From assembly GCF_000196655.1 (NCBI RefSeq), contig NC_014253.1:372001-436000 (forward strand): a stretch of DNA of 64,000 nucleotides, written 5' to 3'. Source of the DNA: Methanohalobium evestigatum Z-7303 (GTDB taxonomy: Archaea > Halobacteriota > Methanosarcinia > Methanosarcinales > Methanosarcinaceae). The position numbers and the translations under genes were made by a program. Positions 1 through 64,000 of the stretch are shown here, piece after piece. How positions within the stretch are numbered: the first letter of the stretch is position 1; every line of letters starts with the position of its first letter. The notes below the pieces were generated by a model. The model had not been told where the DNA came from. It did not search any database and was given only the letters and a program-made list of their open reading frames with translations.

Positions 1-1071
1 AAAACCAAATATGTATTTGATTCTTGGTGCAGGTTTTCTCGGAAAACCGTATTTGTCCAGTTTACATCTTTTGTAGCTACCTCTACCTTTAGCATGTATA
101 TGCAGGACGCTGTTAGTTTTGAATCTGAGTTCATCCGGTGTGGATTCTCCTACACAGCATGCATCAAAGTGATGGTCTTTCGGCAGGTTCAGTTTTATCC
201 TATTCATCTTGGTTAGAGCACCTGTACCGCATTCTATCGGTAGCCCTGTGTTTTTCAGTACATCAAGGACTTTATCTTTGGTAGCGTTGATTACAGCAGC
301 ATCTTTCATAGGCTTTTTAGCTTTCTCATACACTTCAGGATGACCGAATTCTTCAGCAGTCAGGTTACTTTTTCTCTGGTTACAATCATGGCATGCGATT
401 GTCAGATTGGATACTCTATTAGAACCACCTCTGCTTCTCGGTACGATATGTTCTATTTCTAACTGTACATCCTGTTTACCGCAATAAGCACAGGTTCTCT
501 GGAACTTTTCCAGCAGATATTCCCTGACATTGTAGCCCTGCAAAGTTCCTTGCTGGTATTCAACACCTTTGATTTCAGGGTTCTGCATCAGTTGAGTATC
601 AAAGTTAACATTTTCATAAGACAAACAGTTGATTGGAACCAGTTCTCTCAATCTTGTTATCCATGTCTGGATATTATCAACTCTGCTCTGTAGAGACGGC
701 GGAAGCCATCCTTCAGGTTTTTTCCTGTTATCAAATCTGGGTTTCCTGTATCTCAGGTTTTGTGATCTTCTTCTGCGTCTGAAATTCCTCCTATCGTCTA
801 ATTTCTTTTTAATATCAGTTCTGTGATGGACTTGATCCAACCAGATTACATCTTTGTTGTTCTTCAGTATGGCTAATCCAGTGTATCTTGAGCCATAATC
901 TATCTTTAGTCTGAAATCATCTTTTACGTCATCAGATTTCAGTTCTTTCAGTCTTATTGTAAATGGATACTTTTTGTGTATAGTAGCCTTTCCAGCTTTC
1001 AGCAGAATTCTAGCTTTGGCTGGATGGCACGGTGTTAAAGGTTTTTTATTTTTGTTCAATACGAATACCAT
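1..1071 (-). CDS. iscB: IscB RNA-guided nuclease (3' end outside the window)
   Basis: IscB is the transposon-encoded RNA-guided DNA nuclease family ancestral to Cas9. Visible in order: an N-terminal PLMP-type domain (NKNKKPLTPCHPAKARILLK); RuvC-I with IDYGSRYTGLAI (Asp58); an arginine-rich bridge helix; RuvC-II near YENVNFD; an HNH domain from about residue 190 with CAYCG, EIEHIVPRSRGGS and CHDCNQRK; RuvC-III with HHFDACCVG near residue 300; and the start of the C-terminal target-interaction domain (RGSYKRCKLDKYGFPRK). All catalytic motifs look intact. ATG at 1071 follows a strong AAAGGAG site. The frame is open to base 1, so perhaps 40-70 residues are missing. No transposase is visible in the window next to it. 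Confidence 0.93.
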   Translation of the reverse strand, partial: MVFVLNKNKKPLTPCHPAKARILLKAGKATIHKKYPFTIRLKELKSDDVKDDFRLKIDYGSRYTGLAILKNNKDVIWLDQVHHRTDIKKKLDDRRNFRRRRRSQNLRYRKPRFDNRKKPEGWLPPSLQSRVDNIQTWITRLRELVPINCLSYENVNFDTQLMQNPEIKGVEYQQGTLQGYNVREYLLEKFQRTCAYCGKQDVQLEIEHIVPRSRGGSNRVSNLTIACHDCNQRKSNLTAEEFGHPEVYEKAKKPMKDAAVINATKDKVLDVLKNTGLPIECGTGALTKMNRIKLNLPKDHHFDACCVGESTPDELRFKTNSVLHIHAKGRGSYKRCKLDKYGFPRKPAPRIKYIFGF

Positions 1072-1074
1072 GGA

Positions 1075-1336
1075 TATTACTCCTTTCTCTGCTTGATGCA
1101 GGTTACGCGGCTTATCAGCCGTCTCCCTTCGACAAAGTTATCCCGGTTTGTTATGCATGCACACTGTCCCTACCTCTAAGGACTGTTTAATGCTATGCGA
1201 TAGACCAACGGACTAAGGAAGCATCCGAGGGTATCATAGCCGGGATAACGTAGTTCCCTTTTGGTTGAGGGAACTCAGTCTGGTCAATCAGGGCTTGCCT
1301 CATCGACAAGCCCACCTCTTTAGAGGTGGGTTATTG
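1075..1336 (-). ncRNA. IscB omegaRNA scaffold
   Basis: This stretch lies directly upstream of iscB on the same strand, where IscB elements encode their guide RNA. It is dense in complementary segments. The hairpin at 1311-1330 (CCCACCTC/GAGGTGGG) is the terminal one next to the guide. GCTTG/CAAGC pair at 1293-1311, and GTTCCCT (1253-1259) pairs with AGGGAAC (1268-1274). A perfect 10-base long-range pair joins GTTATCCCGG (1137-1146) and CCGGGATAAC (1240-1249). In this family the guide is the first 16 or so bases of the RNA and is copied from DNA outside the element, here about 1337-1353. Exact ends are inferred. Confidence 0.82.
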
Positions 1337-1347
1337 ACTTTACATGA

Positions 1348-2052
1348 GATACACAGGAACACAAAAACACACTTTCAATAACAACAGCAGACATTAATAA
1401 TGATGGTAATCTAGATTTTGTTTCTGGTAACAAGGGTCAAAAAAATTATTGGTATGAAGGTAATGGCAAAGGAAATTTTACTGCTCATGTCGTGCACGAG
1501 AATACTAAAAATACGTACTCCGTAAGAATTGAAGATATCGATAATTATGGAAATCTGGATATTGTAACTGGTAACAACGGAGATAAAAACTACTGGTATG
1601 AAAACAATGGCGAAGGAAATTTCATCGCTCATGAAATAAATGGGAATGCCACAAATACGATTGATATAATTATTTCTGATTTTAATAAAGAAAATAATCT
1701 GGTTTTTATAACCATAAATAAACATCATGCATTTAAAATATATTTTGTTGACGAAACTGGTAAATTCAATTCTTATATGAGGATTAGCCCTCAATTTGCA
1801 AATAACGATGAAGTTTCAAGTTTTGATGATAGTAGTTCAGCTTCTCAGACACATTTCCAATACGAAGTAGCAATGGAAGATGTGATGTCGGAAAGAATGG
1901 AAAAGATGGAACAAGTTGTTCAACGAGCATCTCAAAAGGCTGATGAACAAGAACGATGTGATAAGGAATTTATTCAAGATCTTCTACAATCAGTAAAACA
2001 AATTTTGCAAGCTCACTTTAAGGCATTGGAAACAGTTAGTAACATGGGTTAA
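1348..2052 (+). pseudogene. VCBS/FG-GAP repeat protein, 3' fragment cut by the IscB element
   Basis: The frame reads through at least two copies of a repeat of about 45 residues. Each copy contains a calcium-binding-like DxNxDGxxD segment (DINNDGNLDFVSGN, then DIDNYGNLDIVTGN) followed by NYWYExNGxGNF. This is the VCBS/FG-GAP beta-propeller pattern of secreted archaeal proteins. The frame meets a stop at 1345-1347, beside the outer hairpin of the IscB element, and no start is found before the repeats, so the 5' part is missing. The last 80 residues are unlike the repeats: acidic, then a long charged helix that may form a coiled coil. An internal ATG at 1492 exists but would split the repeat array. 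Confidence 0.72.
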
Positions 2053-2166
2053 TAGAACAAAGTAGACAAAAAGTAATCATTGCTAACTACAATCTCTATT
2101 AATAATTTCAATTCTACCGGTTATCGGGATTTGTTTTATATATAATAATTTAACAATTTAAAAATA

Positions 2167-3279
2167 ATGAACAATAAACAGATACCAGAGTTTATTTGCA
2201 AAATATTTTTAATGATTCTGTTGTTGGTGGCGTTCAGTACTGTATCAGCTGGATATGAATCCAGTAATGCAAAAATATCTAATATTTATTCAGATATAAA
2301 TTCCTGTGATGTTACAATAAAATCAGAGACAACAATCCAGAACCTTATTCTTAGCTTGCAGTTATTCGATGATGGCAACTTTGTTGATGAAAAACGACTG
2401 TTTATCGATGAACTGGAACCTGAATCAAAGAATATAAGGGTTGTATCATGGGATATTAAAAATCCTGATGAAAGTTCTTATAAAGTTTCTGCCCGATTAA
2501 TACAAAATAGTTCAATAGTCGATTCTAAAAACCACAGTTTCCATTTCGGCAGTCCTGCGATACCAAGAATTACGGTAGATGATGTTGTATCAGATTCAAA
2601 TGGATTGAATCTGATAGTTAACCCGAGAGAGTCTGTAATAGCAGATATAGAATATATGCTTGTCAATGGTTCTGAAGTTATCTATACAGCAGAAGATATG
2701 AAGGTCAGTATACACAGCCGATCGGTTGAATTAAGAAAAAGATGGGGAGTAATTCTTAAAAATAACAGAGTGTATCATGGGCGTTTGAAAATCAACCTCC
2801 ATACACCTGTCAATGATGTTCATGCATTTATGACTTCATTTACTGCAAAAGATAATGCAGTTATAACTGATATTTACAAAGATGAAGTTGGTTCAAGTGT
2901 TACTATCGCAGGAAAGTCACAGGTACCATTTAGCGGATATTTGGAATTCAGAGTTTTAAAAAACAAAAGCGGCTCTGTAAAAGTTGTAGAGTCTGCAGTA
3001 AAAAAGTCACCGGTTCTCCTTGATGGAGAAGATGAAACTGTAGAGGTTATTTGGAACAATACTTTGCCTAAAGGGATTTATAAATTAACAGTTGAATTAG
3101 TGGGTAATGATGGAGATTTGATTGATAAAAAAGAGACAATAATAGAATCTGATTACAGACAAACCTCTGATAAAAAGGATGAAGAAAAAGAGGCAGGAAA
3201 GCCGGTACCTGGATTTCTGATTTTTGATTCTTTAATGATTTTTACCACAATTGCTGTAATGTATTGGATACGTAAATAA
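2167..3279 (+). CDS. Secreted protein with PGF-CTERM-like anchor
   Basis: A 370-residue exported protein of unknown function. Residues 10-30 form a hydrophobic signal segment ending near STVSAG. The body is beta-rich, with Ig-like segments and no enzyme motif that I recognise. The C-terminus has a charged linker (DKKDEEKEAGK), then VPGFLIFDS, a hydrophobic stretch and a final RK. This is the layout of PGF-CTERM tails processed by archaeosortase A. A TATA-like TTTTATATATA at about 2131 is only some 30 bases before the ATG, so the mRNA may have almost no leader. The stop lies 4 bases before the ABC permease gene, suggesting a two-gene operon and a role as the extracytoplasmic partner of that permease. 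Confidence 0.8.
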   Translation: MNNKQIPEFICKIFLMILLLVAFSTVSAGYESSNAKISNIYSDINSCDVTIKSETTIQNLILSLQLFDDGNFVDEKRLFIDELEPESKNIRVVSWDIKNPDESSYKVSARLIQNSSIVDSKNHSFHFGSPAIPRITVDDVVSDSNGLNLIVNPRESVIADIEYMLVNGSEVIYTAEDMKVSIHSRSVELRKRWGVILKNNRVYHGRLKINLHTPVNDVHAFMTSFTAKDNAVITDIYKDEVGSSVTIAGKSQVPFSGYLEFRVLKNKSGSVKVVESAVKKSPVLLDGEDETVEVIWNNTLPKGIYKLTVELVGNDGDLIDKKETIIESDYRQTSDKKDEEKEAGKPVPGFLIFDSLMIFTTIAVMYWIRK

Positions 3280-3283
3280 TCTG

Positions 3284-4450
3284 GTGGGCGGTATGCATTA
3301 TGAACTTTTCATTGCTATTAAATACATAACCAGCAGGAAACGCCAAACATTTCTTTCTGTAGGAGCAATCGGGATTGCAGTAATGATGATTGTAATCTCA
3401 CAGGGGTTTATGGCAGGATTTACTGAAGAACTCTATGATACAACAGTGGATGAATTGGCACATGTAACCATATCGCCTGAGGATGGGAACAATTATATTC
3501 ATCTTTACAAGAATCTTATAAATAGTGTCGGCAAAATTGAGGGTGTAACAGGTGTTTCACCATATCTTACAGGAGAAGCAATTGTTAAACATAAAGATGA
3601 CACACAGAATGTAATTTTAAAAGGAATTGTTCCTGAACGTGAAACAGAGGTCTCACAGATTAACAGAGACATAATAAAAGGAAATTTTTCTGAACTAAAA
3701 TACACTAAAAACAGTATTGTTGTGGGTGATGACCTTTTACCCGAAATAAATGCAAAGATTGGGGATGTTGTAGATGCATCATTTCCGGATGCAAACCCAG
3801 TATCGTTAAAGATAGTGGGTGTTTATGATACAGGCAGTGATGATGACCGAGATTTGATCTATACATCGTTAAAAACCGCTCAAGATTTTTATGGAACCTC
3901 AGATGTTGTTAATGGTGTATCTTTAAGAATCAGAAATGTCAACAATGACAGAAAAATTGCAGATAATATACAGAAGATGGGTTATGAGGCATCAGGATGG
4001 ACTGAAACCAATCCAGAAATTTTGAGAACCATAGCTATAGAAACCATGTCCAACAATATCATGCTGGGGTTAATTGTTATTATTGCTTCATTTGGTGTTG
4101 TGAGCAACCTCAATATGACGGTTCTTGAAAAGAAAAAAGAAATCGGAATTTTTAGAGCAATGGGTATGGGCAAATCAAATATACGTCTTATTTTTATTCT
4201 TGAAAGCGGTATATTGGGGCTGATAGGAGCAGTAACAGGTACAATATTTGGTATAATTATAGCCCTATCAATCGGTAATTATCCAATACCTGCCGGTTTA
4301 TATGGAGGTCTTACATCAATACCGGTTGTGGTAAGACCACTGGATGTTACTATTACCGTTACGGCTGTTTTCCTGCTGAATCTTATAGCAGGAGTATATC
4401 CAGCTCATAAAGCAGCAAGTCTAAATCCTGTGGAAGCTATATCAGGGTGA
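3284..4450 (+). CDS. FtsX/MacB-type ABC transporter permease
   Basis: A 388-residue membrane subunit of the lipoprotein-export/MacB type. One N-terminal membrane helix (about residues 20-42) is followed by an extracytoplasmic MacB-like domain (45-255). Three C-terminal FtsX helices come next, with the conserved EKKKEIGIFRAMGM coupling segment near residue 285. It starts at GTG 3284, with ATG at 3293 as an alternative giving MHYELFIA. It follows the PGF-CTERM gene by 4 bases. It has no ATPase of its own on this strand; the nearest is the minus-strand gene at 5672. Its paralogue at 4455 has the same length and ends 4 bases away, tail to tail. Confidence 0.88.
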   Translation: MGGMHYELFIAIKYITSRKRQTFLSVGAIGIAVMMIVISQGFMAGFTEELYDTTVDELAHVTISPEDGNNYIHLYKNLINSVGKIEGVTGVSPYLTGEAIVKHKDDTQNVILKGIVPERETEVSQINRDIIKGNFSELKYTKNSIVVGDDLLPEINAKIGDVVDASFPDANPVSLKIVGVYDTGSDDDRDLIYTSLKTAQDFYGTSDVVNGVSLRIRNVNNDRKIADNIQKMGYEASGWTETNPEILRTIAIETMSNNIMLGLIVIIASFGVVSNLNMTVLEKKKEIGIFRAMGMGKSNIRLIFILESGILGLIGAVTGTIFGIIIALSIGNYPIPAGLYGGLTSIPVVVRPLDVTITVTAVFLLNLIAGVYPAHKAASLNPVEAISG

Positions 4451-4454
4451 TGGC

Positions 4455-5621
4455 TCAGGCATTTTCAATTGCATCAACAGGGTCAAGTTTTGCGGCACGG
4501 TTTGCGGGATACACACCTGCGATTATATTGATAATAAATGCAAAAACTGTAGCATATACAAAATTCATTATTTCTATGTTTACAGGTAGTGTAGTTAGAC
4601 CTAGATAAACTTCGCTTGGTATCTGGATGCTGTATGCATCTATCAAAGCAGCCAACAGGTATCCCAAAATACAACCCGAAAGTACGCCTGCTGTGCCAAG
4701 TATTGTAGATTCGGATATAAAAATCAGGAGGATACTTGAACGGGTGGCACCCATTGCTTTTAACATGCCGATTTCTCTTTTCTTCTCCATGACGACTGTT
4801 ATTAGTGTGTTCGCTATACCGAATCCTGCGGTAATATATATCAGCGTGTATAGTATCCATGAGAATACCAGTTGTGTGTTCAGCAGTTCAAGGATTTCAG
4901 CATTTGATTCCAACCAGCTTTCAGCCTCATATGCAGAATTATCCTCTATGTAAAAAGCGATGTTATCAGCCTGATATATATCCTGAACACGTACACCTAT
5001 CCCTGTTACTACATCGTTTTCATCGGAAAAATCCTGTACATCATCCAGTTTTGAATAAGCGAGTGTTTCATCTTTAGGCGTTCCAGTATCCATTATTCCT
5101 ACGACTTTGAAAGAAACAGAACCAGAAACTGGAGATGAAGCATCAACCCGTTCACCAAGGTCTACTTCAAGGTTTTCTGCCAGTTTGTCACCAAGAATTA
5201 TTCCATTACGGATAGTGGATAAATCTGTAAAACTGCCTTTAATGATATCATCATCTACATGCATAACATTCATTTCTGCATCAGGATTTACACCTTTAAG
5301 TTTAACTCCGTGAGAATTGTCTTTATAATCAAGAGCGACCTGTTTTTCAAAATAAGGTGATGTAGCCACAACACCCTCATGCTGTTTTATAATCTTATCG
5401 AGATGCCGGTAAAGATGTATAAACTCATCATCGCTTTCTGGATTAACGATTATATGTGGCGAATTTTCGGTTGTGCTGTCAATGAGTTCTATCCTGAAAC
5501 CTGAAACCATTGACATCAGGACAACTATCATAGCAATTGCCAGTGCTACAGAAAGCACAGAAAATATTGAATGTCGCCTTCGTGAACTTATGTGTCGAAA
5601 TGCAATGGCGAATTCATACAT
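4455..5621 (-). CDS. FtsX/MacB-type ABC transporter permease, paralogue
   Basis: A 388-residue permease with the same plan as its convergent neighbour: an N-terminal helix, an extracytoplasmic domain, then three FtsX helices with EKKREIGMLKAMGA as coupling motif. Alignable segments such as FIHLYRHL/YIHLYKNL and VVGIMDTG/IVGVYDTG show that the two permeases are paralogues. It lies 50 bases downstream of the ATPase gene on the same strand and is very likely co-transcribed with it. The pair could form a homodimeric exporter, or the two permeases could share the one ATPase as a heterodimer. The second option is an inference from their proximity. Confidence 0.88.
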   Translation of the reverse strand: MYEFAIAFRHISSRRRHSIFSVLSVALAIAMIVVLMSMVSGFRIELIDSTTENSPHIIVNPESDDEFIHLYRHLDKIIKQHEGVVATSPYFEKQVALDYKDNSHGVKLKGVNPDAEMNVMHVDDDIIKGSFTDLSTIRNGIILGDKLAENLEVDLGERVDASSPVSGSVSFKVVGIMDTGTPKDETLAYSKLDDVQDFSDENDVVTGIGVRVQDIYQADNIAFYIEDNSAYEAESWLESNAEILELLNTQLVFSWILYTLIYITAGFGIANTLITVVMEKKREIGMLKAMGATRSSILLIFISESTILGTAGVLSGCILGYLLAALIDAYSIQIPSEVYLGLTTLPVNIEIMNFVYATVFAFIINIIAGVYPANRAAKLDPVDAIENA

Positions 5622-5671
5622 GGATATCTGTTTGTTTTTGTATGATATATTTTTAACTCTGTTATTGTTTT

Positions 5672-6358
5672 TTACGAGTTGACAATTTTTCCATCAATTA
5701 ATCTTTCTATACGGTCGGTTTTTTTAGCCATATTTTCGTCATGTGTAACGAGTATGAACGTTTGACCGCGTTCACGGTTAAGTTTTCTCAGAAGTTCATA
5801 TATTCTGTCACTTGTTTTTGTATCAAGGTTTCCGGTAGGTTCATCACCTATAACAATTGTCGGGTTATTTACCAGCGCTCTTGCAACCGATACACGTTGG
5901 TTTTGACCCCCTGAAAGTTCACCGGGTTTGTGGTACATGCGATCTTCAAGTCCAACTTCCTTAAGCATATTCTGTGCAGATTCTTTTGCCTCATTTTTAC
6001 TGTAACCCGATATAAGGAGAGGTATCATAACATTTTCAAGAGCTGTAAAATCAGGTAATAAGTTGTGATACTGGAAAATAAAACCCAGCATTTTATTTCT
6101 AGCTTTGGAACGTTCTTTGTCAGACATACTGGTTATATTTTTATTATCTATTATTATTGAACCTTGAGTAGGTGTATCCAAAATACCTAGAATATGCAAA
6201 AGTGTACTCTTACCCGAGCCTGAAGGGCCCACGATTGCCATAAATTCACCATGTTTTATAGTAAGATTAACACCATCCAGAGCTTTTACTTCTGTACCAT
6301 CAGAATATATTTTGTTCAAGTTTTTTATTTCTATAAGGTACTGGTTGTACATGAACAA
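5672..6358 (-). CDS. LolD/MacB-type ABC transporter ATPase
   Basis: A 228-residue ATPase of the MacB/LolD group, expected to energise the FtsX-type permeases beside it. Visible motifs: Walker A GPSGSGKST (about residues 44-52), Q-loop FQYHNLLPD, signature LSGGQNQRVS, Walker B IVIGDEPTGNLD and switch His in LVTHDE. All are intact and the length is normal. It is the first gene of a minus-strand operon with the permease at 4455. The upstream gap to the broken FKBP gene is 41 bases and must hold its promoter. It starts at ATG 6358; a second ATG two codons on is possible. Confidence 0.92.
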   Translation of the reverse strand: MFMYNQYLIEIKNLNKIYSDGTEVKALDGVNLTIKHGEFMAIVGPSGSGKSTLLHILGILDTPTQGSIIIDNKNITSMSDKERSKARNKMLGFIFQYHNLLPDFTALENVMIPLLISGYSKNEAKESAQNMLKEVGLEDRMYHKPGELSGGQNQRVSVARALVNNPTIVIGDEPTGNLDTKTSDRIYELLRKLNRERGQTFILVTHDENMAKKTDRIERLIDGKIVNS

Positions 6359-6399
6359 ATTTCTAACAGTACACTGGATTTAAAAGTAATTAATTCCTA

Positions 6400-6737
6400 A
6401 TGGTTAACAAAAATGAAACTGGTAAAATCTATTACATAGGAATGTATGAAAATGGCACCATGTTTGGTACTCTCATGGAAGAAGTAGTTAAAGAAAGAGG
6501 TACTTATAAGAAGGAGGTAAAGATTACATACTCATGGAGTTTAAAGTCGGTTCAAAATAAATGCTGCCAGGTATTAATACAGGGATACTCGGGATGACAG
6601 AAGGAGAAAACAAAACCCTTACTCTACCGCCTGATGTTGTATATGGAAAATACCGTGAAAGTAGGGTGCAGTCACTGACAATAGAACAATTCAAGAACTC
6701 CACTAAAACCATACCTATAGTCTGGAAAACTATTTGA
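6400..6737 (+). pseudogene. FKBP-type peptidyl-prolyl isomerase, frameshifted
   Basis: The first frame (from 6400) encodes the start of an FKBP domain (KIYYIGMYENGTMFGT, where intact proteins have a VHYTGxLEDGTVFDTS-like segment). The frame then changes near 6534 to FKVGS, hits a stop TAA at 6558 directly followed by MLPGINTGILGMTEGENKTLTLPPDVVYGKYRE, and ends at 6735-6737. Read together these give the core of one isomerase of the SlyD/FKBP kind, which assists proline-limited protein folding. At least one frameshift and one nonsense codon separate the parts, so it is probably dead. The motif order is good evidence for the family. Confidence 0.78.
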
Positions 6738-7059
6738 GTATAAACTCTACTGACCAATTCCTGTAATAAATTCTAATTAGAGACCAATCTATGAATTATT
6801 GCAATGGCAACAATCCATTGAATCTATCCTTTTAAACAAATAGGAAATAATGACAATATCACCGTACTTAACCACTGTGAAAAGTTTTTAGAGAAAAGCT
6901 TCCAGTCGATGAAATGACCGATATACTGTCAATGTTGCTTGAAGATGAAATGACATAATTAGATGATTTTTTCAGCGAAGAAGATTAAAAATATTATACA
7001 TAAAATAGCCGAGATTGGCGGTTGTGAAGAGGGCAATAATATCTTTATCCTTTTTTCAG
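6738..7059. other. Non-coding stretch with a possible gene remnant
   Basis: No intact gene. A short open stretch at about 6891-6956 reads REKLPVDEMTDILSMLLEDEMT, followed by a stop and then LDDFFSEED in the same frame, ending at 6989. It looks like the tail of a decayed acidic protein but I cannot name it. The region lies between two certain pseudogenes and is probably part of the same decay zone. Confidence 0.35.
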
Positions 7060-7873
7060 TCAATTCTGTTTTCTTGGAATTATAAATGTAAATCTACTTC
7101 CTTTACCAGGTTCACTTTCAACCCATATATTCCCACTGTGCATTTCCACCAGTTTTTTGACAAGAGTTAAACCAAGACCAGCTCCTCCAAACTTTCGAGT
7201 AGTACCAGAATCCGCTTGTTTAAATGATTCAAATATTTCGTCCTGTTTTTCTTCAGGAATTCCGATACCGGTATCAACAACAAGAACTGGTGATTATATT
7301 CTGTCTGATTAATTTCGATAGTAACTGAACCTTCAGATGTAAACTTTATGCTATTGTATAAAAGATTGTGAAGTATCTGTCTAAGTTTCACCTTGTCTGC
7401 ATAGATATAGTTTGTATCCAAGTTAATATCTGTATCCAAAGTTAAACCCTTTTCAAAAGCAAAAGAAGATAATTCTGTTTTTAAATCTTCAATGAATTCA
7501 GGTATTGATATTTTTTTCATTATCTAGAAGGACTATCCATGCGCCAGTAAATACTTTTGATTGGGTTAATGTTTCACAGGTTTTTTGTATAAGACGGTCT
7601 GTATTTTTCTCTTATAATAATCTGGTTAACATCAATGATTGCCTTCATAACTCGGTTCAGCTTTTTAGACTCGTCCATGGCGTTTGCTATAGTTATACCA
7701 AACAGAATAAAAATTGGAAAAATCAGTACATAGATTAAAAGATTGTAGGAAGAATAGGTAGCGTCAGGTTCGATGTAATCGATAATACCCTCAATAATTA
7801 ATATAAGTAGACCAAGTCTTAATGTTATAGATATAATTAATTTCTTGCTGTAAAAGTATTTCAAAAATTGCAT
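7060..7873 (-). pseudogene. Sensor histidine kinase, internally deleted and frameshifted
   Basis: The 5' part (7873 down to about 7574) encodes two membrane helices and then NRVMKAIIDVNQIIIREK, as at the start of GAF-containing methanogen kinases. A frame change leads to RLIQKTCETLTQSKVFTGAWIVLLDN, the beginning of a GAF domain. Most of the GAF and the HisKA region are missing. The sequence resumes with an ATPase domain: DKVKLRQILHNLLYNSIKFT (N box), then a further frameshift near 7280, then VDTGIGIPEEKQDEIFESF, FGGAGLGLTLVKKL and GKGSRFTFIIP. The N, G1, F and G2 boxes can all be recognised, but not in one frame, and no phosphoacceptor His region remains. Confidence 0.85.
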
Positions 7874-8033
7874 GGATTAAGTTATTCCCCTACCTTTATT
7901 AACTGTGAGCATAAATATTTGTTTTTAGACATATAAATATATTCAGGATAAAATGAAAAGACTTTACCTTATTGGTGATTGAAAACGATTATTGTGTGCA
8001 AGGATATTGTAGACAATTAATAATAATATATTG

Positions 8034-8773
8034 GGCATTGGTATCCAAATAGTGTTATATACTATAACCGCCAATATATCTATGTGAACTGTCCTAAGTG
8101 TAATAGTTTTAATCATAAAAAGAATGGTAAAGTCAATGGCCGCCAACGTTACAAATGCCATGACTGCGGATATAACTTTTCAGTAGAACTTAAATCCACT
8201 GCTTTTCCTCAATCTGTTAAACGACAGGCATTGCAGCTATATCTTGAAGGATTGGGGTTTCGGTCGATAGGACGTTTTTTAGGTGTAAGTCACGTATCTG
8301 TTCAAAAGTGGATAAAGAAATTTGGACAGGAATTAGAGGACCTGAAAAGCGAAAATGAGATGGATATTGTTGAATTGGATGAACTGCATACATACATCGC
8401 AAATAAAAAAAATATTGCTGGATCTGGATTGCTGTTGATAGAGTTGGGAAAAAATTCATCAACTGCTCGTTTGGCAGTAGAGGAACAGAAACGGGAATGA
8501 AACTTTGGGATAAACTAAAGGGAATTGACATCAGGCAAGGAATGACGGATTACTGGAAAGCATACGCTGAGTTCATTCCAGGTGATATTCATATAAAATC
8601 AAAATCAGAAACATTCACAGTAGAAGGATATAACAGCATATTTAGACACTTTCTGGCAAGGTTGCGGAGAAAAACAAAGTGTTATACTAAGAGTCTTGAA
8701 ATGTTAAAATATTCTATACTTCTATTGATGAAGTACAGAAATAATGAATTAACTATGATTGATTAACAATGCC
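8034..8773 (+). mobile_element. IS1-family insertion sequence with 8-bp target duplication
   Basis: A complete 740-base element. Its ends are imperfect inverted repeats beginning GGCATTG: the left end is GGCATTGGTATCCAA and the right end read inward is GGCATTGTTAATCAA, 12 of 15 matching. The 8 bases ATATATTG occur directly on both sides (8026-8033 and 8774-8781), a target duplication of the size made by IS1. A perfect duplication suggests a fairly recent insertion. It carries one transposase in two frames. It landed a few bases from a strong hairpin at 8785-8843. Confidence 0.9.
8084..8766 (+). CDS. IS1-family transposase in two frames (InsA/InsB-like)
   Basis: The first frame starts at GTG 8084. 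It encodes a zinc finger (CPKCN, YKCHDCGYNF) and a helix-turn-helix (SIGRFLGVSHVSVQKWIKKFG), then the start of the catalytic part (VELDELHTYI). At a run of eight A at about 8405-8412 the catalytic frame moves by -1, giving KKYCWIWIAVDRVGKKFINCSFGSRGTETGMKLWDK and on to the end (MTDYWKAY, VEGYNSIFRHFLARLRRKTKCYTKS). IS1 of Escherichia coli makes its transposase by -1 frameshifting on an A-run, so this may be programmed rather than damage. Without frameshifting, only the DNA-binding part is made. Confidence 0.85.
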
Positions 8774-8781
8774 ATATATTG

Positions 8782-9091
8782 AAATCTGCAGGATAAAAAA
8801 AGTCTTAATAGGGGGTTAAAAAGTGGGGGGAATATCCTGCAGACACTGTATATAATTATGTTTTCTTGGTTTAAATAATTATCATCTGTTATTATTTTAG
8901 AAACATTGTTCTGAAACTAAATTACGTTTAATAATTGATGTGTCAAGTCCTATATCGTATATTTTTGAATACTTGATATATTATTTTCAATCCTGTTAAT
9001 CTAAAGATATATTCTTAATGCAGTTTCTTAACTTTTTATATACAATTGTGCTAAAAATATTAAATGTAATATAACAGGGGGAGTAAATAAT
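8782..9091. other. Intergenic stretch between IS1 and the TM-helix gene
   Basis: No protein gene is seen. The left part holds the 11-bp inverted repeat at 8785-8843 described as a separate small-RNA candidate. The right part is AT-rich and ends in the leader of the next gene, with a strong ribosome site GGGGGAG at about 9077-9083. Confidence 0.6.
8785..8848 (-). ncRNA. Candidate small hairpin RNA with C-rich loop
   Basis: TCTGCAGGATA (8785-8795) and TATCCTGCAGA (8833-8843) are a perfect 11-base inverted repeat around a 37-base loop. On the minus strand the loop has CCCCCC and CCCCC runs. A TATA-like ATTATTTAAACC on the minus strand, centred near 8873, lies about 25 bases before the outer end of the stem, the normal archaeal spacing to a transcription start. 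I infer a small RNA starting at 8844-8848. It has no clear T-run at its 3' side, so the end is uncertain. The IS1 insertion stops 3 bases from the stem. Confidence 0.4.
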
Positions 9092-10018
9092 ATGGCAGTA
9101 CATACACCAATAATGGATAGTTTATACAACGCTGCAAGCCAATTTATCGAGTTTATCCCGATGCTTGTAGCAATTATTGTCCTTTTGATAGTAGGAAAAT
9201 ACACCGGTAAAGGATTGGGTAAACTTGGGTCAAAGATACTGGATAAGATTGGTCTGGACAATTTACTGGACAAAACCGTAGTCGGAAAAATGATTAAAAA
9301 TTCGGCCATGACAACGGTTGGATTTTTTGATGCTGTTATACGATGGTTTGTATATCTCATATTTGCAGTAATAATTGTAGATATGCTGAATATACAGATA
9401 GTCAGTGATTTCATAACCGATGTGATTGCATTTCTACCACTGATTGCTTCTGCTGCAATAGTGATTGTTATTGGTTTCATTGTAATAGACTTCCTTGCAG
9501 ATGTTGTAAAAAAAGCTTTGAGTGCTGCAGGACTTGATGATAAAATCGCTGAAAGTTCTATAGGAAGTTCAATGAAAGAAAGTGGTACCAGTGCATCTGG
9601 ACTTATATCTGGATTCGTAAAACTGTTTGGTTACCTGCTGTTTTTAGCAGCTGCACTTAATATCCTTCAATTGGATATTATCGCAAATCTCATTGGACAG
9701 ATGGTAGAATATGTTCCAAACCTTGCAGCCGGTATCTTGATACTGCTTGCAGGTATTCTAGCATTGGGAATGTTTGAGAAATATCTGGATGGTTTCCTGA
9801 AAGGGATGAATGTAGGGAGTGCAGATGTTCTGCTTCCTCTACTTAAAGGAGTGCTATTCCTTCTTGTAATATTCATAGCCCTTGACACCATGCTTGTCAA
9901 TATCGGTGTATTCAATTTCGTTATACAACCGCTTGCATGGGGTATCGCAATAATAATTGCGTTTAGGTTTGGCATCAAAGATGCAATCGTGGCTTACGCC
10001 AAAGAGAAGAGAGAATAA
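9092..10018 (+). CDS. TM-helix-repeat membrane protein (MscS-related)
   Basis: A 308-residue integral membrane protein. It contains repeated units of one or two membrane helices followed by an amphipathic, glycine-rich segment (VGKYTGKGLGKLGSKILDKIGLDNLLDKT; later VVKKALSAAGLDDKI). This is the conserved TM_helix repeat found in MscS-related proteins of bacteria and archaea. No MscS beta domain is present, so channel activity cannot be claimed. The start at ATG 9092 is set by GGGGGAG nine bases upstream. The gene is single, and its stop lies inside a palindrome that probably acts as terminator. A role at the membrane under osmotic change is only a guess. Confidence 0.82.
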   Translation: MAVHTPIMDSLYNAASQFIEFIPMLVAIIVLLIVGKYTGKGLGKLGSKILDKIGLDNLLDKTVVGKMIKNSAMTTVGFFDAVIRWFVYLIFAVIIVDMLNIQIVSDFITDVIAFLPLIASAAIVIVIGFIVIDFLADVVKKALSAAGLDDKIAESSIGSSMKESGTSASGLISGFVKLFGYLLFLAAALNILQLDIIANLIGQMVEYVPNLAAGILILLAGILALGMFEKYLDGFLKGMNVGSADVLLPLLKGVLFLLVIFIALDTMLVNIGVFNFVIQPLAWGIAIIIAFRFGIKDAIVAYAKEKRE

Positions 10019-10028
10019 ATTCTCTCTT
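10007..10028. terminator. Palindromic terminator overlapping the stop codon
   Basis: AAGAGAGAAT-AA-ATTCTCTCTT is a perfect 10-base inverted repeat with the stop TAA of the preceding gene in its centre. A T-rich stretch follows on the plus strand (TTTATTTTTTAC). The next gene comes from the opposite strand and ends 9 bases away, so the element may serve both. Confidence 0.6.
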
Positions 10029-10036
10029 CCAAACCT

Positions 10037-10321
10037 TTATTTTTTACATGGATAATATTCGCATGCTTTGTAGTTACATGCTGGTATATAGACCTTACAT
10101 TTATAACAGTAGAACCAGTTATTTTTATCAGGAATATTACGTTGAAAATATGCTTGATTTTGAGTTCTCAACTCCCGTTTTATTTCCCTGACAAATACTT
10201 TGCTTACACCAAAACGATTAGCTAAATCTCCTATCGTGATATCTGATTCCTTTAGATGTTTTTTTATGTCATTTCTTATTTGTTTGTAATCTTTTATGTC
10301 AGTTCCAGTGTCTGTCGGCAT
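10037..10321 (-). CDS. Small HTH protein with Cys-rich tail
   Basis: A 94-residue protein, probably a DNA-binding regulator. Residues 25-50 (DITIGDLANRFGVSKVFVREIKREL) form a helix-turn-helix. The C-terminal third holds CYKC, then CNYKAC and a final YPC, five cysteines in 25 residues that could bind a metal or an Fe-S cluster. I do not recognise the family. ATG 10321 is preceded on its strand by a GAGGGGAG-like site. It converges with the TM-helix gene, and its upstream gap before the IS630 element is about 140 bases. Confidence 0.72.
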   Translation of the reverse strand: MPTDTGTDIKDYKQIRNDIKKHLKESDITIGDLANRFGVSKVFVREIKRELRTQNQAYFQRNIPDKNNWFYCYKCKVYIPACNYKACEYYPCKK

Positions 10322-10462
10322 CCATTCACTCCCCTCAATAAAAAATCTTTAAAAACAAATTATCCTGATTATGTATATTTGTTAACTATGATTTAAATTT
10401 ACTTTTAAAAAAACAAAAAAATCTAACAGTGATGTCATTAAAATAAATTTTAACCTTGATTA

Positions 10463-11534
10463 TAGTCAGTAACATAACTTTCGTTGTATAAATTTATCCA
10501 CAATAAACTCCTTTATCCAACCTTTTGCAAAACTGATATTTGCTGATAATTGCATGAACGCTTCATAAATCAGCTGTTTCATGTGATCTGTATCGATGGC
10601 GAAGAATCCGGATATTACTCTCCTGATACTTTTCCATATAAACTCGATAGGATTTAGTTCTGGAGAGTATGGAGGCAGATATACCAGTTCGATACCGTTA
10701 TTGGCTGCGCATTCAACAACAGTTTTTGCATGATGCGATCTGAAGTTATCAAGGATTATGACAATCCTTTTATCAGGATTGTTTTTCCTGATATTCATCA
10801 GGAACTCACATACATCCTCTTTCTTTGAATGTGGGCTGAACTCGATTACAGATTTGCCGTTTAGCGCATAGAACCCTAAAGTGTTTACTTTAATCCAAGT
10901 ATTCCTGTATATCTGGGGTTTGTTGAATGACCAGAATCTCAGGGTATTAGCATTATTCTGTGGAGAAGTTTCATCGAGGAATCCGATAATGGTGTTCTCA
11001 TCCAATTCAGGAATGTTTTTTTAAAATTTCGTCGGCATCATCAGGTTTTCGGTAGTCGTGTGGATAAGGCTTAGCGTATTTCATACCAAATTCTTTGAGA
11101 ATCCTTCGTATCTGCATAAGACAATATTCCACACCGAACTCATTGATTATGAGTTCTCTAACCTGATTTGTAGTCCAACCATTCCTGGATTTAAGTATCT
11201 GTTTAAGCTGGTCTTTCTGCTGCTGTGTGAGTTTTGGTGGTCTTCCTCCGGTGTATCGCGGAATCAATCCCTCATATCCAGATTCATTCCATCTCTTCTG
11301 CCATCGATGACCTACTGGACTCGAGATCCCCACTCGTTCAGAAGAAATTATTACGCTGTTACCCTCATAGCGGTACTTGATAAAATATAATCTCGTCAGT
11401 ACCCTTGCGTATTTCTCGTGTCTTATAAGGTATAAAAGTTCATCGTATGTAATATGCTTTTGAATGGGTATTTGTTCAGGTTTTGTCATAATAAGATATA
11501 TGATGTAATAGTTCATATATTATGTGTTAGACTA
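10463..11534 (-). mobile_element. IS630-family insertion sequence
   Basis: About 1.07 kb. The ends are imperfect inverted repeats. The left end reads TAGTCAGTAACATAA; the right end read inward is TAGTCTAACACATAA. Each is preceded by TA, the target that IS630/Tc1 elements duplicate (TA at 10461-10462 and 11535-11536). It holds one transposase gene split into two frames. It sits 180 bases upstream of the methyltransferase gene and may have replaced part of its upstream region. Confidence 0.82.
10466..11516 (-). CDS. IS630-family transposase in two frames
   Basis: The 5' part (11516-11007) encodes paired helix-turn-helix domains (SSPVGHRWQKRWNESGYEGL, then QILKSRNGWTTNQVRELI). The 3' part (to 10466) is the DDE domain: GFLDETSPQNN with the first Asp, ILDNFRSHHAK with the second, and YLPPYSPELNPIEFIWKSIRR with the final Glu. 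The join lies at a run of seven A near 11016-11022. There the frame must move by +1 (or -2) to go from DADEILKK to NIPELDENTIIGF. It may be programmed or a one-base deletion. ATG 11489 (MTKPEQIP) is an alternative start. The stop lies inside the terminal repeat. Confidence 0.82.
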
Positions 11535-11715
11535 TATATGGATAAACAAAAGGGGAGAGTGGAAAAGCAAAATTTTCAGTAAATTTGTATACAGAATATA
11601 CAAGAATCAAAAGACGAAGTATCTTATAAACCACATATAAATTTAATTTTAGTTTTTATAAAAGTTAACAATATAAATTTGTTTTTCTTTAATCAACAAC
11701 ATACGGAGCTAAAAA

Positions 11716-12519
11716 ATGAATAATACAAAAAATCAGGATTTTGGAGATAATCCGACTGATGTTAGGAAATCAGACCATTATCAGGAGGAATACGTTACCG
11801 GATTTGTCGATAAATGGGACGAACTCATTGACTGGGAGAGCCGGGCTAAAGGTGAAGGTAACACCATAATAAATATATTGAAAGAAAGAGGAGTCAAAAA
11901 GGTTCTTGATGTTGCTACAGGGACAGGTTTCAACTCCGTGCGGTTGTTACAGGCAGGTTTTGAAGTTGTAAGTGCAGACGGAAACCCTGAAATGCTTGCC
12001 AAAGCCTTTGAAAACGCCAGAAAATACGGTTATCTGATGCGTACTGTACAGGCTGACTGGAGATGGATGAAACAGGACGTTCATGAAAATTTTGACGCTA
12101 TAATCTGTCTTGGTAATTCATTCACACATCTTTTTAATGAACGCGACAGAAGAAAGGCATTGGCTGAGTTTTATGCACTGTTAAAACACGATGGTGTACT
12201 GTTGCTTGACCAGCGTAATTACGATTCTATACTCGACCAGGGATACTCAAGCAAACACGCTCATTATTACTGTGGAGACAGTGTTTCAGTGTATCCCGAA
12301 CACGTCGATGAAGGGCTTGCAAGGTTTAGATACGAGTTCTTGGACAACTCAGTCTACTATCTCAACATGTTTCCATTGAGAAAAGGTTACACAAGAAGAC
12401 TTCTGCATGAGGTTGGATTCCAGGAAATTAAAACTCTCGGGGATTTTAAAGAAACATACAAAGAGGATGAACCCGATTTCTTCCTTCATGTTGCTGAAAA
12501 AGAATACAAAATGGAGTAA
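11716..12519 (+). CDS. Glycine/sarcosine N-methyltransferase
   Basis: A SAM-dependent methyltransferase of 267 residues that resembles the glycine sarcosine N-methyltransferases of halophilic methanogens. Those enzymes make dimethylglycine from glycine as the first steps of betaine synthesis. Seen: an N-terminal segment NPTDVRKSDHYQEEYVTGFVDKWDELIDW typical of the family, SAM motif I DVATGTGFNS (residue 65 on), the acidic residue in SADGNPEM, and ICLGNSFTHLF. It starts at ATG 11716 with GGAG nine bases before. The partner that completes betaine, sarcosine dimethylglycine methyltransferase, is not downstream as would be expected in an operon; a terminator follows. Confidence 0.82.
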   Translation: MNNTKNQDFGDNPTDVRKSDHYQEEYVTGFVDKWDELIDWESRAKGEGNTIINILKERGVKKVLDVATGTGFNSVRLLQAGFEVVSADGNPEMLAKAFENARKYGYLMRTVQADWRWMKQDVHENFDAIICLGNSFTHLFNERDRRKALAEFYALLKHDGVLLLDQRNYDSILDQGYSSKHAHYYCGDSVSVYPEHVDEGLARFRYEFLDNSVYYLNMFPLRKGYTRRLLHEVGFQEIKTLGDFKETYKEDEPDFFLHVAEKEYKME

Positions 12520-12614
12520 TTGCTGGTTAACTCTGTTTAGCCGTAAGTTTTATATGGTTATGTATGGTTATGGAGAATATACACAAAACTCTGTGTTCTA
12601 AAATACTCCTCCAT

Positions 12615-12645
12615 GATGGTTGCAAAAACCATCCCCTCTTTTTTA
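12615..12645 (+). terminator. Hairpin with T-run
   Basis: GATGGTT-GCAAA-AACCATC (12615-12633) is followed by CCCTCTTTTTT. It lies between the methyltransferase gene and the convergent small zinc-finger gene. A second small inverted repeat, ACACA/TGTGT, lies about 30 bases earlier. Confidence 0.6.
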
Positions 12646-12948
12646 TGATTCCATGAAATATTTGTCCACTATATCCAAGATATCATTTTTAGAATACTGA
12701 AAATCGCTTAGCAATAAATCAACTATCTGATTTTTCTCAATACCTGCAATCTTGTAACTTTTGATTTTAAAAAATACCTCGCATTCCATAGAACAAAAGT
12801 ACTGTAGCCTTGTATTCACATCCTTTTCAGTACACATTTTTTTAAGGTTGGACATAATATCATAACTGGAGTATATCTCATCAACGGTGATTGTCTGGTT
12901 GCAGTAGGAACATCTAACCTTTTTTTGGCTGTTTTGATCCTTATTCAT
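12643..12948 (-). CDS. Small zinc-finger-like protein, unknown function
   Basis: About 101 residues, not recognised. The N-terminus has CSYC followed after roughly 45 residues by CSMEC, a spacing that suits a zinc-binding treble-clef-like fold. The rest is helical (KNQIVDLLLSDFQYSKNDILDIVDKYF). The start at the ATG complementary to 12946-12948 is preferred because the ribosome site GGGAGG lies 6 bases before it. An ATG two codons earlier touches that site. It converges on the methyltransferase gene. Confidence 0.62.
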   Translation of the reverse strand: MNKDQNSQKKVRCSYCNQTITVDEIYSSYDIMSNLKKMCTEKDVNTRLQYFCSMECEVFFKIKSYKIAGIEKNQIVDLLLSDFQYSKNDILDIVDKYFMES

Positions 12949-13080
12949 GGTCATCCTCCCAATACAGTATTTTTAAACAAAACGATTAATCATCCAATTA
13001 ATGTTACAGTAATGTACCAAATAATTTTTTAGACCTGAGGTATAACCAAGTATTAAACCTAAAAAGGATAATAACCTAAT

Positions 13081-13668
13081 ATGAAAAATTTCCGTAATGG
13101 TTGGAAACAAAATATAGACCATGACAGGATAATAATCATCCTTATATTTACCTTTATAGTCTTCTGGAGTATTTTACTATATTATTATCCACCCAGTGAG
13201 ATTGTCAGTAAAGTCGGTGTACATAATGTTTACGTATTTGCGTTTTTGCTGGCAATGATTGGGGGTGTATCAGCTTTTACATCCACAAGTTTCTATATTA
13301 CCCTTATTACACTTTCTGCAGGGGGAGCAGACCCAGTATACATAGGTGTTTTTGCAAGTATCGGTCTTACACTGGGTGACCTGTTATTCTACTATCTTGG
13401 GAAAAAGGGCAAACAATACATTCCTGAAAGGTATGGATGGGGTATAAGGAAACTTTCCAGTTATGTTCAAAAAATAAAAGACAGATATATAGGTGTTCTT
13501 ATTTTCACATATTCGCTTACACCATTACCGAGTGATATACTGGCACTTACTCTTGCTGTAATCGGTTATCCTCTTAAATATATGATAATTCCCTTGTTGT
13601 TAGGAAATTTTGCACTCATATCAATTATGGCTACTATATCACAGATAGGGTTTAATTTTTTAACCTGA
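13081..13668 (+). CDS. VTT/DedA-like membrane protein
   Basis: A 195-residue membrane protein of the SNARE-associated/VTT (DedA, TMEM41/64) type. This family includes lipid scramblases and undecaprenyl-phosphate flippases in other organisms. About five hydrophobic segments are visible. The conserved glycine-rich segment is IGLTLGDLLFYYLGKKG, followed by a re-entrant-like FTYSLTPLPSDILALTLAVIGYPLKY. It is short for the family, and its substrate cannot be told. It is a single gene with an upstream AAGGA 12 bases before ATG. Confidence 0.75.
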   Translation: MKNFRNGWKQNIDHDRIIIILIFTFIVFWSILLYYYPPSEIVSKVGVHNVYVFAFLLAMIGGVSAFTSTSFYITLITLSAGGADPVYIGVFASIGLTLGDLLFYYLGKKGKQYIPERYGWGIRKLSSYVQKIKDRYIGVLIFTYSLTPLPSDILALTLAVIGYPLKYMIIPLLLGNFALISIMATISQIGFNFLT

Positions 13669-13775
13669 ATCACTGATTAGTTTTTTATTTATCAAACCAT
13701 TTAAAACAGAAAACTTGTTAAAATTTTTGCTAACCCAAACCATTAATATTAAGTTTGACATAAATAGTATTATAT

Positions 13776-13961
13776 ATGAAAACATTATCACTTTTAATTA
13801 CTTCCATCTTGCTATACATTGTAGTATTTAGTATTGGTTATGTATTGGAATTACAGCCATATATAATGAGTTTGGCTAGTGTGATATTGGGTGGACTAAT
13901 ACTGTACTATGCAATAGATTATCTTTCAGAACAACGCTACAGGGTGCAGCTTAAAAGATAA
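13776..13961 (+). CDS. Small membrane protein, unknown function
   Basis: 61 residues with two hydrophobic helices (about 5-25 and 31-48) and a basic C-terminus (SEQRYRVQLKR). A TATA-like ACATAAATAG lies only 18-25 bases upstream of ATG, so the transcript would be leaderless or nearly so. No family is recognised. The hydrophobic pattern and placement make it plausible as a real gene. Confidence 0.5.
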   Translation: MKTLSLLITSILLYIVVFSIGYVLELQPYIMSLASVILGGLILYYAIDYLSEQRYRVQLKR

Positions 13962-14043
13962 GCATATTACAGAATTCAATTTTACTGTACCTATATCAAA
14001 AGGATAACTATTTTACCATCATTAATATATTGCAGGTTTTTAT

Positions 14044-14559
14044 ATGTCAACAAATCAAGACAACAAAAATAATGATTCAATAAACAACGAGGAACAAATT
14101 TTACTCTACGAAAAACTTACAAACTTATCAGAATATATTGAAAACGAGCAGTTTGAAGATGCACTGGAATTGTGCAATGGGCTTTTGGATAAATACCCCG
14201 AATATACACCTGTAATGCTGAGCAAAGCCAATGTTCTAAGTTTTCTGGAGCGTTATGACGAAGCATTGATTACCTATGATAAAATACTTGAGTTAGAACC
14301 GGAAAATTCACAGGTATTATATGCAAAAGCAATAACATTGTCAAAGCTTGGCAATTACCATGATTCAATACTAATACTTAATGATTTGATAAGTTATGAC
14401 CCCGACAATTCTTATTACTGGATTGCCAGAGGATTTAACTATTATGACCTGAATCAATTCCATGATGCACTTCAGGACTTTGAAAGTGCTCAACATCTTG
14501 ACCCAGAAAATGAAAAACTTAACGAATTGGTTAACTTACTGGAAAAAGAAGCCGATTAA
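14044..14559 (+). CDS. TPR-repeat protein
   Basis: 171 residues made of about four tetratricopeptide repeats, with the pattern AxxxYDxxLxxxPE-like in LERYDEALITYDKILELEPEN, LGNYHDSILILNDLISYDPDN and LNQFHDALQDFESAQHLDPEN. It is a cytoplasmic protein-protein interaction scaffold with no signal peptide or other domain. Partner unknown. It starts at ATG 14044 with a weak CAGG site. It is separate from its neighbours by 80 and 280 bases. Confidence 0.82.
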   Translation: MSTNQDNKNNDSINNEEQILLYEKLTNLSEYIENEQFEDALELCNGLLDKYPEYTPVMLSKANVLSFLERYDEALITYDKILELEPENSQVLYAKAITLSKLGNYHDSILILNDLISYDPDNSYYWIARGFNYYDLNQFHDALQDFESAQHLDPENEKLNELVNLLEKEAD

Positions 14560-14645
14560 GTTTTTTGTTCCAGAAAGTTGTAAAATTGAAAGTATTCAAA
14601 ATTAACAAAGTAAATTATTTAAGTAATAATTTGCCGAATTTAAAA

Positions 14646-14694
14646 GGTTCAAATATTATTTATAAAATTTATAACCTTTTTTATTGTTTGAACC
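14646..14694. repeat. Inverted repeat GGTTCAAA/TTTGAACC
   Basis: GGTTCAAA (14646-14653) and TTTGAACC (14687-14694) pair perfectly across a 33-base AT-rich loop that includes a TATA-like ATTTATAA. It lies between the TPR gene and the DUF1699 gene, about 150 bases before the latter. It could be an operator over a promoter. I cannot assign a regulator. Confidence 0.3.
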
Positions 14695-14840
14695 GTTACC
14701 CCCAATAACTTCTTAAAAAAATAAAAATAATAATTTTTAAATACCGGTTTATCTATCAGCTATTGCTTCAAATTATTAATCCAATGAGAAGGTAATTTGA
14801 ACTTTTTTACAAAAAACCACTGAATAGTAAGGGATGATTT

Positions 14841-15245
14841 ATGAAAATCCGTGTATTAAGTTCTAAAGATGAAATAGAGAATTTGGATGAAAACGAAGAA
14901 ATGGTTCATCTGGCTTTCAGACCATCCAATACAGATATATTTTCGATAGTATCTAAATGTACAAACCTTAAAGCTCTTCATATACCAAGTTCATATAAAA
15001 GGACTCTTTCAGAGTCTGCAAAAATGTTTCTGGACATGCAGGGCATAAACCTGCTCGAAGGTGATGTATGGGGTCACAGAAAAGACATAAACGAGTATTC
15101 TGAAGTTTCAGATAACATATACAATCGGATAAAGGAACTCAAAGATGAAGGACTTTCTGATGATGAAATTGTTGATAAAATGAAAAAAGAAACTAAATTG
15201 GGTCCTGATTTTGTTGAGTTTCTGATAAAACAAAAATATGCCTAA
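14841..15245 (+). CDS. DUF1699 family protein
   Basis: 134 residues matching the DUF1699 family, which I know only from Methanosarcinales and whose function is not established. The N-terminal part (MKIRVLSSKDEIENL, EEMVHLAFRPSNTDIFSIVSKCTNLKALHIPSSYKRTLS) looks like an alpha/beta domain. The C-terminal part is a charged helical segment (IKELKDEGLSDDEIVDKMKKETKLG). The start is ATG 14841 with GGGATGA upstream. It is followed by T-runs and a strong hairpin. Confidence 0.75.
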   Translation: MKIRVLSSKDEIENLDENEEMVHLAFRPSNTDIFSIVSKCTNLKALHIPSSYKRTLSESAKMFLDMQGINLLEGDVWGHRKDINEYSEVSDNIYNRIKELKDEGLSDDEIVDKMKKETKLGPDFVEFLIKQKYA

Positions 15246-15251
15246 TATGTT

Positions 15252-15300
15252 ACTTTTTTTATTTTTTACCTAAATAATGATAGGGTAAATCCCTATCATT
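15252..15300 (+). terminator. T-runs and perfect hairpin after the DUF1699 gene
   Basis: Immediately after the stop come TTTTTTTATTTTTT and then AATGATAGGG-TAAAT-CCCTATCATT (15276-15300), a perfect 10-base stem with a 5-base loop. T-tracts alone serve aCPSF1-dependent termination in archaea. The hairpin lies after the tracts, so it may instead protect the 3' end or be an operator. Confidence 0.55.
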
Positions 15301-15473
15301 AGAGCAGATGGGAGCTAATAAGGGGGTAGTTAACATCAAATACCATTAATAACTCTCCATTATTTCTAAATATTTTCTAATAGATAAAAGTTTTTATATT
15401 TAATAAGTCATTATATTAAAAGTAATTAAAAATAAAACTATTGATTGTTCCAGCGTGTTAGCAAAAAGAAAAA

Positions 15474-15481
15474 TTTATAAA
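15474..15481 (+). promoter_or_regulatory. TATA box of the candidate small RNA
   Basis: TTTATAAA preceded by the purine-rich GAAAAA, as in archaeal BRE-TATA pairs. Its centre is 25 bases before 15502, where the stem of the candidate RNA begins. Confidence 0.5.
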
Positions 15482-15501
15482 CCAAACTTTCAAGTTAGAA
15501 T

Positions 15502-15551
15502 CTGGCAAAGGAACATCACTCCACCCTGAGACTCATTTACCCTTTGCCCAG
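15502..15551 (+). ncRNA. Candidate small RNA with closed terminal stem
   Basis: The 5' arm CTGGCAAAGG (15502-15511) pairs with CCTTTGCCCAG (15541-15551) over ten base pairs with one bulged C. The stem begins 25 bases after a TATA box, and TATTTTTTAGG follows directly, as expected for an archaeal terminator. The loop holds ATCACTCCACCCT, which is C-rich and resembles the 3' end of 16S rRNA. It could therefore pair with GGAGTGAT- or GGTGG-like ribosome sites. The loop also contains the short palindrome TGAGACTCA. No protein can be read from it. Confidence 0.5.
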
Positions 15552-15849
15552 TATTTTTTAGGTATAAATTATTGGTTTTGGTTTATTTTTTATCTAAATG
15601 GATGGGTTTATATAACTTCAGCTCATATATTATATATACATATAATCTGTTATTGAAAAAACAAAAACCTGTTTTTTATAGTAAATTATATGGATGATTT
15701 ATTGTAGGATTGTTACAATTAAATTTTTACCTGAATTGGATTGTATGCATAAATCTTCCTACCTATATTATCCAGTGGATTTTAAACTTTAACCTGATAA
15801 TCCACATCCACATAAAAGAGGAATTAATCTGGCAAACTATAAAAGTAAT

Positions 15850-16179
15850 ATGAGAAAGGATAGAAATAATAACCGTAAACAATCAACTGATGCCCCTGCT
15901 GTTACAAGGGTTCGTACTCCACGAAAAGATAAAAATGAAGTATTTGCTACTGTTTCTACACTGCTGGGCGGAAAAAGAGTTAAGCTCCAGTGTATGGACG
16001 GAACTGAAAGAATGGGAAGAATTCCGGGTTCTAAGAAAAAAAGGATGTGGATTCGTGAAGGAGACATTGTTATAGCACTACCTTGGGATTTCCAGGATGA
16101 AAAAGCTGATGTCATTTGGAAATATACCAGACCACAAATTGAGTGGTTAGATAAAAAAGGATACTTAAGTAAAGGATAA
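15850..16179 (+). CDS. eif1a: Translation initiation factor aIF1A
   Basis: 109 residues. The OB-fold factor that binds the A site of the small ribosomal subunit during initiation. A basic tail ([12 protein letters not shown]) is followed by the conserved core [55 protein letters not shown] and the ending [17 protein letters not shown]. Length and conservation are normal. ATG 15850 has no ribosome site at the usual distance; AGAGG lies about 28 bases upstream. The frame stays open to CTG at 15829. Confidence 0.95.
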
Positions 16180-16314
16180 AGATAAAAATACTCACTCAAC
16201 TATCTTTTTTTAAATCTATAAACTGCACCTATAAAATTGGAAAAAATTTATCCACCATATAGTAATTAATATTAATTTAATATATGAAGTATAATAATTT
16301 TTAAAGGTGGTTAT

Positions 16315-16893
16315 ATGAAAAAACATCTTGTTGTCTCTGTAGGCGGTGGTCCATTAGCATCCCTGTATGGAACTCCTGAACTAAACTCACAGGCACCTGA
16401 AAGATTTTTGGGAGATATCTACAATACATATATACAAAGCGGTGCAAAATCTATAGAATTAATATGTGTAGACCCCAACACAGATGCACCCTATACAAAC
16501 GATTTAGATGAAAATGAAGCAGGTTTTAAAAACCCGAATTATTGTGGAACAGGATGGAACGCCTGCATATATCAATATGAAAGTGAAGAGATAAAAAATC
16601 TGGTCAAAAGATTATCAGAATACAATAAAATAGATAATGCAGATCAGCTTGGTGGTAAAGCTATTTTGAGTATACACTATTACTGTGGTTCTGCTTCAAC
16701 TAACCTTAACAATGGTTACTGGATGAAAGAAATACCAGATTCTATTATGGATGAAGCCAAAAAACGATTCAAAAAACAATTTCCAAATATTGAAATAATG
16801 TTTAACATATATTCTAAAAAGCAAAAAACAGGAAAAGTACCAAAAGATTTGCAGGAAAAAACTAAAACATCTTATAACAATCCACCGACATAA
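16315..16893 (+). CDS. Unrecognised protein, 192 residues
   Basis: I do not recognise this gene. It is soluble, without signal or membrane segment. It starts MKKHLVVSVGGGPLASLYG, a beta strand and glycine-rich loop that could bind a nucleotide or phosphate. The middle has three cysteines in tyrosine-rich surroundings (NYCGTGWNACIYQYE and HYYCGSAST), and the end is basic. The start is well supported by AAAGGTGG seven bases before ATG. It stands alone between aIF1A and a membrane methyltransferase-like gene. Its codon use looks like its neighbours, so it is probably a real, lineage-restricted gene. Confidence 0.6.
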   Translation: MKKHLVVSVGGGPLASLYGTPELNSQAPERFLGDIYNTYIQSGAKSIELICVDPNTDAPYTNDLDENEAGFKNPNYCGTGWNACIYQYESEEIKNLVKRLSEYNKIDNADQLGGKAILSIHYYCGSASTNLNNGYWMKEIPDSIMDEAKKRFKKQFPNIEIMFNIYSKKQKTGKVPKDLQEKTKTSYNNPPT

Positions 16894-17112
16894 TAAATTT
16901 TAGACAATTTTTTTCAATGGAATAACTGGCGATTACAAACATAATTTATATATGATTTTTACCACCTTAACTTGTTAATTAAAAATGGATACAATTTAAA
17001 ATAAATTAATTTATTAATTTTGCATTCATAATATATACTAATACTTAGACCAAAATCAAATCGCAAATGGTATATACAATATATCCAAATAAAATAATGG
17101 AGAGTATCGGAA

Positions 17113-17715
17113 TTGGTTTTATCTTCCACAATTATTTTAGTTTTTTGTCTGGTAGCATTTGCGGTTATACACAGTGCTCTGGCAAGCCTTCCTTTTAAAC
17201 GCCGACTTATGCAGTTTTTAGGTTCTAAAGCAGATACACTGTATATGCCAGTATACAGCCTTATAGCGGTGCTGACTATATCTCCACTGATCTACCTGCT
17301 GATTTATAATCCAGGACCAATTCTATATATAGTACCCTCTCCATGGCGATGGATAATGGTCGGTGGACAAATAATCGCCGCAATTGTAGCCCCCAGAGCC
17401 TTGCTGGATGCACCTCATAGATTTAAAATACATTCTCAGCTGTCTGGTCCTAACACACCTGAAGCAGGCGCCTTAAATATCAAAGGAATTTATCGATGGG
17501 TCAGAGATCCTTTTTTACTTTCAGGGATTATTATCATCTGGCTCACACCCTTTATGACCTTCAATTTACTTGTCATATATGCATTAACCACCATATACCT
17601 GTATTTAGGGTCGTTACATTGGGAAAAAAGGCTAATTGCCCAATTTGGTGACGAATACAGAGAATACCAGAAACAAGTTCACAGAATAATCCCTTATCTA
17701 AGGGGACATTACTAA
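17113..17715 (+). CDS. Isoprenylcysteine methyltransferase/NnrU-like membrane protein
   Basis: 200 residues with about five membrane helices. The C-terminal part GIYRWVRDPFLLSGIIIIW and the final LHWEKRLIAQFGDEYREYQKQVHRIIPYL match the ICMT/PEMT group, where this part binds SAM. The N-terminal half (VIHSALASLPFKRRLM) resembles NnrU. It probably methylates a lipid or a protein, but the substrate is unknown. The start is TTG 17113 with GGAG about 11 bases before; no ATG is available nearby in frame. Confidence 0.75.
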   Translation: MVLSSTIILVFCLVAFAVIHSALASLPFKRRLMQFLGSKADTLYMPVYSLIAVLTISPLIYLLIYNPGPILYIVPSPWRWIMVGGQIIAAIVAPRALLDAPHRFKIHSQLSGPNTPEAGALNIKGIYRWVRDPFLLSGIIIIWLTPFMTFNLLVIYALTTIYLYLGSLHWEKRLIAQFGDEYREYQKQVHRIIPYLRGHY

Positions 17716-17893
17716 AAACTTTAATAATCATACACTCACTTGATCACATTTGATTTGCTTTATTTTATCAAAACATGTGGTAATTTTAAATATTATATTT
17801 TCAAATTCAATTAGTCTTTCTATTTCATCATATATAAGTAATAATTCCCAATAACCTTAACTAATTTCTTAACGTAATATTCAGAGGTATTTT

Positions 17894-18730
17894 GTGACGT
17901 CAAAAAATATATTATGTAACGGTCAAGCTTTTGAAGAGTATATTTTCGAAAATGAACCATATTATGTACCTACCGGAAATGAAATCGAAATTTTCACAGC
18001 TGCATACAAAAACAATCTCCCTGTAAATCTAAAAGGTCCGACAGGATGTGGTAAAACAAGGTTCATGGAATACATGGCTTATCATCTAAATCGTCCATTG
18101 ATTACCGTCGCTTGCCATGAGGACCTGACAGCTACCGACCTTATAGGACGATTTATTATAAAAGGGGGAGACGTAGAATGGAATGATGGACCACTTACAA
18201 AAGCTGTTAAAAACGGAGCTATATGTTATCTAGATGAAGTGGTAGAGGCGAGAACGGACACATTGGTTGTCATACACCCTTTGACAGATGAGCGCAGAAT
18301 CTTGCCGATTGACAAACAGGGTATTGTCCTTAAAGCAAAACCTGAATTCATGCTTTCAATATCCTATAATCCTGGCTACCAGAGCGTTATTAAAGACCTT
18401 AAGCAGAGTACACGTCAAAGGTTTATAGCCATAGAATTTAATTATCCCTCGATGAATACCGAGACTCAAATTGTGGCACATGAAAGTGGAGTGAGCCAAA
18501 ATACAGCTCATTCACTGGTAGAAATCGGTCATCGTATTCGAAATTTCAAACAGCATGGTCTCGAGGAGGGTATTAGTACAAGGCTTCTAATATATGCTGG
18601 TAAGCTAATTAATGAAGGGATAGCTCCAAATACTGCCTGTAGGTCAGCGATGATAGAACCAATTACCGATGATTTTGATCTTCAAATGAGTATATCCGAA
18701 ATTATATCTGCTGTACTGGAGTGGGAATAA
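17894..18730 (+). CDS. MoxR-family AAA+ ATPase, NorQ/CbbQ type
   Basis: 278 residues. AAA+ ATPases of the NorQ/CbbQ group work with a VWA protein (NorD/CbbO) to remodel or activate metal enzymes such as nitric oxide reductase or Rubisco. Seen: Walker [10 protein letters not shown] (about residues 47-55), [13 protein letters not shown] of the MoxR group, Walker [11 protein letters not shown], sensor SISYNPGYQ and the arginine segment STRQRF. The C-terminal lid ends in the CbbQ_C-like part. It starts at GTG 17894 with GAGGT before it. The stop overlaps the start of the next gene by 10 bases, so the two are translationally coupled. Confidence 0.9.
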
Positions 18731-21700
18731 GCTTGTCATATGGTCGCACTACATATCCTCTCGATAGTGAATTAGAAAAGCTGATTCGCCTAAAGTTACC
18801 GAAATTGTCAGATACTGAAATTAAGAATGTAACACTGCAGTTTAAAAATTTGGACGACAGCGATGCAAAATTTATTGTTTCCAGAATTAATACATTTAAA
18901 TGCGGACAACCTAGGGTTCAATTACTTTTATTTAAAACATCACCAAAAATTTGTGGGTATTTGGGTGTTAGCGGGTTTTTGGACTGGTTTATGCTTGCTG
19001 TATATGTGGCAAATATTAATATTTCCTGTCTTGAAGGATTTATAAAATCATCGGCTAAAATCATCAAAAAAACAGGATTATATGAGCTTGAAGAATGGTT
19101 AGAAATTGGAATTTCCCTTGCAGAAACAAGTAGTAAAGTGGCAATAACATATTTTGGCACTACATCTGATGTTTTTCTATCTGTTGGATATGATCGTTTT
19201 AAGAACCTGTCAGATATCGGCATAAAACTTGCAAAACAGGATGCTCAAGTTTCTGAATGTTATTTTAAAAATCTACCTTTCCTACAACGCTGTCTTTTAC
19301 ATGATTACATCAATGATTTTGCAGAAGTTGTCAAAGGTCTGGCAATATCTGATAGGAAATCTGCAATAGATTTAATAGAAAATACAGAATCAGTATTTAA
19401 ACAAATTCCCTCGTTTAAAAAGCGAAAATTCTTGTACCAAGTCAAAAAAACAGCATGTATAGATACTTCAACAGCACATTTGCTTTACCATAAATCTGGG
19501 TATATATTATACTGGTTGACAGAATCAGAATTTGACCAGCTGGTAAATTTCGTGATAGAATTTGCAAAAATAGATCCCAATGTTGCTTGTTCTTTTTTAA
19601 ATGCCTGTCCCGAATTTTTTAAAAAGGTAGAGACATCCGAGGTTTTCAAGTGGTCCAACATAGGAATGTATTTGATACAAAAAAATGTTGAATCATCAAA
19701 GGCTTTTTTTGATAAACTTTTGGATAACATAGACCTTATGAAAGAAAATTTTAATCAGGCAGAACGTGTAGATTTAATCTACAAAAGTGCAGATTTTGCA
19801 CTCTCAAGCTGGGTTTGTCTTGATGATTTTTTTAAATCATTACCAGCCATATATAATATTTTATCTAAAAGTGAGTTCTATGAATGGCTTGAATTGGGTA
19901 AAAATATCGCTTTACATAATTCTATTATAGGTTCGGCCTTTTATAGAGATTCAACATGGGTAATTGTCCATGCAAACCCACGATACCGCAGGCAAATTTT
20001 TAAAACTGGAAAAGAGTTACTGTCATCTAACCCCATGATTGCAGGTTTGTTTTTCAATGCACTACCAGAGGCAAGTGATAACCTACATCTAAATCATATC
20101 GATGAATGGGCAAAACATGGTTTGAGTTTATACAATATAGACCAAAAAATAGCTGCCAGTTATTTTGAACACACACCATCACTTTTAAAAGATATTGATA
20201 TAATAGGCGTTAAGGATTGGACTCAAAAGGGCATAGAGTTATTTTACAAGGATTTTGTGAGTGGAAGACTTTATTTTAATTTAGAATCCAGAAAATCTAG
20301 GGAGGTCATAGGTAGCTTATCAAATGGGGTGGAACTGGAAAAAGTGCAAAAAACCCTGAAATATTATACTTTAGGCCTCTCGGGTATCAATTACAAGATT
20401 TACTCCAAAAACATGATTTCTGATTTTGACACACCAAACCCTGTTGTATATAATAATATAATTTACCTAAAACCTCGAGTAAATTTATTTGACAATCCAG
20501 AGTACAATTTTAGGTTTTACAAATTGTGCTTAATACATGAGATAGCCCATAAACTCTATGGCAGTGATCTCATCTCTGCCCTGAAAAACAATAGAAGCGG
20601 TATAACATATCATGAAATCCTATCGGTTTTACCAGAAAAGAATACTGATAATAATTTTGATTTACAAACGCTAACATCGAGGTTTATTTATCCAAAGGTT
20701 ATTGAAGATATTTTTACAATAATAGAAGATGCAAGAGTAGAGTACAAAATTATGGAATCCTACAGAGGACTTTATAAGGATTTTAAACTTAGATACCTAC
20801 TGCTCTCAAAAAGGTCACTATCAAAAGATGTCCCTGAAATATTTGTGGACTCCCTTCTTTGGGTCACCTGTGGATATAGACCATCATCAAACAAAAGGGA
20901 TGTCCAATGCCTGATCGACTTCTCAAAAAGCGTATTAAATAAAATGGTATTTCATTCAGAATCCTCAGTTATAGAATCTTTTGTAGTAGCCTGTAAAATA
21001 TATAACAAGATTAAAGAATTGTTGAATTGTGAAACTCATTTAGAATACAATCCAATCCAAAACTTAGAATACAGGAGTGTGGAATTTAAAAACACTATTA
21101 AAACTTCAAAAGAAACCGAAAAGCCTGGTATGGAGGATTTAGAATATACCTCCCCTGTTACATATGTACAGGCAAGTGATAAGGCAGAAGAGACCTGCTA
21201 TCCACATGATCATATAACACCTAAGTCCCCGAGTTGCACCAAAAACATAATTGCAAGCTACAGGTATGATGAATGGGACGAACGTATTAACGATTACAAA
21301 TATGAATGGTGTATAGTAAATGAAGTAGAACCAGATAAAGATACAAGCAATTTTTATGAGGAAACCTTAGAAAGTTACATATATGAAATTAATTATCTAA
21401 AAAAGGTTTTTAGCTCCATAAAGCCTGAAGATTATCAAATGTTAAAAAGGCAGTCAGATGGAGATGAAATAGATATAGATTCAGTGATAGATTCTTTGGT
21501 TGAAAAAAAATATGGTTCTCATCCTAATGAGGATTTTTATATAAAAAATGTTAAAAAGGAGAGGGATGTTGCTACTCTTTTCCTAGTAGATGTGAGTGCA
21601 TCTACACAAAAAAAACTTGGTATGGGTGGTAAAACTATACTGGATATTGAAAAGGAAGCTCTTATTGTAATGAGCCATGCACTTGAGAATATAGGTGATA

Positions 21701-22158
21701 AATATGCCATATATGCGTTTTCTGGTACTACACACAGGAATGTAGAATACTATGTTGTAAAAAAATTTGATGAAGGGTTGTCCACTGATATGAAATCCCG
21801 GATTAGTGCCTTAGAACCTATATCCAATACAAGACTTGGACCTGCTATACGGCATTCGATAAAAAAACATAAAGACATTGAAGCAAAAACAAAACTTATC
21901 ATACTGATTTCAGATGGAGAACCCTATGATTTTGGTACCAATGGACCTCCCTATCAGGGGGATTTTGCTGAAAGGGATACCAAAATGGCTATCAGAGAAG
22001 GATATGAAAAAGGTATTCACTTTTTTTGTGTAACAGTAGATAAAGAGGCAAAAGATTACATGGATTCTATCTTTTCAGATGCAGGTTATACTATAATCGA
22101 TGATGTTGCCCTAATTCCCGAACGCCTTCCTATGATATACAAAAAGCTAACTACCTAA
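18721..22158 (+). CDS. Giant NorD/CbbO-like VWA protein
   Basis: 1145 residues, partner of the MoxR ATPase with which it overlaps. Three parts are visible. Residues about 70-515 are a helical solenoid of repeats of 35-45 residues, each with a W-x3-G-x2-L...A-x2-YF-like core ([48 protein letters not shown]), ending in the family segment [12 protein letters not shown]. The middle has LIHEIAH near residue 605, an HExxH-like motif at the position where NorD proteins have a related histidine motif. The C-terminal VWA domain (about 953-1145) has a full MIDAS: DVSAS, NTRLG, SDGEPYD. It is much longer than usual NorD. No oxidase, reductase or Rubisco gene is near. Confidence 0.85.
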
Positions 22159-22302
22159 AAGAAAGATTAATTGATTTGTCAACATGAAAACTAAGATAAT
22201 GAAGTTTTAATATAAGCTAATATATGTTTTAGAGCATAACCTTGGAAAATGTGGATTTAGAACAAAAAATATAATTTGTTAATAAATTCTTAAATTGTTT
22301 AT

Positions 22303-22691
22303 ATGAAACAAGTTGCAACTACTGTTATAAACTCAAATGGTAATGTCCTTTTAAAACGTAGAAAAACAGTCCAAAAATTGACTGTTATTGGGAATTTTCC
22401 AGTGGCAAAGTAGAAGATGGTGAAACTTTTAAAGAATGCCCTGAACTTGAAATAAAATAATAGTTAAATCACGAAATAGAAATTAAAAATTTAATTGCTG
22501 AAAATATTCATCTTTATAACCATGGAAAATTTAACTTGCTTTTTTTTTCATGCCCAAATTATAAGTGGAGATATGAGATTAGAAGCCCATGATAAAGTTG
22601 AATGGGTAGAACCCAAAGATTTGTATAATTATGATTAGATCCTGCAGATATACCTATTTTAGACGAAGTTGTACAATATTTGACTCTGTAG
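22303..22691 (+). pseudogene. NUDIX hydrolase, broken
   Basis: It starts MKQVATTVINSNGNVLLKRRKT, the usual opening of a MutT/NUDIX domain. It then shifts frame to YWEFSSGKVEDGETFKEC, the start of the NUDIX box. The REL-EE core of the box is destroyed by a run of stops near 22457. Later parts (HEIEIKNLIAENIHLYNHGKFNLLFF, HDKVEWVEPKDLYNYD, PADIPILDEVVQYL) fit the end of the domain, in changing frames. Several lesions are present, so it is dead. Confidence 0.78.
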
Positions 22692-22755
22692 AAATCCTCG
22701 TTTGAAAAATAGAAGCATACAATCACTTTTCTTCTATTATTTTACGTATTGAATG

Positions 22756-23601
22756 TTAAACCGATAGAAAAATTATAGCGATTAGAGCGGCTATAACTCC
22801 TAACCATTGACGCGAAGCAAGTTGTTCTTTTAATAATATACATGCCAACAATACTGTAACTGCAGGACTTAGTGATGATAGAACAGTGGCAACATCTAAC
22901 CTCCCAGCTCCTGAAGCCAGTGCAAAAAAGGCAGCTCCTCCTGTATTAAATAATCCTGCAAGGATAACTATCAGAATTACATCAGATGTGGGTTTCCTTA
23001 CAGTCTTTGTCAACATTATGAATCCTGTGAGCATGATAAATGCTGTAGTTCTTGAAACTGTTAATGGCCAGTAAATTGCAGTAGCACTAAAATTATCAAT
23101 GGATATAAAAAACAAACCAAATAATGTACCTGCAAGTAGTGGAAACCCTAAATCACTTGCTTTTAATTTGGGTCCTACATTCATACTGACAATAAACCAT
23201 ATTCCAATAAATGCAAAAATAAAACCCGTAATTTTAAAAATTGAAGGAATACCCTCATAAAAAGCAGAATATATTACAGGTGTAATCATCGATATTACCG
23301 CAGCCAGAATAGCAACTATACTCATTTTTCCTTTGGCAAGACCCGTATACAGCGATATCAACCCTGAAGCTCCAAAAAATCCTGCAAATGCACCCCAAAT
23401 AAGGTTGTTTAGCGAAGGTAAACTCTCTGAAAACGTAAACGCAAGAATTGGAAATGTAATAACACCCATGATTTGTGTAACCAGAACTACAGAATAAGCA
23501 CTTGTCCGTCTGGTAGCATATCCCCCTACAAAATCTCCTGTACCCCATGATACCGCAGATGCAATTCCAAAAACAACTGCAAAAGTTTCAATAGATATCA
23601 T
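22756..23601 (-). CDS. EamA/DMT-family transporter
   Basis: 281 residues with ten predicted membrane helices in two EamA halves, the layout of drug/metabolite transporters that move amino acids, metabolites or nucleotide sugars. The second half ends with the usual SSLSPAVTVLLACILLKEQLASRQWLGVIAALIAI. No substrate can be inferred from its neighbours: a broken NUDIX gene and tRNA-Glu. It starts at ATG 23601. Confidence 0.85.
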   Translation of the reverse strand: MISIETFAVVFGIASAVSWGTGDFVGGYATRRTSAYSVVLVTQIMGVITFPILAFTFSESLPSLNNLIWGAFAGFFGASGLISLYTGLAKGKMSIVAILAAVISMITPVIYSAFYEGIPSIFKITGFIFAFIGIWFIVSMNVGPKLKASDLGFPLLAGTLFGLFFISIDNFSATAIYWPLTVSRTTAFIMLTGFIMLTKTVRKPTSDVILIVILAGLFNTGGAAFFALASGAGRLDVATVLSSLSPAVTVLLACILLKEQLASRQWLGVIAALIAIIFLSV

Positions 23602-23996
23602 TTTATATCTCCAGTAATTTCTAAATATGCTTTTTACGTATTATCTGTTAGGTTATGGCTAAAAGTAGCGTCCATGTAAGACGGTCTTGTGGTTATTCAG
23701 CCAGTATGCCATACAGTCTTATAGTTATAATTTTTTTGGACTTATAGAACAGGGATACACTTTAACCCAGTAGTTCATAGTCAGATGAATTTCTGCAAAG
23801 TACTATATTTAACATTTAATAAATTTAAACACGATTGCATCATAAATAGCAAAAATGAAGATGGCTTGAGGCTTTATTTCACCAATATTTTTTTAGAAAA
23901 GAATTTTGTTTATAAAAATAAAATTTAAAAATCTGTGATAATAGTAAATCCCCAAACTTAGCCAGTATAATGTGAAACATAGACCTAAAAATAGGA
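23602..23996. other. Intergenic region without a gene
   Basis: About 395 AT-rich bases between the EamA gene and tRNA-Glu. It must hold the promoter of the EamA gene and the 3' trailer of the tRNA. I found no open frame of interest, no RNA gene and no convincing repeat. Confidence 0.5.
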
Positions 23997-24071
23997 TGCT
24001 CCGATGGGGATTTGAACCCCAGTCGCAGGAGTGAGAGTCCTGCATGATTGGCCGTGCTACACTATCGGAGC
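23997..24071 (-). tRNA. tRNA-Glu (CTC)
   Basis: It folds as a complete cloverleaf: acceptor GCTCCGA/TCGGAGC with discriminator A, anticodon arm CAGGA-CTCTCAC-TCCTG with anticodon CTC after U33, and T arm GGGGTTCAAATCCCC. CCA is not encoded and there is no intron. Confidence 0.95.
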
Positions 24072-24158
24072 AGTTACAATCAACAACACACTCAAAGATA
24101 ACTTAAGTAATATTAATTTTTCGTTTTGAAAGGTAGGTAAAAATCATTACCTACCAAG

Positions 24159-25433
24159 TTAACCAAACATTCCACCTATAGGTGTATGTACTTCTTCCTC
24201 TTCCACTATTTTTTCGTAGGAATCCAAAAAGTCCTGCATGTTTATCTGGTTACCACGTCTTCGCAGGACAAACATGCCTGCTTCTTTCACAAGTGCCATC
24301 AAATCAGCACCTGTTAAACCTTCAGTTATATCAGCCAATCTGGTGAAGTCCACATCATCTGAAAGGTTCATTTTTCTGGTCTGGATTCTTAGAATGTCCT
24401 CACGTCCTTTATTATCAGGTTTTGGAATCTCAATAAGGCGGTCGAATCTGCCAGGACGTAGAAGGGCAGGGTCAAGCAAATCAGCCCTGTTTGTAGCTGC
24501 GATTATTTTAACTTCTCCTTTAGGGTCAAACCCGTCCATTTCTGCAAGGAGTTGTAGCATTGTACGATTTACTTCTGCTGAACCTGTTGTTCCATCATGT
24601 GTACGCATACCACCAACAGCATCTATTTCATCAATAAAAAGTATAGATGGTGATTTGCTTCTTGCCATTTCAAAGACATCCTTGACAAGCCTTGCACCTT
24701 CACCTATGAATTTTTGCACAAGGTCTGATCCAGACATACGTATAAATGTTGCATTTGCCTGAGAGGCAACTGCCTTTGCTATCAGGGTTTTTCCACTTCC
24801 AGGTGGACCATATAACAGTACTCCACTTGGAGGTTCAATCCCTATATTGTCAAATAATTCCTGTTCTGTCAACGGAAGTTGTACCGATTCGATTACTTCC
24901 TGGATTATGTCGTCAAGTCCTCCAATCATATCGTAATCTATACCGGGTGAATTAATAACTTCCATTATCTGTGCCCGTACATCTGCCGCTCTGCTGATGA
25001 CAGATATTACTGAAAAAGCAGCATTTACACTTACACGAACTCCCGGTTCCAGTTGGTCTTTAAAATCTGAAGAAACGTTAGTTACAACTTCCTGATTATT
25101 ACCGTGCTGTCTTAAAACTACTGTATCATCATTTATTTCCAACACAGTTGCCACAAACAAAGGCGGTTTAGAAAGCTGATCAATTTGTTTATTGAGCTTT
25201 TCAATCTCCTCTTCATAATTACTTATTGTCATATTGGCATCAAGGAGATTAGCTCTTAGGTTTTCATTCTGTACTCTTAAGGATTTTATATCACTGATTA
25301 ATGTGTCAATGTCTTTGTTTTCCAGATCTTCTGTATCTGATGATTCACTTTTTTCAAGCTCATCATATTCGTTATTAGAGTTTACTGTATTTGTCGTCGG
25401 ATTTGACTCTGAACTTGAATTAGATGTAGTCAT
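24159..25433 (-). CDS. pan: Proteasome-activating nucleotidase PAN
   Basis: 424 residues. The hexameric AAA ATPase that unfolds proteins for the 20S proteasome. A Ser/Glu-rich acidic N-terminus (1-40) is followed by a coiled coil (about 42-90), an OB domain (about 92-145), Walker A GPPGSGKT (near 207), Walker B ILFIDEIDAVGG, the SRH ATNRADLLDPALLRPGRFDR and a lid with GLTGADL. The C-terminus ends GGMFG. PAN normally ends in a hydrophobic-Tyr-X motif that opens the proteasome gate; here Phe replaces Tyr. The proteasome beta gene is 8 kb away. Confidence 0.95.
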   Translation of the reverse strand: MTTSNSSSESNPTTNTVNSNNEYDELEKSESSDTEDLENKDIDTLISDIKSLRVQNENLRANLLDANMTISNYEEEIEKLNKQIDQLSKPPLFVATVLEINDDTVVLRQHGNNQEVVTNVSSDFKDQLEPGVRVSVNAAFSVISVISRAADVRAQIMEVINSPGIDYDMIGGLDDIIQEVIESVQLPLTEQELFDNIGIEPPSGVLLYGPPGSGKTLIAKAVASQANATFIRMSGSDLVQKFIGEGARLVKDVFEMARSKSPSILFIDEIDAVGGMRTHDGTTGSAEVNRTMLQLLAEMDGFDPKGEVKIIAATNRADLLDPALLRPGRFDRLIEIPKPDNKGREDILRIQTRKMNLSDDVDFTRLADITEGLTGADLMALVKEAGMFVLRRRGNQINMQDFLDSYEKIVEEEEVHTPIGGMFG

Positions 25434-25936
25434 GGTGTTTACCTATGTTTTTCACTTTTTATATAGTATTCACAAAATAGTAGATACCTCATATAGTTTT
25501 CCCATGTTTATTAACCTATGCCTTCTACTCAATCATATAATATAATCAAGTTAAGTATCCAAGGGTTTAGAAATATTTGTTTTCTAATCAAATTATTTTA
25601 AAGCATCTATAGCCAAAAATAAACCCTTATTACAATTTATTATATATATACATATCTTAAATCAAATCATGGTTGACCATGAGTATATTTTAAATATTTG
25701 TATACACAAAATAATTGTTAGATAATAAATGAATACAGATTTATATCAAGTTTTCAAGATAATGAGGACTTCTGAGGTTTCCATTGTGCCATAATACAAA
25801 TTAACACACTTTTCCAACAAAAAAATTTATATATTAATAATTACATTTTATCTATTGTTGGCACAACAAGAATAAACGATTTGTATATACAATCGTGAAA
25901 TTGTTCACAATAATACTAAACCATTAATCTGAGGGG
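25434..25936. other. Long AT-rich divergent intergenic region
   Basis: It lies between the divergent PAN gene and the Q/N-rich winged-helix gene, so it contains both promoters. Structure seen: the palindrome at 25667-25682, a near-palindrome around TGTATATACA at about 25878-25896, and AAACCATT/AATGGTTT at about 25918-25947 around the ribosome site GAGGGG. No protein gene is seen. Confidence 0.5.
25667..25682. promoter_or_regulatory. Operator-like palindrome TCATGGT-TG-ACCATGA
   Basis: A perfect 7-base inverted repeat with a 2-base centre, in the PAN/winged-helix intergenic region about 235 bases from PAN. The size fits a dimeric HTH regulator. Nothing in the sequence names the regulator. Confidence 0.3.
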
Positions 25937-25940
25937 ATGA

Positions 25941-26006
25941 ATGGTTTGCAAATCTACCTTCTGGTGGATTAATCATTCGAGGCAAAAGGATGAAGATCCG
26001 GCTTGA
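25941..26006 (+). other. Possible upstream mini-ORF overlapping the winged-helix gene
   Basis: ATG 25941 opens a 21-codon frame (MVCKSTFWWINHSRQKDEDPA) that ends 17 bases inside the following gene, in another frame. A strong ribosome site GAGGGG is at 25931-25936, better than the one before the main gene. An alternative ATG at 25937 touches it and gives an 11-residue peptide. It could regulate translation of the downstream gene or be accidental. Confidence 0.25.
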
Positions 26007-26721
26007 AATCATAGATGATGACGGAAACGAAAAAGTAAATGTGGAATTTGCTGGTGAAAACTGGAGAGAATACCTGACCAAGTTCATTTACACCATTGAT
26101 GTACATTCTTCATCGACCGAATCTTCATCCTCTCAAATGCCTAATCAAAACCAACCTATTTCTCAACAATATCAGTATTATCCAACAAATCAACAACCTT
26201 CCCAAACTCAATACCAACAGCCTGTGAATCAACCATTATTCACACAACAACCTGTTCAGCAACAGCCAGCTAATACACAATTTAACCAACCACCGCAGTA
26301 TCAAGCACCAATAAACCAGCAACCACCACAAAATTTTGCACCTGTTAACAACCAGCAAATTGTTAATAGAGAGCCAAAAACCCCGTCATTAAGAGAAAAA
26401 CTTAATGATGCGACACTTACAATTAACGAGCGTCTGGAACTATTTCTTAAATATGAATATCCTCGTGTATGGTTCTCATCACAGGACATACAGGAGCAAT
26501 ACGAAAAAATCTATGGTAAAATAAAATTAAGCACGGTTTCCACCTACCTTTCAAGAATGTATCGCAAAAATTTGCTTGAACGTCGGGGTAACAGAACCCA
26601 GAGAGAATACAGATACATAGGTGATATGGGAACTGAAGATGAATACGTTAATGAAAATGTGAATGACAATATGGGATATGTGCCCCATAACCAATCGAAT
26701 ACTTTCCAGACTTATAGATAA
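25990..26721 (+). CDS. Winged-helix protein with long Q/N/P-rich linker
   Basis: 243 residues. Residues 1-36 form a small beta domain (MKIRLEIIDDDGNEKVNVEFAGENWREYL). Residues 50-125 are almost only Gln, Asn, Pro, Tyr, Ser and Thr, with many QQP and NQQ steps, as in prion-like disordered regions. Residues 128-210 form a winged helix-turn-helix (LTINERLELFLKYEYPRVWFSSQDIQEQYEKIYGKIKLSTVSTYLSRMYRKNLLERRGNRTQREYRYI). It is probably a DNA-binding regulator; no target is known. ATG 25990 has GAGG upstream. The next gene (DUF131) follows after 40 bases. Confidence 0.8.
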   Translation: MKIRLEIIDDDGNEKVNVEFAGENWREYLTKFIYTIDVHSSSTESSSSQMPNQNQPISQQYQYYPTNQQPSQTQYQQPVNQPLFTQQPVQQQPANTQFNQPPQYQAPINQQPPQNFAPVNNQQIVNREPKTPSLREKLNDATLTINERLELFLKYEYPRVWFSSQDIQEQYEKIYGKIKLSTVSTYLSRMYRKNLLERRGNRTQREYRYIGDMGTEDEYVNENVNDNMGYVPHNQSNTFQTYR

Positions 26722-26761
26722 TACTAATTTATAAAAATAATAAAACTGCAATTATACAACT

Positions 26762-26992
26762 ATGCAGACATCAAACCTTCTCAAACTTGGTTCTCTGTTA
26801 ATCTTTATTGGATTTGCCATGGTATTTCTGGGAATGATTTTCACAGCCGGTACAGGTCAAAATGATTTTGGCGGACTTATAATGATAGGTCCAATTCCTA
26901 TTGTCTTTGGCACATCACCAGAAATTACAAGCAGTATGCTCCTGCTCGGACTATTAATATTGATTGTTTATTTACTGATAATAAAAAGATAA
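26762..26992 (+). CDS. DUF131 (TIGR00304-like) small membrane protein
   Basis: 76 residues with two membrane helices (about 9-30 and 55-73) around the family signature GGLIMIGPIPIVFG. DUF131 is found in archaea; its function is unknown. It starts at ATG 26762, 40 bases after the winged-helix gene, and may be cotranscribed with it. A longer paralogue lies at 27283. Confidence 0.8.
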   Translation: MQTSNLLKLGSLLIFIGFAMVFLGMIFTAGTGQNDFGGLIMIGPIPIVFGTSPEITSSMLLLGLLILIVYLLIIKR

Positions 26993-26994
26993 AA

Positions 26995-27129
26995 TTAGTC
27001 TTTTTTACAATAATCCATTTCCTTTGCCATTTTATGGAAGGTTTTTACAGTGCGTATGAACATACATAGGTTCTTATCACCATTTTTTTTACAGGATTTT
27101 GGTTCTTCATCTTCTTTGGTTGCTGTCAT
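26995..27129 (-). CDS. Small Cys-containing protein, 44 residues
   Basis: A short gene between the two DUF131 genes on the other strand. The protein (MTATKEDEEPKSCKKNGDKN, then LCMFIRTVKTFHKMAKEMDYCKKD) is charged with three Cys and helical in its second half. ATG at 27129 is preceded by a TATA-like AACATATATATTATTATATAA region and GGGTAA. It converges with the first DUF131 gene, with 2 bases between stops. It is plausible but short. Confidence 0.4.
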   Translation of the reverse strand: MTATKEDEEPKSCKKNGDKNLCMFIRTVKTFHKMAKEMDYCKKD

Positions 27130-27282
27130 GATATTACCCTTATATAATAATATATATGTTTTAATATTATGAATTGGTTTTGGTCGTTCTATAATTATTA
27201 TAAAAGCCCATATTAACAGATTCAACTGATGTAGTGAAATAGTTAAATTGTGAAAAACTGTAGTTACTAAAGTGGTGTTTGA

Positions 27283-27606
27283 ATGGCAGGTGAATACCTC
27301 ATATATACTGGAATTTTTGTCATAATTATCGGATTTATAATTATAGCAATATCGATTATAATAAACACAATGAAAGAATACGAAAAAGAGGAACACAATT
27401 ACTATAAAACACCTGATTATCAGGACCAACACCATTCTGAAAATTACAATAAACCTCGTACAGATGTTAAGGGTGGCGGTGTTGTAATGATAGGACCAAT
27501 TCCCCTTGTATTTGGTTCAGATAACCAATCATTGCAAAAACTAATGATACTGGCTATTATTCTGATGTTGTTAGGATTTGCTTTTACCTTTGTTTACTCG
27601 TTGTGA
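27283..27606 (+). CDS. DUF131 (TIGR00304-like) membrane protein, longer paralogue
   Basis: 107 residues. A first helix (about 7-29), a hydrophilic loop rich in charged, His and Tyr residues (30-65), then the family signature GGGVVMIGPIPLVFG and a last helix. It shares the signature with the 76-residue protein at 26762. Function unknown. It starts at ATG 27283. Confidence 0.78.
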   Translation: MAGEYLIYTGIFVIIIGFIIIAISIIINTMKEYEKEEHNYYKTPDYQDQHHSENYNKPRTDVKGGGVVMIGPIPLVFGSDNQSLQKLMILAIILMLLGFAFTFVYSL

Positions 27607-27740
27607 ACCAATTGTTATTTTAACTGTGAATTTGTTTTATGTGAACAACGTGTATACAATCTATTGTAGAGGGTCAACTACAAATATATACTACCAGATA
27701 AATGGACATAATACTTAAAAACAAAAATAGAAAAACAACA

Positions 27741-29735
27741 ATGAAACCTTTTAAAGTAGTTACCAGTTATGAACCAAGAGGAGACCAGCCCTCAGCCATT
27801 TCAAATTTAACAAATGGACTTAACAAAGGTTTTAAACACCAGACTCTTCTGGGAGTTACAGGGTCAGGTAAAACCTTTACAATGGCAAATGTCATAGAAA
27901 ACGTTCAAAAACCTACACTTGTAATTGCACATAACAAAACACTTGCCGCTCAATTGTATTCTGAATTCAGGGAATTTTTCCCAGACAATGCAGTAGAATA
28001 TTTTGTAAGTTATTATGATTATTATCAACCCGAAGCCTATATACCAACCACTGATACCTATATTGAAAAAGAATCTTCAATAAATGAAGAAATTAATAGG
28101 TTGCGGCTATCTGCCACCAAATCGCTAATGGAACGCAGAGATGTCATTGTAGTATCCAGTGTTTCATGTATCTACAATATAGGTTCACCTGATGAATGGA
28201 AAGAGATGTCTTTATTCCTCTCCCCTGGTGAAGAGGTTGATAAAAGTTCCCTGTCTGCCAGTCTGGTTAATATGCAGTATGAGAGAAATGATATTGAATT
28301 TACACAGGGTACATTCAGGTCACGAGGAGATACAATTGAAATTTACCCTGCACAGGAAGAACACGGAATACGAATAGAACTTTTCGGAGATGAGATTGAA
28401 AAAATATCATATTTTGACCCATTGACAGGTAAAGTGCAAAATACACTGAATGAAGATGAATACATTGCAATTTACCCCGCAAAACATTTTGTAATGCCTC
28501 AAGAACAGATAGATAGGGCTATGGATTCTATAGAAAAAGAACTTGAAGAACATGTATCCAGATTTGAAGCAAACAACCAGCAACTTGAAGCCCAGAGACT
28601 TTTGCAACGTACTAATTTTGATATGGAAATGCTTCGTGAAATTGGATACTGCAGTGGTATTGAAAACTATTCCCGGCATTTTGACGGTCGCAGACCGGGT
28701 GACCCTCCATATTCACTCCTTGATTTCTTCCCTGATGATTATCTTATATTTATAGATGAATCACATGTAACAATACCTCAAATAGGCGGCATGTACAACG
28801 GTGATAAATCCAGAAAGGATTCACTTGTTGAATATGGATTCCGCCTCCCATCTGCCTATGACAATCGACCCCTGAAATTCGATGAATTTGAAAATAGAGT
28901 TAATCAGATTATTTATGTTTCAGCAACACCTGCTAATTATGAATTTAATAAGAGTGAACAGGTCGTTGAACAGATAATTCGACCAACAGGACTTGTCGAC
29001 CCTGAAATAATAGTGCGACCTATAGAAAACCAGATTGATGACCTTATAGGTGAAGTCAGAGAAGTAGCCGAAGAGGGATACCGCACCCTTGTCACCACCC
29101 TTACAAAAAGGATGGCTGAGGATTTAACCGATTATTTACTTGAAGTTGGTATCAGAGTTAAATACATGCATTCTGATATCGATACTCTTGAACGTGCAGA
29201 AATTGTAAGAAGTCTTAGAAAAGGAGATTTTGATGTCCTTGTAGGAATTAATCTGTTAAGAGAAGGGCTTGATATACCTGAAGTGGAGCTTGTAGCAATC
29301 CTTGATGCTGATAAAGAAGGATTCCTGCGTTCAGAACGCTCCCTTATCCAGACCATTGGGAGAGCTTCAAGAAACGCAAACGGTCGCGTTATTCTATATG
29401 CTGACAAAACCACAGGTTCCATGAAAAGAGCTATTGATGAAACAAACCGCAGACGTGAACTCCAGATTGACTTTAATCAAAGAAATGGTATTGTCCCACA
29501 GACGATCACAAAAGCAATTCAAAAAGAACTTGTGGAGGTCGAATATCCTGAACCACAAACCAGTGAGTATTCAGAAACAGTTGCACTGGCAGAAAACAAA
29601 TCCACAAAAGACATTGAAAACCTGATTATTGACCTTGAAGAGGATATGCATCTTGCCGCAAAGAACCTTGAATTTGAAAAAGCTGCAGAATTAAGGGACA
29701 AAATCAACGACCTACGCAGGAAATATTCACTATAA
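27741..29735 (+). CDS. uvrB: Excinuclease ABC subunit B
   Basis: UvrB is the damage-verifying helicase of nucleotide excision repair, working with UvrA and UvrC (not in this window). Visible: [14 protein letters not shown] (Walker A), the beta-hairpin tyrosines in [14 protein letters not shown], the DEAD-like [14 protein letters not shown], the helicase region [32 protein letters not shown] with QTIGRASRN, and a C-terminal UVR domain ([18 protein letters not shown]). ATG 27741 gives [17 protein letters not shown], the usual start. ATG 27702 would add 13 unusual residues. No ribosome site precedes either, so initiation is probably leaderless or near so. The protein is 664 residues. Confidence 0.96.
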
Positions 29736-29797
29736 CTGCAAATATAAAACCATAAACTTTATATTTTAAAAACACAAGTTGGTTATGCAGTAAACAG

Positions 29798-29869
29798 GCG
29801 TTGATGGTCTAGTGGCTATGACTGGGGCCTTCCAAGCCCCCAACCCGGGTTCAAATCCCGGTCAACGCA
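29798..29869 (+). tRNA. tRNA-Gly (TCC)
   Basis: A complete cloverleaf: acceptor GCGTTGA/TCAACGC with discriminator A, anticodon arm GGGGC-CTTCCAA-GCCCC with anticodon TCC, and T arm CCGGGTTCAAATCCCGG. No intron and no encoded CCA. Confidence 0.95.
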
Positions 29870-29979
29870 TACTATTTCTGGTTAAACTACAATTATAATA
29901 TCTATTTACCCTATATTATAATAGATAAGAAAAAAGTTTATCTCTTTTGTATGCAATATAAATTTACAGGGGTGAAATT

Positions 29980-30264
29980 TTGCTATCAAAAATTCCAATT
30001 GACCTCAATAAAGTACAGCTGGAAAACAAAGATAAAGAAATACTAAGAGCAGCGATAATTGCCGAATTGGATGCCATAAATCTTTATGAAGAAATGGCAG
30101 ACCTTGCAGATAATGATGAAATCAAATCTGTACTCCTTGATGTTGCCAAGGAAGAAAAAACCCATGTCGGTGAATTCCAGACAATGCTTTTAAAGTCTGA
30201 CTCACAGCAGGTTGAAGAACTGGAAGCCGGTAAAAAAGAAGTTGAAGAAGAATTGTCGAAGTAA
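29980..30264 (+). CDS. Half-ferritin (encapsulated-ferritin-like)
   Basis: 94 residues forming two long helices, half of a ferritin fold. Metal-ligand-like residues Glu29, Glu59 and His62 (EEKTH), plus Tyr36, have the same spacing as the ferroxidase ligands I recall for encapsulated ferritin (Glu32, Glu62, His65, Tyr39). It would then oxidise iron as a ring of dimers. No encapsulin shell gene is near, and the C-terminus lacks an obvious targeting peptide. It starts at TTG 29980, set by GGGGTGA six bases before. A rubrerythrin-domain fragment is the alternative reading. Confidence 0.78.
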   Translation: MLSKIPIDLNKVQLENKDKEILRAAIIAELDAINLYEEMADLADNDEIKSVLLDVAKEEKTHVGEFQTMLLKSDSQQVEELEAGKKEVEEELSK

Positions 30265-30383
30265 TGGCATTAATACTTCACAATTCACTTTTTAATAAAA
30301 TAATTTTTTATTCTTATTTTAAACATATAGTAAAACGTTTCGATGTAATAATTTTTATCAGGCATTAACATAATGGTTGAACT

Positions 30384-31037
30384 ATGTTAAAAGCAATAAT
30401 TTTTGATTTTGATGGAGTACTTGCTGATTCCATGCCATATCATGCACAAGCATGGAAAATAGCATTTGAAAAAGCAGGGATTGAAATAAACAAAGACGAT
30501 ATATATGAAATAGAAGGGTCGAACCATGTAGGGATAATCCAGCTAATGTTTCAAAAGATGGGAAAATCCCCACAACCCCATCAGTTCGATGAAATCGCAC
30601 AGGAAAAAAGGAAAATATTTTCACAAATCGCCAACCTGAAAAATTTTGAAGACATGGATAAATGCCTGTCCCAGCTTAAAAATAAATTTAAACTCGCGGT
30701 AGTATCAGGAGCCGATAGAAATGCTGTTTTTAATATGGTAGGTCGATTCTATCCTGATGTATTTGATGTCATAGTAACAGGAGAAGATGTTGATAATGGC
30801 AAACCTTCTCCCGAACCCTACCTGAAAGCATTGGGAATGCTTAATGTTGAAAAGAATGAATGTTTAGTTGTGGAAAATGCTCCATTGGGTGTTGATTCCG
30901 CGAAGAATGCAGGACTGTATTGTGTAGCTGTTCCAACCTATGTTGACCCTGAAAAACTGGATAAAGCTGATGTTGTGGTTGAAGACCATAGCGATCTCAA
31001 AAAATACCTGCAAAAAATATATTCAGAACAGGCATAA
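30384..31037 (+). CDS. HAD phosphatase, beta-phosphoglucomutase-like
   Basis: 217 residues of HAD subfamily IA. Motif I IIFDFDGVLADSM (Asp8 nucleophile, Asp10 acid), a helical cap after it, motif II VVSGAD, motif III Lys in NGKPSPEPYL and motif IV VVENAPLGVDSAKNAG are all present. Sugar-phosphate phosphatase or phosphoglucomutase activity is likely; the substrate is not determined. It is a single gene, with start ATG 30384 and a weak ribosome site. It converges on the aCPSF1 gene. Confidence 0.88.
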   Translation: MLKAIIFDFDGVLADSMPYHAQAWKIAFEKAGIEINKDDIYEIEGSNHVGIIQLMFQKMGKSPQPHQFDEIAQEKRKIFSQIANLKNFEDMDKCLSQLKNKFKLAVVSGADRNAVFNMVGRFYPDVFDVIVTGEDVDNGKPSPEPYLKALGMLNVEKNECLVVENAPLGVDSAKNAGLYCVAVPTYVDPEKLDKADVVVEDHSDLKKYLQKIYSEQA

Positions 31038-31096
31038 ATCCATCAACTGACTGAATATATGAGTGCAGGTTGTTTTCCTGTACTTGAAGTAGTATT

Positions 31097-33013
31097 TTAC
31101 ACCAGCCTTATTGTTTCAAGATTTGTAAGTGCACGTGTCTCGATTTTGTTTTTCTTGTAAATGGAACTTGCAAGGTCGATACAGAACTTTTCTTCTCCGT
31201 GTTCAGTATAAACACGTTCTGGACGTGGCTTCATCTTTTTGACAAAATCCATTAACTGTTTTCTATCCGAGTGTCCAGAGAAACCATCTACAACTTCAAC
31301 ATTCATGTTTACGTTAATTGTCTGTGTGCCACCGTTCACAGACGAGGACATCGGAATTTCTTTCCAGCCTTTCTGTATGCGGCGTCCAAGTGTTCCGTCA
31401 GCCTGATAACCTACGAATACAAGAGTATTGTTTTCATTTGATGCAAACGCTTTGAAATATTCAAGAATTGGACCAGCGTTCATCATACCGGCTGTTGCAA
31501 GTATCACACATGGATGGGGTTCATCAATGATTTTCTGGCGCAGTTCATTGGAGTCCACAGGTTTAAATGAATCCGACAGGAAGGGGTTCTGTCCTTTCTG
31601 GAAAATAGATTTTCTCAATTCATTGTTGAGATATTCTGGATAGGTGGCATGAATTGCAGTTGCTTCCCATATCATTCCGTCAAGATATATTGGTACATCA
31701 TCAATCAAGCCCTTTCTTATAGCATCTTCAAGTACAATCATGACTTCCTGACTTCTACCTACTGCAAATGCTGGTATCAGCACAATTCCGTCTTTTTGAA
31801 GTGTATTTATAATAACCTGCTGGAGGTGTTTTTCTGCATCTTTGAGGGTTGGCTGGACAGCGTTGCTACTACCATAAGTGGATTCTGTAACAACGGTTTC
31901 AACTCTCGGGAATTTATTTACTGCCGGATCAAACAATCTGGTACTGCCGTATTTGTAATCTCCTGTGAAAACTACATTATGCAGACCATCTCCGATATGG
32001 AAGTGTGCTATTGCAGAACCAAGAATATGTCCGGAGTTGTGGAAAGTGAGTTTTATATCAGGCGCAATATCGGTTACTTCTTCAAAGTCCAGTGTAATTG
32101 TATGCTTGAGAGCCTCTCGTACCTGTGAGGATTCATAAGGTACAATACGACCCTCTTTACCTGCTACATCGATGTAATCAAGCTGCAATAGTGCTGAAAG
32201 GTCTCGTGTAGGCAGAGTACAATATACCGGTCCCTGATAGCCATATTTGTACAAAAGCGGTATAAATCCAGAGTGATCAAGGTGGGCATGTGTCAGTATA
32301 ACAGCATCTAACTGGCTGAGTGGATAGGCTTCAGGAACATAGAGATAAGGTGTCATATTCTCATCAGAACCAATATTAACCCCACAATCAATCATTACTC
32401 TTGATTCAGGTGTAGAAAGGATAAAACAGCTTCTTCCTACTTCTTTACAACCTCCAAGAGATGTAATCCTGACCCATTGGTCTTTTGTAGTAGTTTCCCT
32501 GTGAATTTGGCGTCCAACTGATTTTAAAATATCTTTCCTTTCTTTGTGGTTGTTACGCATGAATTCACGGATATTTTTAACAGTCCGTGATTTAATTGGG
32601 GGAGTACGTACCACTTTGGGTGTCCAGCCTATTTCTTTTGTAATTTCCCTCAGGGTATCTCCCTGTTTACCGATTACCAATCCCGGCTTTTCGGCTTCTA
32701 TTATTACCTCCCCCACATCAGGGTCAAAATGATAATTGGATGTTGCCGCTTCTTCAGGGACAATATTTCCTATCTTATCCATTGATTCTTCAGGCGGAAC
32801 AAGAACTTTTGGATCAGGCCTTACAACAATACGTGTTCTAAGGTCTTTTGCAAGGGTTCGTATGATATTACCATTATCTGCAAACTTACGCGGTTCTTCG
32901 GTATAAACTACAAGTTGAGGACCTTCAAATTCAACAGTTGATATAGTAGTATCATTTGGCAACTTGCTTTCTATTTTCTTTTTTAAGTCCAGTAACATCT
33001 CTTCTATATCCAT
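31097..33013 (-). CDS. aCPSF1 beta-CASP ribonuclease / termination factor
   Basis: 638 residues. aCPSF1 (FttA) cleaves nascent RNA at U-rich 3' ends and terminates transcription in archaea. Two N-terminal KH domains (about 1-145, with VIGKQGDTLREITKEIGW) are followed by a metallo-beta-lactamase domain with THAHLDHSG (the HxHxDH motif). The beta-CASP part has IPAFAVGRSQE and STYGSS, and the end has GFSGHSDRKQL and YTEHGE. ATG 33013 with AGGAAGG upstream gives the usual start MDIEEMLLDLKKKI. It is downstream of psmB on the same strand. Confidence 0.95.
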   Translation of the reverse strand: MDIEEMLLDLKKKIESKLPNDTTISTVEFEGPQLVVYTEEPRKFADNGNIIRTLAKDLRTRIVVRPDPKVLVPPEESMDKIGNIVPEEAATSNYHFDPDVGEVIIEAEKPGLVIGKQGDTLREITKEIGWTPKVVRTPPIKSRTVKNIREFMRNNHKERKDILKSVGRQIHRETTTKDQWVRITSLGGCKEVGRSCFILSTPESRVMIDCGVNIGSDENMTPYLYVPEAYPLSQLDAVILTHAHLDHSGFIPLLYKYGYQGPVYCTLPTRDLSALLQLDYIDVAGKEGRIVPYESSQVREALKHTITLDFEEVTDIAPDIKLTFHNSGHILGSAIAHFHIGDGLHNVVFTGDYKYGSTRLFDPAVNKFPRVETVVTESTYGSSNAVQPTLKDAEKHLQQVIINTLQKDGIVLIPAFAVGRSQEVMIVLEDAIRKGLIDDVPIYLDGMIWEATAIHATYPEYLNNELRKSIFQKGQNPFLSDSFKPVDSNELRQKIIDEPHPCVILATAGMMNAGPILEYFKAFASNENNTLVFVGYQADGTLGRRIQKGWKEIPMSSSVNGGTQTINVNMNVEVVDGFSGHSDRKQLMDFVKKMKPRPERVYTEHGEEKFCIDLASSIYKKNKIETRALTNLETIRLV

Positions 33014-33139
33014 AGAAACAGCCTTCCTGTAAAAAATTGAGTAGAAAATATTAAAATTTCTACGGGTTAAATATTAAATTTAAATTTGGATATCAAAAAT
33101 GTAAAAAACAAACAGAAGTTTTGGTTTTAGTACTTTTAA

Positions 33140-33775
33140 TCAGTTAAGAGCAGCACGTTTATTATTGACCTCCTCTTCATCAAGCTGTTTATAACCGTCT
33201 TTAGTTATAACAACGACATCAATGCCATCACCTGATGCTGAATCCCGTTTCATGGCATTATGAAGGGCTCTGATTGCAAGTTCTGCACCCTCATCAGAAG
33301 TCATATCTTTATGATAACGGTCTTCGAGCAGACCATAGGTTATCGGAGATCCTGAACCAGTAGCAACGATATTTGTTTCTTCTATCCTCCCACCCAGAGG
33401 GTCGAGTGAATACATGTTGGGTCCAGTTTTATCAACGCCACCTACAATAAGCTGTACCATAAGTGGGAAATAACGCTGACCGCTTAACAGATTGGATAAA
33501 AGCGTAGTAATTCCTTTTATAGTTATTGGTTCATTACGTCTCATCTTAAAGAGTTTGGATTCGACGCTTATGATGCGAACAATTTGCTGTGCATCCCCTA
33601 CTGAACCCGCTGTTGTCATTCCTATCCTATCATCAATCTGATAGATTTTCTTTGCGGTTTTACTTGCAATGAAATTGCCCATTGTTGCTCTTCTTTCTGT
33701 TGCAAGAACTACCGCATCACTGCAGGCTATTCCAACAGTGGTTGTTCCTTTTAAGTGTTGGTTATCACTACTCAT
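33140..33775 (-). CDS. psmB: Proteasome beta subunit
   Basis: 211 residues. The catalytic subunit of the 20S proteasome, made as a precursor. The ten-residue propeptide [10 protein letters not shown] precedes Thr11 (TTTVGIA), the N-terminal nucleophile after self-cleavage. Conserved Lys in [20 protein letters not shown] and GDGIDVVVI are present. It is the second gene after the HD protein in a minus-strand cluster TFE-HD-psmB-aCPSF1, an arrangement I recall from other Methanosarcinaceae. Confidence 0.96.
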
Positions 33776-33893
33776 TAGTATACCTCATAGTTTAAAAAAA
33801 TGAAAAATTATGTTCTCAGGAGTATGTTTTTGGATTCTGATAAATCATTGGTAATTTTTCTATATAAGTTTTTCTGCACGAATAAACTTTCAT

Positions 33894-34415
33894 TCAATAA
33901 ACACCTATTTCATATGCAAGTTGTTTTACACGTTCTATAACACTTTCATCCAAATTTTTATCTCTCATTTGTGATATATATTCATCCAGAGACCGTCTTT
34001 TTGTACCCTCTACAAGATTATCAGCATGTGCAATTATTTTTTCCTCGATTGTACGGGGCATATAATCATCATCCGGAAACCCCAGATTTACTGCCTCTTT
34101 CGGAGTAAGACCTGCACCTATATGAGTTTTTATAATTCGCACAATTCTTGAGTCAAGACCAAGTGATTCTGCTATTTTTGCACCTTCCACTATATGTTTA
34201 ACCCCATGTGTATGTGACCGACCGATGTCATGGAGTAAACCACCGATTTCAACTAGTTCCATATCCACTGATTTACCGGTTTTTTTTAATTCCTTTGCAA
34301 CCTCGACTGCAAACGATGAGACCGCTTTACAATGTTCAACAACATGCGGTTCACATCCCATTTCCGACAGCAGATTTAAGGCTTTTGTTCGTGATAGCAT
34401 GGTCCTTATCCGCAT
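33894..34415 (-). CDS. HD-domain phosphohydrolase (TIGR00295-like)
   Basis: 173 residues with an intact HD metal site: EHCKAVSSFAVEVA, LLHDIGRSHTHG (the HD pair), KTHIGAG and IIAHADNLVEG. This archaeal family probably hydrolyses a nucleotide or a phosphoester, but the substrate is unknown. It overlaps the TFE stop by 10 bases and is therefore coupled to tfe. ATG six codons in (MLSRTKALNLL) is another possible start. Confidence 0.88.
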   Translation of the reverse strand: MRIRTMLSRTKALNLLSEMGCEPHVVEHCKAVSSFAVEVAKELKKTGKSVDMELVEIGGLLHDIGRSHTHGVKHIVEGAKIAESLGLDSRIVRIIKTHIGAGLTPKEAVNLGFPDDDYMPRTIEEKIIAHADNLVEGTKRRSLDEYISQMRDKNLDESVIERVKQLAYEIGVY

Positions 34416-34903
34416 TTTTTTAGTTTATTAAGTCTTGACCTGATATTTTCTATGGTTTTGGAATTATCCTGTGCCACAAGGTCTTCTCCGCATAGTGGGC
34501 ATAGAAAATGGTAATTTGTAGCTTCATTGAAAAGGAGACGTAAACACCCTTCAGGACATTCAAAAAATACATTCCCCTCTTCAAATTCAAGACGCTGTTC
34601 AAGGTTTTGAATTAATTTCTTTCGCTCTTTTTCCAGCCGGGTTTCTATACCAGATAAATCAAGACGCCAGAGATAAGTCAACCATCCACTGCTGGTATCA
34701 CGTTCCCTCCTGCAAACCACCAGTTTATATTCATTTAGAATAAAAAGTGTGCGCCTAACGATATTTAAAAGAACTCCTGTTTCTTCTGCAATCTTTTCAT
34801 CGGTAACCTCTCCTTCAGGCATATTCTCAATCATTTTTAAGCCTTCGTCACCAACCAGCTGTTTCAGGTAACCTCGAATAACCGGGTCATTTAAATCTAC
34901 CAA
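34406..34903 (-). CDS. tfe: Transcription factor E (TFE-alpha)
   Basis: 165 residues. It helps open the promoter and stabilises the RNA polymerase complex. An N-terminal winged helix (about 1-85, with GEVTDEKIAEETGVLLNIVRRTLFILNEYKLV) is followed by a charged helix and a zinc ribbon with CPEGC and CPLCG. All four cysteines are present. It is first gene of the minus-strand cluster with the HD gene. It starts at ATG 34903. Confidence 0.95.
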   Translation of the reverse strand: MVDLNDPVIRGYLKQLVGDEGLKMIENMPEGEVTDEKIAEETGVLLNIVRRTLFILNEYKLVVCRRERDTSSGWLTYLWRLDLSGIETRLEKERKKLIQNLEQRLEFEEGNVFFECPEGCLRLLFNEATNYHFLCPLCGEDLVAQDNSKTIENIRSRLNKLKKCG

Positions 34904-34942
34904 AAATCTTCACCTCAACAATAGCAATTAATATGAAATAAG

Positions 34943-36163
34943 TTAGGATTTTAATTTTGTGTTTAAGTTTGGTATAGTTTTGTTTTTCTCTTTACCTTTA
35001 CCATCTGTGAGACAGTGGATTTTTTCCACACTTATTCTTAATTTTTCCATTACATCCCTTCTGCTATGTCCTTTATGCACCACCGAAGTAAGCGGCTCAT
35101 CTATACCTATATGATGACCTACATCAGGAATATCTACAGTATTCTGACCAATCAAACCATTTAAAATTTGTTTATTTATAAGCACATCATTTTGCGAATA
35201 TACAACAGCTCTTGCTGCAAACTGTTTGACATCTGTTGTTTCTGGCAAAATTCCAGAAAAGGATTTTACGTGTGTATCAAACAGATTCATATCGGTAGCA
35301 ATCTCAACAGTATCCAGACTACCCTGTAACCTTGGGTTTATTTCCAATACAACTGGACCATCTTCAGTTATAATAAAATCAACGCCATTTGAACCTTTAA
35401 GACCGAGCTCAAGCATTAGTTGTTTTGAGATTTTATACATTTCATCCTGATACAATGTTTCAAATGGTGTTATATTACCACAATAAGCAAACTCCGTATC
35501 TGTAAGCCAAGGTTCGCCTATTAACTGTTCATTTATAGCTATTGCATACGCATTATCTCCTGTGGAAACCATCGATACACTTACAGGAATTCCTTTCTCA
35601 AATTTCTGGATTATTAAATCATCTAATGTCCATAAGGGATATGTTTCCAATAACTCGTCAATTACCGATTCAAGTTCATCAAACGATTCAGCCTTTCTGT
35701 TGAACATCCCTCCACCAGCACGTTTTGGTTTAACTATTATCGGGTAATCATTAATATTTTTTATATCATTAGCCGAATAGGTAATAGGATGTGGAATATC
35801 CATTGATTCAAGTTTTCTGGCAAACCTGTACTTATCCGTAACCTCATTCATAATCTCTTGACTGTTGTTCAAAACTTTGGATGGTAATTGCTCCTGATTT
35901 ATATATTCAAAACCTGAATCAAGAACAATAGCATCAAAATCGATTTCAAATTCTGATATCCATTCAACTACTTTTTTACAAGATATGCTTTTTATATCTT
36001 CTACATAATTGGATGGTATCTTTTTTGTTGATACTGCAGATTCTTTAAGGTCAAAATCACAGAATGCATCGATTGAATATACATTATACCCTGATTTATT
36101 TGCAGAGCATACTATATTCCGGGTATCGTATCCAATTATCAGAATGTTTTGTATATGATTAAT
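34943..36163 (-). CDS. ATP-grasp carboligase-like enzyme, apparently starting at ATT
   Basis: About 406 residues. The C-terminal 300 residues are an ATP-grasp domain: YPIIVKPKRAGGG, the adenine-loop LIIQKFEKG, GVDFIITEDGPVVLEINPRLQGS with the metal-binding Glu/Asn. The frame continues upstream of TTG 35872 into a clear N-terminal Rossmann-like part (QNILIIGYDTRNIVCSANKSGYNVYSIDAF). Between that part and the upstream stop TAG there is no ATG, GTG or TTG. ATT at 36163 follows a GGAG site by 9 bases and fits the family start. It probably joins a carboxylate to an amine, as in COG2232-type carboligases; the substrate is unknown. Confidence 0.8.
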   Translation of the reverse strand: MNHIQNILIIGYDTRNIVCSANKSGYNVYSIDAFCDFDLKESAVSTKKIPSNYVEDIKSISCKKVVEWISEFEIDFDAIVLDSGFEYINQEQLPSKVLNNSQEIMNEVTDKYRFARKLESMDIPHPITYSANDIKNINDYPIIVKPKRAGGGMFNRKAESFDELESVIDELLETYPLWTLDDLIIQKFEKGIPVSVSMVSTGDNAYAIAINEQLIGEPWLTDTEFAYCGNITPFETLYQDEMYKISKQLMLELGLKGSNGVDFIITEDGPVVLEINPRLQGSLDTVEIATDMNLFDTHVKSFSGILPETTDVKQFAARAVVYSQNDVLINKQILNGLIGQNTVDIPDVGHHIGIDEPLTSVVHKGHSRRDVMEKLRISVEKIHCLTDGKGKEKNKTIPNLNTKLKS

Positions 36164-36197
36164 ATTCTGCTACTCCTATTGATTTTGCTTGGTAATA

Positions 36198-37241
36198 TTA
36201 ATCAGACAGAACAAATAAACCGTGTTCTGTTTTTATTACAGGTATTTCGCTTTTATTACCGCTTTCAAAAGTTACTGGTTTTTTTAGGGTTAACGTCTTA
36301 TAAGTTTCAGGATCAAGCACCATGATTTCGTTATCACCTTCTGATACAAGTACAGCTGTTATTGCATCATCCCTGCTTGCCACATGTACTGCTTTATTCA
36401 TTTTATCCTGATATTCCACAAAACGTGAACCGTTAGACAAATCAATACCGGATACCCTGTTTCCTGAGTTTTTGATTTCGATTACACGGTCTTTATATTC
36501 TATTATGTCTCCTGCTTTGAATTCAGGGAGACGCATGGAAAAAGTGATCCTGTAAATTTCTTTACCATCTTTTTGCCCGAATAATGTCGGAGATTCGGAA
36601 AATTTCCCTCCACGTTCAGATTCTATCTGCTTACATATTTGACGAGAAGTATTTGATGAACCAATATAAAGGTCAATTCCATGTTTTGATTCTACTGATT
36701 TACTTATAAAGGCAAACCTTTCACCTTTCTTATACATACGGTCTATTACATCATTTGCTATCCTTATGCAATCCTCTACCTCATTTTTATCAGGCACCCG
36801 GTTTGTACCTCTTATCTGTACTATGCCTTCAAAATAACCCCCTGCTATGCGGCTGCATCTGTCACAGGATTCGCGCCCTATACGCACTTCTGTTTCAAGT
36901 TCCTGATTAACAGGTACACCTTCCACACGTGCATCTACAATAACACGTACACGATACATATAAGATGTCAATTGCTGGGGTTCAAAATATATCTCAAGGT
37001 CACTGGCGTATTCATGAACCATTAATTCATCTTCAACCAGTCTGATAACCATATCTCCGGTACTATCCACATCATCCCATACACCCTGATAATAAACCGA
37101 ACCGCATCTGGAACAAAATTTAACATGAATTACATGCGGAAGTCTGGCCAGTTGAAATTGCTCAAAAAAACAGTCTTTACAAACGTTTTCGTACAGCACA
37201 TCAGTTTCATTTCCGCATTTGGGACATAAAATGAGACTCAT
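36198..37241 (-). CDS. NMD3-like ribosome-associated protein
   Basis: 347 residues, homologous to eukaryotic NMD3, the 60S export adaptor; archaeal forms are thought to act in large-subunit maturation. Two N-terminal zinc ribbons (CPKCG...CKDC and CSRCG, with a later CDRCSR) are followed by an OB-like and a beta-rich part (FKAGDIIEYKDRVIEIKNSGNRVSGIDLSNG). It starts at ATG 37241. The ATP-grasp gene follows on the same strand. Confidence 0.88.
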   Translation of the reverse strand: MSLILCPKCGNETDVLYENVCKDCFFEQFQLARLPHVIHVKFCSRCGSVYYQGVWDDVDSTGDMVIRLVEDELMVHEYASDLEIYFEPQQLTSYMYRVRVIVDARVEGVPVNQELETEVRIGRESCDRCSRIAGGYFEGIVQIRGTNRVPDKNEVEDCIRIANDVIDRMYKKGERFAFISKSVESKHGIDLYIGSSNTSRQICKQIESERGGKFSESPTLFGQKDGKEIYRITFSMRLPEFKAGDIIEYKDRVIEIKNSGNRVSGIDLSNGSRFVEYQDKMNKAVHVASRDDAITAVLVSEGDNEIMVLDPETYKTLTLKKPVTFESGNKSEIPVIKTEHGLFVLSD

Positions 37242-37290
37242 TACTGAAAAATATGTAGTTGATTATATATAAATTTCGCCCGGCGAATAA

Positions 37291-37548
37291 TTACCAGAGT
37301 TGCCATTTATCATTTTTTACTTCTCCACCTTCAAGTATATCCTCTTCAAATATTTCACTTTCTAAGTCTTCAATACCCAGTATTCTTCGAAGCTGATATA
37401 AACAGTTCGCACAGATTAACCTCTTACCTACAAGTTTACCTTCACAAATATTCTGACTTTCCTGGATATTCCCACCTACAGCTTCCGGGTCGTAACAATT
37501 AACTCCACAAAACATACATTCCGGACTCATAATAATAAAACCCGACAT
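37291..37548 (-). CDS. Small Cys-rich protein, unknown function
   Basis: 85 residues. CMFCGVNC near the N-terminus and CANC 25 residues later could bind zinc. The C-terminal third is acidic (EDLESEIFEEDILEGGEV). No family is recognised. The start may instead be the second ATG at 37530 (MSPECMFCG). It lies 50 bases upstream of the NMD3-like gene on the same strand and may be in its operon, which would fit an RNA-related role. Confidence 0.6.
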   Translation of the reverse strand: MSGFIIMSPECMFCGVNCYDPEAVGGNIQESQNICEGKLVGKRLICANCLYQLRRILGIEDLESEIFEEDILEGGEVKNDKWQLW

Positions 37549-37676
37549 CCAAGTGTTTGAAAAGTGATTAAGGGTTGTTAAAATTTAAATCTTCTGCTAA
37601 AATCATATTCAAACGATAGTTAATTTATCAAATAAATGTAAAATTAGAAAACAACAATAAAAAAAAGAAGGTAGAA

Positions 37677-38738
37677 TTATTTTTTCAATGTATATCCTTC
37701 ACTTCCAGCTCCAATTTTTTCTGCAGCATCAACCTGTATTTTAGGGTCTACACCCCAAACATCTTTCATAGAGGATTTAGAACCATGTTCCTCCATTTTG
37801 CTGTTTATCAAATCAATACTTGCCATATCGATTGCTACAGGGTCTTTGGATGCAAGAATTCCAACATCTTTAGAGAAACTGGGTGTATAGAATCCGAAGC
37901 AATCACATCCAAGTGTGAGGTCAAATATCCAGTTTATATAACCAATTTTTCCTGATAATGAATTAATAGTTGCTATTGATGCTTCACCTATCCGTTTTTG
38001 CAGTCCTTCTGTAAAGTTTTCAGGCGGAACAATTGCTCCTTCCGGACAGGACTCCACACAAAAACCTTCACCTTTGCAAAGTTCAGTATCAACTACAGCT
38101 TTTCCATCTTCCATCTTCAAAGCGCCCCATGCACACATATCTATACAGGTTTCACAGCCTACACATTTTTCAGGCTCTATTGTAGGAATGCCTACCTCAT
38201 GGCAGTCGGTTTTACCATCTTTGTCAAGACATCCCATACCCAGATTTTTAACCGCGCCTCCAAATCCGGTGGCAGGATGACCTTTAACATGGGATAATAC
38301 AATCATGGAATCTGCTTTCGCAATGGCGGACGCTACTGTAGTCTGTTTGAGTTCTTCACCATTGATTTCAACGGTTACACTTTCATCACCCATTAATCCA
38401 TCACCGATGATAACAGGGGCATTCATGCTCTCCTGTGTAAAACCATTCACAGAAGCAGTCCAGAGCGCATCGGCAGCGTTAAACCTCATACCATTATAAA
38501 GAACAGTTGTATCCACTACAAACGGTATCCCACCTTCATCTTTGACCATATCAACAACAGCCCTTACTATTGCAGGGTGTATATGTGTGGTATTGCCATG
38601 CTCTCCGGGATGAATTTTTATTGCAACAAGGTCTCCTTCTTCTACTGGAGAAATCTCTGGATATAACTCTTTTACCTGATCTATCTGTGTCTGGTTTGGA
38701 CTGATAGAATCTACTGGTTTAAAATATACATTACTCAT
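37677..38738 (-). CDS. DUF362 protein with two ferredoxin clusters
   Basis: 353 residues. The DUF362 part (LVAIKIHPGEHGNTTHIHPAIVRAVVD, HVKGHPATGFGGAVKNLGMG) surrounds a ferredoxin insert with CVGCETCIDMC and a second, unusually spaced set (CKGEGFCVESCP). It is likely a cytoplasmic Fe-S protein for electron transfer or metal handling; the function of the family is unknown. The start at ATG 38738 is set by AGGTG; an ATG three codons earlier is less likely. It lies downstream of the CODH/ACS operon but behind a hairpin terminator. Confidence 0.85.
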   Translation of the reverse strand: MSNVYFKPVDSISPNQTQIDQVKELYPEISPVEEGDLVAIKIHPGEHGNTTHIHPAIVRAVVDMVKDEGGIPFVVDTTVLYNGMRFNAADALWTASVNGFTQESMNAPVIIGDGLMGDESVTVEINGEELKQTTVASAIAKADSMIVLSHVKGHPATGFGGAVKNLGMGCLDKDGKTDCHEVGIPTIEPEKCVGCETCIDMCAWGALKMEDGKAVVDTELCKGEGFCVESCPEGAIVPPENFTEGLQKRIGEASIATINSLSGKIGYINWIFDLTLGCDCFGFYTPSFSKDVGILASKDPVAIDMASIDLINSKMEEHGSKSSMKDVWGVDPKIQVDAAEKIGAGSEGYTLKK

Positions 38739-38820
38739 GATTAACACCTATTTATCTTCAATGCAGTCAATTAAAAAAAGATTTGCTGTAGAAATAGAAG
38801 ATTACTTTAAAAATATATAT

Positions 38821-38845
38821 CTATCCGTGAAATTATCACGGATAG
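38821..38845 (-). terminator. Hairpin terminator after cdhE
   Basis: CTATCCGTGA-AATTA-TCACGGATAG, a perfect 10-base stem 8 bases after the cdhE stop, with TATATATTTTTAAAG following on the minus strand. It should end or attenuate the cdh transcript before the DUF362 gene. Confidence 0.65.
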
Positions 38846-38853
38846 TTACTTTT

Positions 38854-40263
38854 TTATCCTGTAGATGGAGGCCAGTTTTTATCCATCCATCCAGGTATAC
38901 GACCTGAATCTGCAGGTCCTATAACAACATTTGCTCCAGTTTCGTCCTCGACATCACCCTGCAAACGTGCTGCAAGTCCTGGAAGCATCAAAGTTTTGTG
39001 ATTTGTTTGTTCTTTCAAGTCAAATTCTGATTCTTCCAGTCCTTTCTTAATCTTTGAAGCAGTCAACTGTCCACCTGCAACTGCCGCTTCTACACCGATT
39101 CCTTCTGTATCAATTGCTGCAAGGTAACAATCAATATCGTTGGAAGCCAAGTCGCTTTCAACCGTATAGTAGGTGAGTGCAAAATTTGTGGTTATAATTA
39201 CAGGAGAATCGGCAGTTGGTGAACCGACTTCATATACACCCGGGTCAACCATAACCGGTTTACGCGGGTCTGTATAAATTGTATCCCGCATATGCAATTC
39301 CGGCAGCATGGCATAGGGTTCAGTACTGTGAAGCAGCATTATATCGCCGTATTTAATTATAAAAGTACAGGCAAGTACAGTTTCCCAGTAGGATGCACTT
39401 ACTGTATCCTCATATACCAACCATGATGTAAGAGGTACTGACATTAGCGGGAAGGCTATTTCACGGTCTCCATTAATTCCGGCTCTTCTAAGTTTTATAA
39501 AATTATTGAACGTGTCCCTTAACTGTGTACCTGTAGGATAAGTACCCGGATCAAGGACAAGGTTTTCCATGCCCATTTTAGTAAATGTCAAAGCCATGGA
39601 TTTCAGCAGGTCGAGGTCACCCGGTGCAAACAATGTAACCGGTACACCATAATCATTTGCAATATCTGCAACTTCCTGCCAGTTATCTTTATTTGCAGCA
39701 TAAATCAGTGGATTTCTATCTGATGATACTTCAAGTCCGGCTCTTAATACCTCGGGATTAAAAGAACAAAGTACCATAGGGAGGTTAGTAATTTCTATAA
39801 CCTTTTTTACAGTTTCTGAAAATTGGGTGGGGTCATCTGATACAGAACGGATTGCTATGGCATCAGGGTTAAGGAATTCTCCAACATAGAATTTCTGGAA
39901 ATTTTCAATATGGTTAACCCTTTCTGCAAGGTCATTTTCATCCATAGTGTCCCATACATCATAGGTCAGAGCCGTTTTGTTGAAAAATGTGAGTTTGTGT
40001 CGGTATAAGACATCGTCTCCACCGATTGTAACTGCCTTATCACCTACTCCTATGTCCACTTCACGAATTTCTGGTCTTAGCAGTTCCTGCAATTTTTCAA
40101 AGTTTTTTTTCTGATCTTCCCTGAGTATTGGTTCACAATCTGTTAGTTCTGCAGAACGTTCTATTAACCGGGATGCAAAAGCCATACATGTGCTCTCACC
40201 GCATATTCCACAGTTATCTCCCGGGAGGTATTTATACGCCTGAAGGGGACTATTTATCTTCAT
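38854..40263 (-). CDS. cdhE: CODH/ACS gamma subunit (corrinoid Fe-S protein, large)
   Basis: 469 residues. With CdhD it forms the corrinoid iron-sulfur protein that moves the methyl group between tetrahydrosarcinapterin and the acetyl-CoA synthase A cluster. The N-terminal [4Fe-4S] domain has PGDNCGICGESTCMAFA and a fourth cysteine in LTDCEP. A TIM-barrel methyltransferase-like domain follows, then a C-terminal cobamide-binding part. Last gene of the operon, 3 bases after cdhD. Confidence 0.96.
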   Translation of the reverse strand: MKINSPLQAYKYLPGDNCGICGESTCMAFASRLIERSAELTDCEPILREDQKKNFEKLQELLRPEIREVDIGVGDKAVTIGGDDVLYRHKLTFFNKTALTYDVWDTMDENDLAERVNHIENFQKFYVGEFLNPDAIAIRSVSDDPTQFSETVKKVIEITNLPMVLCSFNPEVLRAGLEVSSDRNPLIYAANKDNWQEVADIANDYGVPVTLFAPGDLDLLKSMALTFTKMGMENLVLDPGTYPTGTQLRDTFNNFIKLRRAGINGDREIAFPLMSVPLTSWLVYEDTVSASYWETVLACTFIIKYGDIMLLHSTEPYAMLPELHMRDTIYTDPRKPVMVDPGVYEVGSPTADSPVIITTNFALTYYTVESDLASNDIDCYLAAIDTEGIGVEAAVAGGQLTASKIKKGLEESEFDLKEQTNHKTLMLPGLAARLQGDVEDETGANVVIGPADSGRIPGWMDKNWPPSTG

Positions 40264-40266
40264 TAA

Positions 40267-41595
40267 TTACACCTCCGCCCCTATCCAGTTACTGATGTCT
40301 ATATCCTCAGCTTCCTTTGTTCCAAAGAGCGACTGGGTTGTTTCTTTCAATACCTGTACTGATGTTGGATGCATCATCATGAACAGGTCGTTACCGGCAA
40401 GAGCCAGTGCAAGACCGGTTGATATTTCCCATATAGGTCCTCTGTACTCTCTTGGTCCCCAGTCTGAATCATTTTGTATTGGTGATTCTTTCATCCATGA
40501 TTCACGTGCACCCCATGCGTTGGTTGTTCCTGATGACATAGGGAACGTGAGTTCATCATCACCTGTTAGTCCGGCAAGCCTTATCCTTTCCATATTGGTA
40601 TAGGCATAATCCAGACCGTAACCAAGTGCTGCTGTTGTCGGGTCCATAAGGATGCTGTCTCTTGGAACATTGCACTGGGTCATGAGTTTCCTGTTAAGTT
40701 CTTTTTGAGCGTTGATTTCAAGTTGGGTCCATGAGAGAATAGCGTGTCCGTAATCGGTTGCTGCTTTAGCAATGCGTTCATAATCAAGATTTAGGCTTGC
40801 AGACGCAAGCAGAGCCCTTTCGCCCTCTGCAACTTCTGCAGCCTTTTCAAGAACTTCAGGGTCTTTGTCAGGATTACCAGAACCACCTATAACCAGAGGC
40901 ACATCAACAGCCTGCAAAACATCCTCTACAACCTTTGATGCTTCTTTTGCTGATGTATCTTCTATGTTGGGGTCTGTTGATACCAGATGTATGGTTACCA
41001 TATCAGCGTTATATTCATTTACTACTTTCTTTGCCCATTCCGCAGGGTCATCCATAACATCTTCATAATTTGTTCTTACGGATTTTGCCATACTTATAGG
41101 CAGGTCAAAAACATCCATTGTGACATAATTTCTGTGAGGCATTTCTGCATCAAAATAGTATGGAAGTGCATTCTCTCCACCAAGTGTTATGGTATTACCG
41201 CGTGAACCTCCATCAGAGGATGTTGCACCTAAAGTTACTTCTTCTATTGTATGTGTCCATTCTTTTACTGGGGATACTTCAAAACTGGATGAAGCAAGTT
41301 CGGAAAATCCTGTTTTTGCAGCAATTCCCTCAGCAGATGGTGCTTCCTGTCCTACAGCACCCATCGACGCACCAAATAGTTGGTCTACCGGATATCCCAA
41401 CAATTTTGCAATGTTTGCTATATGAAATGAAACCTGTGCTGCTTCATATCCCAACGCATAGGATAGATTGGGATCAAGACCTACACCACTAACATCGAAT
41501 TCTATATCACCTTCGATGTTAACACCTTCAAGTGCTTCCACATCAAGGTCCTTTAACATCTCAGTAAGGTCTGATAATTTCATTTTTTTTGTCAT
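40267..41595 (-). CDS. cdhD: CODH/ACS delta subunit (corrinoid Fe-S protein, small)
   Basis: 442 residues. The small subunit of the corrinoid iron-sulfur protein, a TIM barrel ([73 protein letters not shown]). N-terminal residues 1-40 are an extension found in archaeal forms. The short gap to cdhE supports one transcript. The 83-base gap after the cooC-like gene is the longest inside the operon. Confidence 0.96.
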
Positions 41596-41678
41596 GTAAT
41601 TTCCACCATCAAATGCATTGTTAATAATAGGTTAAAGCACAAATTAAAAAGATAATTTGTATATAAAATTGATACAAC

Positions 41679-42431
41679 TTATAGATTCAAATCGTTTGCT
41701 ATATTATTTATCTCTTTTATAGCAACCGATTCATCAGGTAAATCAAACAAAGGAAGCCCTTTTAAATCCCTTTCTTCAATGATTTTATCGACAGGTACTG
41801 CACCGAGCAATCTCAAATCCAAATCTTTTGCGTTTTGCTCAATCAGTTCACGATTGCTTTCTGTAACCTTATTGGCAACAACATATACATTTTTGACTTT
41901 TGTCTCAAGTTCACCAACCAGTTGACGTATACGCTCACCCGTCTGCATACCTCTCTTGGAGCCATCTGTTACAACAATCAGGTCATCGATTTCAGGGATT
42001 AATTTGCGGCTGAAATGCTCAAGACCGGCTTCAGTATCAATTATAACAGCATCATAATTTGTAACAAGTCTTGTCATTATTCCCCGAAGAAGATTATTTA
42101 CATAACAATAACAACCGGGTCCTTCTGGACGACCCATGACCAGCAGGTCATAGTCATCCATTTCGTTTATAGCCTCATATACCTTGGATTCCAGTACAGA
42201 TTCTTTATTACTATCTGGAGGGAAATTATCTCTTTCATTGAGCATAAATTCCCTCATCTCACCAAGTGTATGATCTATTTCACATCCAAGAGCATCAGGG
42301 AGGTTGGTATCAGGGTCTGCATCAACCGCCAGTACAAGATTGTCATCTTTTACAAGATGACGCATAAGCATGGCGGTTATGGCAGTTTTCCCTGTACCGC
42401 CTTTACCTGTTACCGCAATAATTCTGGTCAC
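41679..42431 (-). CDS. cooC: CooC/AcsF-like nickel-insertion ATPase
   Basis: 250 residues. A MinD/NifH-type P-loop ATPase that matures the nickel centres of CODH or ACS. The deviant Walker A is GKGGTGKTA. DADPDTNLPDALG, MGRPEGPGCYCYVNNLLR with the conserved Cys-x-Cys of the dimer metal site, and IDTEAGLEHFSRK are present. It sits between cdhC and cdhD, its usual place in methanogens. Confidence 0.94.
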   Translation of the reverse strand: MTRIIAVTGKGGTGKTAITAMLMRHLVKDDNLVLAVDADPDTNLPDALGCEIDHTLGEMREFMLNERDNFPPDSNKESVLESKVYEAINEMDDYDLLVMGRPEGPGCYCYVNNLLRGIMTRLVTNYDAVIIDTEAGLEHFSRKLIPEIDDLIVVTDGSKRGMQTGERIRQLVGELETKVKNVYVVANKVTESNRELIEQNAKDLDLRLLGAVPVDKIIEERDLKGLPLFDLPDESVAIKEINNIANDLNL

Positions 42432-42456
42432 AAAATTCCCCGCTTGGTATCTAAAT

Positions 42457-43866
42457 TTATTCCTTATTCTTCACAATAATCCGGTCGATTGAAACCTTGG
42501 CATTTTTGAGGGTTACTTTAACCCCACCACTTGATGCGCTTGGCGTCCATGAAGGTGCACTTGGCATGGAAGCCGGCATCTGGGTCATATACTGAGATGG
42601 AGCGGATTCTGGTTGTCCTGATTGTTCTTCTTCCGCTTCAGTTTCTTCCTCTTCTTCCTCAGACCATCTTTCAATTACTGGATGTTCAGTTTCTTTGAGA
42701 TAGGTTTCCAGTTCACTGATGTCACCAACATCTTGTTCTGTTGGTATTTTATTAACAACATCCTCTGGTATATAATCGACAACTTTCTCTTTGAGGTGGC
42801 TTGGCATCCATACAACTCTGTCCCATCCACCATCAGCCTGCAAGAATTTTGGTGAACGGAAATAGTTTATACCAATACCAAGGAAACCTACTACCTGTTT
42901 ACCTCCACCGGTCTGTCCTGCCATTGTAGAGAAAGGAAGACCGTTTGGTGCATTGCCAGTGAAATCTCTATCTACCCATCCAATACCATCTACTTCAGGG
43001 ATGTAGAACCCTACTACTTCAAAACATCCACAGGATGTATGTGGGTACTCAAAGAATGAATGAAGTTTAATACGGTCAAATTCTCCACCTGAAAGTGATT
43101 TTGCAGCCTCGTTGACTCCTGAATATTCCCCTCCTACTTCATCAATAACTTCACCTTTTTCAATAGGGAATTGTGGACCTTCTGGGTCTACTTTTGCTGC
43201 TGCCCTACCATCAAACCAGTTTATAGCCCCACATAGGGCAATTCTATCAGGAGTTATAACACACACATTTGATGGTGCAAATGACTGGCATAGAGTGCAT
43301 CCATAGAAAGTGTCCACATCTTCTTCATGGAGATTTGCTGTTCTTTCATCACGTTCCTTGTAAATCTCCATTGCATTTTCAAGTTCTTTATCTATTTCTT
43401 CAGGGTCTGTGATGTATACCGCTTCAATTTTCTCAATAAATGAAAGTTCATTCTTAAATAGCGACATCATGGCTGCTGCCATCTGTTCAAAGGAGTTTAA
43501 ACCTTTATTAACAGCATCTTTGCTGAGTCTGACCCAGATATCATATCTCTGGTTGAGATGCATTACACCCTGCATGTAATTATAAAAATCGTGATTGCGG
43601 CGTTCTACAATAGCCTCAAGGTCTGGCTCTACAAGTTCGCCCCCTATTTTATAAAGCATTGCAAAAGGATACCTTGAACCCTCTTCCATTTCAGAAATAT
43701 CAGGTCCTATCAGGGTGAATTTACCATCTTCTATTTCATCTGAATCAGTTGCTCTAACCAGTTCAAAACCTTTTGATTTTGGACCGGCGAGCTCTACATA
43801 CATATCGTTCTTTCTAATCCTTTCTCCTTCAAACATCGGAGATATTTCAAGTGGGAATTCTGCCAT
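42457..43866 (-). CDS. cdhC: Acetyl-CoA synthase, CODH/ACS beta subunit
   Basis: 469 residues. It carries the Ni-Ni-[4Fe-4S] A cluster where methyl, CO and CoA are joined. A-cluster cysteines lie in CTLCQSFAPSNVC and IALCG (about residues 187-210), and a further one in HTSCGCFE. A glutamate-rich linker followed by a Pro/Ser-rich one (EEEEEETEAEEEQSGQP, then PSMPSAPSWTPSASSGG) separates the core from a short C-terminal domain, as in other archaeal CdhC. It begins 22 bases after cdhB. Confidence 0.96.
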   Translation of the reverse strand: MAEFPLEISPMFEGERIRKNDMYVELAGPKSKGFELVRATDSDEIEDGKFTLIGPDISEMEEGSRYPFAMLYKIGGELVEPDLEAIVERRNHDFYNYMQGVMHLNQRYDIWVRLSKDAVNKGLNSFEQMAAAMMSLFKNELSFIEKIEAVYITDPEEIDKELENAMEIYKERDERTANLHEEDVDTFYGCTLCQSFAPSNVCVITPDRIALCGAINWFDGRAAAKVDPEGPQFPIEKGEVIDEVGGEYSGVNEAAKSLSGGEFDRIKLHSFFEYPHTSCGCFEVVGFYIPEVDGIGWVDRDFTGNAPNGLPFSTMAGQTGGGKQVVGFLGIGINYFRSPKFLQADGGWDRVVWMPSHLKEKVVDYIPEDVVNKIPTEQDVGDISELETYLKETEHPVIERWSEEEEEETEAEEEQSGQPESAPSQYMTQMPASMPSAPSWTPSASSGGVKVTLKNAKVSIDRIIVKNKE

Positions 43867-43888
43867 GTTTTATTCTCCTCTTTGTGGA

Positions 43889-44404
43889 TTACAGGTTCTC
43901 TATTAATTCATCCAGTGCTTCAATATGTTTTTCATCATTCAGATTACCAAACGACATTGTAGCATTTTGCAAATAATGTTTATCAATGGATATTGTCTTG
44001 AGATTTGTGAAGTTTTTGAGACCAGATAATACCTGATTTATATAATACTTTTTGTGCCCCAGTATAATTGCCATATCATAGCAACCATTTCCATCAAGCC
44101 CTCCCCAGTTAGGGTCACAGAGATACAATCCCAGTGAATGGATATTGATATATTTGGCGTTAACACCTTTATCAACAAGTTCCTTGATGGAGTGACCGGT
44201 GGCAGCCACCGGTATTCCAGCTGTTTTTGCTATTGTGACTGCACGATCAAGTACTTCTTTATTTTTAAGCAGTTCAGCACCTACAATCATCAGCGGTCGT
44301 TTTGCTTTGGAGATAGTTTTGGCTGCTACTTTTGGCTGTACAGGCTTTGCGTTTTTTGTGCCCCATGTAGTGTACACACGTGTGTTTTTAATTGCATCAA
44401 CCAT
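43889..44404 (-). CDS. cdhB: CODH/ACS epsilon subunit
   Basis: 171 residues. A DHS-like Rossmann-type domain ([37 protein letters not shown]) that binds the alpha subunit of the CODH component, possibly with FAD. It lies 3 bases downstream of cdhA. Length is normal. Confidence 0.95.
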
Positions 44405-44407
44405 AAA

Positions 44408-46813
44408 TTACGCCTCTTTGCAGAGTCTTTTAACATTAGTCGGCTGTGCTGAAACATCAAACTTCATGCTTGGACCAGAAATTATTTTCTTTTTCTTCCA
44501 GTCAATTTCCCAGCCGTGTTCAGATTCCAGTTTCTTTAGCAGGTCTCCACGTTTTGTAAGCGGAAGATCGGTTTCAGTTCTAACAAACTGATACCAGTCC
44601 TCTGGCATAACACCCAGATATTTCTCGCTCAGTTCAATGTAGTTTGTAAGTTTAATCATACGACCCATATTGTTATCGCTTGGTCGCATACAATTTTTGG
44701 CAAGAATCGGCATCAGTTCTTCAACTGATTCAACAGTACTTAGTAGGAATTCTGGTGAGGATGGTATCGGAAGTTCTTCACCATTTCTTGCATCATAAAC
44801 CGTCCATTTATCTTTCTCGTACGGTTTACCGATAAGTGCTCTTCTATATTTAGAACCGTGCGGTCCTACTATCACAGGTATTCCGAATCTGTTGCATCCT
44901 GTAGCAATTGAAGATGCTTTCTGTGAATATGCTCCCCATGCAACACCTACTGCACCCACTCGGTTCAGGATGTAATCAGCGATTTCTTCGAAATTACCTG
45001 TTACATTTCTTTGAGCAAATATTGATGCAACTTTAATTGCTGTTCCGGTTATGTGTGAGTTGGATACACATGAACCTACATTCAAAAGATTTCCTTTGAT
45101 GAATTTTCCAGGATACTCCTCATACAGAGTGTTGCCATCTTCATTCCTGTACATGCCAAGATCCATTGCAGAACATCCAGATACCACTACAATGTAGTTT
45201 CTTTTAAGCATCTCATCTGCAATCCTGTAAAGGTCTTTTGTACCTTCAGGATAGTTAGAACAGCCTACCAGCGCAATGATACCTGGTGTCGTTCCAAGTA
45301 CAAGGTTTACTCCTTCTTCCCGTATTTCAGGGTCACTAACCTGTCCTCTTCCTGCTCTCAATGTCCCTTTTTCCTCACGTATTACTCTTTGAGCGGATTT
45401 TTCAATAACGTTTAGAACCGGTATATCTTTGGGACACACCTGTTCACATCGTCCACAACCTATACACTTATCATGAAGTTCTTCAAATGGTGCAAAATCT
45501 CCTGTCTCTGCAGCGCTCATTGCGTCACTGATAGAAAGATTGGTGGGACATACAAGTTCACATTCTTTACAGTGAACACATCTTTCTGTAAGTTCTTGCA
45601 GTTCTTCACTTGTTGGAAGGGATTTTATTCCTTTCTCTTCACGTATTGGTGCCATGTCCATAGCAAGACGAGGTGCAAGTTCACCGAGCTTATCAAAATC
45701 AAGTATGAGTGCACCCGGCTCAATTCCAGACTTTAGGTCTTCCAGTATATCATCTACATCATCACTAGAGCGGTCTTTGAGACCATACATGATTTTGTCA
45801 TTAGTACTTATCACAGGGATTGAAAGTTTTTGAGCTTCCCTGAGTATATCAGCCCTGACACATTGTTCATCAACAACGATAACATCAGGTACTCCTGAAC
45901 GTATCATTTTCAACTCTTTTGCCAGACTACCGATAACCTTTGCTTTAGGCTCATCTCCTTCATCTGTATTGTACCTAGTCATATCAATTGCTGTACAGCA
46001 CAATCCAGCTATTTCTATATCATCTGAGAGACTCTGCTCATCTATATAATCCATTATATTGGTTACACCTGAAACGTTGTGTCCAATAGTAAGAAGCATT
46101 GGTTTCGATGAATCGATACATCCCATTCCGATTTCAGCAAGTGGTGATTCTGCATCTGATTTGGGCATCTTAAGACAGGAAATCTGGGCAATGTCGGAGA
46201 TTTCCATTCCTACATGGTCAAGCATACCACCATGAAGAGCTTTAGATTCAAAATCAATTGCTTCTCCTTCCTGTCCCATATGAATAGTAGCCAGAAGCTG
46301 GGTTATCTGTTCTTCTACATAATCCAGTACTTTTTCAAGGTCACCGAGTGTTTCAGGCTTGTAACCGGTTACAGTTTGCATTACGGGTGTTTTGAGGTTT
46401 GATGGTCCTACATCTATTGGATGGTCCCGACCGTATTTTTCAATAAGATGATGAAGCAAATGCCTACCATGACCTGTATGAGCTGATGCACCTGTTATCA
46501 CACGAAGCAAAAACTCACGCGCTTGATGAGCTTTCATGTCAATACCACATGCACCCTCTTTATTGCCGCTCAAGTCACATTTACCAAATGTACAGTAGCA
46601 GCACTGATCACACATTGGTGTGTATATTGGTTCGTATCTGTTAAGAAGATTAAAATCCCAGTGTCTAAGTGATGAGATACCGGGTTTAGGAGTTACTCCC
46701 ATCTCCTCTTCTTTTTCTTCCACTTCTTCTATTGCACCAACAATATTCTCAATTGTTACCTGGACATTTTCAAGGTCTTCAATTGAAAATTTGCCTGTAG
46801 TTATGTTGCTCAT
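44408..46813 (-). CDS. cdhA: Carbon monoxide dehydrogenase, CODH/ACS alpha subunit
   Basis: 801 residues. The Ni-Fe-S C-cluster enzyme that interconverts CO and CO2. Seen: N-terminal cysteines [12 protein letters not shown] and CGIDMKA (B and D clusters), then [12 protein letters not shown]-cluster residues lie in [13 protein letters not shown] and [10 protein letters not shown]. The two extra ferredoxin clusters that mark archaeal CdhA are [12 protein letters not shown] and [12 protein letters not shown]. First gene of the operon cdhA-B-C-cooC-D-E; ATG 46813 follows the strong site AGGAGG by 10 bases. Confidence 0.97.
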
Positions 46814-46885
46814 GTGTAGTTTATCCTCCTGATTAGAGATAGCGAAGTATCAGTTTGTAAAAATTGTATTTGAAAAGGTGAAAAT

Positions 46886-46962
46886 CTATAAATATATCAC
46901 GAATCTAAATCACTGTTTAAGGCTTTGTTCCTAAATGTTCCGATGAATATATAAATGTTTCC
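46886..46962 (-). promoter_or_regulatory. Promoter region of the cdh operon
   Basis: Two TATA-like boxes face cdhA: CATTTATATATTC with GGAAA before it (about 46950-46962) and ATATATTTATAG (about 46886-46897). The first would give a leader of roughly 115 bases, the second about 55. Which is used cannot be told from sequence. Confidence 0.5.
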
Positions 46963-47086
46963 CTGAATTTGTCATGATTATATTAGATAAATTAACACTT
47001 ATTAACAACAAAGAGTTATACATATAGTTATTTTTAACCGTAAAAATAATTAATTATAATAACATTTTTTACTGATAGGTGGTAAA

Positions 47087-47674
47087 ATAAAAGCAGGTGA
47101 TGTTTTAAAAACGTTGAGAATAACAAGACCAACATTGTATAGATATGTAGAAAATGGTTATATAAAAAGAACTTCACTCCCGAATGGACAATATGAATAT
47201 GACGATGAATCTGTTTATGCTTTCTTAAATAAGGATGTGAAAAGAAAAACTGTGATATATGCCAGAGTTTCAACATCAAAACAGAAAAAAGACCTTGAAA
47301 ACCAAGTGCAAATGCTTAAAACATGGGCGTTTAATTCGGGTTATCAAGTAAATCATGTTTATTCGGATGTAGCTTCAGGGATTTCGTTTGAAAAGAGAAA
47401 AGATTTCTTTAAGATGTTGGATGAAATTACTAACTATAAAGTCGAAAACGTAATTATATCATATAAAGATAGACTAAGTAGAGTTGGGTTTGAATTGTTT
47501 TACCATTTGTTTTCCAAATACGGCACCAACATAATCGTTGTGTCGGATATCGGAAGTAAAAAATTGGATGATGAAGAAGTGTTCAGTGAAATAAAATCTC
47601 TACTACATTGTTATTCCATGAAGCTATACAGCAAAACAAGAGCAAAGTCAATAGAAATAAAGAAAGAAGAATGA
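47087..47674 (+). CDS. IS607-type serine recombinase TnpA
   Basis: About 195 residues. A MerR-like helix-turn-helix (LRITRPTLYRYVENGYIKRTSLPNGQYEYDDESVYAFL) is followed by a serine-resolvase domain with the catalytic Ser in YARVSTSKQKKDLENQ, the RKDFF loop and SYKDRLSRVGFE. The family usually has about nine residues before LRITRPTLYR; in frame these are IKAGDVLKT, starting at ATA 47087, 5 bases after GGTGG. Only TTG 47114 offers a standard start, inside the HTH. So either ATA is used or the start codon is mutated. Confidence 0.8.
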   Translation: MKAGDVLKTLRITRPTLYRYVENGYIKRTSLPNGQYEYDDESVYAFLNKDVKRKTVIYARVSTSKQKKDLENQVQMLKTWAFNSGYQVNHVYSDVASGISFEKRKDFFKMLDEITNYKVENVIISYKDRLSRVGFELFYHLFSKYGTNIIVVSDIGSKKLDDEEVFSEIKSLLHCYSMKLYSKTRAKSIEIKKEE

Positions 47675-47686
47675 TTGTGGTATAAT

Positions 47687-48889
47687 ATGATTGTGTCAAG
47701 AACTGAAACTATTCATTTAAAATACGATGATAGACTTTCACGACTTTGCCACATATCCAAAAATCTCTACAATCAAGCAAATTACATAATTAGACAGAAT
47801 TGGCTCAATGGTTATGGATATACTAAATATGAAAAAGTAAATGAAGAACTGAAAGGAACTGAAAATTATTCAATTCTACCATCTCAAACAGCTCAACAGA
47901 CTCTAAAAATGGTCGATAGAAATTGGAAATCGTTTTTCAATTCGTTAAAAGACTACAAAATCAATCCTCATAAGTACGAAGGTAAACCAAAACCGCCAAA
48001 TTATAAGAAAAAAGATGGAGAATTCCTTTTAATATTTACATCACAACAACTAACCAGAGGAATAAAAAACAATTATCTCAAGTTTCCCAAAAAACTGGGA
48101 TTAAAAATCAAAACAAGATTAAATGAGGATACTAATATCCAACAAGTGCGTATAGTTCCTCTTGGTGTTGGTTATAAATGTGAAATAGTCTATAAACAAA
48201 AAATCATCCATAATAAATTAGACGAAAATAATATAGCATCAATTGATTTAGGGATTAACAACATCATAACCATGGTAAATAACATTGGTGAAAAGCCAAT
48301 TGTTATTAAAGGTGGTGGGGTTAAGAGCATAAATCAATACTACAACAAAAAGAAATCTCAATGGAAATCTTTTTATGACAAAAGAGGTTTTGATGAAACA
48401 AAAAGATTGGAAAAAATATACCAAAAAAGAAACAACAAGATAAACGATTTCTTCCATAAAGTTAGTAAAAAGATAATCAACTATTGCATCGAAAACAACA
48501 TCGGCACTCTGATAGTAGGTTACAATGAAGGATGGAAACAAGAATGTAATATTGGTAAAAAGAATAATCAAAATTTTGTACAGATTCCATTCTTTAAGTT
48601 GAAGAAGCAAATTGAATACAAATCTGAAGATGCTGGTATAAAAGTATTGTTTCAGGAAGAATCTTATACGTCAAAGTGCTCGTTCCTCGATGATGAACCA
48701 GTCGAAAAAAGAACCTCTTATCTTGGTAAAAGGATAATGAGAGGTTTATTTAAATCGAATACTGGTAAAGTGATCAACGCCGATGTAAACGGTGCTTACA
48801 ACATACTCAAAAAAGCATTTCCCGGAGCTATGAAGGGAATAGAGGGTGTAGCGTTACACCCAGTGAGCATATCTCACGAATATAATTGA
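47687..48889 (+). CDS. tnpB: TnpB RNA-guided nuclease, IS607 type
   Basis: About 400 residues. TnpB is the RNA-guided nuclease ancestral to Cas12. RuvC pieces are seen: SIDLGINNIITM (Asp), VGYNEGWKQE (Glu) and NADVNGAYNIL (Asp). The zinc-finger region is of the reduced kind (TSKCSFLDDEPVEKR...RGLF) with only one of the usual cysteines, as in a known subgroup of TnpB. ATG 47687 gives MIVSRTETIHLK, the normal start. It directly follows the recombinase. Confidence 0.88.
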   Translation: MIVSRTETIHLKYDDRLSRLCHISKNLYNQANYIIRQNWLNGYGYTKYEKVNEELKGTENYSILPSQTAQQTLKMVDRNWKSFFNSLKDYKINPHKYEGKPKPPNYKKKDGEFLLIFTSQQLTRGIKNNYLKFPKKLGLKIKTRLNEDTNIQQVRIVPLGVGYKCEIVYKQKIIHNKLDENNIASIDLGINNIITMVNNIGEKPIVIKGGGVKSINQYYNKKKSQWKSFYDKRGFDETKRLEKIYQKRNNKINDFFHKVSKKIINYCIENNIGTLIVGYNEGWKQECNIGKKNNQNFVQIPFFKLKKQIEYKSEDAGIKVLFQEESYTSKCSFLDDEPVEKRTSYLGKRIMRGLFKSNTGKVINADVNGAYNILKKAFPGAMKGIEGVALHPVSISHEYN

Positions 48890-48900
48890 TAATAAAATTA
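48800..48900 (+). ncRNA. TnpB omegaRNA (reRNA), 3' part
   Basis: TnpB guide RNAs start inside the 3' part of tnpB and run through the right end of the element, with the guide last. Here two tandem hairpins lie across the tnpB end: GGGTGTA-GCGT-TACACCC (48844-48861) and GTGAG-CATAT-CTCAC (48863-48877). The guide should begin within about 40 bases after them. The 5' end and the element boundary are inferred. Confidence 0.5.
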
Positions 48901-48996
48901 GTTATCTAATGTTATTAAGTTTATCAATTACAATGACGTTAAAGCAAGCCATACAAAAATTAGAAAATATTTTATTAGACATAACACGATGGATAT

Positions 48997-49908
48997 ATGG
49001 AGGATAACTTGAGCAATAATTGCTGGATATGTGGGAAACAGGATTCAACACTGTTCAGATGCAGATTCTGTGGAAAAACCTTCTGTGTAGAACATAGACT
49101 CCCAGAAAGACATGCCTGTGAAGGGCTTGAGCACCAGAAAAAATACGGTTTCACCAAAAGCCCTGGTGATGGTAGCAATTATTCTAATTTTGACACAGAA
49201 GGAATATTCAAAAATATGTTTAAAGAAACAGCAAAACAGGCTTCCAAAGGTTTAGCTTTTAGTTTTTTGAACAAAATCAAAAGATGGGCTACCACAAGCC
49301 CTACTATGGCAATTATAATTATCTGTGTAGCTTCATACATCATAGGAAACCTGATAATAACAAATGTCATAGGAATAAACTATTTTGCTTTGCTGGGTCT
49401 CCCTGCTGATATTTCCCAGATACTGGTAAAACCATGGACAATTGTCACCCATATTTTTGTGCATTCTAATTTTGCGCATCTGTTTTTGAACATGTTTGTA
49501 TTGTTCTTTTTTGGAAATGAATTCGAAAAAAGGTTTGGCAAACAGAGATTTTTAACAGTCTTCTTTCTGGCTGGTATCATTGCATCAATTGGGTTTGCGT
49601 TGATTACTACCACACCATTCCCACTGGTTGGTGCAAGTGGTGCTGTTATAGGTATATTCGCCTCACTCGCGATACTTGTACCAGACCTTCCAATTTTTGT
49701 ATTCTTTATACCGATGAGAATAAAACATGCAATCCTCCTGCTTATAGGAATAGAGTTCTTGTTCTTTATAATAAATACGCAGGATATGATAGCCCACAGC
49801 GCCCATCTGATGGGTATGGCCGTGGGAATCCTCATGGGTTTCTGGATAAAAAAAACAATATCTGTGTATAGAACCAGTACAAGGAATGAATATGTACGAA
49901 GGTGGTAA
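48997..49908 (+). CDS. Rhomboid protease with AN1 zinc finger
   Basis: 303 residues. An N-terminal AN1-type zinc finger (CWICG, CRFCGKTFCVEHRLPERHAC) is fused to a six-helix rhomboid domain starting near residue 100. The rhomboid has HIFVHSNFAHLFLNMFVLFFFG, the catalytic Ser in VGASGAVIG and the catalytic His in AHSAHLMGM, so an active intramembrane protease is expected. Substrates are unknown. It is followed within 3 bases by the next gene. Confidence 0.9.
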   Translation: MEDNLSNNCWICGKQDSTLFRCRFCGKTFCVEHRLPERHACEGLEHQKKYGFTKSPGDGSNYSNFDTEGIFKNMFKETAKQASKGLAFSFLNKIKRWATTSPTMAIIIICVASYIIGNLIITNVIGINYFALLGLPADISQILVKPWTIVTHIFVHSNFAHLFLNMFVLFFFGNEFEKRFGKQRFLTVFFLAGIIASIGFALITTTPFPLVGASGAVIGIFASLAILVPDLPIFVFFIPMRIKHAILLLIGIEFLFFIINTQDMIAHSAHLMGMAVGILMGFWIKKTISVYRTSTRNEYVRRW

Positions 49909-49910
49909 AT

Positions 49911-50318
49911 ATGGATGATGATTTACGCCATCTTACCAAATATTTCCCCAGACCCAGAGAGGGAGAAGAAATTCCTGTCCAGTTTATAGAGTTCCAGAAA
50001 AAAATTGCGGCATGGTCTCCAAAAAAGAAAAGAACTCTATATTTAGAAGACGCAGCAAATATTGAAGGGTTAAAACGTATCCGTGAAACAAACCTGCTAA
50101 AGGTTTATAACTGGATTTCAGGTCATGAAAGCCTTATTGAACTGTCAAATGAAGAACGCAAACAGTTTGAAGAAACCATGGAACTACTTCTAAAATATGG
50201 AGGAGAAATACGTTATACACGAAAAAAAGTTGGTAGAAAAATGATGAACCAGTTCAAACTGGTTAAAAAAACTGTGTTCAATAGTGTCAAGAAGCAATGT
50301 CTTGCAGAAAAACTCTGA
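49911..50318 (+). CDS. Uncharacterised basic protein
   Basis: About 135 residues, soluble and charged, not recognised. Notable stretches: LTKYFPRPREGEEIPVQFIEFQKKI, LEDAANIEGLKRIRETNLLKVYNWI and a basic C-terminus (GEIRYTRKKVGRKMMNQFKLVKKTV). A nucleic-acid role is possible. The start at ATG 49911 is set by AAGGTGG. It is coupled to the rhomboid gene and is followed by the NYN nuclease gene after about 70 bases. Confidence 0.6.
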   Translation: MDDDLRHLTKYFPRPREGEEIPVQFIEFQKKIAAWSPKKKRTLYLEDAANIEGLKRIRETNLLKVYNWISGHESLIELSNEERKQFEETMELLLKYGGEIRYTRKKVGRKMMNQFKLVKKTVFNSVKKQCLAEKL

Positions 50319-50389
50319 TAGTGTTACATTTATTAACGGTCATTAAGGAATGATAATTATGGTAGTTATGATGTAGTGGGAGTGCAACA

Positions 50390-50926
50390 ATGAAACCTGT
50401 TAAAAGCGGCTTAAATTCTATTGTCAAATACCTCAGTACAAAAAAGGAAACAGGTAGACGGAATATTGGTCTTCTGGTAGATGGACCCAATGTGCTCAGA
50501 AAAGAATTTAACGTTAATCTGGAAGCCATCAGAGATGTTTTGAAAGAATATGGTAATGTGAAAATAGGGCTTGTTTTTCTTAACCAGTACGCTTCTGAAA
50601 AACTGGTAGAAGCCATTGAAAACAACGGATTTGAACCTGTAATATGCTCAAGTGATGTTGACGTAAGGCTTGCTGTAGAGGGGACGGAAATGGTATGCAA
50701 TCCTAATATTGATACTATAACCCTGGTAACACGTGATGCCGATTTTAAACCACTTTTAAATAAAGCAAATAAACATGGAAAAGAGACAATATTGTTTGGA
50801 GTTGAACCGGGATTTTCACCTGCACTCAAAAATTCAGCAGATTATGTCATAATGCTAAATACTGAAGAGATGAAATTAACACATCCTAATAATCTGGATG
50901 ATGAAAAACACCCAGTAAGTGAATAA
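50390..50926 (+). CDS. NYN-domain (LabA/TIGR00288-like) nuclease
   Basis: 178 residues. A PIN-like NYN fold with the acidic metal site: IGLLVDGPNVLRKE, SSDVDVRLAVEG and LVTRDADFKPLL. Proteins of this kind are probably RNases; target RNAs are unknown for this archaeal group. The C-terminal tail is polar. It starts at ATG 50390. It converges on aksA with 18 bases between. Confidence 0.85.
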   Translation: MKPVKSGLNSIVKYLSTKKETGRRNIGLLVDGPNVLRKEFNVNLEAIRDVLKEYGNVKIGLVFLNQYASEKLVEAIENNGFEPVICSSDVDVRLAVEGTEMVCNPNIDTITLVTRDADFKPLLNKANKHGKETILFGVEPGFSPALKNSADYVIMLNTEEMKLTHPNNLDDEKHPVSE

Positions 50927-50944
50927 TTATATGGCATACATTAT

Positions 50945-52138
50945 TCAAATGCCATGTGTTTTGATGTCTTTTATCATCTCTTCCAGTTTGTTTCTTGAGA
51001 TTCCGTGTTTTATATCTGTACAGTTTTTAACTTTCTCCTTCAACTCACACAGTTCATCATGTTCCAGTGAATAACCCATACTTTTGACAATACCTTTAAG
51101 AGCTTTAATCCCTGTGTGTTTGCCAACTATCAGATTTCGTTTTCCACCAACAAGTTCCGGGTTAAAAAGTTCATAAGTTCTGGGATTTTCCAGTATTGCC
51201 ATGACATGAATTCCGGATTCATGTGTAAATGCATTTTTACCAACAATTGCTTTGTTTACTGGTGGTGTGATGTTTGCATAATCTTCAACCATTCTGGATA
51301 AATCTGTAAGACCAGTCGTATCATATCGGTCAATATTATATTCTACCAGCAGACCCATAAGCACTTCTTCAAGTGGTGCATTACCTGCCCTTTCACCAAT
51401 TCCGTTTACAGTTGTATGAAGTTGTTTGGCACCGGCTTCTGCAGCCATCAGGGTATTTGCAGTCGCCATACCCAAATCATTGTGGCAATGTATGCAAATC
51501 GGTGTTTCCACTGATTTATTAATTTCATTTACAAGATGGTAAGTTGTACTGGGGTTGAGTACACCGACCGTATCAGCCAGACTTACATAATCTACTCCAT
51601 AATCCTGTGCTCTTAAAAATACATTCTTAAGAGTATCCACATTTGTTCTGCTTGCATCCTCTGCAGCAAACCTCACTTCAAGACCGTGGTCTTTTGCATA
51701 TTCAATAGTATCCAGCGCACATGAAATCATTTCTTCACAGCTTTTGTTATACTTATGAATTAGATGAAGGTCGGACATGGCTACAAATATACTGACCATA
51801 TCCACGTTGCAGTCAAGTGCAGAATCTACATCACTGGTCAAAGCCCGGGATAGACAGCATGTTCGAGCGTTTAACCCCATATTGGATATCTGTTTAACAG
51901 TATCTTTTTCATCCGATGAAACTACCGGAAATCCAGTTTCTATCACTTCCACACCAAGTGAATCAAGCTGGTTAGAGATGTTCATTTTCTCCTCCTTGGT
52001 GAATACAACACCTGGCGTCTGTTCTCCATCCCTTAAGGTAACATCACAGATTTCGATATCAATCGGATTTAAATCAAGGTCATCAATTAATTTATTTCCG
52101 GAATATGAGTTTTCTTCGATTTTGGACATGATATCCAT
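50945..52138 (-). CDS. aksA: Homocitrate synthase AksA
   Basis: 397 residues. It condenses 2-oxoglutarate and longer 2-oxo-dicarboxylates with acetyl-CoA in the chain elongation that makes 7-mercaptoheptanoyl of coenzyme B. Seen: the DRE-TIM motif DVTLRDGEQTPGVVFT, HCHNDLGMATANTLMAAEAGA, NGIGERAGNAPLEEV and KNAFTHESGIHV. It lacks the leucine-binding regulatory domain of isopropylmalate synthase, which supports AksA. A citramalate synthase is the main alternative. Confidence 0.88.
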   Translation of the reverse strand: MDIMSKIEENSYSGNKLIDDLDLNPIDIEICDVTLRDGEQTPGVVFTKEEKMNISNQLDSLGVEVIETGFPVVSSDEKDTVKQISNMGLNARTCCLSRALTSDVDSALDCNVDMVSIFVAMSDLHLIHKYNKSCEEMISCALDTIEYAKDHGLEVRFAAEDASRTNVDTLKNVFLRAQDYGVDYVSLADTVGVLNPSTTYHLVNEINKSVETPICIHCHNDLGMATANTLMAAEAGAKQLHTTVNGIGERAGNAPLEEVLMGLLVEYNIDRYDTTGLTDLSRMVEDYANITPPVNKAIVGKNAFTHESGIHVMAILENPRTYELFNPELVGGKRNLIVGKHTGIKALKGIVKSMGYSLEHDELCELKEKVKNCTDIKHGISRNKLEEMIKDIKTHGI

Positions 52139-52222
52139 CCCAGTATATCATTAATCATACAAGAAGAGTATGTATTAATACGTGGTGATTTTAACATAAA
52201 ATATTTGCTATTTTTTTATAGA

Positions 52223-52996
52223 TTAACCATTACGTGCCTTAGCTACTTTATTTGCAATCTGTGCCGCAAAGGCACCCGCAACAAATCCAGCGTCTATATT
52301 AACTACACTGATTACCGAACACGACTGAAGCATTGACATTAATGCCGCCTGTCCCAATCCTCCTGCTCCATAACCAGTTGACACCGGAAGTCCTATTACA
52401 GGAACATCTATAAGCCCTGAAACAATTGTAGGCAATGTTCCTTCCCTGCCTGCAGCAACAATCACAGCGTCAACTCCTGTTTCTTTAAGCCTTGAAATTT
52501 GGGGGAACAATCTATGAATCCCTGCAACTCCTACATCATAAGCAGTTATGGTTTTGCACCCCATTTCAGAAGCAACTATGTTTGCTTCTTCAGCAACCCC
52601 CACATCGGTTGTACCTCCTGACAGAATACCCACAACACCACCTGTTTCAGGACATTGTGTACCATTATTAATTACTGCTGCATTTGCTCTTTCGTTCCAC
52701 TCAATATTATCAGATTCAAAATTAGACCGAAGTTTGGCTATCTGTTCAGCAGATACTCTTGTTACAAGTACTCTGCCAGCACAATCAACCTGTTTTTTGA
52801 CAATTTCAACCAAGTCATCTGGTTCTTTACCTTCTGCAAGCACAGCTTCCGGTATACCTGTTCTGCACATACGGTGAGAATCAATTTTTGCAAAATCAGA
52901 TACTTCTGTATAACTCATGGAATGTATTTCATTTGCAGCACTATCTATATCCATTTCACCATTTTGTATTTTTAGTAGTACATCTTCGAGTTTCAT
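52223..52996 (-). CDS. larB: LarB, pyridinium biscarboxylate mononucleotide synthase
   Basis: 257 residues. LarB carboxylates nicotinic acid adenine dinucleotide and removes AMP, the first step to the nickel-pincer nucleotide cofactor of lactate racemase-like enzymes. The C-terminal PurE-like domain (GTTDVGVAEEA, AAGREGTLPTIVSGL, GLPVSTGYGAGGLGQAALMSMLQSCSVISVVNIDAGF) contains the Cys that is catalytic in the family. LarC and LarE are not in the window. It lies 6 bases after nadK, which acts on a related dinucleotide. Confidence 0.85.
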   Translation of the reverse strand: MKLEDVLLKIQNGEMDIDSAANEIHSMSYTEVSDFAKIDSHRMCRTGIPEAVLAEGKEPDDLVEIVKKQVDCAGRVLVTRVSAEQIAKLRSNFESDNIEWNERANAAVINNGTQCPETGGVVGILSGGTTDVGVAEEANIVASEMGCKTITAYDVGVAGIHRLFPQISRLKETGVDAVIVAAGREGTLPTIVSGLIDVPVIGLPVSTGYGAGGLGQAALMSMLQSCSVISVVNIDAGFVAGAFAAQIANKVAKARNG

Positions 52997-53002
52997 GGTT
53001 AG

Positions 53003-53845
53003 TTAACAGAGCTTGTACTGGATTTTATCGTAGAACCTGTATATAGAACTTTTTACAAAACGGGCTGGTTGGTCAGCTTTTGTAAGTGTTACTACATGGT
53101 TTTCATGTATCTTATAAGTATGCTGACCATCAATAACCAGTATTGCTTCTTTTTCAGGTATGGTTGTTTCAACATTGATTACGCAATCTGCAGGTACCAC
53201 CAATGGGCGTGATGACAATTTAAAGGGCGCAAGTGGAACAATCAAAGCTGCATTAACACGTGGGTCTATTATAGGTCCTCCTGCACTCATTGCATAGGCA
53301 GTTGACCCTGTGGGTGTTGAAAACACTATACCATCAGACCTTAACTCTTCAAGTTCGTAATCATCAATCTTTACTTTGGTGGTAAGAATTTTTGCAGGTC
53401 TACCTGTCATGAGCACTATTTCGTTGGTTGCCGGTGGAAGTATATCACCGTTAAGCTTAACTCCCAGCCTTATCTGTTCATTGTATGTAAATCCATGTAA
53501 CGCTTTTTCAATCGTTGAAAGTGCTTCCTCTGGTTCTGTATCGACCAGAAAACCCACCTTACCCATGTTGATACCCAATATAGGTATCGGATCGTACATT
53601 CTGGAAAGTGTTAATAAAACTGTCCCGTCACCTCCAACAACTATTAGAAATTCAACTCCGGTATTACGCATGTCTTCGATTGCTTCTATTCTAATAACAT
53701 CATCTTCAATACCAATCTCTTTTGCGGTATTTGGCGAAACTGCTATTTCTACTACAGAACTAAATTCGTCTATAATAGACTTTGTCATTTCAAGAGCACC
53801 TTCATGGTCCAGTCTTGAAACCAGCCCTATTTTTTTTATCTTCAA
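53003..53845 (-). CDS. nadK: NAD kinase
   Basis: 280 residues. It phosphorylates NAD to NADP. GGDGTVLLTLSRM, GRPAKILTTKV, the NE segment ATNEIVLMTG, DGIVFSTPTGSTAYAMSAGGPI and the C-terminal beta part (LVIDGQHTYKI) are all present. It follows the IMPase-like gene by 1 base. In Methanocaldococcus the two activities are fused in one protein that balances NAD and NADP, which suggests the same cooperation here. Confidence 0.94.
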   Translation of the reverse strand: MKIKKIGLVSRLDHEGALEMTKSIIDEFSSVVEIAVSPNTAKEIGIEDDVIRIEAIEDMRNTGVEFLIVVGGDGTVLLTLSRMYDPIPILGINMGKVGFLVDTEPEEALSTIEKALHGFTYNEQIRLGVKLNGDILPPATNEIVLMTGRPAKILTTKVKIDDYELEELRSDGIVFSTPTGSTAYAMSAGGPIIDPRVNAALIVPLAPFKLSSRPLVVPADCVINVETTIPEKEAILVIDGQHTYKIHENHVVTLTKADQPARFVKSSIYRFYDKIQYKLC

Positions 53846-53846
53846 T

Positions 53847-54653
53847 TTAATTTATTCCTCCGGTAAGTTTCAATAATTTGTCATGTACAATCCCATTGGA
53901 AGCTATCATATATACATGATAAATAGAATTATCCTGTAATTCAATCGAGTCCGCAAAACCATCTGTAACTCTACCACCGGATTCATCCACTATGAATTTC
54001 CCTGCGGCTACATCTGTCAATCTCAAAGATCCTCTTACATCAACAAATGCATCGAATCTCCCTGATGCTACATAACAGATTTCCAGTGACACACAGCCAA
54101 GAATTCTCATCCTTCTTATATTTCGGGACAAATCAACTGTGCGTTCCACATGAAGACGATACCCATAAACACTGGCACAGCACTCATTCAATTCCGACTT
54201 TTTGGATGGTGATATACGTTTACCATTTAAATAGGCTCCTTTACCAGATTCTGCATAATATATGTCTTTGCTTGAAATATTTTTTACATATCCAGCCCAG
54301 ATATAAGAAAGGTCAGGACTACCGATTGCAATAGATACACTGTAAAAAGGGATGCAAAATGAAGCGTTATAAGTTCCGTCAATGGGGTCTATGATAATTG
54401 TAAATTCAGGATTGTTACCTAATATTTTTACACCCATTTCTTCACTTATTATCCTCATCGACCTACCATCTTTTTTAAGCACTTCTATTATCGCTCTTTC
54501 AGCGACATCATCTATTAATTTTGTATCCGTCCCATCTGCACCTGTATAAAGAGTTTCGTAAGCTTTTTGAGTGCCTAAAAGGTCTTTAACCGCAGTTTCT
54601 ACTGCTGAAACCGCATAATTACAAAGGTCAAAAAAAGAAAAATATGGAGCCAT
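53847..54653 (-). CDS. Inositol monophosphatase / FBPase family protein
   Basis: 268 residues. A Mg-dependent sugar phosphatase: GTDTKLIDDVAE, IISEEMG, IIIDPIDGTYNASFCIPFYSVSIAIG with the metal-binding DPIDGT, and LRLTDVAAGKFIVDESGGRVTD. Archaeal members act on fructose-1,6-bisphosphate, inositol phosphate or NADP. The tight link to nadK favours a role as NADP phosphatase in addition. It starts at ATG 54653. Confidence 0.9.
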   Translation of the reverse strand: MAPYFSFFDLCNYAVSAVETAVKDLLGTQKAYETLYTGADGTDTKLIDDVAERAIIEVLKKDGRSMRIISEEMGVKILGNNPEFTIIIDPIDGTYNASFCIPFYSVSIAIGSPDLSYIWAGYVKNISSKDIYYAESGKGAYLNGKRISPSKKSELNECCASVYGYRLHVERTVDLSRNIRRMRILGCVSLEICYVASGRFDAFVDVRGSLRLTDVAAGKFIVDESGGRVTDGFADSIELQDNSIYHVYMIASNGIVHDKLLKLTGGIN

Positions 54654-54664
54654 AATAATGCTAA

Positions 54665-55681
54665 TTATTTGGTTCCGATTCCCATTGCTTTATTTGTTTT
54701 GGATTTGGATTTGTCAGCATCCTTCTCAAGTTCACACATAGCCCGTATCGCATCAATATTTTCTGGAACAACATCCGCTTCTTGGTGGACTGCCTGTAAT
54801 AGATAGAGTTCACCTTCATAGAAATCGATGGAATCTTCCCAGATGCAGTTTTCCCACATATCATTTCTTGGACGACCGAGGTCTCTTGCAAGTTCCATAG
54901 TTTCTGATGTTGAGGTTATACCAGGTTCAAGGTAATGCATTCTTGGATTTTTTGCAAGCAGGTTTTTGATGTCGTCTGCACTACAGTCATTTTTCAACTC
55001 CATATTAACAGTATGAATGTGCATCATGGTATTTGGTACTTTAACAGCCATTGTAGAGATATCAATACTTGGTATGACTGATTGGACATCAGGACCATGA
55101 TGAGATGGGAGTTTTACAGGGTCTGCTACAATTGAATTGATAGGACCTTTCTTGATATCCGATGGGTCAGCTGCTCTACGAATCAAAGTGACCCTGCATT
55201 TTTTGACACCATATTCCCTATCTATATTGGATATTAGCCTACAAAGAGCTGTTGTATTACATGAAACCACACGTGTGTAATCACGACCTATTGCCTCATT
55301 ATAATTGGAATCAGCGTTGAATGAAAAACCTGCAACTTCGTGGTCTTCTCCACCCTGCCAGATTGCTTTCACTCCTGCTTTTTCATAAAGTTCCTTATTC
55401 TTCTCCCCCACACCTTTGGGAGTAGCATCTACAATTACATCTGCCTCGTTAACCATGTCTTCAACAGTACCAGCAACTTTTATACCGCCATCTTTCATTT
55501 TAGATGTTTTATCTGATGGTGTATAAACATTGTAACCCATTCTCTGTGCCATTACAGCTTCATAATTAGGTTTTGTTTTGGATATACCTATAAGTTCCAT
55601 GTCTTCCTGCTGATGTACTGCATCTGCCACTCGTTTACCTATTGTTCCGTATCCGTTAATTCCAACTTTTACTTTGTCCAT
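54665..55681 (-). CDS. gap: Type II glyceraldehyde-3-phosphate dehydrogenase
   Basis: 338 residues. The archaeal phosphorylating GAPDH of gluconeogenesis. NAD(P)-binding VGINGYGTIGKRVADAV, catalytic Cys in VVSCNTTALCRL, and HHGPDVQSVIP are present. The start is ATG 55681 (MDKVKVGING), preceded by AGAGGT; the frame stays open 27 codons further up but without family similarity. It is first of a likely minus-strand operon gap-IMPase-nadK-larB. Confidence 0.94.
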   Translation of the reverse strand: MDKVKVGINGYGTIGKRVADAVHQQEDMELIGISKTKPNYEAVMAQRMGYNVYTPSDKTSKMKDGGIKVAGTVEDMVNEADVIVDATPKGVGEKNKELYEKAGVKAIWQGGEDHEVAGFSFNADSNYNEAIGRDYTRVVSCNTTALCRLISNIDREYGVKKCRVTLIRRAADPSDIKKGPINSIVADPVKLPSHHGPDVQSVIPSIDISTMAVKVPNTMMHIHTVNMELKNDCSADDIKNLLAKNPRMHYLEPGITSTSETMELARDLGRPRNDMWENCIWEDSIDFYEGELYLLQAVHQEADVVPENIDAIRAMCELEKDADKSKSKTNKAMGIGTK

Positions 55682-55927
55682 AATCGAAACCTCTTTAATT
55701 TCTAGATTCAATAGTATTTCTAAAACACTTAACTTTTCCCCACTCTTATAATTGTGCCCCATAAACCAGATTAAAAATAGGACATGTTATCTATGAGCAG
55801 ATATAAGATTATCAGAAATATTTACACTTAAGTTTTTCCTCAGTTCCAAAAAAGCTTTATTTAAAGTTCTAGAAAAATATAGAATCCGCACCTATCCGCA
55901 TTCTCTGAACACAATGTGGGGTTTTAC

Positions 55928-58132
55928 GTGGCAGATATAGAGACAAGCGAAAGATTAGGAAGAAATCTTGGATTTTTTTCCACATTTGCAATCGGAACAG
56001 GCACCATGATAGGTGCTGGTATTTTTGTACTCCCGGGTATGGCTACTGCTGCAGCAGGACCTGCTGCTATCCTTTCATTCATATTCGGTGGGTTGATAGC
56101 AATGGCTACTGCCATCAGTGCTGCAGAGCTTGCAACTGGAATGCCCCGTGCAGGTGGAAGCTATTATTTTGTGAGCAGGGCAATGGGTGCAGTTTTTGGC
56201 ACTATAATCGGTATAGGAGCTTGGATAGGACTTGTATTCAAGGGTTCCTTTGCACTTGTTGGATTTGGTGATTATTTTTATACCCTTTTCCCATCGCCAG
56301 TACTGATAACAGCCACAATAATCGGACTTCTACTGCTATTTATAAATTATAAAGGTGCAAAAAGCAGTGGGTTTCTTCAAAACGTAATTGTAATTATACT
56401 GTTTATCATACTTTCCGTTTTTATTATAAAAGGAGCTTTTATAATAGACCCGAACAAATATCATCCTGTTGTTCCATACGGTTATAGCTCCATATTCACC
56501 ACCACTGGACTGATTTTTATATCATATCTTGGTATCATAAAATTGGCTGCAATTTCTGAAGAAGTAAAAGACCCTTCAAAAAACCTTCCAAGAGCCTTTA
56601 TAGGATCAGTTGCAACTGTGATAGTACTTTATACAGGTATAATGGTAGTGGTTAATGGTGTTCTCCCGTTTGAAGATGCTGTGAATACTGAAACACCGCT
56701 TGTAGATGTAGCAGAGGTGATGCTGGGACCCACTGGACAGATAATTATAATACTCGCCGGTCTACTGGCAACTCTTTCTACAGCCAATGCCGCGATAATG
56801 TCATCTTCAAGATTCCCTTTTGCAATGGGTAGAGATGACCTTGTACCACATTGGTTTATTCATATACATGGAAAATACAACACACCCTACAGAGCTATAG
56901 TAATTACTGGATTGTTGATGGTTATTCTTTTATTTATATTCAATGTAGAACAACTGGCAAAACTTGGAAGTGCATTCAATATACTGGTGTTTGTTCTTGT
57001 CAATCTGTCAGCCATAATCCTTAGAAGGAGTGCTGTAAACTGGTATAAACCTGCATTCAAAGACCCTTTTTATCCTGTCACCCAGATTTTTGGTATTGCT
57101 GGAAGTCTTGTATTACTTCCGGTTATAGGAGTTTTACCCTTCATTTTTGCAGTAGCTGTTATTATTGCAGGCATCATCTGGTACAATGCCTACGGAAAAG
57201 CTAAAGCACTCCCCAAATATAACCTCTTGGATATGATTGAGTCCAGTAGAATTACAAAAGACCATAAAAGGATGAAAATACTGGTGCCAATAGCAAACCC
57301 TGAACATGAAAGTGACCTTGTCTACCTATCGGAGAATATAGGTGATGATATCCTCGGATTGCATGTAAGAAAAGTCCCAAACCAAACAAGCTTACAGGCT
57401 GCCCGAGATGAATATCATGAACATAAACCAGAGATTGACAGTTTACTGGAAAACCAATTTAGACGATGCTCTGTAATGGAAGGTTGTGAACACCAATATA
57501 TAGTAGCCTTCGACCATGATGTATCCAACTCCATAATAGAGCAGGGAAGAATTGAAAATGTAGACCTTATCGTTATTGGTTGGCACGAAGGGTACAGTTT
57601 TATAGGAGATATCGCTGAAAAGGTATTGTCCTGTGCACGAAAAGATATTGCAGTTTTAAAAGGTAAATTACCAAGTAAAATCAACAGTATAACAGTGGCA
57701 TACAATAACAAGGAAAATACCAGATATGCTCTGTACCTTGTAAAACAGTTTGCAAAACGTACCGGTGCCAAAATTAAACTCGTCCGTGTAATCAATCCTG
57801 ACCTTGAAGTATATCAGAAAAACAGAGAAATTGAAATGATAAAAGAGACAGCACAGGATGATGAGCTTGAATTTAACTATGAAATAAATGAAAGTTACCA
57901 TACAAAGGAAGCTATCATTGAATCAGCAAAGAAGAGCGACCTACTGGTTATTGGAGATTCAAGCCAGAGGTTTAGTAAAGCTCTTCTTGGTACACTCTCA
58001 CAGAACATTGCTCAGGATTGTGATAGACCAGTTATGATTGTAAAAAGGTACAGACCTATTACAAAGGAGAAAATACCATATTACTGCAGATTGAAATTTT
58101 TGAAAAAAAAGTTGTTTAAAATGTTGAGGTGA
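55928..58132 (+). CDS. APC-family permease with two Usp domains
   Basis: About 734 residues. An amino-acid/polyamine/cation permease with twelve helices (residues 1-430; IGTGTMIGAGIFVLPG at the first helix) is fused to two universal-stress-protein domains (about 445-585 and 595-720; the second ends LVIGDSSQRFSKALLGTLSQNIAQDCDRPVMIVKR, close to the ATP-binding GxGS-type loop). The Usp part probably senses nucleotide and gates transport. The substrate is unknown. GTG 55928 has TGGGG at the right distance; GTG 55916 is an alternative. A TATA-like CTTTATTTAAAG is at about 55853. Confidence 0.88.
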   Translation: MADIETSERLGRNLGFFSTFAIGTGTMIGAGIFVLPGMATAAAGPAAILSFIFGGLIAMATAISAAELATGMPRAGGSYYFVSRAMGAVFGTIIGIGAWIGLVFKGSFALVGFGDYFYTLFPSPVLITATIIGLLLLFINYKGAKSSGFLQNVIVIILFIILSVFIIKGAFIIDPNKYHPVVPYGYSSIFTTTGLIFISYLGIIKLAAISEEVKDPSKNLPRAFIGSVATVIVLYTGIMVVVNGVLPFEDAVNTETPLVDVAEVMLGPTGQIIIILAGLLATLSTANAAIMSSSRFPFAMGRDDLVPHWFIHIHGKYNTPYRAIVITGLLMVILLFIFNVEQLAKLGSAFNILVFVLVNLSAIILRRSAVNWYKPAFKDPFYPVTQIFGIAGSLVLLPVIGVLPFIFAVAVIIAGIIWYNAYGKAKALPKYNLLDMIESSRITKDHKRMKILVPIANPEHESDLVYLSENIGDDILGLHVRKVPNQTSLQAARDEYHEHKPEIDSLLENQFRRCSVMEGCEHQYIVAFDHDVSNSIIEQGRIENVDLIVIGWHEGYSFIGDIAEKVLSCARKDIAVLKGKLPSKINSITVAYNNKENTRYALYLVKQFAKRTGAKIKLVRVINPDLEVYQKNREIEMIKETAQDDELEFNYEINESYHTKEAIIESAKKSDLLVIGDSSQRFSKALLGTLSQNIAQDCDRPVMIVKRYRPITKEKIPYYCRLKFLKKKLFKMLR

Positions 58133-58149
58133 TAATTTCTGTACATTTT

Positions 58150-58341
58150 TCAACTGTTTTGGGTAATAATAGTTTCTCCCTTTGAAAAATCAACTTCTTT
58201 TATAGTTCCTTTTATGGTTTTTTTATCCCCAAAGATACCTGTAAGTTCTATATCACCATCGTTGTTGACCATTCTGGTTACAGATTCCATAATAACTTGT
58301 CGTTCATTACCAGTTTCAAGCACTGCGTTGAGTTCACACAT
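58150..58341 (-). CDS. cooT: CooT-family nickel-binding protein
   Basis: 63 residues. The MCELNAVLETG start with Cys2, and LTGIFGDKKTIKGTIKEVDFSKGETII, fit the CooT family, small dimeric proteins that bind nickel through Cys2 and help mature CO dehydrogenase. It is 17 bases downstream of the DUF89 gene on the same strand. The nickel enzyme it could serve is encoded 12 kb away. It starts at ATG 58341 with AAGGTG just upstream. Confidence 0.75.
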   Translation of the reverse strand: MCELNAVLETGNERQVIMESVTRMVNNDGDIELTGIFGDKKTIKGTIKEVDFSKGETIITQNS

Positions 58342-58358
58342 GTATATTCACCTTTTAA

Positions 58359-59240
58359 TTATTGTTCGTTTACCAGTTTTGCAATTGTACATCCAGTATC
58401 AAGACCCAAATCCGATGCCACACTTTCACATTTTGTCTTTAGCAAATAAGCAATTGGACCCAGATTATATTCTGAAAGTGTCTCATAGTTTGCCATTCCC
58501 TTACTTATAATAAGGGATGCATTATCAAATGCTTCAAAAAGTTCATTCGGTGCTTCCTCAAAATTTACACCTATTGCATTTGAACCTGTTGTAAGCAAAC
58601 GGTCTACTTTTTTATCAATTCCGTAATCATATACATCATCCAGTGTTGCATCATTTAGTATAGGTGCACCCCTGACAACCAGTGTGATTTTTCCACCCAA
58701 TTTTTTAATTATATCAAATACTATTGTATCGAGTAGTATTTCACCACAATTATCTGCAACGTAAACTACATTATCAAGCATTTCAAACATCGATGATGTA
58801 TCATCAACATCCAGACCATTTTCAAATGTCTGTTTGAATGTTTCATCAAATATTTCTGGAGCCACATCAAAACCCACTACCCCAAAATCAAAAGTGTTTC
58901 CTATTACTGATGCAAGAACGCTTCTTCTAAACAGCTCTTTATCACTTACATCATCTTCATAAACTCTTTTTTGTGCAACCGGAAATATATCTTCTGCTGT
59001 TTTGTTGCTCAATTTCTTCAATTCAAGGTAGGGATCTTCATCACCAAGAACTTCATAAACTTTCTGATGTACAGCTGTTGAAATTTCACCAGCAGGTTTA
59101 CCTGGCTTATAGGTTCTATTAAGTTCATCAATGCCTGTCATAACTGCTTTATGCAACAACTGTTCATCATCTGTTGATAATCTTGCCTCATAATGCACTC
59201 TTGTAAGCAAACAATGTGCACATCTTGGGTTAATCTTCAT
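58359..59240 (-). CDS. DUF89/ARMT1-like metal-dependent phosphatase
   Basis: 293 residues. DUF89 proteins are metal-dependent phosphatases thought to remove damaged phosphometabolites. N-terminal CAHC; the active-site segment VVYVADNCGEILLDTIVFD with the metal-binding Asp and Asn; VVRGAPILNDAT; and ISKGMANYETLSE are intact. It forms a two-gene unit with the CooT-like gene. It starts at ATG 59240. Confidence 0.9.
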   Translation of the reverse strand: MKINPRCAHCLLTRVHYEARLSTDDEQLLHKAVMTGIDELNRTYKPGKPAGEISTAVHQKVYEVLGDEDPYLELKKLSNKTAEDIFPVAQKRVYEDDVSDKELFRRSVLASVIGNTFDFGVVGFDVAPEIFDETFKQTFENGLDVDDTSSMFEMLDNVVYVADNCGEILLDTIVFDIIKKLGGKITLVVRGAPILNDATLDDVYDYGIDKKVDRLLTTGSNAIGVNFEEAPNELFEAFDNASLIISKGMANYETLSEYNLGPIAYLLKTKCESVASDLGLDTGCTIAKLVNEQ

Positions 59241-59288
59241 GTTTGTATCCTTCTATTTTTTAAATGATTAATTTTTTTAGATATTGTT

Positions 59289-59820
59289 ATGAGAGTATTA
59301 AACAGTATTATAAGACACAGGACAATTATTCTGATGGTTTTTACAATATCATTTATTCCTGTTATATAGGCTGTACCTTCAACTGCCACATCTCATATTG
59401 AAGTAAATCCTGTAAATAATCCAGATGGTGCAGTGATTCTTATAATCGACGGGTTGGGCTCATCCTATATATACCCTGAAATGACACCTGAAAAAATAGA
59501 CGGGGTTGAAATCAGAAAACCAGTATTAAAAAATTTTTCTTTTATATTTAACAAATCCGCACGTGTTCTTAACATATCAGCTCCCCACCCTTATACAGAA
59601 GCAGGTCATTCAATAATAGTAACTGGATATTCGGATGCTACCAGTAAAACAGTCGGGTTTAGTGGATGTACTATCTTTGATGTAGCAAAAGATAACGGTT
59701 TTAAACCATTTGCTGTTATGTAAAGAGGCGATTTTTCCAGTATGCGCAATGAACAGAATATAATAATCTATGATAAATCCAATTCCATCAACAATCCCAA
59801 TATCCAAATAAACAGCAGTT
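59289..59820 (+). pseudogene. Exported alkaline-phosphatase-like protein, 5' remnant
   Basis: The frame begins at ATG 59289 with a signal-like hydrophobic stretch that is cut by an in-frame TAG near 59367. It goes on through GAVILIIDGLGSSYIYPEM, the metal-binding start of the alkaline phosphatase/phosphoglycerate mutase superfamily, and EAGHSIIVTGYSDATSKTVGFSGCTIFDVAKDNGFKPFAVM. There it meets TAA at 59721, and continues with RGDFSSMRNEQNIIIYDK to a stop at 59820. The rest of the domain is absent; IS elements start 50 bases later. It is dead even if the first TAG could be read as pyrrolysine. Confidence 0.72.
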
Positions 59821-59874
59821 AGAAATTGGATACTCGATTAGAAAAGGATATATTTAATTTATAATAATGGAAGG

Positions 59875-61176
59875 TAGAAAACCCTGATGTCTTCAGCATC
59901 AGGGCTGAATACCGTCCAATATATAACTTAACATATAAATAATGTTAAATCATAATAATTATGGTATGTTAAAAGCTTACAAGTATCGTATGTATCCAAA
60001 CCAAATCCAACAGGAGTTAATCGCAAAACATATAGGAGCTTGTAGGTTCATATACAACTGGGCATTGGAGAACAAAATCAAATCTTATGAGCAGGATGGT
60101 AAAGCAATATCAAGATTTGAATTGAACAAACAGATAAGGGTATTAAAACAAGATCATGAATGGTTGAAAGAGATCAACTCTCAATCATTACAGGGAGCTA
60201 CTCTTAACCTGGAAAATGCTTTTACCAAGTTTTTCAGAGAAAAATCAGGTTTTCCAAAGTTTAAATCCAAGAAAAACCCAGTACAATCGTTTTCTGTTCC
60301 TCAGTATTATAAAGTCGATTTTGGTAATAATAAAGTATACATACCTAAAATCGGCTGGATAAAAACCAGGCTGCATAGAAGTTTTGATGGTAAACAAAGG
60401 ACTGCGACTATAACAAGAACACCGACAGGAAAATATTATATCAGTATTTTAGTCGATGACGACAAACAATTACCACAAAAACAGACATTCTACGAAGTTA
60501 ATACAGTAGGAGTCGATGTAGGAATCAAGGATTTCGCTGTAACATCCGATGGTGAAAAAATCGATAATCCAAGATACCTGAAAAATTCAATTGAAAGATT
60601 GAAGGTATTACAGAAAAGGCTCAGCAGAAAAAAGAAGGGTTCTAACAATTACAGGAAACTGAAACATCAGATAGCAAAATATCATGAGAAAATTGCTAAT
60701 CAGAGAGAAGATTTCCAGCATAAATTAAGTAATAAACTGATAAGCGAGAACCAAGCTGTAGCATTGGAAACTTTGAATGTAAAAGGACTGCTGAAAAATC
60801 ATAATCTGGCACAGCATATAACTGATGCTTCATGGGGTAGTTTTGTTCAGAAATTAGAGTATAAAGCAGAATGGTACGGTAAAAATATTATCAAGATAGG
60901 ACGATTCGACCCATCAAGCAAAATCTGTCATGTATGTGGATATTATCATCAGGATTTAGAACTTAAAGACAGAGAATGGGAATGTCCTGACTGTAAAACG
61001 ATACATGATAGGGACATCAACGCATCAGTTAACATTAAAAAATTCGCACTGGATAAACAGAATCTAATAGGCATCAATTCACCTTCGGGATGAGGGGTAG
61101 AGCCTGTGGACTTGTTCCCATAAGGGAAAAGGATGAAACAGGAAGCCACTTGGTCTTTAGCCAAGTGGTAGTTCAC
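59875..61176 (+). mobile_element. Solo-TnpB (IS1341-type) element of the IS200/IS605 group
   Basis: The left end is marked by the hairpin CCCTGATG-TCTTCAG-CATCAGGG (59882-59904). The right end is marked by GCCACTTGG-TCTTTA-GCCAAGTGG (61145-61168) followed by TAGTTCAC. It carries only tnpB, with no Y1 transposase, so it would need one in trans. The right end is only some 20 bases from the IS6-like element. The exact ends are estimates. Confidence 0.8.
59966..61093 (+). CDS. tnpB: TnpB RNA-guided nuclease, IS1341 type
   Basis: About 375 residues. OrfB_IS605 layout: N-terminal MLKAYKYRMYPNQIQQELI, RuvC Asp in VGVDVGIKDFAVTSDG, Glu in VALETLNVKGLLKNH, a complete zinc finger CHVCG...CPDC, and the last RuvC Asp in HDRDINASVNI. 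All catalytic residues are intact, so it should be active with its RNA. ATG 59966 gives the usual start; the ATG eight codons earlier is less likely. Confidence 0.92.
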   Translation: MLKAYKYRMYPNQIQQELIAKHIGACRFIYNWALENKIKSYEQDGKAISRFELNKQIRVLKQDHEWLKEINSQSLQGATLNLENAFTKFFREKSGFPKFKSKKNPVQSFSVPQYYKVDFGNNKVYIPKIGWIKTRLHRSFDGKQRTATITRTPTGKYYISILVDDDKQLPQKQTFYEVNTVGVDVGIKDFAVTSDGEKIDNPRYLKNSIERLKVLQKRLSRKKKGSNNYRKLKHQIAKYHEKIANQREDFQHKLSNKLISENQAVALETLNVKGLLKNHNLAQHITDASWGSFVQKLEYKAEWYGKNIIKIGRFDPSSKICHVCGYYHQDLELKDREWECPDCKTIHDRDINASVNIKKFALDKQNLIGINSPSG

Positions 61177-61190
61177 TAATTTCTCACTCA
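61040..61190 (+). ncRNA. TnpB omegaRNA (reRNA) and adjacent guide
   Basis: The 3' end of tnpB and the right end carry the RNA scaffold: a structured stretch after the stop (GATGAGGGGTAGAGCCTGTG, a GTTCCC-x5-GGGAAA-like pair near 61117-61131) and the terminal hairpin CCACTTGG/CCAAGTGG. The guide should begin just after TAGTTCAC at about 61177. The guide of this copy would then run TAATTTCTCACTC into the IS6 end. Confidence 0.6.
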
Positions 61191-61203
61191 AAAAAGGTAC
61201 TGT

Positions 61204-61902
61204 TCAGTTAATGCATATTTCCCATTGATAAGGAGTATATAGATTTAGGGATTGATGTTTTCTGATATAATTATGATACGCGATGTACATATCGATCCAG
61301 TTATTGATATGCTGAACGAATTCCTGTTTATGTGGGAAGTATTTATCGAACACCTTGACCCTTCTTTTGAATAATTTAAACCATCTTTCGATATAATTCC
61401 TGATATCACCGGATATTACAACCCTCTTAATATCGAGTCTTTCCAGAGCTTTGTACCAAGGTCCACCATCCACAACTGCCATCTGAGGCAGTTCTCCGTA
61501 CATTTTCTTTAAATCCTTAAAGAAAGATTTCGTAGTCAGGTAGTTCCTTGTAGGATAGATTCTGGCATAAATTATCTTTTTAGAATCGGGGTTTACAGCC
61601 GCGTATAGGTACCAGTACTCACTGCCAAGCTGTACTTTAGTCTCATCCACTACTATGGTTTATGGCAATTCTCCATCATAAGGCTGTACACACCATCCGA
61701 ACTTCTGTACCCAGTAATGTACTCCTCTGTAGCTTATCGGTTCAGCCATATACGATAATAGTTCTGAAGTTCTCCTCAAACTTAATCCCTGCTGGTACAG
61801 AAGTATGGATAATGCTATAGCTTTCACATCTCTTCTTTTCCTTTCCACGAAAGATTTAATATCTACCGGTATCAAATCTGATAATGCCTCTAAGTTCATC
61901 AT
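61204..61902 (-). pseudogene. IS6-like DDE transposase with one in-frame stop
   Basis: A single frame of 233 codons interrupted by TAA at 61660-61662. The first part has an N-terminal HTH (ILLYQQGLSLRRTSELLSYMAEPISYRGVHYWVQKFG). The second has the catalytic core: VDETKVQLGSEYWYLYAAVNPDSKKI (first Asp), AVVDGGPWYKALERL (second Asp) and NYIERWFKLFKRRVKVFDKYFP (Glu). With the stop between HTH and first Asp, no active protein is expected unless the stop is read through. Confidence 0.85.
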
Positions 61903-61936
61903 TCATCCCCCCTTAAATAGGGGGATGAATCCCCTA
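61902..61936 (-). repeat. Strong hairpin upstream of the IS6-like transposase start
   Basis: ATTCATCCCCC and GGGGGATGAAT pair over about eleven bases around a short AT-rich loop, just inside the right end of the element, at and before the transposase ATG. Insertion sequences often use such a structure to stop translation of read-through mRNA. Confidence 0.55.
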
Positions 61937-61995
61937 TTTATTTCTTAACTGAACAGTGCCCTATATTATAATAAATAAAATTATGATGAAGTAGC

Positions 61996-63282
61996 ATGAA
62001 CCCTGTAATTATTTTTCTCATTGCACTTATTACAGTACTGGTGATGACCACTAAATTGAGGGTCCATCCGTTTTTAAGTTTGATTACAGCTTCTATTGTT
62101 GTAGGCATCCTTGACGGCAACCCTTTAGATGCCCTCAATTCAGTATCTCTTGGACTGGGGAGAGTGTTTTCACAATTTGCTATAATTATAACCTGTGGAA
62201 GTATAATAGGTCTGATTTTATTCCAGACAGGTGGCACTGCCATAATCGCAGATGACCTCATACGATTTTCCCGGAAACCGCTTTTTGCACTTAATCTTCT
62301 CGGGTTTTTATTCGCAGTTCCTGTCATGTGCAGTATACTTGCATATGTTATTTTTATACCGATTGCTAAAGATATCGGTTCAAGGTTAAATATACCAAAA
62401 GCTTCAGTCGCAGCATCCCTTGGGCTGGGAACTCTTGCGTCCTTTAACATGGTTTATCCATCGCCTGTTATTTTTTCTGCAGCAGAAGAACTGGGTGCAA
62501 ATACAGGAGAAATATTATTGACAGGTCTGCCTGTTGCTGTTATTGTTACTATTGTCGGATATTATTATGCGAAAATATCCTGTAATTTTGGACCTCCACC
62601 GGTGATAAATCCCAGTGAAGCTGAAGATAATACACAGGGTTTACCAAGAATAAACCGGATTGAAGCCTATTCCCCAATATGTATTCCTGTTATCCTTATT
62701 TTATCAGGTGTGATTATTAACGAACAGACACCTCTGATAAATTTCATCAGCAACCGAAACATTGCCTTACTTATAGGTGTTATGCTTGCGTTTATCTCTG
62801 CACGTTCACTGGGACTGGAACAAATCAAAAATCGAACCGATAAAGCAGTGCGAAGAAGCGGGGTTGTATTGCTGGACATGTGTGGAGGAGGGGCTCTCGG
62901 TACAACACTTTCAATGACAGGTATAGGCAAAGATCTTGGACAGATGTTTACAACTCTGAATCTTCCCGATATTATAATTCCGTTTATGGTTGCTGTAGCA
63001 ATTCAAAGTGTACAGGGTTCAAGAATTGTTACCATGCTTGTAGCACCATCCATTGTAGTTCCGTTCCTGCCTGAGCTCAACCTTCCTGCATCAATTACTC
63101 TCCTATCAATGGCTTCTGGGACTTTTCTTATTTCTCATGTCAATGACCCTTATTTCTGGATTTTCGGAGAACTTATAGAACTAAAAACCACTGAAATCTT
63201 TAGAAGTTACACTATCGGAGGAGTTTTAATGGGATTTACAGGCTTGGTGTTGACCTATATCAGTTATACAATACTGTATTAA
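61996..63282 (+). CDS. GntP-family permease
   Basis: 428 residues with about twelve membrane helices. Family segments: HPFLSLITASIVVGILDG, GSIIGLILFQTGGTAIIADDLI, LLDMCGGGALGTTLSMTGIG, VAVAIQSVQGSRIVTMLVAP and SHVNDPYFWIFGEL. GntP proteins import gluconate or other sugar acids with protons. It lies just beyond the IS6-like end, and only about 35 bases separate it from that end, so its native promoter may have been lost or replaced by one in the element. It starts at ATG 61996. Confidence 0.88.
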   Translation: MNPVIIFLIALITVLVMTTKLRVHPFLSLITASIVVGILDGNPLDALNSVSLGLGRVFSQFAIIITCGSIIGLILFQTGGTAIIADDLIRFSRKPLFALNLLGFLFAVPVMCSILAYVIFIPIAKDIGSRLNIPKASVAASLGLGTLASFNMVYPSPVIFSAAEELGANTGEILLTGLPVAVIVTIVGYYYAKISCNFGPPPVINPSEAEDNTQGLPRINRIEAYSPICIPVILILSGVIINEQTPLINFISNRNIALLIGVMLAFISARSLGLEQIKNRTDKAVRRSGVVLLDMCGGGALGTTLSMTGIGKDLGQMFTTLNLPDIIIPFMVAVAIQSVQGSRIVTMLVAPSIVVPFLPELNLPASITLLSMASGTFLISHVNDPYFWIFGELIELKTTEIFRSYTIGGVLMGFTGLVLTYISYTILY

Positions 63283-63419
63283 AAGCAAATTGATAATTTA
63301 CTAATTATAAAAGATTTAATGGGTAAATACCAAATTTATTATTTAGTTAAAAATTATCCTCTTATAACAAACAATCTCCAAATTTAGAGTAAATATAATG
63401 AGAATGGGTGATATAGAGC

Positions 63420-64000
63420 TTATAGATTTTCTTTTATCTGTCTGTATAGTTGATAAGGTCTTGATTCACTTTCCCTGTCTCCTTCAGATGAGACATTACT
63501 TTTTTTAGGAGTTTCCAGATGAGATGCCCGCAATCCTTTGACAAGACTTCTGCACATAAATAGCATTATAATACAAAACGGCAGTGCTGTAGTTATCGCT
63601 GCAGTCTGGAGCGCAGCCAGACCACCGGTTAATAATAGTACAGCTGCTACTGCACCCTGTGAAAATGCCCAAAATACTCTCTGATAAACAGATGGTTCGG
63701 GGTCACCTCCTGTTGCAAGAATGCAGACTACAAGCGAGCCTGAATCCGCAGAAGTTACAAAAAAAGTTGCTACAACTACTGTTGCCAGTGTTGAAGTGAG
63801 AACAGTTAATGGTAAATTTTCCAACAAAGCAAAAAGCGATATAGGTACACTTTCTGAAACTATCTGTACAAGTCCTCCTGAACCAAAAAGTTCTATGTAT
63901 AATGCTGTGTTTCCAAAAGCTATCACCCAGATAAAGGTTACAATTGTTGGGACAATTAGTATGCCGCGAATGAATTCACGGATTGTACGCCCTCGGGATA
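63420..64000 (-). CDS. BCCT-family betaine transporter, C-terminal part
   Basis: The last 193 residues are in the window; the gene continues beyond 64000. SRGRTIREFIRGILIVP is the signature between helices of sodium- or proton-coupled betaine/choline/carnitine transporters. It is followed by TSADSGSLVVCILATGG and WAFSQGAVAAVLLLTGGLAALQTAAI. The C-terminal tail is charged (SSEGDRESESRPYQLYRQIKENL), as in osmotically regulated members. Glycine betaine uptake fits with the methyltransferase at 11716. Confidence 0.92.
   Translation of the reverse strand, partial: SRGRTIREFIRGILIVPTIVTFIWVIAFGNTALYIELFGSGGLVQIVSESVPISLFALLENLPLTVLTSTLATVVVATFFVTSADSGSLVVCILATGGDPEPSVYQRVFWAFSQGAVAAVLLLTGGLAALQTAAITTALPFCIIMLFMCRSLVKGLRASHLETPKKSNVSSEGDRESESRPYQLYRQIKENL

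Follow-up and report, generated by a model that had tools for sequence, protein, structure and literature searches.

We identified, between a DUF1699 gene (14841-15245) and an aIF1A gene (Pfam) of Methanohalobium evestigatum Z-7303, a unit that, as judged from its sequence, is probably an independent gene with its own TATA box; it would specify a non-coding hairpin RNA of ~55 nucleotides (nt), the loop of which would mask the start of secY in trans and lower SecY. The organism is a halophilic, methanogenic archaeon. More specifically, because the loop is a near-perfect antisense of the secY message start, the RNA probably switches SecY production down. Positions refer to the window, i.e., the whole stretch of 64,000 nt analyzed (G000:C1:372001-436000), which belongs to a 2.41-Mb genome composed of replicons of 2.24 Mb and 164 kb (C2).

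The original prediction had described a compact unit of TATA box, stem and T-run at this place, and every one of these elements is present (Table 1). Its estimate that the stem follows the TATA box by ~25 bases also holds, as the stem begins 30 nt from the first base of TTTATA and about 25 nt from its end. To estimate how rare this arrangement is, both strands of 464 kb of the organism's own genome were scanned for a TATA box followed, after 26-31 nt, by a perfect 8-bp stem (at least 4 G/C) with a loop of 15-50 nt and then T5. One site was found (15474-15560), compared with none in ten Markov-simulated 464-kb sequences; since the scan criteria were fixed after the site was known, this figure is an estimate of rarity and not a p-value. 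Folding of the hairpin yielded -12 to -14 kcal/mol (z of -2.3 to -2.5), with 4-5 of 200 shuffled sequences folding as well, and no Rfam family reached its gathering score in the hairpin region or around the related copies on the second replicon. The transcript would span about 15502 to 15560. By its intergenic position and its apparent own promoter and terminator, the unit resembles the genes of trans-acting archaeal small RNAs (sRNAs) that mask ribosome binding sites (RBSs).

Table 1. Coordinates of the hairpin unit in the window and of its copies on the second replicon (C2)
Feature	Position	Strand	Evidence or remark
Promoter: BRE-like purine-rich AGAAAAA plus TATA box TTTATAAA	15467..15481	+	Identical in the congener
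TATA box TTTATAAA	15474-15481	+	Read from sequence
Hairpin RNA body	15504..15548	+	Folding; five covariance-model members; 3 stem pairs changed on both sides
Stem arms, 8 bp: GGCAAAGG / CCTTTGCC	15504-15511 / 15541-15548	+	Read from sequence
Loop	15512-15540	+	Read from sequence
Anti-Shine-Dalgarno-like loop piece ATCACTCCACCC	15515-15526	+	Read from sequence
TCACTCC, anti-Shine-Dalgarno-like, noted in the original prediction	15516..15522	+	AACTTT instead in the congener
Palindrome TGAGACTCA	15527-15535	+	Read from sequence
secY-antisense core CCCTGAGACTCATTTA	15524..15539	+	16/16 complementary to secY mRNA UAAAUGAGUCUCAGGG
CCCTTT, belonging to the 3' arm	15540..15545	+	Duplex prediction with secY AAAGGG
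T-run, probable archaeal terminator	15554..15559	+	Read from sequence
Copy p1	C2:117712	+	First a stem-pattern match; seeded the first covariance model
Copy p2	C2:117351	-	Found by covariance models
Copy p3	C2:87147	-	Found by covariance models

A syntenic orthologue of the unit is present in the Methanohalobium sp. MAG NZ_JAHENT010000038.1 (G001, contig C38), the one congener compared. The original prediction had made its case depend on a conserved stem in relatives with the same gene order; the congener, the only such genome, retains promoter, stem, T-run and synteny, and the sequence from promoter to stem is essentially unchanged. As the intergenic region as a whole is about 90% identical, little can be concluded from the fact that promoter and stem are conserved. 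The T-run directly after the stem, as well as the aIF1A promoter-like TTTATATAA just downstream (about 15607-15615), would also suit a transcription terminator or a leader of a neighboring gene, with no regulator involved. We consider this very unlikely, given that the unit lies ~258 nt past the DUF1699 stop and has its own TATA box, that in the congener a 72-bp insertion after about window position 15596 parts the RNA gene from the aIF1A promoter (G001 C38), that the paralogues on the second replicon have other neighbors, and that a plain terminator accounts for neither the promoter spacing nor the match to secY.

The match to secY lies in the loop, which has a core reverse-complementary to the start of secY; the mRNA site UAAAUGAGUCUCAGGG is located at G000:C1:800265-800280 on the minus strand. 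secY was identified by Pfam and follows, after about 60 nt, a gene for L15 identified by sequence inspection. The window RNA can form 16 contiguous pairs with secY and 4 more beyond a small (1x2) internal loop (ACUC with GAGU), and the congener RNA 19 contiguous pairs including one G-U (AACUUUCCCUGAGACUCAU with AUGAGUCUCAGGGAGAGUU), its AACTTT lengthening the pairing. If the hairpin opens, duplex prediction also allows CCCTTT of the 3' arm to bind an AAAGGG that precedes the start of secY. Net of opening costs, the duplexes were predicted at -23.7 (window) and -25.3 (congener) kcal/mol, values that ignore high salt and growth temperature. In a target ranking based on a 464-kb genome sample with about 425 genes, secY came first for the RNAs of the window, the congener and p2, copies whose core is common by descent and which are not independent of one another; for p3, secY was within the top eight entries, and p1 paired poorly with it. 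The energies for secY were -32.9 (window) and -33.2 (congener) versus -26.7 and -25.3 for the next best target, and none of 60 shuffled loops reached the observed best energy in either species, the closest for the window RNA being at -32.5. Consistently, a search with the 19-mer that tolerated up to 3 mismatches recovered nothing but secY and one weak site in the window's genome; in the congener, it recovered these two and the RNA gene. Matches with 0 mismatches in the two genomes were confined to the start of secY and to the RNA gene of the congener. Complementarity to a start region is therefore specific, with secY first in both species, as would be expected of a trans-acting RBS-masking archaeal sRNA. 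Since only two species carry the RNA, conservation of the target rests on one species pair, and the secY site, being identical in both, provides no case of a compensatory RNA-target change.

Comparison with the congener indicates which part of the loop is conserved. Of the aligned stretches of the unit, the loop region is conserved least (81%, window versus congener), yet CCCTGAGACTCAT is untouched, and nearly all loop positions outside it differ between the two species; the palindrome TGAGACTCA, which in the original prediction could allow loop-loop contacts, is also kept. The anti-Shine-Dalgarno (anti-SD)-like ATCACTCCA of the window has become ATAACTTT in the congener, i.e., the anti-SD segment is lost. 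These data bear on the proposal in the original prediction that the loop could pair with ribosome sites through ATCACTCCACCC, taken here as that of a general anti-SD RNA that titrates many ribosome-binding sites. The loop does resemble the 3' end of 16S rRNA, and the loops of p1-p3 carry an anti-SD-like CCCCTCT or CTCCTCT as well; however, the congener has ATAACTTT-CCC at that place while retaining the secY core, and secY is far ahead of every other start region in the target ranking. Since it is not ATCACTCCACCC that is conserved, we consider a general anti-SD function highly improbable. Pairing with a ribosome site remains probable in the narrower form of start-region pairing through the secY core, and target prediction with the loop, which had been suggested as a check, did return a start region at rank 1, through CCCTGAGACTCAT and not ATCACTCCACCC. 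The original prediction is thus partly supported: the gene-like unit that it recognized is real and the type of action was guessed correctly, but the loop segment that it singled out was the wrong one and the specific partner was overlooked.

Outside the genus, no homologue of the hairpin was detected in the other family genomes searched by DNA similarity, stem pattern and covariance models. A GTDB scan returned only the congener and one chance match, and viral contigs and PLSDB yielded nothing useful. Among the candidates that we rejected, the DNA similarity matches in other genera that were inspected closely seem to be due to chance or to coding sequence; stem-pattern matches in five other family genomes, as well as a match in Verrucomicrobiota, have the arms alone in common with the hairpin; and covariance-model matches in three genomes (G047, G022 and G007) are unrelated hairpins or AT-rich sequence. 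The covariance across Methanosarcinaceae upstream of aIF1A that the original prediction proposed to look for was accordingly not found: the other genera searched lack the element, and covariation had to be drawn from paralogues on the second replicon.

Covariance models assembled a family of five members, namely, the copies in the window and the congener and three (p1-p3) on the 164-kb second replicon. In all five, the stem lies 27-29 nt from the TATA box (for p2, TATAAG at -28 by hand count), and the other copies likewise have a T-rich run after the stem. Three stem pairs are altered on both sides, a number reached by 7 of 500 shuffles and compared with 0-1 for slid versions; two of these pairs change from G-C to A-U, and the outer third, A-U versus U-A, forms in two copies only. 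As to the loop core, p2 keeps CTGAGACTC, p3 has CCGAGGCTC and p1 has lost it; the genome contains exactly three occurrences of CTGAGACTCNTTTA, in the window loop, in the secY antisense and in the p2 loop. The inverted arms could also reflect a mobile element or MITE-like inverted repeat that lies near aIF1A by chance, as could the second-replicon paralogues, of which two are oppositely oriented and one adjoins a transposase-like gene. To such an origin we assign only a very slim probability, as the similarity covers promoter, stem, loop core and T-rich end rather than terminal repeats, the loops diverge while the stem covaries, the chromosomal copy sits at the same place in two species, and a mobile repeat explains the promoter spacing and the secY match no better than does a plain terminator.

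Two hydrophobic open reading frames (ORFs) with good Shine-Dalgarno (SD) sequences, possible type I toxin-like genes, were noted on the second replicon at L084:597-707(+) (36 aa) and L084:788-937(-) (49 aa) (G000:C2); the former starts inside p2 and the latter inside p1, each on the opposite strand. The family could accordingly be read as a type I toxin-antitoxin-like module, with a cis-antisense RNA, the window copy as an orphan antitoxin and the secY match as secondary. The opposite strand of all three second-replicon copies has an SD and an ATG in the loop (p1, AGAGGAGATAAATG; p2, GAGAGGGGATATG; p3, GAGAGGGGATAAATG), that of the window has GGTGGAGTG-ATG, and the encoded peptides of p1 (49 aa, MRAYPLPNKYLKTLFISIFLIAIYAP...) and p2 (36 aa) are hydrophobic, that of p3 having 9 aa. 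Nonetheless, we regard this reading as unlikely. The frames comprise 49, 36 and 9 codons in p1, p2 and p3, 8 in the window and 14, counted from another ATG, in the congener, and they shift across the stem from copy to copy, so that the RNA overlaps no small hydrophobic ORF that is conserved. Moreover, the 49-aa peptide has no stand-alone small-protein homologue in the family (weak matches only, the best inside much longer frames), neither it nor the 36-aa peptide matches Pfam, no opposite-strand promoter was noticed on inspection, and the secY complementarity is left unexplained.

For the p1-p3 loops, the best predicted partners include the start of ftsZ; this FtsZ-like gene, recognized by sequence inspection, lies on the minus strand of locus L134 at about 17530 (G000:C1:1560001-1580000), with the start AAGAGAGGGGATGAAT. 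No recognizable gene start elsewhere in the genome carries ATGCGTGCAT, the antisense of the second-replicon loops. We raise only as a doubtful suggestion that the extrachromosomal copies also target host starts (secY by p2 and weakly by p3; ftsZ), by which the replicon would tune the Sec channel and perhaps cell division.

Several other features of the window were noted. The aIF1A start at 15818-15850 (GAGG-AATTAAT-CTG-GCAAACTAT) is probably a non-AUG codon: in 28 of 30 loci examined, the codon before GCNAAYTAY is CTG (24, one of them, L028, being perhaps a different match) or TTG (4), and the SD spacing is usually the same. Bacterial infC has an AUU start codon, and a conserved CTG start on an initiation-factor gene may, by analogy, point to self-regulation. 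An 11-nt identity, AATCTGGCAAA, is shared by the RNA 5' end (15499-15509) and the aIF1A start (15826-15836), a repeat that we discarded as it is not kept in the congener. The palindrome TAATGATAGGGTAAATCCCTATCATTA (15275-15301), just 3' of the DUF1699 stop, could be an operator or an RNA hairpin. Finally, a HEARO RNA (Rfam RF02033, 150 bits) lies at 1118-1338 (-), with no long IscB-like ORF beside it among ORFs of at least 90 aa in window positions 1-3200.

The proposed RNA resembles several known regulators. CopA, RNAI and Sok, which serve in plasmid copy control or as type I antitoxins, are short stable hairpins that initiate mRNA pairing by a loop. The unit described here shares these traits and has copies on a plasmid-like replicon; those RNAs act mainly in cis on the complementary strand, whereas the predicted partner here is the mRNA of a distant chromosomal gene. 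By description, the unit is also like the methanoarchaeal sRNA162 of Methanosarcina mazei. This intergenic RNA, with homologues in close relatives only and a paralogue, sRNA171, acts on MM2441, a cistron within a polycistronic mRNA, by masking its RBS and start (PMC3510493). In contrast to the single ~55-nt hairpin with loop pairing and secY as predicted target, sRNA162 has 191 nt and three stem-loops and pairs by a single-stranded linker (PMC3510493). Likewise by description, sRNA41 of M. mazei masks RBSs (Buddeweg 2018), but its targets are ACDS genes (PMC5867862). In M. mazei sRNA154, loop 2 masks the glnA2 RBS, a comparable use of a loop; it differs in belonging to the nitrogen regulon, in having more than one loop and in possibly being dual-function with a small protein (PMC5867862, PMC11456600).

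We propose that transcription would begin no more than a few bases from the stem and terminate in the T-run, and that the loop of the RNA would pair in trans with the secY translation start region (UAAAUG-AGU-CUC-AGG-G). The 3' arm may then unzip and cover AAAGGG upstream of the start. The secY start, which lies in the L15-secY stretch of the ribosomal-protein operon, would thereby be hidden from the ribosome, and SecY synthesis would decrease with the upstream cistrons unaffected; repression is here favored over activation. sRNA162, sRNA154 and sRNA41 of M. mazei serve as precedents for such masking (PMC3510493, PMC5867862). In the literature searched, no paper ties an archaeal sRNA to secY, and that on M. 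evestigatum and small RNA consisted of a toxin-antitoxin review only. The candidate fits an established type of regulator; its predicted target is unusual, and it has extrachromosomal relatives. If the proposal is true, the essential protein-export channel would be under the control of an RNA switch operating within a ribosomal-protein operon. Targets have been named for few archaeal sRNAs, and the 16-19 bp pairing with secY is a concrete, testable prediction. The paralogues on the second replicon further raise the question of whether extrachromosomal elements adjust host genes by the same RNA fold.
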